Part shown: in pieces, positions 1-24,438 of the stretch | How the letters are laid out: every line of letters starts with the position of its first letter | How positions within the stretch are numbered: the first letter of the stretch is position 1 | Virus record (IMG/VR): IMGVR_UViG_3300033149_005434 | Span: 1 to 24,438 of that record | Source of the DNA: a virus | Strand: one strand, 5' to 3' | DNA: 24,438 nt | Program-made: the position numbers and the translations under genes | The notes under the pieces: model-generated | Databases searched by the model: none | What the model was told of the DNA's origin: nothing | The model's input: the letters and a program-made list of their open reading frames with translations, nothing else

Positions 1-366
1 AGTCCAAATGTGTTGATTAGCTGAACCATCGTCATAATAAAACCTCATCGTTCCATTAAGCCACCAAGAAAGCCAGTAGTCAGTGGACGCTTCAACAGAA
101 GGATACGATGAAAAATTAAATGTCATCCAACCATCTTGATTTGTACTAATTGGTCCTTTCTGTTCAGTAACACCTAATAAGTTGAACGATGTGTCGTAAA
201 TAGCACACTTCATATAAGGTGTTGTCTCCCACTGATTGCAAATATAAACAGTTAAAGAAACAATGTTTCCAGCACTCCCTGATGTATATTTATTTGATAA
301 TATACGATTACCAATTGAATTATGATATATCCCCCCTTTATCCGTCTTTCCAAAAGTCTCTGCCAT
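1..366 (-). CDS. Beta-sandwich virion or fibre-like protein, 3' end outside window
   Basis: An open frame of 122 codons runs from an ATG at 366 to the window edge without a stop, so the C-terminus is missing. The start has a G-rich site (AGGGTGG) just upstream. The visible protein (MAETFGKTDKGG...) has alternating hydrophobic and polar strands with several Trp and Tyr, for example SLTVYICNQWETTPY, MKCAIYDTS and TDYWLSWW. This is the pattern of a jelly-roll or carbohydrate-binding-like domain seen in phage surface proteins. It is the last visible gene of the leftward structural operon, which fits an exposed fibre, tip or decoration role. No enzymatic motif is visible. The family assignment is inference. 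Confidence 0.6.
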   Translation of the reverse strand, partial: MAETFGKTDKGGIYHNSIGNRILSNKYTSGSAGNIVSLTVYICNQWETTPYMKCAIYDTSFNLLGVTEQKGPISTNQDGWMTFNFSSYPSVEASTDYWLSWWLNGTMRFYYDDGSANQHIWT

Positions 367-394
367 TATGCCACCCTAATCTTTTGAGCTATTT

Positions 395-868
395 TTAACT
401 TGCACTAAGCTGGCACTCCCAAGTGAACTCGATTTGATCGCCATCCACCACATTTATAGCACTAAATGTATTCCTTGCTCCTAAAACTCCACCCGTAGCA
501 GCACTGAAAATACCCCACTCGGTTACAGCTTTTGTAGCTGTGCAAGATACAGTCCCTACACTCTTAAATTCTTTAGCATTATCTCCTTCAGTAAGAGTTC
601 CAGTAGCTCTCGCAAATCCAGTAGCAGTTTCCATTCCAGAATCACCTGCCGCTGGTGCAGTAGTTCCTGTTCCTGTATCGTGATATTTCATAGTCTCAAG
701 CTCAACTGAATTTTGCCAAGCATCAACAATATACTCCAGCCCATCATCCACTACGAGATTGTGTCCAAGACAGCGTTTTTCTATGAGTTTACCACCTCTA
801 AAATGTTTCGCCCATAGTGTATCTTTCAGTTTTATATTTCTTGATTTTCGTTTCTTTTTTATAAACAT
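395..868 (-). CDS. Small beta-rich virion protein, fibre or tip-like
   Basis: 157 residues. A basic N-terminus (MFIKKKRKSR) is followed by a segment with GLEYIVDAW and then a Gly/Thr/Ala-rich beta region (YHDTGTGTTAPAAGDSGME, VGTVSCTATKAVTEWGIF, GDQIEFTWECQLS). The pattern of YH.GTGTTAPA near the middle and a strand ending in a polar C-terminus resembles small structural proteins that many phages encode next to adaptor or tail genes. It lies between the adaptor gene and a second beta-rich gene in the leftward late operon. No catalytic residues are seen. A structural role is likely; the exact location in the virion is not known. Confidence 0.6.
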   Translation of the reverse strand: MFIKKKRKSRNIKLKDTLWAKHFRGGKLIEKRCLGHNLVVDDGLEYIVDAWQNSVELETMKYHDTGTGTTAPAAGDSGMETATGFARATGTLTEGDNAKEFKSVGTVSCTATKAVTEWGIFSAATGGVLGARNTFSAINVVDGDQIEFTWECQLSAS

Positions 869-884
869 TTCTATCTCCTAATAG

Positions 885-1544
885 TTAATAAAGATACCTC
901 CTCCACACAGCAGGCATCTTCTTTTTTCTATCAGCTATTTCTCTTTTAGCCATCATTACTTCTTCCTTATACCATTTCTCAAAGGAAGGAGCTTTAGCAT
1001 CATTATCACTCCTTAATAGCATTCTTGCCGCATAAATACAGGGAATTACGTGATACTGGTCGGGGATTTTTGAGGTATCTGTGCCTGTTAAAGTAGTATG
1101 CTTTTTTCTTCCATAGATATAAATTTTATCATTAGCTGTATCACAAGCTGGATAAATTCCTATAACATCGTGTTCTTTGGGTATCCATACTATTGGGTCT
1201 CCTGTTATAGATTGCCAATCCTTATCAGAATCATAATTTTCACTATCTTGAGGATATTCCTCGTCCATCTGATTAAAAGTTTTCCTTACTAAAGTATGCT
1301 TTATATCCTCGCTGACATCTTCCCATTCAACTCTTGTTATCTCATAATTCGCAGTAGGAACAAGATACCACATCTGATTTGCTACAGTTGAGATATACCA
1401 GTTAGTATCCAGAACCTCAGTTTTATCTATAAAATCAATGCAGCCGAGATTTACAGCTTGCCCCACAAAAGCATCGGTGAATCTATCATTATTTGCTTCT
1501 TCACATAGATTTAATGTAAAATCTTTCATTTCAGAAAAGTTCAT
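885..1544 (-). CDS. Head-tail adaptor protein, SU10-like
   Basis: 219 residues, normal length for phage adaptor proteins that dock under the portal ring. The N-terminus is helical (FSEMKDFTLNLCEEANNDRF, FVGQAVNLGCIDFID). A central segment has the GDPIVWIPKEHDVIGIYP pattern, then YIYGRKKHTTLTGT and an IPDQYHVIPCIYAARMLL helix. The C-terminus is a charged helix (FEKWYKEEVMMAKREIADRKKK). This order of an N-terminal helix pair, a beta domain and a terminal helix matches the podovirus-like SU10 adaptor family. The late-operon position is consistent with that. It was recognised by pattern, not by a profile search. Confidence 0.7.
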   Translation of the reverse strand: MNFSEMKDFTLNLCEEANNDRFTDAFVGQAVNLGCIDFIDKTEVLDTNWYISTVANQMWYLVPTANYEITRVEWEDVSEDIKHTLVRKTFNQMDEEYPQDSENYDSDKDWQSITGDPIVWIPKEHDVIGIYPACDTANDKIYIYGRKKHTTLTGTDTSKIPDQYHVIPCIYAARMLLRSDNDAKAPSFEKWYKEEVMMAKREIADRKKKMPAVWRRYLY

Positions 1545-1553
1545 TATAACTCC

Positions 1554-1871
1554 TTATGTAGCAGGATAAACAGCACCACTGGCAGCAATATAATAAACAC
1601 AATCTGTTGCCTTTCCTTCAATATATACTTCTGCCAAATCACAAGCACCCAGTTTTACTTCTTTACCTGGCATAAGCATATATCCATCAGTTGCTGCTAC
1701 AGTTGAACCAGCTCCCGTTACATTGCTATTACCTAAAAAAATAGCTCCCTTATTCATCAAAGGAGCGGAGATAACTACCCAATCTACTTCTTGAGCACTA
1801 CTTTTAAGTTTTACTGCTGTTCCAGTTGTAGCTATAGCTGTTCTTCCATTATAAATAGTAGTATCCGCCAT
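1554..1871 (-). CDS. Small beta-sandwich head protein, possible decoration protein
   Basis: 105 residues. The sequence is a run of short strands with the pattern TATTGTAVKL, VDWVVISAPLMNKGAIFLGNS, GYMLMPGKEVKLG, AEVYIEGKATDCVYYIA. This pattern (a strand on V.I.A, then G.I.LGNS.V and L.PG) recurs in small phage virion proteins, often annotated as head or virion structural. The start ATG overlaps by one base the stop of the upstream 58-codon gene (TAATG), so translation is probably coupled. No membrane segment or enzyme motif is seen. Confidence 0.6.
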   Translation of the reverse strand: MADTTIYNGRTAIATTGTAVKLKSSAQEVDWVVISAPLMNKGAIFLGNSNVTGAGSTVAATDGYMLMPGKEVKLGACDLAEVYIEGKATDCVYYIAASGAVYPAT

Positions 1872-2047
1872 TATTTCCTCCTAATGTTAATTTTCCTTCT
1901 ATGATAGGCTATGTCTTGAAGCGAGACGCAGCCTAATCTTTTCACACATTGAGATATTTCTTCATCGGTGACGGGATTCTTCTCAAAATCAGCTTCATCT
2001 CCTCCACCGCATACTTTCTTAATATGTTCTAAACTCTTATTCTTCAT
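1871..2047 (-). CDS. Small hypothetical protein, 58 aa
   Basis: A 58-residue frame (MKNKSLEHIKKVCGG...) fills the gap between the glycosyltransferase gene and the next virion gene. It overlaps the glycosyltransferase end by 11 bases and the downstream ATG by one base. AAGGA lies seven bases before its ATG. The protein is charged and helical with two Cys (VCGGG and QCVKRLGC) and a basic C-terminus (YHRRKINIRRK). The function is not recognised. Tight coupling on both sides and a good ribosome site make it likely real. Confidence 0.6.
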   Translation of the reverse strand: MKNKSLEHIKKVCGGGDEADFEKNPVTDEEISQCVKRLGCVSLQDIAYHRRKINIRRK

Positions 2048-2750
2048 CTATCGGTCCTTCATCCTTTTTTGTATAGATATAATCTTTACAGTGTCCTACC
2101 TCTATTGTAGGATCAACCCAAATCTCTACTCCAGCAGCCATACACTTCAAGCAGAATGCTATATCCTCCCCCATAATTTCTACATTTTTCCGATATTTAG
2201 TTGTAAAGAATGAGAACCAGGGTTCTTCTACTTTCTCAAATACTTCTGTCTTTATTAGCATTATCCCGGTCCCAACAGCACCAACCCTGAATGGTTCTTT
2301 TTTATCACATTTAAACCATTCTCCGTAGATTTTCTTCTCAGGATTATAATCATAGAGAATCGGTCCCACTCTCCCCATTCTTGTCTTTTCTTTATTCCAT
2401 CGGGGAGAATAATAAACAACTCCTATTACATCTTTATCTCTTGATATAAGCGTATCTAAAATTGTATTAGGATAAGTCATATCGCTGTCAATCATCAAAA
2501 GATAATCAGATTTTCCCTTTATAGCCTGTTTAGCAAGTTTATTCCGATTACAATCAAGATAAGCACTACTGGTAAACTTATTAGCTATTGTATATTTGGG
2601 ATTAGCAACTAAATAAGCTGTTAAATTAACAAAACATTGAAAAGGAACAATTCCAATCGGTCTTCCAATAGGCATTCCAATTAAAATTTTCTTTGGTCTA
2701 TGTCCTAATATCCGATAGCTTCCATCGGGCATAAAGATTTTTTTACTCAT
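2037..2750 (-). CDS. Glycosyltransferase, GT-A fold
   Basis: 237 residues with the hallmarks of a family-2-like GT-A enzyme. After strand KILIGMPIG and a segment typical of the donor site, LLMIDSDM (85-91) supplies the DxD metal and nucleotide-sugar motif. VGAVGTGIMLIKTEVFEKV (157-174) is the acceptor-side region. MGEDIAFCLKCMAAGVEIWVDP (193-214) is the ED catalytic-base segment, followed by a conserved-looking His 220. No transmembrane segment is present, so it is probably cytosolic. It starts four bases inside the upstream gene (ATGA). Its place in the virion operon suggests it modifies a virion protein or another phage product; the substrate cannot be read from sequence. Confidence 0.8.
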   Translation of the reverse strand: MSKKIFMPDGSYRILGHRPKKILIGMPIGRPIGIVPFQCFVNLTAYLVANPKYTIANKFTSSAYLDCNRNKLAKQAIKGKSDYLLMIDSDMTYPNTILDTLISRDKDVIGVVYYSPRWNKEKTRMGRVGPILYDYNPEKKIYGEWFKCDKKEPFRVGAVGTGIMLIKTEVFEKVEEPWFSFFTTKYRKNVEIMGEDIAFCLKCMAAGVEIWVDPTIEVGHCKDYIYTKKDEGPIDEE

Positions 2751-3055
2751 TTCTCCACGAATTTCTCAAATAAAGAAAGATGCTGTTCTGTTAGCTTCTT
2801 CTCTTTATCTAACTTTTTCAACTCTTCTACAATAATATCCGTTGCCTTCTCTCCAATTTTAACATCCTTAAATTGCTCCTCTGTCTGATTCCAAGTAACC
2901 CTACCTTCACTCTCCACAAACTGATATTTCTTATATTCTGCTTCTGAGAAACTTAAACTATTTCGTAAGTCCCTCACTATTTTTAAGCTCACAAACGAAC
3001 CTTCTCTCGGCAAAATGTTAAGCAACATTAGCCGTTCCAAAATACTGAGTTTCAT
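2747..3055 (-). CDS. Conserved phage protein of unknown function, 102 aa
   Basis: 102 residues. It begins MKLSILERLMLLNILPREG, a pattern that recurs in small phage proteins of unknown function. A helical segment follows (LKIVRDLRNSLSFSEAEYKK), then VTWNQ, then an acidic/basic helix (GEKATDIIVEELKKLDKEKK) and a C-terminal helix. No metal site or membrane segment is visible. The gene sits directly after the beta-rich 422-residue virion gene and overlaps the glycosyltransferase by four bases. A head or assembly-associated role is possible but inferred only from position. Confidence 0.6.
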   Translation of the reverse strand: MKLSILERLMLLNILPREGSFVSLKIVRDLRNSLSFSEAEYKKYQFVESEGRVTWNQTEEQFKDVKIGEKATDIIVEELKKLDKEKKLTEQHLSLFEKFVEK

Positions 3056-3078
3056 TTTTACTCCTTATAGTTTTTTGT

Positions 3079-3100
3079 GGGGAGATTTAAGGCTCTCCCC
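3079..3100 (-). other. Intercistronic GC-rich hairpin after the 422-aa gene
   Basis: GGGGAGA and TCTCCCC form a perfect 7-bp stem with an 8-base loop, between the 422-residue gene and the next gene. On the coding (minus) strand no T-run follows, so it is not a classical terminator. A transcript-stabilising or attenuating hairpin is more likely. Confidence 0.5.
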
Positions 3101-3114
3101 TTGCCTTTTAATTC

Positions 3115-4383
3115 TTATGCAATTGTTCCCACTGCTATATATCTTGTATTTTCTCCAATTTTAACCTTTAATTTCTCTGTAATGGTTAGCGTACCGCCTG
3201 CTTGACTTTCGACACAACCCTCGATGGATGCAATGTTAAAGAAATTAGTTGATGCTCCTACATCCAGTTCGAAGATGTCAGTTACTCTTTCTTCTGTGTT
3301 GCTTAAGTTCTGGATTTGGACCATTGCATCTGCTCCAGCAGCTGATTGATTATGCACAAGGAGAATGGCATCAGTATCAATCATCGTTCCCCGGTTGGCA
3401 ATATAGGCAACATAAAGTTTATCATCACCTGCTACTGTTCCAGCAGTTCCGTCCCCGCTAATCATTGCTTGTAAAGCACAAACTCTACCAGATGCAGTGA
3501 TTTCTCCAGTTCCAAGATTAACATAAGCCGAAACAGCCGCGGCCTCATTAATAGTAAATGCGCCACTGGTAATTAAATGATTCTGACTAACATAAGCAGA
3601 ACCACTTCCCATTGCAGCGTCTATAGTTATCCTGGAAAATATATTCTGAACATCAACTCCGCTCCCCCAATCAACATTTTTGATATATATAGGGGTTTGA
3701 ACCATACCCTCTTTCACATATAATCCATATTCCCAGGGATAATCTGATACTGCATCCGCATAGAAGGCATAACTGTGTGTTGCTGTTCCACTATTATTCA
3801 GGAAAGAACGGAAACCTATTGCTTCCGTAATAGTTCCCCCCGCACTTAAATCAATTGCTGCTTCAAAAGCATAACCTTTGCTGAACGTAGCTTTCTTACA
3901 ATCGACATTTCCAACAATAGCCCTTGCCTGTCCTAATGTATGAGTAATACTGTCACCAGTAGTTCTAGCTTTTATCTCTGCACCAACTACACCTCCTTCG
4001 GTGCTATCGGCTGTTCCACCCCAGCTTGCCTTAATCTGCATACCCTGAAGCTGTTTACCTGAAGCAACTTTAGTTGAGGTAAACTGAGCATATATTTGTA
4101 CGCCAGGGTCGGTAGCTGTAGATGTATTCACAAAGGTAAGCTTACTATTTACAAATTCTAACTGGTCATCACTTGCATCCCACAAAATATATGAACCACT
4201 GGTTTCACCAAAAAATTTCTGGTCAAATCCAGCAGCATCTGCCCCAAATGTATTAGCTTTATCTAATAAAGGAACGGCATAGTAAATCATGTCACCAACC
4301 TTATCAAAGATAAAGCTCTCTCCTACCTTAATTAGCTCATTACGAGCATAAGAAAGCCTCGTAGTTGTACTTGTTAAACCCAT
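3115..4383 (-). CDS. Large beta-rich virion protein, head fibre or decoration-like
   Basis: 422 residues, rich in Gly, Ala, Thr and Ser with short regular strands (VNTSTATDPGVQIYAQFTST, QGMQIKASWGGTAD, GGVVGAEIKARTTGD, AEAIGF-like repeats). This suggests a beta-solenoid or multi-sandwich surface protein. The first 40 residues are different (SYARNELIKVGESFIFDKVGD) and may be an anchoring segment. The C-terminus ends in strands KLKVKIGENTRYIAVG. It lies two genes downstream of the capsid gene in the same transcript and is flanked by hairpins, which suggests abundant expression. A fibre or decoration role is inference. No enzymatic site is seen. Confidence 0.55.
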   Translation of the reverse strand: MGLTSTTTRLSYARNELIKVGESFIFDKVGDMIYYAVPLLDKANTFGADAAGFDQKFFGETSGSYILWDASDDQLEFVNSKLTFVNTSTATDPGVQIYAQFTSTKVASGKQLQGMQIKASWGGTADSTEGGVVGAEIKARTTGDSITHTLGQARAIVGNVDCKKATFSKGYAFEAAIDLSAGGTITEAIGFRSFLNNSGTATHSYAFYADAVSDYPWEYGLYVKEGMVQTPIYIKNVDWGSGVDVQNIFSRITIDAAMGSGSAYVSQNHLITSGAFTINEAAAVSAYVNLGTGEITASGRVCALQAMISGDGTAGTVAGDDKLYVAYIANRGTMIDTDAILLVHNQSAAGADAMVQIQNLSNTEERVTDIFELDVGASTNFFNIASIEGCVESQAGGTLTITEKLKVKIGENTRYIAVGTIA

Positions 4384-4406
4384 TTTAAACCTCCATAACC
4401 TCTATT

Positions 4407-4423
4407 CTGGAGTTCCTCTCCAG
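4407..4423 (-). other. Intercistronic hairpin
   Basis: CTGGAG, five bases, CTCCAG: a perfect 6-bp stem between the zinc-finger gene and the 422-residue gene. There is no T-run on the coding strand. It is the second of three GC-rich hairpins placed between genes in this part of the capsid transcript. Confidence 0.45.
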
Positions 4424-4427
4424 CGTG

Positions 4428-4922
4428 TTATTGTTTGCTTTTCGCAAATTTCCCTTCCAATGTTTTTTGTTTGTAATCCCTATTGTGCATTGCTTTGATA
4501 TGCATTCGCAATCCCTGTGCAGTATCACAGGAAAAGTCACATTTACCAAACCAGCATTTATATTTGCCTTCAGGTTTTTTATCTACTGCGACATCTTCTA
4601 TGACAATTCCTTTTGCAAGTTTCTCTGCCATTTCAACTCTTTTCATCTGTTCAGTAAGTTTAGCTTTTTCCTCTCTCAAAATATCATCAGGAGTTTTCGG
4701 TATTAGCTCTGTTATCCCATCTTGCGGACATTCCTTGATATGCTTTCTGATTATCTCTATTTCCTCTGGATTATCAGTAACATATTTATGGTTTCTGAAT
4801 TTAATCCAGCTTGTTGGCGTCATTTTACTTGTTGTTCCCCCGGGAGTAGCTGTTACCACAGTTGCTCCCTTGTGTTTGATGATATTTAAGTTTATTGTTT
4901 TTGATATAAAAATTTTCTTCAT
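4428..4922 (-). CDS. C2H2 zinc-finger protein in the capsid operon
   Basis: 164 residues. The N-terminal part (ISKTINLNIIKHKGATVV, then WIKFRNHKYVTDNPEEIEIIRKH) looks like the small proteins often found just after phage capsid genes. A charged helix spans about 80-105. The C-terminal part carries a classical C2H2 finger: C123, C128, H141 and H146, spacing C-x4-C-x12-H-x4-H, with Tyr 121 and Leu 138 at the usual core positions and a Cys where the middle aromatic residue is expected. It lies directly downstream of the major capsid gene behind a hairpin, with AAAGGAG as ribosome site. It could bind DNA, RNA or protein, or stabilise the head-tail region; which is unknown. Confidence 0.7.
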   Translation of the reverse strand: MKKIFISKTINLNIIKHKGATVVTATPGGTTSKMTPTSWIKFRNHKYVTDNPEEIEIIRKHIKECPQDGITELIPKTPDDILREEKAKLTEQMKRVEMAEKLAKGIVIEDVAVDKKPEGKYKCWFGKCDFSCDTAQGLRMHIKAMHNRDYKQKTLEGKFAKSKQ

Positions 4923-4936
4923 TTTATCTCCTTTAC

Positions 4937-4958
4937 GGGGGTGGCTTTAACCACCCCC
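4937..4958 (-). other. GC-rich hairpin directly after the capsid gene
   Basis: GGGGGTGG and CCACCCCC form a perfect 8-bp stem with a 6-base loop, 16 bases after the capsid stop codon and before the ribosome site of the next gene. On the minus strand it is followed by GTAAAGGAG rather than T residues. It probably stabilises the capsid mRNA end or reduces read-through to downstream genes, rather than being a full terminator. Confidence 0.55.
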
Positions 4959-4973
4959 TAATTTTCAATCTTA

Positions 4974-6191
4974 TCAGCCGATTCCCGTAATCCCATATGC
5001 TACGCCATGTCTCTTTGCATTTCCAACTTCAAGTGTAAACTGACCTTGATATACATCTTCTCGTCTATTTAGTCCCTCTTTTGCTGGCTGAACAGCGGTG
5101 TGAAGTTTCATCTCCTCACCCTTATACCAGAAGAACTTAATATCAGCCAAATCCAGTGCAACAATATATCCATCATAATCAGTTCCAGATGTAGCTGCTC
5201 CTTGCTCCAATATTCTTGTAGCATCTACGATATAAGCCATACGACCAGCCAAAGGATACTCAGTTATATTTAATCCGTAACTCTTATCCTTTGGAAGCAT
5301 CTTAAGTTTTCCTCTTGCCCAGTTATCAATTGCTTGTAAGCCATATTCACCGCAGAATAGATACAAAGTATCGGTATACTTAAAACAATCAAAGAGCCAG
5401 CTCTGGAAAGCAGACTCGGTTAAAGCTCCGCCAATATTAGTATTGGTAGCGTTTCCATCACCATCGCCAGTTAAGAAGTAGAAAATCCCACCATTGTATC
5501 TTTGGTAGGAATTTCCTTCCACTACTCCCGTTGCCTCACTACGAATACCGTGCCAGAGATAAAGTTCCATATCCCTTGCAGCTTCTCTTCCCTTTTTATT
5601 TTGAAGTCTTGCCAACTCATCTCCACCGTGCATAGCATTTACCATTACTTCTCTATTTATAGCAAATGCCCTTTGAAGTGTAGTTGTATAGTTGTATCTC
5701 TCTGTTACAGTCCCTTGATAAGCATCTACTCCACCAGAGCCTTCCTCAATTGCAGGTCCCATAATAAGAATATTCTCACCAGCAGCAGTATCACCTTCAG
5801 TAGTAGCAACAGTGTTAATTGCTGAAACAGTAAGGTCGGCAGCTCCAGTAGCTGAGGGAGCATCACATACAATTCCTACCCATCCATTTTCAGGAAGTTT
5901 AATAACATCCCATTTATGGAATCTACTACCCGTAGTTACTGACATAGTAGTTTCGGAAGTAGTAGCAGCAGAAGTAGAAGTAAAAGCATCTGCTAATGTA
6001 TCCCAGCGATTATCCAGCTCCTCTTGATACCAAATATGTTTCACACTACTTATGCTTCCTCTTTTTCCTATTTGGTTTGTGAGAACTGTTAAAGGGTTTA
6101 TCTTCGCATCTAATTTATTGACTTCTTCAGTGAAGTCATATATTTGTCTATCTGTAGCTAAATCATTTAATTCCTTGTATGTGCTTGCCAT
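4974..6191 (-). CDS. Major capsid protein, SU10/DUF5309-like
   Basis: 405 residues, normal for an HK97-fold capsid protein. The N-terminal arm contains DFTEEVNKLDAKINPLTVLTNQIGKR, then the VKHIWYQEELDNRWDTL segment, which resembles the conserved early region of SU10-type capsid proteins. A Thr/Ala-rich beta region (about 70-150) is followed by RYNYTTTLQRAFAINREVM and a long helix, AARDMELYLWHGIRSE. The C-terminal half has EYGLQAIDNWARGKLKML and ends in strands VYQGQFTLEVGNAKRHGVAYG. It lies immediately downstream of a scaffold-like gene and upstream of small virion genes, the standard order. No capsid-protease gene is recognised nearby apart from the distant HExxH protein. Confidence 0.85.
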   Translation of the reverse strand: MASTYKELNDLATDRQIYDFTEEVNKLDAKINPLTVLTNQIGKRGSISSVKHIWYQEELDNRWDTLADAFTSTSAATTSETTMSVTTGSRFHKWDVIKLPENGWVGIVCDAPSATGAADLTVSAINTVATTEGDTAAGENILIMGPAIEEGSGGVDAYQGTVTERYNYTTTLQRAFAINREVMVNAMHGGDELARLQNKKGREAARDMELYLWHGIRSEATGVVEGNSYQRYNGGIFYFLTGDGDGNATNTNIGGALTESAFQSWLFDCFKYTDTLYLFCGEYGLQAIDNWARGKLKMLPKDKSYGLNITEYPLAGRMAYIVDATRILEQGAATSGTDYDGYIVALDLADIKFFWYKGEEMKLHTAVQPAKEGLNRREDVYQGQFTLEVGNAKRHGVAYGITGIG

Positions 6192-6204
6192 TCTATCTCA
6201 CCTC

Positions 6205-6939
6205 CTATAATCTCGTATCAATCCTCGCTTTCAGTATTCTATCTACATATTGTTTTTTCTTATCTTTCTCTGGAGGCACTTCAGAAGAGCCTTCTACAAA
6301 GCTCCTTCTTTCAGCATCATCACTTTTAGCAAGTTTTCTCGTTGATTTTCCTATCAAGTGATAATAAACCGCCTGATAAGGATTTTCAAAACGAGTCCAA
6401 GCCTCATTTTCCCGAAGTTCTTTTTCAATGGAAGGCTTTAATTCATCAAATCCTTCTGGATCTTCAGAACGAGCATCTCTTGCCAAAGCTAACAATTCTT
6501 TTTTTCGTTCTCTCTCGCTCAAAGTTTTATGTTCATTCTGGAGTCGCTCAAGCTCCTCTCTCTGTCTATTAAGCTCCTCAAGATAAGGACGCTGATAATT
6601 AAACAGAGCAGTTAAGGGGTCTTTGTTGAAGTCCTCTTTGAATTGCTCTTCCATCTTTTTTCGCTCTTCAGGACTAATTTGAGGAGCTTTTTGAATTTGT
6701 TTCTCTTTCTCCTCAATTCTTCCTTCAAGCTTTGCCAGCCTTTCCTTGAGTTCAGCATTGTCTTGCTGACTTTTAGTAAAAGCCTTTTCAATTTCTTCAT
6801 AGGATTTAGCTTTATCTTCTTCAGATTTAAACTTGCCTTGAAGCTTTTCTCCTCCCTCATCTTTTCTTTCTCCCTCAGTCCCTCTCGCAGGTTGTTCACT
6901 TTGTGAGCCAGGATTAGGATTATTGAGTTCTTTTGTCAT
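6205..6939 (-). CDS. Capsid scaffold protein
   Basis: 244 residues, highly charged (Lys, Glu, Arg, Gln). The disordered N-terminus is rich in Pro, Gly and Ser. Long predicted coiled coil spans about 40-165 (EEDKAKSYEEIEKAF, KERLAKLEGRIEEKEKQIQ, EELNRQREELERLQNE). The C-terminus is basic (KKKQYVDRILKARIDTRL), as expected for the capsid-contacting end of a scaffold. It lies directly before the capsid gene with 13 bases between them, the usual scaffold position. The function is inferred from composition and position; scaffold proteins have little sequence conservation. Confidence 0.75.
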   Translation of the reverse strand: MTKELNNPNPGSQSEQPARGTEGERKDEGGEKLQGKFKSEEDKAKSYEEIEKAFTKSQQDNAELKERLAKLEGRIEEKEKQIQKAPQISPEERKKMEEQFKEDFNKDPLTALFNYQRPYLEELNRQREELERLQNEHKTLSERERKKELLALARDARSEDPEGFDELKPSIEKELRENEAWTRFENPYQAVYYHLIGKSTRKLAKSDDAERRSFVEGSSEVPPEKDKKKQYVDRILKARIDTRL

Positions 6940-6956
6940 TTTTTATTTCTCCTTAT

Positions 6957-7211
6957 TTATCTTATAAATTTCTCAGTTGTTTCTTCTATTAAACCATTCA
7001 TCTCATTAGTTATTGCTTTTACGGTATCAGCAAATTCCATCTCTCCTCCCACAAACATATCTCTATATTTTTCAACTATATCTTCAATAGATGAAAATTG
7101 CTCTATTTTTGCCTCGTTTAATTTTGGTGCAGTTGGAGTTGCTTCCTCTGGAATTTCCTCAGTAAGATTTCCTCTTTTTAAAACATCAGCTAAATTATTT
7201 CCGTCTGTCAT
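6957..7211 (-). CDS. Small acidic hypothetical protein, 84 aa
   Basis: 84 residues with a Thr/Pro/Glu-rich linker (EEIPEEATPTAPKLNEAKI) and a C-terminal helical part (IEDIVEKYRDMFVGGEMEFADTVKAI). The ATG overlaps the stop of the upstream gene by one base. It is in the portal-to-scaffold interval, where small helper genes are common. No family is recognised. Confidence 0.55.
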   Translation of the reverse strand: MTDGNNLADVLKRGNLTEEIPEEATPTAPKLNEAKIEQFSSIEDIVEKYRDMFVGGEMEFADTVKAITNEMNGLIEETTEKFIR

Positions 7212-7489
7212 TATTTTTCCTCCTTCCTTCTCCTGATTGCTTCCGCCTCTTTTAATACATTACTTACTCTGCTAAAAATTGAATTTAATGCTTCAATTTT
7301 ACCTTGAATTTTTGATGCTTTTGATAACTCTTTATCCAGATTTATTTTAGTTAATTCATTCTTCAAACCACCCACTCGCACTGAAAGGTAACTTTCAAGA
7401 TATTTCCAACCTTCAGTTTTTCTCATCCCTTCAAGAGCATCCGCCGTTTTTAACACTACTAATTGTCTTTTCTCTTCTTCTTTAGTCAT
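7211..7489 (-). CDS. Small helical protein next to portal, 92 aa
   Basis: 92 residues, almost entirely helical and charged. The core has WKYLESYLSVRVGGLKNELTKI followed by KASKIQGKIEALNSIFSRVSNVLKEAE, and the tail is basic/acidic (IRRRKEEK). The layout of a W-containing helix, then a Q-G-x-I/L-x-A-L helix, recurs in small genes near phage portals, whose function is not established. It overlaps the portal gene stop by one base (TAATG) and the next gene start by one base, so it is translated with them. Confidence 0.6.
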   Translation of the reverse strand: MTKEEEKRQLVVLKTADALEGMRKTEGWKYLESYLSVRVGGLKNELTKINLDKELSKASKIQGKIEALNSIFSRVSNVLKEAEAIRRRKEEK

Positions 7490-9177
7490 TATTTTCCCTC
7501 CGCTGGTGGTGTCATTGCTTTTCCTAATGTAGCTGACATTGTCTCTCCTAATTTCGCTGGACTTTCTTTACCGGGAGCTGTGACACCGGGAGGCACAGCA
7601 GCGGGAATTGCCATTTCCTCTGGAACAATCTTATCAATTGTCTCCTGTGGCACATCAAATTCTTCCAGAAGAATTCTTGCTAATTCCTGTAGTTTTAGAT
7701 TTGCCTGCATACCAAGAATAGCTTGAATTGCTGTTACAAATTGACCTCGCCTAACATCTTTAATTTCCTCTGGGTTAAGCGGAGCTACTTTAGGAATAAA
7801 ATAAAACTTCCCCTCAAGTCTGGATTTAGTTATAGTTAAGTATTCACCCCTTGCATCATCATCATAAAGAAATGGAATAGAAATTGACCCCTTAAAATAC
7901 TGTTGGTCAATAGCTGAAATCCATTCGGCTAATTCCCTCATTCCCAGATTTAAGGACATCATATTGATGAATTGGAAAATAGTATTTCCTGCTGCCTGAA
8001 GCCGAGCAATACCAGTAGCAGTTTCTCTTTGCTCTGGTGCTTTTCCCATCCAATATTCGTATAGACCAAGTCTATTTTGAATTTCTGTCTCTATTTCTTT
8101 AGCTTCCCGATAAACATCTCCTGTAACAAAAGGCCAGCCTCTATCAAAAAATGGTCTCAAAGCATCAAGGTCATCCATTCCTATCAAAGCATTTGGTTTT
8201 ATGGGTAATCCCTCTAAATCTATACCTGTTCCCTTTAGATATTTTAGAGGGGGATTGAGAATTAAATTAACATTATCAAATCTCTGATTTTTAATATGAG
8301 CTAATTCTCTAATATGAGGCTCTATTGCTTGTATTCTTCCTATTCCCCAGAATGACTTTGGTTTAGGCCAATCAATCATAACAATATAGGGGATAGCTTT
8401 CTTCTTTGTGTAAGGATTTTCATCTTCCCTTAATACAACTTTCCTTTCTCCGATAGTAACCACTCGGTCTCTTTCCCAATATTCAAGGATTTCGTAAATA
8501 TCTTCTTTTTCTTTCGTAGTATATCTTTTACCTTCTCCCTCTACTTCTTCAATCCATTTGCCGCCCTTTTCAGCTAAAAGCTCTTTTGTGTTTTTATATG
8601 TAGATTTATTGGAATATTTATAGGGTCTTCCCATTGCTTCAATATATTTTCTATTTCTTAAAGCTCTCTGGATTACCCAGGGAACTTCATAAATTGAATA
8701 TCCATTGGGAGATGGGTAGAAATTCTTATTATCAATTCGCTCTATTTTAGGCTCTTCCTTCTCTCTATCCCAGCAAGGCTTTCTTATGGAAGTACCGTAT
8801 ATTGATTTTGATTGAAGCCATTGAACTATATTTAAGAATGTGAAAGGATTATCCAATCGGAAAGTTAATAATTCCTTTTGAATTTTGGCAGCCTTTTCCC
8901 ATTTTTTAGCTCTTGCACCAACTGAAAAATATGGTCTCTGACCGAAGATAACCGCTACTTCTTTGGCTAAAATATAATCAACTCCAGCCTGTGCCCAAGC
9001 AGGCATAAGAGCAGATAATCCTCTATTTTCTCGGTCTTTTAATTCTGTGGAAGTGCCGTTATAATAATCTTCCCATTTATCAAAGTTAGAATGTAAATCA
9101 TCTTCTTCTTTTTTATTTCTCGCTAATGTAAACTTCTCGTTAATTTCTTTAACTAATCTTTTTTCTTTTTCAGTCAT
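7489..9177 (-). CDS. Portal protein, SU10-like
   Basis: 562 residues, typical portal length. The N-terminal helix-rich part has SNFDKWEDYYNG and WAQAGVDYILAKEVAVIFGQRP. The middle holds FLNIVQWLQSKSIYGTSIRKP (wing), DNKNFYPSPNG and IYEILEYWERDRVV. The stem/clip region is IPYIVMIDWPKPKSFWGIGRIQAIEPHIRELAHIKNQR, then ETATGIARLQAAGNTIFQFI, both characteristic of podovirus-like portals. The final 35 residues are Pro/Ala/Gly-rich and probably disordered. It forms the DNA gate at the capsid vertex and contacts the terminase. It follows the homing-endonuclease/DUF3008 region and starts the classical portal-scaffold-capsid order. Confidence 0.85.
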   Translation of the reverse strand: MTEKEKRLVKEINEKFTLARNKKEEDDLHSNFDKWEDYYNGTSTELKDRENRGLSALMPAWAQAGVDYILAKEVAVIFGQRPYFSVGARAKKWEKAAKIQKELLTFRLDNPFTFLNIVQWLQSKSIYGTSIRKPCWDREKEEPKIERIDNKNFYPSPNGYSIYEVPWVIQRALRNRKYIEAMGRPYKYSNKSTYKNTKELLAEKGGKWIEEVEGEGKRYTTKEKEDIYEILEYWERDRVVTIGERKVVLREDENPYTKKKAIPYIVMIDWPKPKSFWGIGRIQAIEPHIRELAHIKNQRFDNVNLILNPPLKYLKGTGIDLEGLPIKPNALIGMDDLDALRPFFDRGWPFVTGDVYREAKEIETEIQNRLGLYEYWMGKAPEQRETATGIARLQAAGNTIFQFINMMSLNLGMRELAEWISAIDQQYFKGSISIPFLYDDDARGEYLTITKSRLEGKFYFIPKVAPLNPEEIKDVRRGQFVTAIQAILGMQANLKLQELARILLEEFDVPQETIDKIVPEEMAIPAAVPPGVTAPGKESPAKLGETMSATLGKAMTPPAEGK

Positions 9178-9441
9178 TTATTTTCTCTTGCGTCCTTTTT
9201 TTCTTACTCTTTTCACTACTTTACGCTTTCTTCTTTTTGTATTACTTTTTCTTCTTTTTGTATTACTCTTTTTAGCGGGTAATCCCTTCTCTTTTGTCTT
9301 TGCGTAATCTCTTAATTGCTGAATAGTCATAGATTTGGCAATTTTTGCAGCCTCTTTAGAATAAGAAGCTGGTAATTTACCTCTTTTAATAGCCAAAGCT
9401 ATTCCCATAAGTCTATGTTGCTTTTTGCTTTTTGCGGGCAC
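9178..9441 (-). CDS. DUF3008-like basic phage protein, GTG start
   Basis: 87 residues. The N-terminal half (MPAKSKKQHRLMGIALAIKRG, SKEAAKIAKSMTIQQLRDYAKTKEKGLPAK) matches the well-known small phage family starting MPAKS.. with a terminal GLP motif. The C-terminal third is a Lys/Arg tail containing a direct protein repeat, KSNTKRR twice. The start is GTG with AAGGAGG seven bases upstream. Both this site and the GTG lie inside the 3' end of the upstream homing-endonuclease gene, overlapping it by 29 bases in another frame. It abuts the portal start. Nucleic-acid binding is plausible from charge only. Confidence 0.75.
   Translation of the reverse strand: MPAKSKKQHRLMGIALAIKRGKLPASYSKEAAKIAKSMTIQQLRDYAKTKEKGLPAKKSNTKRRKSNTKRRKRKVVKRVRKKGRKRK
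9227..9268 (-). repeat. 21-bp tandem repeat inside the DUF3008-like gene
   Basis: Two adjacent 21-bp copies, identical except for the last base, encode the repeated heptapeptide KSNTKRR in the basic tail. This is a recent in-frame expansion. Confidence 0.8.
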
Positions 9442-9862
9442 TATTAAACCTCCTTAAATTTGATAATGCTTCTTCTCTCATTTCCCAATCAATTTTTCTC
9501 AAGCGTTCTTTTCCTTCTCGTCTATTTCCACCACAATTTAGCATTGTTAAAGTAAAAGCTTCTGCGGCAAATACTTGAGGAATTTTTATCTTTACTTTCA
9601 TTTCAATATCTTTCAGAAATTTTACAAATTCTTCTTTTTTAGAAATTATCCAATGCCAAGTTCGGGAATGAGTAGGTTTATATCGTTTTAATTCTTCTAT
9701 TCTTCCTCCATATTGAATTCTCAATTTTTCTAAAATATCCAAATTAGTATTTGTAATACCAATTTGCATTCCCTTTAAATCCCTTCTTATACTTACGTGT
9801 CCCTCACCATCAAAAAGTCCTGCTGTATAATATAGATTTAAAACCTTGCTTTTAGCTGGCAT
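9413..9862 (-). CDS. LAGLIDADG homing endonuclease
   Basis: 149 residues. YYTAGLFDGEGHVSI (11-25) is a single LAGLIDADG motif with the catalytic acidic residue in DGEG, followed by IGITNTNLDILEKLRIQYGG and WHWIISKKEEFVKFLKDI, the usual alpha-beta-beta pattern. A single motif implies a homodimer cutting a pseudo-palindromic site. Its first six residues, MPAKSK, equal the start of the DUF3008-like gene immediately downstream, although most third codon positions differ. Its end runs 29 bases into that gene in another frame. No intein termini or room for a group I ribozyme are seen, so it looks like a freestanding endonuclease that captured the host gene's 5' end. AAGGAAAAG precedes the ATG. Confidence 0.85.
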   Translation of the reverse strand: MPAKSKVLNLYYTAGLFDGEGHVSIRRDLKGMQIGITNTNLDILEKLRIQYGGRIEELKRYKPTHSRTWHWIISKKEEFVKFLKDIEMKVKIKIPQVFAAEAFTLTMLNCGGNRREGKERLRKIDWEMREEALSNLRRFNSARKKQKAT

Positions 9863-9987
9863 TATCTTTTCCTTCTTAATCCTGTGCCTCGTCTTGGTAA
9901 TGGAGTCCCAGGATGTAGTCTTCTATGCCTTCTCGCTCTTTCAGTATTCGTTCGAGGTCGCCCTAAACGTCGTCTACCTGCACTCAT
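9862..9987 (-). CDS. Arginine-rich small protein, 41 aa
   Basis: 41 residues starting MSAGRRRLGRPRTNTERARR, about one third Arg. It overlaps the upstream basic gene by four bases (ATGA) and the homing-endonuclease ATG by one base (TAATG), so the frame is tied to both. GAAGGAAGAG upstream is the ribosome site. No fold is recognised. The charge suggests binding to nucleic acid or to an acidic partner. Confidence 0.55.
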   Translation of the reverse strand: MSAGRRRLGRPRTNTERARRHRRLHPGTPLPRRGTGLRRKR

Positions 9988-10238
9988 CTCTTCCTTCTCC
10001 TTCTTCCTTTTGCTGCCATCTTTTGGAATTTAGCCTTACCAAATTTTCTTCTTCCGATCCAGCTGGCTAATGCTTTCGGTGACCGTGCCCTTTTTTTCTT
10101 TAATTTAGCAGCTAAACTCTTAAATCTTCCTCCCGCTCCTGCTGGAGTTCTTGCCATAACTTTCTTATGAGCTTCTGCTAAAGCTGTTGCCTGCGATATT
10201 CTTCCCTTTCCTCTCTTTTTTCTTCGCCTCGCAGCCAT
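9984..10238 (-). CDS. Highly basic conserved phage protein
   Basis: The protein starts MAARRRKKRGKGR and is Lys/Arg-rich throughout, with the conserved-looking core RFKSLAAKLKKKRARSPKALASWIGRRKFGKAKFQKMAAKG that recurs in small proteins near phage portals. An ATG two codons earlier (10244) is possible, but GGAGG lies directly against it and six bases from the ATG at 10238, so the latter is preferred. It overlaps the metallopeptidase stop region and the next gene. The function is unknown; DNA binding or head assembly is possible from charge and position. Confidence 0.65.
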   Translation of the reverse strand: MAARRRKKRGKGRISQATALAEAHKKVMARTPAGAGGRFKSLAAKLKKKRARSPKALASWIGRRKFGKAKFQKMAAKGRRRRKR

Positions 10239-10240
10239 TT

Positions 10241-10546
10241 TCATCCTCCAAAATTAAGATGATTATCTTTCAATACTTGATATAGACCATTTGCTAATGG
10301 TTCTATTTGTTCCTCCTTTAAACCATCTCTACAATATTCCCAATTAATACAGTGCAAGATTTCGTGACAAAAAGTATTTTCAATTTCCGATTTTGGTAAT
10401 TTAGCTCCATTTTTATCAATTTCGCTAAGTTTTATCTGTTTTTGAAGTAAATCTGCTTGTCCTGTATTATTCACCTCAGTAAAAACATAGGGGAATAGCA
10501 CTTTATAACTATGTCCCGCTATCTTTACCTTTTTAGGTATTTTCAA
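10241..10546 (-). CDS. Phage HExxH metallopeptidase-like protein, TTG start
   Basis: 101 residues with FCHEILHCINWEY: zinc ligands H61 and H65 and catalytic E62. The C-terminal helix EEQIEPLANGLYQVLKDN probably supplies the third ligand (Glu). This compact arrangement is seen in small phage metallopeptidase-like proteins related to SprT/ImmA-type domains. The start is TTG with AAAGGAG seven bases upstream. It is the first gene after the terminator-rich leader 10565-10892 and heads the portal/capsid operon. It could process a head protein or act on a host factor; the substrate is unknown. Confidence 0.75.
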   Translation of the reverse strand: MKIPKKVKIAGHSYKVLFPYVFTEVNNTGQADLLQKQIKLSEIDKNGAKLPKSEIENTFCHEILHCINWEYCRDGLKEEQIEPLANGLYQVLKDNHLNFGG

Positions 10547-10571
10547 ATTTATCTCCTTTCAAATATTATTG

Positions 10572-10604
10572 CAGAGTAGTATCCCTTCCCTTGTGTTTAC
10601 TCTG
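10572..10604 (-). other. Hairpin in the metallopeptidase leader
   Basis: CAGAGTA and TACTCTG pair perfectly (7 bp) across a 19-base loop that is purine-rich on the minus strand (AAGGGAAGGGA). It lies between terminator T2 and the ribosome site of the metallopeptidase gene and may be part of the same leader control. Confidence 0.4.
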
Positions 10605-10635
10605 TAATTCCCTACCAACCCTCCGAATATTCCAT

Positions 10636-10675
10636 AAAAAAAACCCTAATCCGCCCGTCAGCTGACGAATTAGGG
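10636..10675 (-). terminator. Intrinsic terminator T2 (minus strand)
   Basis: Read on the minus strand, CCCTAATTCGTC pairs with GGCGGATTAGGG (12 bp including two G.U pairs) around an 8-base loop, and is followed at once by eight T residues. The G.U pairs would be A.C mismatches on the other strand, so the minus strand is the functional one. It lies about 90 bases before the metallopeptidase start, so late-gene expression must pass it. Confidence 0.85.
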
Positions 10676-10686
10676 CAATTTAAAGC

Positions 10687-10705
10687 ATTAAGGAGCTACC
10701 TTAAT
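10687..10705 (-). other. Short hairpin between terminators T1 and T2
   Basis: ATTAAGG and CCTTAAT form a perfect 7-bp stem around AGCTA. The stop codon of the proposed 18-residue leader peptide falls in this loop. No T-run follows. Confidence 0.5.
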
Positions 10706-10752
10706 TGCTCATCAAAATATTTCAATAAAAAAAGCCAAAAGAAGACAAACAT
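10696..10752 (-). CDS. Possible leader peptide, 18 aa
   Basis: The frame reads MFVFFWLFLLKYFDEQLR and stops with TAG. AAAAGGAGG lies three bases before the ATG, a short but usable spacing. The ribosome site is in the 5' arm of terminator T1, and the codons run through its 3' arm and T-tract, so translation would disrupt T1. The peptide is strongly hydrophobic and aromatic. Gene status is uncertain: the frame may be chance, but its overlap with the terminator is the classical attenuator layout. Confidence 0.3.
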   Translation of the reverse strand: MFVFFWLFLLKYFDEQLR

Positions 10753-10777
10753 TTGCCTCCTTTTGGCCTATGTTTTT
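10727..10777 (-). terminator. Intrinsic terminator T1 with buried ribosome site
   Basis: On the minus strand the 34 bases 10767-10734 fold into a nearly complete stem. GCCAAAAG pairs with CTTTTGGC, and pairing continues inward through GGCAAA/TTTGTC with two G.U pairs, followed by seven T residues. The stem contains AAAAGGAGG and the loop contains ATG. A T-run also follows on the plus strand (10772-10777), so weak bidirectional termination is possible. The G.U pairs favour the minus strand as the selected one. Confidence 0.85.
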
Positions 10778-10858
10778 TGTTATTTCCTGCTGTGTCGTTG
10801 ACTCTCAAAGGAGGACGCACAGCAGGGAGCTTATTTTTTATAAATGTTAGATTAATTC
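10727..10858 (-). ncRNA. Predicted small RNA or attenuator leader with anti-SD loop
   Basis: From the expected start of the promoter at 10865-10892 to terminator T1 is about 130 nt, a normal small-RNA size. The order is an AU-rich 5' end, hairpin H1 (10786-10826), an A-rich linker, and terminator T1. H1 has a 12-bp stem with one bulged A and a 16-base loop that begins CCTCCTTT. That octamer equals the anti-Shine-Dalgarno tail of 16S rRNA and is perfectly complementary to the AAAGGAGG inside T1. It may act in trans on ribosome sites or in cis as an antiterminator. This is inferred from sequence only. Confidence 0.6.
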
Positions 10859-10864
10859 AAGATT

Positions 10865-10892
10865 ATTATAAACTTTCTCTCACAAGTGTCAA
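10865..10892 (-). promoter_or_regulatory. Consensus promoter reading leftward
   Basis: On the minus strand TTGACA (10892-10887), a 16-base spacer, and TATAAT (10870-10865) match the sigma70/sigmaA consensus in all twelve positions. It is preceded by GGGGG, as is the terminase promoter at 14300. It fires into the hairpin/terminator leader before the portal and capsid operon. Confidence 0.85.
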
Positions 10893-11066
10893 CCCCCCAT
10901 TAGTTCAAACTCACAACTGGAGCGAATACTATTCCCCAAAAGAATGGAATTATTTCTACTTTTATTTTATAGAAATCAACTTTACAAAATGGAGCGGGGA
11001 AAATATGACTCTCTCCAATTTCCCAATAATTATGTGGAATTGGAATATAAAGTAAGTTATCTTTGT
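10893..11066. other. Non-coding stretch upstream of the 10.87-kb promoter
   Basis: No gene with a ribosome site is seen here on either strand. It contains two related segments, AACTGGAGCGAATA and AAATGGAGCGGGGAAAAT, and is otherwise AT-rich. It may hold activator sites for the adjacent promoter, but nothing specific can be named. Confidence 0.4.
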
Positions 11067-11315
11067 TCATTTTATTTCTTTATAGACAATAATCCTATCA
11101 CTTTGTAATCCTTCTAAAATTCTTACTTCTCCGAAAGGGCTACAAAAAGTATGGATTTCTGTTGGGCGAATGCCTAATTGAACTTTATGAGCTTCTATGT
11201 TTAGCTCTTTATAGGCTCGTGGAGAAAGAACAAGCAGGTCTGGTTGAACGCTGTTATTAGATAATTCCTCAAGTAAACTTGTCATTTCACTTATAATACT
11301 TCTTTTTAATTTCAT
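11067..11315 (-). CDS. Hypothetical protein between terminase and head genes, 82 aa
   Basis: 82 residues with AAAGGAGAGAG just before the ATG. An N-terminal helix (RSIISEMTSLLEELSNN) is followed by LLVLSPRAYKELNIEAHKV and strands GEVRILEGLQSDRIIVYKE. The pattern of LSP..Y, then a short alpha/beta end with R.I.V., resembles fragments of capsid-like or major-head-like minor proteins, but it is too short to assign. It is the last gene before the terminator region. Confidence 0.5.
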   Translation of the reverse strand: MKLKRSIISEMTSLLEELSNNSVQPDLLVLSPRAYKELNIEAHKVQLGIRPTEIHTFCSPFGEVRILEGLQSDRIIVYKEIK

Positions 11316-11371
11316 CTCTCTCCTTTCTTAATTTAATTCTACCATTTCTTTTCATTATTTTCCTTCTTTAA

Positions 11372-11638
11372 TTATTCCCAATCTTCGGGACAATATTTTT
11401 TAATAAGTTTTTTTGCGTCTTCAATAATTTCCCTTACTCTTTTCTCTGGTAGATTTTGCAACCAAACAATATCATTATCTACAAAATCTAACTTCCAAGA
11501 AAAAGATATTGTATCGTTTTTTGAGATTGTCAAAATTTCACTTTCTTTAATTTCTCTATCTTCCCTACCCCTCAGAATGCTTCTAACGAGGGTAAGTATC
11601 CCTATTGCTCTTATTTTTTTCTTTAATTCTTTTCTCAT
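11372..11638 (-). CDS. Hypothetical protein, 88 aa
   Basis: 88 residues with AAAGGAGATAATT before the ATG, 17 bases after the terminase stop. The N-terminus is basic (MRKELKKKIRAIG), the middle is beta-like (ILTISKNDTISFSWKLDF, DNDIVWLQ), and the C-terminal helix is VREIIEDAKKLIKKY. It is probably co-transcribed with terminase. No family is recognised. Confidence 0.5.
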   Translation of the reverse strand: MRKELKKKIRAIGILTLVRSILRGREDREIKESEILTISKNDTISFSWKLDFVDNDIVWLQNLPEKRVREIIEDAKKLIKKYCPEDWE

Positions 11639-11655
11639 AATTATCTCCTTTCATT

Positions 11656-13179
11656 TTAATATCCAAAAATCCTATCAACTGGTTTCTCTCTCTTTACTTT
11701 CTTTAAATCTAATCCCCCAGATGGTTTTATAATTTCAAGAAACATAGCAGCTGCATCTATTAAATCATCGCTCATTTTAGCTCTGGGGTAAGATATAATT
11801 TGCTGATAAAGAATTCTCATATTTTTACCCACAGGAATCCACTGCCATTTTCCTCCAACTTTTATTTTTTTCCCCTTTAAGAAAATCTTACCATCTTTGA
11901 AATATGGTTGAAGAGCACCAATTCTATCCTGTTTTTGCTGTCTTCTTCCATAGTGTCGCAGGGGTTCTACTCTAACCTTTGTTCCCCATTCTCTTCCCTT
12001 TCTCTCAAAGTTTTTAGAGAGTTCTCCCCTGTAATAATTCTGTTCAATTCCCACTCTTCTTATTCTCCGCTGGAGATATTCATTAAATATAATTTTTACA
12101 ATTTCATCAGGTTTAAATCTATCAAAATACGGTTCATAGAAATAAATATTTTCTTCTCTATCTACACCTCCGGGAAGAATCGCTGTTTTATCACCAATAG
12201 AGCCTTCGTGTCCTGCGGGGTCAACAGTTAAGTAATTGGTTAATACATCTGGTAGTTCTTCCTCATCTTCATACCACTCAATGTCGTCTTTACTAAACAT
12301 AGTTGTGGAAGGATTTACAGGATTATTCATATATTGGCAACTGAAAAAATAAGGGTCTTTCTCCTGCTCTTTTTTGAGATATTCAAGTGAAAGCATTTGG
12401 GGATAATAAGCTCCTCCATCATCTTTTATAGCGGAGCGAATGAGAATATCCCACTCATCGCCTTCATTCTCAAGAATGTAAGAGACGAGATCATCCTGGT
12501 CCCAGCGCGTGCAGGGCATTATAATTCTGCCAGTCTCTCCGAGCATAGGTTTAAGGTCAAGATAATGTCTGATTGTTTTAGCCAGTGCTTCTGGAGTTTT
12601 TACGGTTTCCCTGTCCACGAGGTCATCTAAAATAGCCAAACGAGGATGATAGGCTACCTTTACGCTATCTACCCCCGCCGTATTTATAGAGGGATTCATT
12701 TCTTTACTTCTTGAAGCAGGAGCTATTGTAAGAGAATAATCTGTCCAGCCCCTCTCCGATTTCCACTCTCCAAAAAGACTCTTAAATGTTTCATTGAGTT
12801 CACAGATTGAGCGAATCTGACCAAGCATCTTAATTGATAGAGTTCTCTCCACCGAATCAATTAAAATAGTCATATCTGGATCGTGGCATAACTCAAAGAG
12901 CGAATAACCTATGGTAATACAGCTTGTCTTTAAGCATTTTCTTGGAACAACAATCAGTTTATTTTTCTTACCAGTTGACCAATCTTGAACAAAATCGCAT
13001 ATTTCTCTATGTGGTTCTTCTTCCATTCCCACTTTGGTTGGATAATTAGCTGAATTGAATCCAAGAATATATTTATCAAAAAAATAGAGAGAGGAGAGAG
13101 CCAAATCTTTTATCTCCTCAGGAGAATATTGCTCTATTTCATCAGGAGAATATTGATTAGTTTGCATAAATTTATCCAA
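11656..13179 (-). CDS. terL: Terminase large subunit
   Basis: 507 residues. The ATPase part has VVPRKCLKTS (77-86), an atypical Walker A with C-L in place of the usual small residues, LAILDDLVDRE (181-191) as Walker B with the catalytic Glu, and CTRWDQDD (223-230) as coupling motif. The nuclease part begins LTVDPAGHEGSIGDKTA (318-333) with metal ligand D320, then GIEQNYYRGEL, and ends with a DDLIDAAAM segment, the expected third acidic site. It drives DNA packaging into the prohead through the portal. TTG at 13179 directly follows the stop of the 59-residue frame; ATG at 13167 is an alternative start. Neither has a strong ribosome site. Confidence 0.9.
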   Translation of the reverse strand: MDKFMQTNQYSPDEIEQYSPEEIKDLALSSLYFFDKYILGFNSANYPTKVGMEEEPHREICDFVQDWSTGKKNKLIVVPRKCLKTSCITIGYSLFELCHDPDMTILIDSVERTLSIKMLGQIRSICELNETFKSLFGEWKSERGWTDYSLTIAPASRSKEMNPSINTAGVDSVKVAYHPRLAILDDLVDRETVKTPEALAKTIRHYLDLKPMLGETGRIIMPCTRWDQDDLVSYILENEGDEWDILIRSAIKDDGGAYYPQMLSLEYLKKEQEKDPYFFSCQYMNNPVNPSTTMFSKDDIEWYEDEEELPDVLTNYLTVDPAGHEGSIGDKTAILPGGVDREENIYFYEPYFDRFKPDEIVKIIFNEYLQRRIRRVGIEQNYYRGELSKNFERKGREWGTKVRVEPLRHYGRRQQKQDRIGALQPYFKDGKIFLKGKKIKVGGKWQWIPVGKNMRILYQQIISYPRAKMSDDLIDAAAMFLEIIKPSGGLDLKKVKREKPVDRIFGY

Positions 13180-13359
13180 TTATTGAGTTAAAAAAAATTG
13201 TTGTATAATATGAGTGAACTTTCTATAGATTTCCGCAATCCCATTTGGGCATCCCCTCCCCCTCGCCATCCTCTCTCTATTTCTACTCCATCGCTTCACT
13301 CGGTCCCTCTTCTCTCTATATTGCATCTTCTTCATCTCTTCATCCCCCTCCCTCTTCAT
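13180..13359 (-). CDS. Possible small basic protein before terL, 59 aa
   Basis: A 59-residue frame (MKREGDEEMKKMQYREKRDR...) is read from the purine-rich strand. GAGGGAGAG precedes the ATG, and the stop TAA directly abuts the TTG start of terL, which would explain terL translation without its own ribosome site. The first 35 residues are almost all charged; the rest (NGIAEIYRKFTHIIQQFFLTQ) is more protein-like. The low-complexity DNA makes a chance frame possible. Confidence 0.4.
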   Translation of the reverse strand: MKREGDEEMKKMQYREKRDRVKRWSRNRERMARGRGCPNGIAEIYRKFTHIIQQFFLTQ

Positions 13360-13556
13360 CTCTCCCTCTTTCCCATCTCATTTTCTCCTTCTAAAAATAG
13401 GGGTGTAGAGGTATAGTAATTCTTTCGTATTTGCTCAATAATCTCTCGTTTTAGACACTTTAAAATAAAAGAGGTAAATAATACATCTATGAAAAAATAT
13501 CGCCTAATTACCCCCTCTATGTAACTCTTTTTCTCTATATTCTCTCCTACTCTCAT
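13356..13556 (-). CDS. Doubtful frame between terS and terL, 66 aa
   Basis: A 66-residue frame starts inside the 3' end of the small terminase gene without a ribosome site and ends with a TGA overlapping the ATG of the next frame. The central part (FFIDVLFTSFILKCLKREIIEQIRK) is hydrophobic then amphipathic and could be a real small protein. It is listed because the 13360-13503 interval holds no other candidate. Confidence 0.25.
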   Translation of the reverse strand: MRVGENIEKKSYIEGVIRRYFFIDVLFTSFILKCLKREIIEQIRKNYYTSTPLFLEGENEMGKRER

Positions 13557-13992
13557 TCTTATCAGCTTCTTTTTCCTCTCTCCTCTGATATTCTTTCTCT
13601 ACTATCTCTCTGGGTATCTCTATTTTGATGATTTTCGTAGTTTTCTCTAATTTATCTTTGAGGAGACCAGCTAATTTAGCGGCTAACTCATAGTATCGGA
13701 GGAGATTAGCAAAGTCTTTAGCATTTATCTTACCAGTATTACGGAGAATATCTAACTTTTGTTGAACAATATCATCTATTTGGGGGAGATTATTAAAAAA
13801 AGTATCAAATTTAGCGTAGTCTATGGGAGTGAATTCTATATCTCCGAGCATTTCCGAGCCTCGATCTAGTGCAGTGCTTTTCTTATATCCTGCCTTTATC
13901 AGTGATTTACTCTTATTTAAAAACGTATCACTCTCAGGGTCCACATATAATCTCTTGGCTATCTCTCTTCTTATATTCTTTTTCTTTCTCAT
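13504..13992 (-). CDS. terS: Terminase small subunit
   Basis: 162 residues. The N-terminal part has FLNKSKSLIKAGYKKSTALDRG, a helix-turn-helix of the type found in small terminases (N..qA.iaAGYs..tA). A central helical region (FDTFFNNLPQIDDIVQQKLDILR, DFANLLRYYELAAKLAGLL) would form the ring. The C-terminal tail is highly charged (EYQRREEKEADKNESRREY). It recognises the packaging site and loads the large subunit. It lies two frames upstream of terL in the same orientation. No strong ribosome site is seen; two near-identical AT-rich repeats lie just upstream. Confidence 0.7.
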   Translation of the reverse strand: MRKKKNIRREIAKRLYVDPESDTFLNKSKSLIKAGYKKSTALDRGSEMLGDIEFTPIDYAKFDTFFNNLPQIDDIVQQKLDILRNTGKINAKDFANLLRYYELAAKLAGLLKDKLEKTTKIIKIEIPREIVEKEYQRREEKEADKNESRREYREKELHRGGN

Positions 13993-13999
13993 ATAATAG

Positions 14000-14039
14000 T
14001 ATTATCTCTTTTATATATATTATTATCTCTTATATATAT
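14000..14039. repeat. Two tandem AT-rich repeats before terS
   Basis: The segment TATTATCTCTT followed by a run of AT occurs twice in tandem (about 21 and 19 bases), between terS and the upstream small gene. On the coding strand each gives an AGAGATAATA box, the nearer one close to the terS start. They could be terS binding sites (pac/cos-like) or an AT-rich expansion. Confidence 0.5.
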
Positions 14040-14046
14040 TTATTCT

Positions 14047-14250
14047 TTAAAATATGCAATGATTATGCCAAACTCGGCGGAGGGATTCTAATAGCAATGT
14101 CAGAAATATTCCATTTTTTTTAACCCAACCCCTTTTGGTATTAGTATTAAACTTAACAGTGAAACTTTCTCCTTTTCCGATAGAAATCGGAGGAAATTCA
14201 GCTCGGATTATTCCCCCAACTTCCCTTCCTTTGATCTCATATTTTTTCAC
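14047..14250 (-). CDS. Hypothetical protein, 67 aa, GTG start
   Basis: 67 residues starting with GTG, with GAGGA nine bases upstream, the first gene after the leftward promoter at 14278-14305. The N-terminus is beta-like (YEIKGREVGGIIRAEFPPISIGKGESFTVKF), then basic (NTKRGWVKK), and the C-terminus is short and hydrophobic. No family is recognised. It opens the late transcript ahead of the terminase genes. Confidence 0.5.
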   Translation of the reverse strand: MKKYEIKGREVGGIIRAEFPPISIGKGESFTVKFNTNTKRGWVKKNGIFLTLLLESLRRVWHNHCIF

Positions 14251-14277
14251 TTATATATCCTCTTCTTTATTTCATAT

Positions 14278-14305
14278 ATAATAATACTCCCAACTAAACA
14301 GTCAA
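14278..14305 (-). promoter_or_regulatory. Leftward promoter for the terminase block
   Basis: On the minus strand TTGACT (14305-14300), a 16-base spacer, and TATTAT (14283-14278) give ten of twelve consensus positions. GGGGG directly precedes the -35 box, as at 10893. It is back to back with the rightward promoter at 14378, so 14278-14405 is the divergent control region. Confidence 0.75.
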
Positions 14306-14377
14306 CCCCCTACCATTTGGAGGCACTCTATCCCTCTATTTATCGGAGCATTCCTTCCTATTCTTCCTTTGAGAGAT

Positions 14378-14405
14378 TTGACAAACTGTGTGTGTATGCT
14401 ATAAT
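14378..14405 (+). promoter_or_regulatory. Consensus rightward promoter
   Basis: TTGACA, a 16-base spacer, and TATAAT match the consensus at all positions. It is the only evident promoter for the single rightward operon, whose first ribosome site starts about 18 bases further on. The strength and the divergent layout suggest early, host-RNA-polymerase-driven expression. Confidence 0.85.
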
Positions 14406-14435
14406 AAAGGCAAAATGAGAAAGGAGGAGGAAAAG

Positions 14436-14675
14436 ATGAATGAATTAAATTATGCAAGAAAATTCCAGACGGTCACTCGCTACTCTTCAAAAAAGCTATT
14501 TGAGACAGAAAAAGATGAATATCCCAACTGTGTCTTCTTTGAAGATGAAGACGCAGTAATTCTCGTAGCAAAAAAAAGAGAGAAAGAAATGCCTCTTGAG
14601 GAAGCAAGAAAGAGGGCTAGAAAATATGGCTTCCTCGAGAAAATGGAAAAAAATATCTTAAAGGAAATAAAATAA
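14436..14675 (+). CDS. First gene of the rightward operon, unknown, 79 aa
   Basis: 79 residues starting MNELNYARKFQTVTRYSS. GGAGGAGG lies five bases before this ATG. Earlier in-frame ATGs (14388, 14415) lie in or beside the promoter and are rejected as starts. The middle is acidic (FFEDEDAVILVAKKREKE) and the end is a basic helix (LEEARKRARKYGFLEKMEKN). The family is not recognised. Its coding sequence contains two long hairpins (14527-14557 and 14594-14640). Confidence 0.6.
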   Translation: MNELNYARKFQTVTRYSSKKLFETEKDEYPNCVFFEDEDAVILVAKKREKEMPLEEARKRARKYGFLEKMEKNILKEIK

Positions 14676-14687
14676 AAGGAGGAGATA

Positions 14688-14870
14688 ATGTTAAATAAAA
14701 AAATGTATTTTAAACTTGAGAAAGTTTATAATTCTCAAGTAGAACCTCGTATACCTGAAAGCGTGCGAGAGGTAGAAAGAACAGCGATGGTCTTGGCAGG
14801 TAGAACATTATTGACAAAAGGAGAAAAAGAAGCCTGCAGAGAAATATTTAAAAGTTTAAAAGAAGAATAG
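14688..14870 (+). CDS. Small unknown early protein, 60 aa
   Basis: 60 residues with AAAAGGAGGAGATA before the ATG, 12 bases after the previous stop. The composition is helical and charged (YFKLEKVYNSQVEPRIPESVREVERTAMVLAGRTLLTKGEKEACREIFKSLKEE). No metal or membrane motif is seen. A 9-bp hairpin (14714-14740) lies at its 5' end. Confidence 0.6.
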   Translation: MLNKKMYFKLEKVYNSQVEPRIPESVREVERTAMVLAGRTLLTKGEKEACREIFKSLKEE

Positions 14871-14892
14871 AAGAGAGAGGTGAGAATACAAG

Positions 14893-15294
14893 ATGATATA
14901 CGATAATAATGCTTCACAAGCAAAAGATGCTTCCTCTTTATGCGATGAAATCATTGCATTAGAGAAGCAAATTGAAGAAATGAATAACGAGCTCAGAGAA
15001 CATCCCGAGCCATTAGGAAAAGACAATCTCTTTTCTATTGTTATGAGAGATTGTCAAGCTCGGTGGAGGAAGGTTGACTTCACCGAGCTGGGGGATTGGG
15101 AGCAAGCGTGGTATTGGTGTGTCCAAACACACCAAGGGTTGATACCGATTCCGTTTTTCTATCGCCATTCTGAAGTGTCAGAATGGCAGGAAAGATGGAT
15201 GAAGACTCACGCAAAAAGAGTAAGAGACTTTTTGCGTGAAAAAATGAAGGAAAATAAATATGCAGAAGAAACTTTCTTCTGTATGAGGAAATGA
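14893..15294 (+). CDS. Unknown early protein, 133 aa, in hairpin-rich DNA
   Basis: 133 residues. The N-terminal coiled part (CDEIIALEKQIEEMNNELREH) is followed by a Trp-rich middle (ARWRKVDFTELGDWEQAWYWC, SEVSEWQERWMKTHAK) and a charged C-terminal helix. The ribosome site is weak (GAGAGGTGAG). At least seven strong inverted repeats lie inside the frame, including a perfect 12-bp stem at 15207-15239, so the codons appear to carry a second constraint. The protein-like composition supports real coding. No family is recognised. Confidence 0.55.
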   Translation: MIYDNNASQAKDASSLCDEIIALEKQIEEMNNELREHPEPLGKDNLFSIVMRDCQARWRKVDFTELGDWEQAWYWCVQTHQGLIPIPFFYRHSEVSEWQERWMKTHAKRVRDFLREKMKENKYAEETFFCMRK

Positions 15295-15321
15295 AGGAGG
15301 CATAGCCTCCAGGAGGAAACG

Positions 15322-15432
15322 ATGAAAAAAGCACTAAAGGGATGGCGAAGATGTCCTTGTTCTGAAGTCGATTCTGATTTCAGAAGGAAATTACACGCTG
15401 TTATAGAAGGTAAAGGAGAAAATTATGATTAA
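15322..15432 (+). CDS. Small cationic protein with CPC, 36 aa
   Basis: 36 residues, starting MKKALKGWRRCPCSEVDSDF. AGGAGG lies five bases before the ATG. It overlaps the zinc-ribbon start by eight bases. The RRCPC and later charged helix do not match a known family. It is too short for firm coding evidence beyond the ribosome site and operon position. Confidence 0.5.
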   Translation: MKKALKGWRRCPCSEVDSDFRRKLHAVIEGKGENYD

Positions 15433-15571
15433 ATTACGCTGTCCCGAATGTGGACACAAACAAACTCTCGCTTCAAAGAGGACCGGTAAACTCTTTTGTA
15501 GAGTTTGCGGTTATGAAGGGAAGCGAGAGGAATTTATAGAGAAGGAGGAGAGTAAAAAGGGGGTGAATTAG
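15425..15571 (+). CDS. Small zinc-ribbon protein, 48 aa
   Basis: 48 residues: LRCPECGH at 4-11 and FCRVCGY at 24-30 are two CxxC knuckles 16 residues apart, a compact zinc ribbon. A charged tail follows (KREEFIEKEESKKG). AAAGGAG precedes the ATG. It could bind nucleic acid or host RNA polymerase as small phage zinc ribbons may do; which is inference. Its 3' half forms a double-tiered hairpin at RNA level. Confidence 0.65.
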   Translation: MIKLRCPECGHKQTLASKRTGKLFCRVCGYEGKREEFIEKEESKKGVN

Positions 15572-15739
15572 ATGAGATTTTCTGAAGAAGCAATTAAAAA
15601 ACTTAAAGAATGTAAAACTGAAGAATCTGCAAAGGAAATACTCTTCAATTTTTTAGAGCAATTAGGATTTGCTAATGTAGTGAAAGAGTATAAAAAAATA
15701 AATAAAAGAGAAAATAAGGGAAAAGAAGAGGAGGGTTAA
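15572..15739 (+). CDS. Last gene of the rightward operon, 55 aa
   Basis: 55 residues, helical (FSEEAIKKLKECKTEESAKEILFNFLEQLGFANVVKEYKK) with a polar charged tail. The ATG directly follows the zinc-ribbon stop. A G-rich site (AAGGGGGTG) lies in the end of that gene. The LEQLGF.NVVKEY segment is typical of small helical phage proteins, but no family is assigned. Confidence 0.55.
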   Translation: MRFSEEAIKKLKECKTEESAKEILFNFLEQLGFANVVKEYKKINKRENKGKEEEG

Positions 15740-15752
15740 TCACCCTCCTTTT
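15729..15752 (+). terminator. Convergent terminator after the rightward operon
   Basis: AGGAGGGT and ACCCTCCT form an 8-bp stem with a 5-base loop, followed by TTTT on the plus strand. It overlaps the stop of the last rightward gene and lies just after the stop of the leftward block (15752), so it separates two converging transcripts. The short T-run suggests moderate efficiency. Confidence 0.65.
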
Positions 15753-15949
15753 CATTCCAACACCATATTTTTCCTCTTCTCTTTCCTCAACCACCTCCGA
15801 TGTTTCTCTATCTTATCCTCCCACCACTCTTTGCCTACCTCTCCAATTATCCTACCATTTACCATTACAATCACTCCATTTAATTTAACATCTGCTTTCC
15901 TATAAGCTATACGGAGAGATTTTTCAACGGAATTATTGTTGTTGCTCAT
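15752..15949 (-). CDS. Hypothetical protein downstream of RusA, 65 aa
   Basis: 65 residues starting MSNNNNSVEKSLRIAYRKAD. A beta pair (VKLNGVIVMVNGRIIGEVG) is followed by a Trp/Arg/Lys-rich end (WWEDKIEKHRRWLRKEKRK). GAAAGAGAG precedes the ATG. It overlaps RusA by 17 bases and is the last gene of the early leftward transcript. No family is recognised. Confidence 0.55.
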   Translation of the reverse strand: MSNNNNSVEKSLRIAYRKADVKLNGVIVMVNGRIIGEVGKEWWEDKIEKHRRWLRKEKRKNMVLE

Positions 15950-16349
15950 TTTTACTCTCTTTCACATTATTAATTATGATTTCTATTCTCGGGTTCTTCT
16001 CGTCTATTCGCTGATAATACTGGTCTTCTATTCTATTCCAGTTATCATCTTTTATAATACCACATTTAACTAATCCATCCAAAGCTCCCTTGAGACCTTG
16101 AGCATAATTTATTTTATCCCTGCGGTGCTTCTTTGGAAAATAGATATAGAAATCTATTTTAGCCTTTTTAAGCGGTAAATAATTTAAAGAAGGTTCTTCA
16201 GCCCTCTTTAGAAAAGCTATAGTATATTGTCGTAGTGCAACCATAATCTCATCATACCACATATCAGCATAGGCCTGTTTCTCTACCCAATGCCAATGTC
16301 TAATTTTATTCCCAGACACTGGTATACGAGGGATAATTAGTTTAATCAT
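15933..16349 (-). CDS. rusA: RusA-like Holliday junction resolvase
   Basis: 138 residues, the usual RusA size. The start LIIPRIPVSGNKIRHWHW corresponds to the substrate-contacting first strand. The active region FPKKHRRDKINYAQGLKGALDGLVKCGIIKDDN (71-103) gives acidic residues D78, D91 and D101/D102 with K87, the arrangement of RusA dimers that cut four-way junctions. It resolves recombination or replication intermediates before packaging. The ribosome site (AAGGAGCATTAG) is in the end of the upstream gene. Confidence 0.85.
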   Translation of the reverse strand: MIKLIIPRIPVSGNKIRHWHWVEKQAYADMWYDEIMVALRQYTIAFLKRAEEPSLNYLPLKKAKIDFYIYFPKKHRRDKINYAQGLKGALDGLVKCGIIKDDNWNRIEDQYYQRIDEKNPRIEIIINNVKESKNEQQQ

Positions 16350-16350
16350 T

Positions 16351-16743
16351 CTAATGCTCCTTCCAATCCTTAAGTGTAAGTTTTATATTTTTTATAGGAC
16401 ATCTCTTCTTATTGCACTCCTTTACCTCTTTGTCGCTCTCTCCCTTTTTAACATATCTACACTCGTGCCCATTGAGAAGAAAAGGACAATCCCTGCTATC
16501 TATTGTTATTCCCCAGGACATTCTTATTTTTCTCACTTTTTTCTTTTTTTCTATTTGTTGATGATAAAAATCCACAAGCCCTTCAATAGTATTAAAACTA
16601 CAACATTCCATCTGAATACCATTAAAATTAAATCGCACATAACAATCTTTTTCCTTCGCTATTGCAATCCCCTCCGCAATTGCTTCTTCAATGAGTGTTC
16701 CTGCATATGGTTCATATGTTTTTACTTGTTTCATTTTAGACAT
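16351..16743 (-). CDS. Cys-rich protein of unknown function, about 130 aa
   Basis: From the ATG at 16743, preceded by GGAGG, the protein starts MSKMKQVKTYEPYAG. Earlier ATGs (16764) precede that site. The N-terminal half is alpha/beta (IEEAIAEGIAIAKEKDCYVRFNFNGIQMECCSF). The C-terminal half has CPFLLNGHECRYV and CNKKRCPI, four or more Cys suggestive of a zinc or disulfide knot. No family is recognised. It lies one base from the upstream stop and two bases before RusA. Confidence 0.55.
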   Translation of the reverse strand: MSKMKQVKTYEPYAGTLIEEAIAEGIAIAKEKDCYVRFNFNGIQMECCSFNTIEGLVDFYHQQIEKKKKVRKIRMSWGITIDSRDCPFLLNGHECRYVKKGESDKEVKECNKKRCPIKNIKLTLKDWKEH

Positions 16744-16744
16744 T

Positions 16745-16936
16745 TTATCCTCCATTTTTCTCATTTTTATGCACCATCCTTAACAAATTCCGTAATCCTC
16801 TTATATTATGACATTCGCATTTCCGAATCAATTCCACACCCCTATTGCAAAGTTCTACATCTTTGCAATTATCACAATCTCTTTCCCTTCCCTCTAAATA
16901 GCGTAGATAACATAAAAGTGTATCGATTAATTTCAT
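16745..16936 (-). CDS. Cys-rich small protein, 63 aa
   Basis: Starting at ATG 16936 (MKLIDTLLCYLRYLEGR), with GGAGGAGGTG seven bases upstream; an ATG 24 bases earlier precedes this site and is not preferred. It carries CDNCKDVELC and a later CEC, four or more potential metal ligands, between two helices. The function is unknown; zinc binding is plausible. Confidence 0.55.
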   Translation of the reverse strand: MKLIDTLLCYLRYLEGRERDCDNCKDVELCNRGVELIRKCECHNIRGLRNLLRMVHKNEKNGG

Positions 16937-17046
16937 ATATTCACCTCCTCCATTTTTCATACCTCATATATCATTGCTCCCTTAATAAACTCCGCAATTT
17001 AGTGCCTCTATGAGAGTGATTTGTTCTTTGCTTTCACTAAAATTCC

Positions 17047-17985
17047 TCAAGTATCCCTTTTCTCTTTTTCATATTTTATTTTTGCCTTATCATAACTATT
17101 TCCCCGGGGATAAACTCTTCTTAAGTGAGCAGCTAAATATCCGTGCATTTTTTCCGGGAGTATATTTAACCACTTTAATATTCTCTCTTCTGATGAGCTG
17201 ACTTCTAATTCCTTTTTTGCTTCCTGTAAAGATTTCCAATTATCTTTTTGCATTTGCTTTTTTCTTTCCTCTTTTTTTCTAAAATTCTCAAATGGAGTAT
17301 TAACTGTAAGAAATCTTTCCAACCCCCTTTTTAAAAATTCTTTTAATGTCCATTTATAGCTCCAAAAATATTCTTTACCCCCTAATACAGTTTTATAGTT
17401 CTGCATTGCCTCCGTAATCTCCTCTTTTGAGAATTCCTTAAGTGCAGATTTGAGTGCACTCTCACACTGCCCAATTTTTCTATGCTGGATGATTTTTAAG
17501 GAATTCCAAAATTGAAAAAGACTATATATATTTTCTTTTTCTTTCTTTTCTTTTGTGTTCTGCTTTTTTGCGTCAGAGTTTTGATGCATTTTTGCGTCAG
17601 GTTTAATAACCACCTGCTTTTTTGCAGGTAGTTTCCACTTCTCCCAATCCTTCTGTATTCCATACTTACAGATAAAACCTGATGCATCTTTGCGTATAAG
17701 ATTTTTACTTAATAAATTCTGTAATGCTCTTTCAATCGTCCTTCCACTTAATCCCGTCAACTTTATAAATTGACTGCGTGATATCGTATCCCATTGTTTC
17801 TTAACCCACAGTCCATTTTTATCTTTATATGGTTTTCCGTGTCTTAACTTTAAGTATCCCCAAGTTTGTCTCATAATGCAGTCAAATATTTGTCGTTCTT
17901 CACCAGGAATTCTAATTTTCATCAAATGGTCGGCTATTTCATTTGCTATATCTATATGCCCATCTTCTCTCTGTGGATTCGCCAT
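17047..17985 (-). CDS. Phage replication initiator-like protein, lambda O type N-terminus
   Basis: 312 residues. The first about 110 resemble the winged-helix N-terminus of lambda O-like proteins: NPQREDGHIDIANEIADHL, RQIFDCIMRQTWGY, ISRSQFIKLTGLSGRTIERALQNLLSKNLI. A linker has repeated DAKM/DAKK words. The C-terminal half has YSLFQFWNSLKII and charged helices, probably for helicase loading. It should bind the origin and recruit replication proteins. No helicase or DnaC-like gene is visible in the window. GGAAATAA precedes the ATG. Confidence 0.75.
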   Translation of the reverse strand: MANPQREDGHIDIANEIADHLMKIRIPGEERQIFDCIMRQTWGYLKLRHGKPYKDKNGLWVKKQWDTISRSQFIKLTGLSGRTIERALQNLLSKNLIRKDASGFICKYGIQKDWEKWKLPAKKQVVIKPDAKMHQNSDAKKQNTKEKKEKENIYSLFQFWNSLKIIQHRKIGQCESALKSALKEFSKEEITEAMQNYKTVLGGKEYFWSYKWTLKEFLKRGLERFLTVNTPFENFRKKEERKKQMQKDNWKSLQEAKKELEVSSSEERILKWLNILPEKMHGYLAAHLRRVYPRGNSYDKAKIKYEKEKRDT

Positions 17986-18006
17986 TTATTTCCTTTTTGT
18001 CTCCTT

Positions 18007-18279
18007 TTAATCCCAATCATCAGGTCTTAATCCCTCTGTTTTCCGCAGACTATACACACTCCGCTTCTTCTCTGAATATAATTTATAATGAGCCAGTGAA
18101 TCTGCTCCATCGGGACACTTCGGAATATGAATATAAATAAATTTACCTTTTGTTCGGATCTTGCGATAATTTTTTCCTTCTATACCGGTAATTTCTTGTA
18201 AGCAATTATGACAAATCTTGTGATTATCGGTAGGGAGAAAACCCCCGATTTCTCTTTTTGTCCATAATTTCCCTTTCAT
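18007..18279 (-). CDS. Hypothetical protein with CxxC, 90 aa
   Basis: 90 residues. ICHNCLQEI gives one CxxC and IHIPKCPDGAD a further Cys; His residues lie nearby. GKFIYIHIP and SLAHYKLYSEKKRS suggest a small alpha/beta domain. AAAAGGAGGATA precedes the ATG. It lies 16 bases downstream of the tRNA in the same direction. No family is recognised; zinc binding is possible. Confidence 0.5.
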   Translation of the reverse strand: MKGKLWTKREIGGFLPTDNHKICHNCLQEITGIEGKNYRKIRTKGKFIYIHIPKCPDGADSLAHYKLYSEKKRSVYSLRKTEGLRPDDWD

Positions 18280-18295
18280 TATCCTCCTTTTTAGA

Positions 18296-18367
18296 TGGGG
18301 CTGACGAGAATTGAACTCGTTTCTCCTGTGTGAAAGACAGGGATTCTAACCATTAAACTACAGCCCC
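18296..18367 (-). tRNA. tRNA-Glu (UUC)
   Basis: On the minus strand GGGGCTG pairs with CAGCCCC (7 bp). The anticodon arm is CCTGT-CTTTCAC-ACAGG with anticodon TTC. The T arm is ACGAG-TTCAATT-CTCGT. The D arm is GTTTAATGGTTAGAAT. The discriminator base is A and no CCA is encoded. All arms are intact, so it is probably functional. The first ten bases overlap the end of the upstream gene, whose TAG stop is at positions 8-10 of the tRNA. Confidence 0.95.
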
Positions 18368-18555
18368 TTTTCCTTCCTTCTCTCCTCCTTAAATCTCAAT
18401 TCTTCCTGTAAGAATTGTTTAGCTTTTATTTGCCAGCCAATAGGTTCTTTCATCCAGAATAACATATACTCAAAAACTTTATGATCTTTAATTGCTTTTC
18501 GAGCCATTTCTTGGATACATTTATCAACCCAATCTTTTTTAACCTTCATCTTCAT
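18358..18555 (-). CDS. Hypothetical basic protein overlapping tRNA, 65 aa
   Basis: 65 residues (MKMKVKKDWVDKCIQEMARKAI...), helical and basic with a Trp/aromatic centre (VFEYMLFWMKEPIGWQIKAKQFL) and a charged C-terminus. Its stop codon lies inside the tRNA-Glu 5' end, so tRNA processing would cut the mRNA at its last codons. The ribosome site is weak. No family is recognised. Confidence 0.5.
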   Translation of the reverse strand: MKMKVKKDWVDKCIQEMARKAIKDHKVFEYMLFWMKEPIGWQIKAKQFLQEELRFKEERRKEKGL

Positions 18556-18586
18556 TTTCTTGTTTGCCTTTAATCTATGTAATGAA

Positions 18587-18727
18587 TTACTTCATTTCTT
18601 CTATTATCTTTTCAATTTTCCTCTCAAGTTTCTTCATTAACGAGACGGCAATTATCCCCATAACTCCAAATCCGATGGTAAAACCCACAATAAATATCCA
18701 TATCATTGTTCCTATTTCATAACTCAT
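18587..18727 (-). CDS. Single-pass membrane microprotein, 46 aa
   Basis: 46 residues: a short N-terminus, then a hydrophobic segment (MIWIFIVGFTIGFGVMGIIAVSL, about 8-30), then a basic/acidic helix (KKLERKIEKIIEEMK). AAAGGAG lies seven bases before the ATG, and it overlaps the upstream gene by 11 bases. It could be an inner-membrane host-takeover or holin-like peptide. No lysis genes are seen beside it, so holin is not claimed. Confidence 0.6.
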   Translation of the reverse strand: MSYEIGTMIWIFIVGFTIGFGVMGIIAVSLMKKLERKIEKIIEEMK

Positions 18728-18935
18728 CTACTTGCTCCTTTCCTAAAATTTTTTTATTTCTCCATTTTAGCCAATCCTTACCCCTTCTTTTCGCTAATTC
18801 TATTGCCGTATCCCCGCAATGAGGACAAATTTCCTTACAAAGAAATAGCCCTTTACGCCAATGTCCCATATATCTTGGGGTTATCTTTTTCGGTTTGCCA
18901 ACATATCCACACACTAAACATTCAACCTGTTTCAT
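18717..18935 (-). CDS. Zinc-ribbon protein, 72 aa
   Basis: 72 residues with ECLVCGY (5-11) and CKEICPHCG, giving a four-Cys metal site about 25 residues apart, and a basic middle (KPKKITPRYMGHWRKG) and C-terminal helix (LAKRRGKDWLKWRNKK). It probably binds nucleic acid. The first gene after the GC-rich element at 18951-19063, it starts about 15 bases from it with a weak site (GAAGAAAGAGAG). Confidence 0.6.
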   Translation of the reverse strand: MKQVECLVCGYVGKPKKITPRYMGHWRKGLFLCKEICPHCGDTAIELAKRRGKDWLKWRNKKILGKEQVDEL

Positions 18936-18950
18936 TTATTTTCTCTCTTT

Positions 18951-19063
18951 CTTCCCGCTCTGGCAGTGCTCACACAGGCCCGGCAATGATTACTGGCAAC
19001 ATCCCGCCACACCCCGGCGCTAATTAAGGCAAACCACCCCCCTGAATGCCCCAGAGCGGGAGG
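18951..19063. ncRNA. GC-rich structured element closed by an 11-bp stem
   Basis: About 62 % GC in a much more AT-rich genome. TCCCGCTCTGG (18953-18963) pairs perfectly with CCAGAGCGGGA (19051-19061), enclosing 87 bases that contain GC-rich sub-segments such as CCCGCCACACCCCGGCGC. No reading frame with a ribosome site is seen. The outer stem extends by two more pairs on the plus strand (one G.U), so the strand is open. The surrounding transcript is leftward. It could be a structured RNA, an insertion from another genome, or a DNA site. Family not recognised. Confidence 0.6.
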
Positions 19064-19074
19064 CTTATTAGCAA

Positions 19075-19887
19075 CTATTTTTCCCCATAGGGTTTCGCAT
19101 ATTCTTTATTGTTTTTTATTTCTCTTTTTTTTGTTAATCCTTTAAAGAAATTTATCATTGTTTTTGCTTTCTCTTTAGAAATCCCTTTATCAAGTATACT
19201 TTTAAGGGGTATTCCTCGCCACTTTTTAATTCCTAATTGCTGAGCAAGCTCTCTAATTATTACTATTTCCCCCTCGCTTGCGTCGTCTTCTTTTGATTTT
19301 ACTTTCCTTACCTCTTCTTTAGATTTTTCTTCTGATTTTTTTTCTGGCACTTTTACTTGGTCAATAGAGTTTTCCTCTCCCTTCTTTAACTCTTCACTTT
19401 TCCCCTTCTTAATATATTCTTTTATCAATTCTGAAATGAGTTTTTCAGGAAGAAGTTTTCTTTTGGCATTTCTTTCTGCTTTTACCACTGCTTGCTCAAA
19501 AGCAAAGGGATTTATTTTTCCATTGGGATATTTCTTCATTTGTCTTTTTGCTCCCAATGTGGTATCAAGAAGAATCTCTTTACCACTTCCCGACTTATCT
19601 ACTACAAAACGACCAGCTGTAACTATTACCTCATAACAATCTTCATCCCGATAAACCTGTTTATCTAATATCCTCATTGCTTCTCCGTGTGCTCCTGCTT
19701 CTTTTACTGCTGCATCTATTCCCGCCTTGCTTAATCCAGTTACCTTTCTTCCCTTATCGGTATAAGAATAGACATAAGTTTTAAGAATCTCTCCTCTCAT
19801 TTCAGCTATGATTTGTTTTTCATCTTCTTTGTCCATTAGCAAAAATGGTGTAATCTCCGCTATTTCTTGATTTTTATTATTACTCAT
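19075..19887 (-). CDS. Putative phage recombination/annealing protein
   Basis: 270 residues. The N-terminal domain (1-165) has YSYTDKGRKVTGLSKAGIDAA, CYEVIVTAGRFVVDKSGSGKE, then NPFAFEQAVVKAERNAKRKLLPE. The LS..GI pattern, strands with two or three basic residues, and the FAF..AV.KAeRNA helix are reminiscent of phage single-strand annealing proteins. A charged linker (KKSEEKSKEEVRKVKSKEDD) leads to a small C-terminal helical domain (IIRELAQQLGIKKWRG, KTMINFFKGLTK), possibly for protein contacts. It sits with RusA and a replication initiator in one block. The family is not certain. Confidence 0.5.
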   Translation of the reverse strand: MSNNKNQEIAEITPFLLMDKEDEKQIIAEMRGEILKTYVYSYTDKGRKVTGLSKAGIDAAVKEAGAHGEAMRILDKQVYRDEDCYEVIVTAGRFVVDKSGSGKEILLDTTLGAKRQMKKYPNGKINPFAFEQAVVKAERNAKRKLLPEKLISELIKEYIKKGKSEELKKGEENSIDQVKVPEKKSEEKSKEEVRKVKSKEDDASEGEIVIIRELAQQLGIKKWRGIPLKSILDKGISKEKAKTMINFFKGLTKKREIKNNKEYAKPYGEK

Positions 19888-19890
19888 TTA

Positions 19891-20055
19891 TTATCTCACC
19901 CCCTCCTTTATTTTATCTTTGCGTAGAAAAAAAAGACAATTTTCTATTTCATATTTCCAATTGTGTTCTTTTTCCTCTTCTTCTGCTAATCTTGCTTCTA
20001 AAAATTTTATAGCGTTTTCTCTATTTTTTTGCATTATCTTTATTTTATTACCCAT
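19891..20055 (-). CDS. Small hypothetical protein, 54 aa
   Basis: 54 residues (MGNKIKIMQKNRENAIKF...), strongly charged helix (LEARLAEEEEKEHNWKYEIENC) with a C-terminal KEGVR. AAGGGGGTGAG lies before the ATG, and its own end carries the same G-rich site for the next gene. It directly abuts the upstream stop. The function is unknown. Confidence 0.55.
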   Translation of the reverse strand: MGNKIKIMQKNRENAIKFLEARLAEEEEKEHNWKYEIENCLFFLRKDKIKEGVR

Positions 20056-20247
20056 TTATCTCACCCCCTTATATTTCTCTCTATCTTTCATTGAATCTAT
20101 CTGACTTGCAAGATCATCTGCATAATCTTCTGTTGCCTGCTGATAAACCTTAAATTGCAATTCCTTATCCAAATCATAAAACTCTTTATCATATTTTTCC
20201 ATTGCAAGCTCATCAGCCCGCTCTTGAATAGCTTCTTTATAATCCAT
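20056..20247 (-). CDS. Small hypothetical protein, 63 aa
   Basis: 63 residues, acidic and helical (YKEAIQERADELAMEKYDKEFYDLDKELQFKVYQQATEDYADDLASQ), ending KYKGVR. GGGGGAGG precedes the ATG. It is two bases from the preceding gene. No family is recognised. Confidence 0.55.
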   Translation of the reverse strand: MDYKEAIQERADELAMEKYDKEFYDLDKELQFKVYQQATEDYADDLASQIDSMKDREKYKGVR

Positions 20248-20249
20248 TA

Positions 20250-20606
20250 TTATACCTCCCCCTTTAATAAATTCTCTACAAACTCCCCCAAGTCTTCTGC
20301 TATCTCTTTCTCTACCCCATCGGGTATTAACTTTCCTTTATAGCCATTATGCTCAACGGGGATTCCTTTATACCCGAATTCCCAGAGAAAATGAGCAACG
20401 ATTTCTTCTCGTAGAGATAGAGATTTGTCTTTCTCTGCTTCCCCAACTGGCTCAAAAGAATGTTTACCATACCCAGCAAACATTAAATCATATTTCTCCG
20501 CTATCTCTTGAGCTTCCTCCTCATCTTTTGCCTCAAATGTAACACCTACATAAGAGGCTTTTGCTTCAGGCTCGCTTGCCATTCTTCCAAGTAATTTATA
20601 CCTCAT
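20250..20606 (-). CDS. Hypothetical protein, 118 aa
   Basis: 118 residues. An N-terminal alpha/beta part (MRYKLLGRMASEPEAKASYVGVTFEAKDEEEAQEIAEKYDLMFAGYG) is followed by FEPVGEAE, a helix (LREEIVAHFLWEFGYKGIP) and a C-terminal helix (IAEDLGEFVENLL). It overlaps the YopX-like gene by four bases. The segment F.A.DEEEA.EIA.KY is typical of small phage proteins of unknown function. Confidence 0.5.
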   Translation of the reverse strand: MRYKLLGRMASEPEAKASYVGVTFEAKDEEEAQEIAEKYDLMFAGYGKHSFEPVGEAEKDKSLSLREEIVAHFLWEFGYKGIPVEHNGYKGKLIPDGVEKEIAEDLGEFVENLLKGEV

Positions 20607-21001
20607 CCTTTTCCTCCTTTTAATTTTGGATTTTCGTAGATATTGCCGAGAATTTTACAGTTCGGTATAGCCGAAATCAGCATTTGATATTTTTTTGTCT
20701 TAAAGCAACCATCATTAAAAACTACAATATCTTTTTTATCTCGATTTTTTAAAGCCTTATAATATCCAGCTTGAAATTCAACTACATCCCCTTCATAAAT
20801 TTCCTTCCCATTTTTATCTTTGAGTCCTGTATATTCCACCCAAATCAATTTCTTGAAGTCTGTCTCATCAAAACATAAATAAGTTCCATCTTCCCAATCA
20901 AATTGTCCTTGTCCGTTTACGGGGTCTAAATCAGCCAAAGTAAAGGATTTAGACATCACCCTATATTCTTTATTCCATACTCTAAATTTTATTTCTCGCA
21001 T
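20603..21001 (-). CDS. YopX family protein
   Basis: 132 residues with the characteristic YopX layout: MREIKFRVWNKEYRVMSKSF at the start, WVEYTGLKDKNGKEIYEGDVV in the middle, then a beta barrel and IPNCKILGNIYENPKL at the end. YopX proteins are common in phages, notably of Bacillota, and their role is not established. It overlaps the downstream gene by four bases and has GAGGTG before the ATG. Confidence 0.85.
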   Translation of the reverse strand: MREIKFRVWNKEYRVMSKSFTLADLDPVNGQGQFDWEDGTYLCFDETDFKKLIWVEYTGLKDKNGKEIYEGDVVEFQAGYYKALKNRDKKDIVVFNDGCFKTKKYQMLISAIPNCKILGNIYENPKLKGGKG

Positions 21002-21002
21002 T

Positions 21003-21323
21003 TCAACACCTCTCTAAATCGTTTTCTCCGCCTTGTCTCCGCAGGTCATCCAAATAAGCCTGCTTCTTCGCAAAGTAGAGACTAATCTTATCCCCTAATT
21101 CTCGTAGCATCTTTTCAGGCATCACTACCTGCATTCCTTCTAACTCTTTAATTCTTTCTTTCAAATGAATATTTTCCATTCGCAAATCTTCAATTATCTC
21201 CCTATATTCATCTATTTTCTTCATAGCAATCCGAGCATCAATTGCAGCACATTGGGCATCTTCTGCGTTCAATGCATCCCTTCTACTGAGGTAATAATTT
21301 CCGTATAAATCATAGCCACCCAT
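21003..21323 (-). CDS. Coiled-coil hypothetical protein, about 106 aa
   Basis: From ATG 21323 (MGGYDLYGNYYLSRRDALNAED) with AGAGGAATA upstream; an ATG 51 bases earlier precedes this site and gives a Cys/Arg-rich extension that is not preferred. The centre is a coiled coil (IDEYREIIEDLRMENIHLKERIKELEGMQ) and the end is helical (LRELGDKISLYFAKKQAYLDDL). The function is unknown. Confidence 0.55.
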   Translation of the reverse strand: MGGYDLYGNYYLSRRDALNAEDAQCAAIDARIAMKKIDEYREIIEDLRMENIHLKERIKELEGMQVVMPEKMLRELGDKISLYFAKKQAYLDDLRRQGGENDLERC

Positions 21324-21337
21324 TATTCCTCTTCCTT

Positions 21338-21490
21338 TCAATCGTAGCAGACATCTAAATAGCCCGCTGCACACATACGATCTTCTATTTCCTCATCAGT
21401 TGAATCATAATCTTTAACATCTCTTCTGAATTCCTCAATTTCTTCTTTAGTTGGCTTTCTTTGACCGCAATAATAACCTATAAAAGACAT
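21338..21490 (-). CDS. Small acidic protein, 50 aa
   Basis: 50 residues starting MSFIGYYCGQRKPTKEEIEEF; the middle is acidic and helical, and the end has AAGYLDVCYD. AGGAGAAAAGA precedes the ATG. Three Cys and many acidic residues, no recognised family. Likely real from the ribosome site, composition and gap. Confidence 0.55.
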   Translation of the reverse strand: MSFIGYYCGQRKPTKEEIEEFRRDVKDYDSTDEEIEDRMCAAGYLDVCYD

Positions 21491-21505
21491 TCTTTTCTCC
21501 TTTCT

Positions 21506-21574
21506 TTAATCCATCCCGCTAATACAAACGGTTAGGATTATGATTATTGTTATGATAATTGTTAGTGCATACAT
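21506..21574 (-). CDS. Membrane microprotein, 22 aa
   Basis: The frame reads MYALTIIITIIIILTVCISG plus two residues, a single hydrophobic helix made mostly of Ile and Thr. GAGGAGGATTAGA lies just before the ATG, so the start is well supported despite the size. It would sit in the membrane. Possible roles are host inhibition or toxin-like action; no partner antitoxin is recognised. Confidence 0.45.
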   Translation of the reverse strand: MYALTIIITIIIILTVCISGMD

Positions 21575-21575
21575 T

Positions 21576-21776
21576 CTAATCCTCCTCTCCACAAGTGCCA
21601 TCGTTAACTATACGAGGCATCGGTGGTTTTATCTTTGTTAATCTTACCGGGTTTTCTTTTATAAAGTAATTTCCATTTCCATAATAGATTTTCTTTCCTT
21701 GTTTGCTCTGTAATCCTGTATCCTGTATCTTTTCAATTATACTTAATCTCTTAATTATCTCTTTGATTTTTTCCAT
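21576..21776 (-). CDS. Small basic hypothetical protein, 66 aa
   Basis: From ATG 21776 (MEKIKEIIKRLSIIEKIQDTG) with AAGGTGG upstream; an ATG 36 bases earlier precedes that site and is less likely. It ends with IYYGNGNYFIKENPVRLTKIKPPMPRIVNDGTCGEED. It overlaps the end of the HNH gene by 26 bases. No family is recognised. Confidence 0.5.
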   Translation of the reverse strand: MEKIKEIIKRLSIIEKIQDTGLQSKQGKKIYYGNGNYFIKENPVRLTKIKPPMPRIVNDGTCGEED

Positions 21777-22239
21777 CTTTTTCCACCTTTTCAATTGTGA
21801 TAAGATTATCATTTATGGGAATAAACTTTTGCATTCCTTCATCGGTAGTCATCCAGAAACCCCTATCTTCATTTCTCGGAATGCAGTCACTTTCTCCGTA
21901 GATAATCTCATCTTTAAGTATCACTTTAATTCTCACAAATTCCTCCTTTAAATCTAATTCAAAGGTTGAGATATCCTCCTTAAAATAGCCATCCATAAAC
22001 CATTCAAGAGGAAATCTTATCCTCTTTTCTCTGCTGCATTTTTTACAGCAGGTAAGTAAATTATCTACTGTAGTTTTCCCACCTCTGCACTTCGGAGTAG
22101 AATGGCAGAGGTAATTTGTCAATGAACCGCAGAATACACATTTGCCTCCGTCCCTTTTATTCACCTCCCTTCTTATCTTTCTGGGAATGTAGGAATCGCT
22201 ACTCCAACAGGAATAATCTTTTTTCTTTGTTACCCCCAT
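21751..22239 (-). CDS. HNH endonuclease
   Basis: 162 residues. The region 20-73 is an HNH domain: RREVNKRDGGKCVFCG with the first zinc CxxC (C34, C37), LCHSTPKCRGGKTTVDNLLTCCKKCSREK with H46, N60 and the second zinc pair (C64/C65, C68). The remainder (SDCIPRNEDRGFWMTTDEGMQK and strands) may be a DNA-recognition or regulatory tail. Roles include homing, packaging-linked cutting or host DNA attack; its place among early genes suggests a homing or recombination role. GGAGG precedes the ATG. Confidence 0.8.
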   Translation of the reverse strand: MGVTKKKDYSCWSSDSYIPRKIRREVNKRDGGKCVFCGSLTNYLCHSTPKCRGGKTTVDNLLTCCKKCSREKRIRFPLEWFMDGYFKEDISTFELDLKEEFVRIKVILKDEIIYGESDCIPRNEDRGFWMTTDEGMQKFIPINDNLITIEKVEKDGKNQRDN

Positions 22240-22241
22240 TG

Positions 22242-22556
22242 TCAGCCTCCTTTCATTCTCATTATAGCATTACTAATTGAGGCAAGGATAACTACGCTAA
22301 CCACCCATATTAGAGCTATCTTACTTAAAGCATTATATAAGGTTTGGTTTGAAAAATTAGGAAAATTTGGAGAGAAATTAGAAATTTCAGTTCCGATAAT
22401 ATATAAGTTGACTCCTTGAATTTTAGGGAAAAGGTAAGTTGGTAGGAAGTTTTGGGTGGTTAACATAAAATTATCCTTGCCTCTTTCAGGAGAAAAGAAT
22501 GTTTTAATGGAGGAGATCTCTCCCCGAATTATTCGTTGCCCTCCTTTCTTTATCAT
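22242..22556 (-). CDS. Membrane-anchored hypothetical protein, 104 aa
   Basis: 104 residues. The N-terminal part (GGQRIIRGEISSIKTFFSPERG) is a small polar region, then FLPTYLFPKIQGVNLYIIGTEIS, then a C-terminal hydrophobic segment (about 76-97: ALSKIALIWVVSVVILASISNAIM). AAGGAGAAAGGA precedes the ATG, immediately after a consensus promoter. It is the first gene of the long early transcript. It could be a host-takeover protein at the membrane; function unknown. Confidence 0.55.
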   Translation of the reverse strand: MIKKGGQRIIRGEISSIKTFFSPERGKDNFMLTTQNFLPTYLFPKIQGVNLYIIGTEISNFSPNFPNFSNQTLYNALSKIALIWVVSVVILASISNAIMRMKGG

Positions 22557-22583
22557 ATCCTTTCTCCTTAATTATTTTACTCT

Positions 22584-22611
22584 ATTATACTCTTTTTTGA
22601 AAATTTGTCAA
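22584..22611 (-). promoter_or_regulatory. Consensus promoter for the early leftward operon
   Basis: On the minus strand TTGACA (22611-22606), a 16-base spacer, and TATAAT (22589-22584) match the consensus fully. It overlaps the last codons of the HTH gene and precedes the 104-residue membrane-protein gene, so it is likely the main early promoter of the 15.75-22.6-kb block. Confidence 0.85.
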
Positions 22612-22763
22612 GTCTCCCATCTTTGCTTTCGGATTATTTGGTTAATTCTCTGGCGTGATAAGTTTAACAATCTACCAACATCAGCTTGTCTCCAACCTTC
22701 AACAAAGATAAAGTGTTTAATAAGTTTCCTTTTTGTTTCGTTTAACTTTTCTTCTTTTTCCAT
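22608..22763 (-). CDS. Small HTH protein, 51 aa, near-leaderless
   Basis: From ATG 22763 the protein is 51 residues: MEKEEKLNETKRKLIKHFIFVEGWRQ followed by a helix-turn-helix (QADVGRLLNLSRQRINQIIRK) that resembles a sigma region-4 or small regulator recognition helix. An upstream ATG (22826) lies beyond the promoter. The -10 box is nine bases before the ATG and no ribosome site fits, so the mRNA is nearly leaderless. Its promoter and the following early promoter are adjacent, which suggests autoregulation or control of the early operon. Confidence 0.65.
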   Translation of the reverse strand: MEKEEKLNETKRKLIKHFIFVEGWRQADVGRLLNLSRQRINQIIRKQRWET

Positions 22764-22772
22764 AGCATTTAC

Positions 22773-22801
22773 AATATAACATAATTTTATAGAAGTGTCA
22801 A
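22773..22801 (-). promoter_or_regulatory. Promoter for the HTH gene
   Basis: On the minus strand TTGACA (22801-22796), a 17-base spacer, and TATATT (22778-22773) give eleven of twelve consensus positions. The -35 box overlaps the end of the phosphoesterase gene. Transcription would start within about three bases of the HTH ATG. Confidence 0.8.
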
Positions 22802-23718
22802 GGGATGGAGGTAAATAATCTCCCATTGAAAATAAATTTATGTTTTATCACAGGCACTTGCTCTAAATGAAATAAATCCTTTTTACTAAAATAAGCAATA
22901 CTAAATCCCTGGGTCCAATTTGTAAAATCCAGATATTCTGCATCTAAAGAACACATACAGGGATTTTCATACCAACCAAAAGTGCCTTCCATATTTCTTA
23001 CTACGAAACTCCCACTACGATGAGCGTGTCCTATAATCCCACAACCTCCGTAACGCTCAAAATTTGCTTTAGCGGTCCAACCCGAATGCTTCCTAATAAT
23101 AAAGGAATGATGAATCTTTAATTTATGGTATCTAATGGGAGGATGTAGGTAAGAATAATAAGGGATATGCTTCTCTGGTAAGCCCAACAAACTTTCTATT
23201 TTTAAGCATCGTAATCCAAATAACTCAGGATTTCTCCGTAAGTGCTTCTCTAGTCTTGCCTCGTGATTCCCCTCAAGGAAAGTTATATCCTTTACATACT
23301 GTTGGATTCTCTCAATGATTCCGATTCCCAAATCAACCTCTTCTTGAAGGGAGGCTATCCTCTTGGGGTCTTTATCAAAATTACTGATAGAATAGCAATC
23401 TAAAAGGTCTCCCAGAATAAAGAGTTTATGAGGTTTGAAAAATTTTAGAAATTTCAGGAAGAGGCTAAAAAGAGCATAATCGTGGAAGGGAATATGGAAG
23501 TCTCCTATAAATACTACTCGCTCAAATTTCTCTTTTGCTTCAATCTCTCTTTTCTTCCATTCCTCATCTCTCCGCAACCATCTTATCTTTTCAGCGTTAA
23601 TATCAATACCAAAGAAACTTTTTATATTTTTGGATAATTCCTCATCGGTGTGTTCAAGATAGGAAGTTTTAATATAATCATATATAACAGGATGGTCTTG
23701 CCAGAATTTACTTCCCAA
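22798..23718 (-). CDS. Calcineurin-like metallophosphoesterase, TTG start
   Basis: 306 residues. The N-terminal 60 are extra (VIYDYIKTSYLEHTDEELSKNIKSFFG, possibly a DNA-binding helical domain). The enzyme has GDFHIPFH (72-79), GDLLDC (103-108), GNHE (150-153), H203/H204 and GHAHR (230-234), the full set of the two-metal calcineurin-like superfamily. Substrates in phages include nucleotides, nucleic-acid ends and proteins; none can be chosen here. The start is TTG with AAGGAGG five bases upstream. Confidence 0.85.
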   Translation of the reverse strand: MGSKFWQDHPVIYDYIKTSYLEHTDEELSKNIKSFFGIDINAEKIRWLRRDEEWKKREIEAKEKFERVVFIGDFHIPFHDYALFSLFLKFLKFFKPHKLFILGDLLDCYSISNFDKDPKRIASLQEEVDLGIGIIERIQQYVKDITFLEGNHEARLEKHLRRNPELFGLRCLKIESLLGLPEKHIPYYSYLHPPIRYHKLKIHHSFIIRKHSGWTAKANFERYGGCGIIGHAHRSGSFVVRNMEGTFGWYENPCMCSLDAEYLDFTNWTQGFSIAYFSKKDLFHLEQVPVIKHKFIFNGRLFTSIP

Positions 23719-24050
23719 ATTACCTCCTTATTCTTGTAGTATTGTTATTAATTAACCTTATTTTTTACCGAGTATAGTCTGCAATTTTTGTTCATTTTGC
23801 CTATCATAGTGGACAATATTCTACCTGTTCCAAAATGGAATGGGTTGCTACAAAGTTTAACAGTGCAATGCCATTAAAAGGATAAATATTGCTTATTTTA
23901 TCCTTATGAGAAGGATTATAGTATAGTTTAGAGTATTATAGTTTTATTATACTTTTAAGTATACTGTATTTCATTTCACGAACTCTTATTTATTAAGTGT
24001 TTATTAAACCGAATACATTATGTCCTTATTCCAATGTAGAATAAGTCTAT
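23719..24050. other. AT-rich intergenic region with repeats
   Basis: About 330 bases with no gene. It contains AAGGATAAA/TTTATCCTT (23878-23905, 9 bp), a third AAGGAT at 23911, a palindrome TATACTTTTAAGTATA (23948-23963), CTTATTC/GAATAAG (24025-24045), and repeated TATAGT words. Such clusters of short repeats in AT-rich DNA occur in phage origins and operator regions. Several TATAAT-like boxes are present on the minus strand but no convincing -35 box was found. Confidence 0.5.
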
Positions 24051-24284
24051 TCATTCATCTTCATTGTGTTTTAATAGAGAAGTTATATTCTTCCCATCAA
24101 TCCCCACAAGATATTGCTTTCCCTTGCAATCCACAAAAGCTAAAGTATTACTTTTTACTTTACTTCCATCTTCCAAAATTCTATCGCCATATTTTACCTT
24201 ATGCCTTTTCCCACAACGAAAACACTTAATAGTTTTTCCCAATTTTGGTAGTCTCGCTAATTCCTCATTGCCGATTGCTAACAC
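24051..24284 (-). CDS. Zinc-knuckle-containing phage protein, 77 aa, GTG start
   Basis: 77 residues with IKCFRCGKRH (CxxC) and FVDCKGKQY as a further Cys, then a beta part (LVGIDGKNITSLL). The start is GTG with AAGGAG upstream. It overlaps the edge gene by 20 bases. The pattern CFRCGK.H.V.YG..LEDG recurs in small phage proteins of unknown function; it may bind zinc. Confidence 0.6.
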   Translation of the reverse strand: MLAIGNEELARLPKLGKTIKCFRCGKRHKVKYGDRILEDGSKVKSNTLAFVDCKGKQYLVGIDGKNITSLLKHNEDE

Positions 24285-24438
24285 TATTTCTCCTTATTGG
24301 ATTATAGTCAAACTGACTTAACTGCTTCTTTTCTCTATCATTTATCCATTCCACAATCTCATTTATCTTTTCAGCCATTTCTTTAAGTTCTTCACGACCA
24401 ACTATTGGTTCTCCATTACCCCTCACAAATCTTATTTT
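24265..24438 (-). CDS. C-terminal part of a hypothetical protein, cut by window edge
   Basis: The frame is open from the window end to TGA at 24265-24267, 57 codons. It reads KIRFVRGNGEPIVGREEL and a helical segment (EMAEKINEIVEWINDREKKQ), then FDYNPIRRNSV. The start lies outside the window. No family is recognised. Confidence 0.5.
   Translation of the reverse strand, partial: KIRFVRGNGEPIVGREELKEMAEKINEIVEWINDREKKQLSQFDYNPIRRNSVSNRQ

Follow-up and report, generated by a model that had tools for sequence, protein, structure and literature searches.

Ahead of the portal and capsid genes of an uncultured phage lies a consensus promoter that leads almost at once into hairpins and tandem terminators, and the question is whether these merely separate two operons, yield a small RNA, or control the entry of RNA polymerase into the structural genes. 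The window (the whole stretch of DNA analysed) is a 24,438-base virus record from IMG/VR, and most of its genes are on the minus strand. It encodes SU10-type portal and major capsid proteins (PF23899, PF17236) as well as a terminase large subunit (TerL). Bacterial and archaeal genomes were scanned twice, with portal and TerL alignments and profiles, and no host genome or prophage was found. The features of the locus and of the genes behind it, in the direction of transcription, are as follows.

10865–10892, minus strand: sigma70/A-type promoter, TTGACA-N16-TATAAT, 12/12 consensus match
10786–10826, minus strand: hairpin H1, 12 bp with a bulged A and a 16-nt loop beginning CCUCCUUU; −22.2 kcal/mol
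10807–10814, minus strand: anti-SD octamer CCUCCUUU of the H1 loop; its complement AAAGGAGG lies in T1
10732–10769, minus strand: intrinsic terminator T1, 17-pair stem and 7 T; −23.1 kcal/mol
10695–10751, minus strand: 18-codon frame ATG...TAG (MFVFFWLFLLKYFDEQLR), starting in the T1 loop
about 10685–10701, minus strand: weak third hairpin, between T1 and T2
10643–10676, minus strand: intrinsic terminator T2, 13-pair stem and 8 T; about −19 to −19.6 kcal/mol
10241–10546, minus strand: gene for a 101-aa HExxH-type protein (phrog_1233, E 1.9e-18), the first past the terminators
7489–9177, minus strand: SU10-type portal protein gene, in the operon behind the proposed gate
4974–6191, minus strand: SU10-type major capsid protein gene

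Promoter, predicted RNA and tandem terminators

The full-consensus promoter that a sequence-only reading of this DNA had described is present. The window contains three 12/12 promoters (the others at 14378 on the plus strand and 22611 on the minus strand), and about 0.02 such matches per strand are expected from base composition. Transcription is predicted to start at about 10858. The initially transcribed region, where a lambda-type late gate would have a Q binding element (QBE) and a −10-like pause sequence, contains TATAAA at about +17 to +22 within AT-rich surroundings, to which no QBE consensus is applicable. Folding of the minus strand, which that reading had proposed as a check, gave an RNA far more stable than its shuffles: the ~132-nt RNA at 10858–10727 folds at −45.3 kcal/mol, its shuffles averaging −23.0 (z −6.42; 0/200 as good), and a longer RNA of 223 nt has a z of −7.46. 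Rfam at gathering threshold returned tRNA only for the whole window, and a sensitive scan gave no near-cut-off match at the element; the sub-threshold matches there (a tmRNA fragment and snoRNAs) are weak and were dismissed as chance. The phage also encodes a tRNA-Glu (TTC) at 18296–18367.

The two terminators are largely as first described. T1 has its seven T residues and spans 10769–10732, with three G.U pairs rather than two, and T2 has its eight T residues, with a stem of 13 pairs rather than 12. The 18-codon frame, put forward as a leader peptide, exists, but its SD–ATG spacing is just 3 nt and nothing comparative supports a leader role. Its Phe/Leu run arises because the U-rich terminator imposes most of the codons, and the frame is probably not translated.

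A simple account of this arrangement is that the terminase operon stops at T1 and T2, that the promoter is there by chance, and that the structural operon has a promoter of its own that is unrecognised or phage-specific. Terminators are common at operon boundaries, and the promoter directly follows the end of ORF 10900–11070. Our scan was of the sigma70 type, which promoters of another class would escape; it found no minus-strand promoter-like site of at least 9/12 in the stretch from T2 to the next gene. A perfect promoter that meets two terminators within 220 nt would nonetheless be a waste if neither the RNA nor the read-through mattered, and the order promoter–terminator–late operon recurs in three relatives (see below). 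The terminators may merely insulate operons, although we consider this account as a whole rather unlikely.

Terminators upstream of the late operon in relatives

Portal searches yielded six contigs corresponding to four distinct relatives: G001 (L014), G003 (L016), G006 (L019) and L018 (with L017). A further designation, L015/G002, looks near-identical to G003. Scans with the TerL, portal, capsid, 101-aa and 82-aa proteins likewise found four distinct relatives sharing TerL and portal, and no more. Identity between the window and these relatives is 65–72% for the portal and 67–73% for TerL.

Conservation of H1, T1 and the octamer, on which the sequence-only reading had staked its proposal, is not borne out: none of these sequences was found in the four relatives, with the caveat that noncoding DNA is largely diverged at such distance. 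An exact pattern search of viral contigs for the H1 loop and stem gave 0 matches, blastn of the 1-kb locus against a phage collection gave none, and scanning the relatives' loci for CCTCC in hairpin loops revealed no counterpart. The gap between TerL and portal in the relatives is short and contains no such RNA. A LAGLIDADG homing-endonuclease gene (window 9413–9862), which lies upstream of the portal gene and has a lysine/arginine-rich small gene on either side, is missing from the corresponding gap in the relatives read. Against the relatives, blastn with the element as query gave a sole, weak match to the T-rich tail of T1, and it was through this match that the relatives' own terminators came to light.

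All four relatives have one or two strong intrinsic terminators upstream of the TerL–portal–capsid late operon. Two have tandem terminators before TerL: G001, with T runs at 44191 and 44387 (−42 kcal/mol with T7, and a second of −22 kcal/mol with T7), and G006, with T runs at 3194 and 3054 (−33 with T7 and −22 kcal/mol with T6). The other two have one each before TerL, a 110-nt hairpin in G003 (32067; −50 kcal/mol, T7) and a terminator of −24 kcal/mol with T6 in L018 (1063). By a scan for T6 runs, these pre-TerL hairpins are the clear terminator-like ones on each record's late strand. Other strong folds beside T runs are mostly longer than 110 nt or multi-domain, although one in G003 (at 7249) is a 56-nt fold of −21; these were set aside by inspection, and the exclusivity of the locus is partly a matter of judgement. 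A 10/12 promoter-like site is located about 285–375 nt upstream on the same strand in G001, G006 and G003, and no strong promoter was found ahead of the L018 terminator.

The base of the first terminator, GAGCGGTCAA...TTGGCCGCTTTTTTTAT (GCGGTCAA...TTGGCCGCTTTTTTTAT), is conserved in G001, G003 and G006, and the upper stem varies in sequence and length with pairing kept in each of them. This conserved terminator upstream of TerL is seen at L016:2880–3015, L019:2925–3000 and L023:1415–1520 as hairpins of 50 to 110 nt. Two diverged relatives also have in common GGCGTGGG...CCGCC followed by AAGGGGA...AAAGTGGG just before TerL (L016:3020–3075 and L018:1660–1745); the purine-rich, conserved-looking region before TerL in these two has no stable fold.

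The feature common to the window and its relatives is thus a terminator gate at the entrance of the late operon. Its position differs, being before TerL in the relatives and between TerL and portal in the window, which suggests that a cassette of small genes and terminators (window 10241–11638) moved as a module. An evolutionary link between window ORF 11067–11315 and the small ORF preceding the relatives' terminators is too weak to claim.

Proposed read-through into the portal and capsid genes

The reading that we tentatively prefer, with a likelihood just short of even, is that the element is a late-operon gate resembling lambda PR′-tR′. Host RNA polymerase would start from the consensus promoter at ~10858 and make a short structured RNA before being halted, for the most part at T1 and otherwise at T2. 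The portal and capsid genes would then be reached only by read-through, both from this promoter and from the upstream terminase operon, and read-through would probably be raised late in infection by an antitermination activity that is phage-supplied or RNA-borne. H1 would be a leader hairpin, acting as an RNA stabiliser or a recognition hairpin.

This gate reading draws on the perfect promoter and two strong tandem terminators directly before the structural operon, and on the recurrence of the order promoter, terminator, late operon in three relatives. The shift from a site before TerL to the TerL–portal gap counts against it, as do the failure to find a strong promoter ahead of the L018 terminator and to detect a Q-type, NusG-like or ArpU gene in the five records, most of which are fragments. 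The earlier suggestion that the element decides read-through into the portal and capsid genes is plausible: it fits the anatomy, and the relatives keep strong terminators where the late operon is entered. What is new in the evidence is the recurrence of this terminator gate; the element in the window is well formed and in a meaningful place.

In lambda, Q makes polymerase ignore the terminator before the late genes (PMC6606751). The element shares with PR′-tR′ of lambda and phage 21 a strong promoter, a short terminated leader RNA, an intrinsic terminator and late structural genes on the same strand, and differs in its tandem terminators, its large 5′ hairpin with an anti-SD loop and the lack of a detected Q homologue in its phage (PMC6606751). 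The likeness is one of geometry. Genes of the Q type (PF06530, PF03589) were not found in the window and four relatives, of which the window and most relatives are fragments. The same five records, again mostly fragments, contain no detected ArpU gene (TIGR01637) and no NusG-family gene (PF02357) of the kind that would be expected for processive antitermination by NusG paralogues. The put RNA of HK022 likewise folds into a hairpin as it emerges, near the beginning of a phage transcript, downstream of the promoter and ahead of the terminators, but it acts on early transcripts, and the likeness is geometric alone, with no known sequence relation (PMC9378689).

The presence of strong terminators at the entrance to the late operon in all five records, diverged as these otherwise are, suggests a late switch that works by control of read-through. 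Such a switch in uncultured SU10-type phages would point to a putative antitermination factor. The window also encodes a sigma-70 region-4-like protein of 72 aa or shorter (22608–22826) behind an 11/12 promoter, a candidate late-switch regulator.

The anti-SD loop of H1

Hairpin H1 has the 12 bp, bulged A and 16-base loop first described, in the layout CCTGCTGTG-CGT-[CCTCCTTTGAGAGTCA]-ACG-A-CACAGCAGG, and the perfect complementarity noted between its loop octamer CCUCCUUU and AAAGGAGG in the 5′ arm of T1 is exact over 8 nt. Of the shuffled loops, 0.26% match 8 nt of the T1 arm and 1.2% match 8 nt somewhere in the 150 nt downstream; the match is unusual, yet it was picked post hoc, and a p of about 0.003–0.012 is suggestive.

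One use of this match would be an attenuator in which the H1 loop captures the SD in the T1 arm and so opens T1, with translation of the 18-codon leader tuning the choice. The exact complementarity (p about 0.003) speaks for it, as do a geometry in which H1–SD pairing and T1 are mutually exclusive and the transcription of the SD ahead of the T1 3′ arm. T1 is worth −23.1 kcal/mol, however, against −14.4 for the loop:arm pairing with the pseudoknot cost still excluded. Being about 9 kcal/mol stabler, T1 would face no competition at equilibrium, and at most a kinetic effect during transcription is possible. Neither a leader ORF with a functional ribosome site (the 3-nt spacing again) nor an antiterminator fold of comparable stability was found, and T2 would stop polymerase anyway. 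With its elements also absent from the relatives, the proposed switch between the H1 octamer and T1 is not supported, and we regard it as highly improbable.

A second use would be in trans, as a stand-alone ~132-nt small RNA whose H1 loop blocks phage or host ribosome-binding sites, with T1 as its ordinary 3′ end. The RNA has its own consensus promoter, a terminator and a C-rich loop, and the loop octamer is identical to the 16S rRNA anti-SD core of Bacillus-type bacteria. Nine copies of AAAGGAGG are present on the minus strand, several at early-region gene starts. The loop does pair well with the ribosome sites of the phage, a comparison that the sequence-only reading had proposed as a check, but because it equals the 16S anti-SD core it pairs with nearly every SD at about −8 to −17 kcal/mol, weakly only at start regions with a poor SD, and so indicates no specific target. 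The best pairings are at the start sites 18279, 7211, 20247 and 22239 (about −15 to −17 kcal/mol). In the predicted fold, part of the octamer is also tied up in a short helix of 3 bp, and H1 and its loop have neither conservation in the relatives nor an Rfam family. Silencing of ribosome sites in trans is thus possible and non-specific, and we judge a dedicated small RNA of this kind unlikely. A broader version makes the RNA a mimic of the 16S rRNA 3′ tail, the loop sequestering strong AAAGGAGG sites, chiefly those of early-region genes, and aiding an early-to-late switch in protein synthesis while the terminator of the RNA itself gates the capsid operon; this appears very unlikely.

Precedent for action in trans comes from the Gram-positive small RNAs LhrC, RsaE and RNAIII, which act on ribosome-binding sites through UCCC or C-rich loops (PMC4132741). 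The element resembles these in running from promoter to terminator and in presenting a C-rich loop whose sequence complements SD sites, and is unlike them in its single loop, in having CCUCCUUU rather than UCCC, and in its phage origin, with no known target and no homologue found (PMC4132741). The c4 antisense RNA of P1 and P7 similarly has loops complementary to a ribosome-site region in a phage RNA, whereas the element has no Rfam match at gathering threshold and its complementary SD is inside a terminator stem (PMC12197685). The anti-SD loop is real and any role for it putative, and we treat it as a curiosity rather than a believed function.

A separate structured element is present in one relative at L016:1425–1481 and is expected in L015 too. 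ARAGORN makes no call on this 57-nt tRNA-like sequence, which corresponds to the two ends of tmRNA, 5′ and 3′, with the mRNA-like part missing. It scored 47.9 bits against Rfam tmRNA in a larger search (cut-off 47) and 24.7 bits in a smaller re-search, and has a 7-bp acceptor stem, GGGGGTG/CACCTCC, and a T-arm, GGGGGTTCGACTCCCCC.
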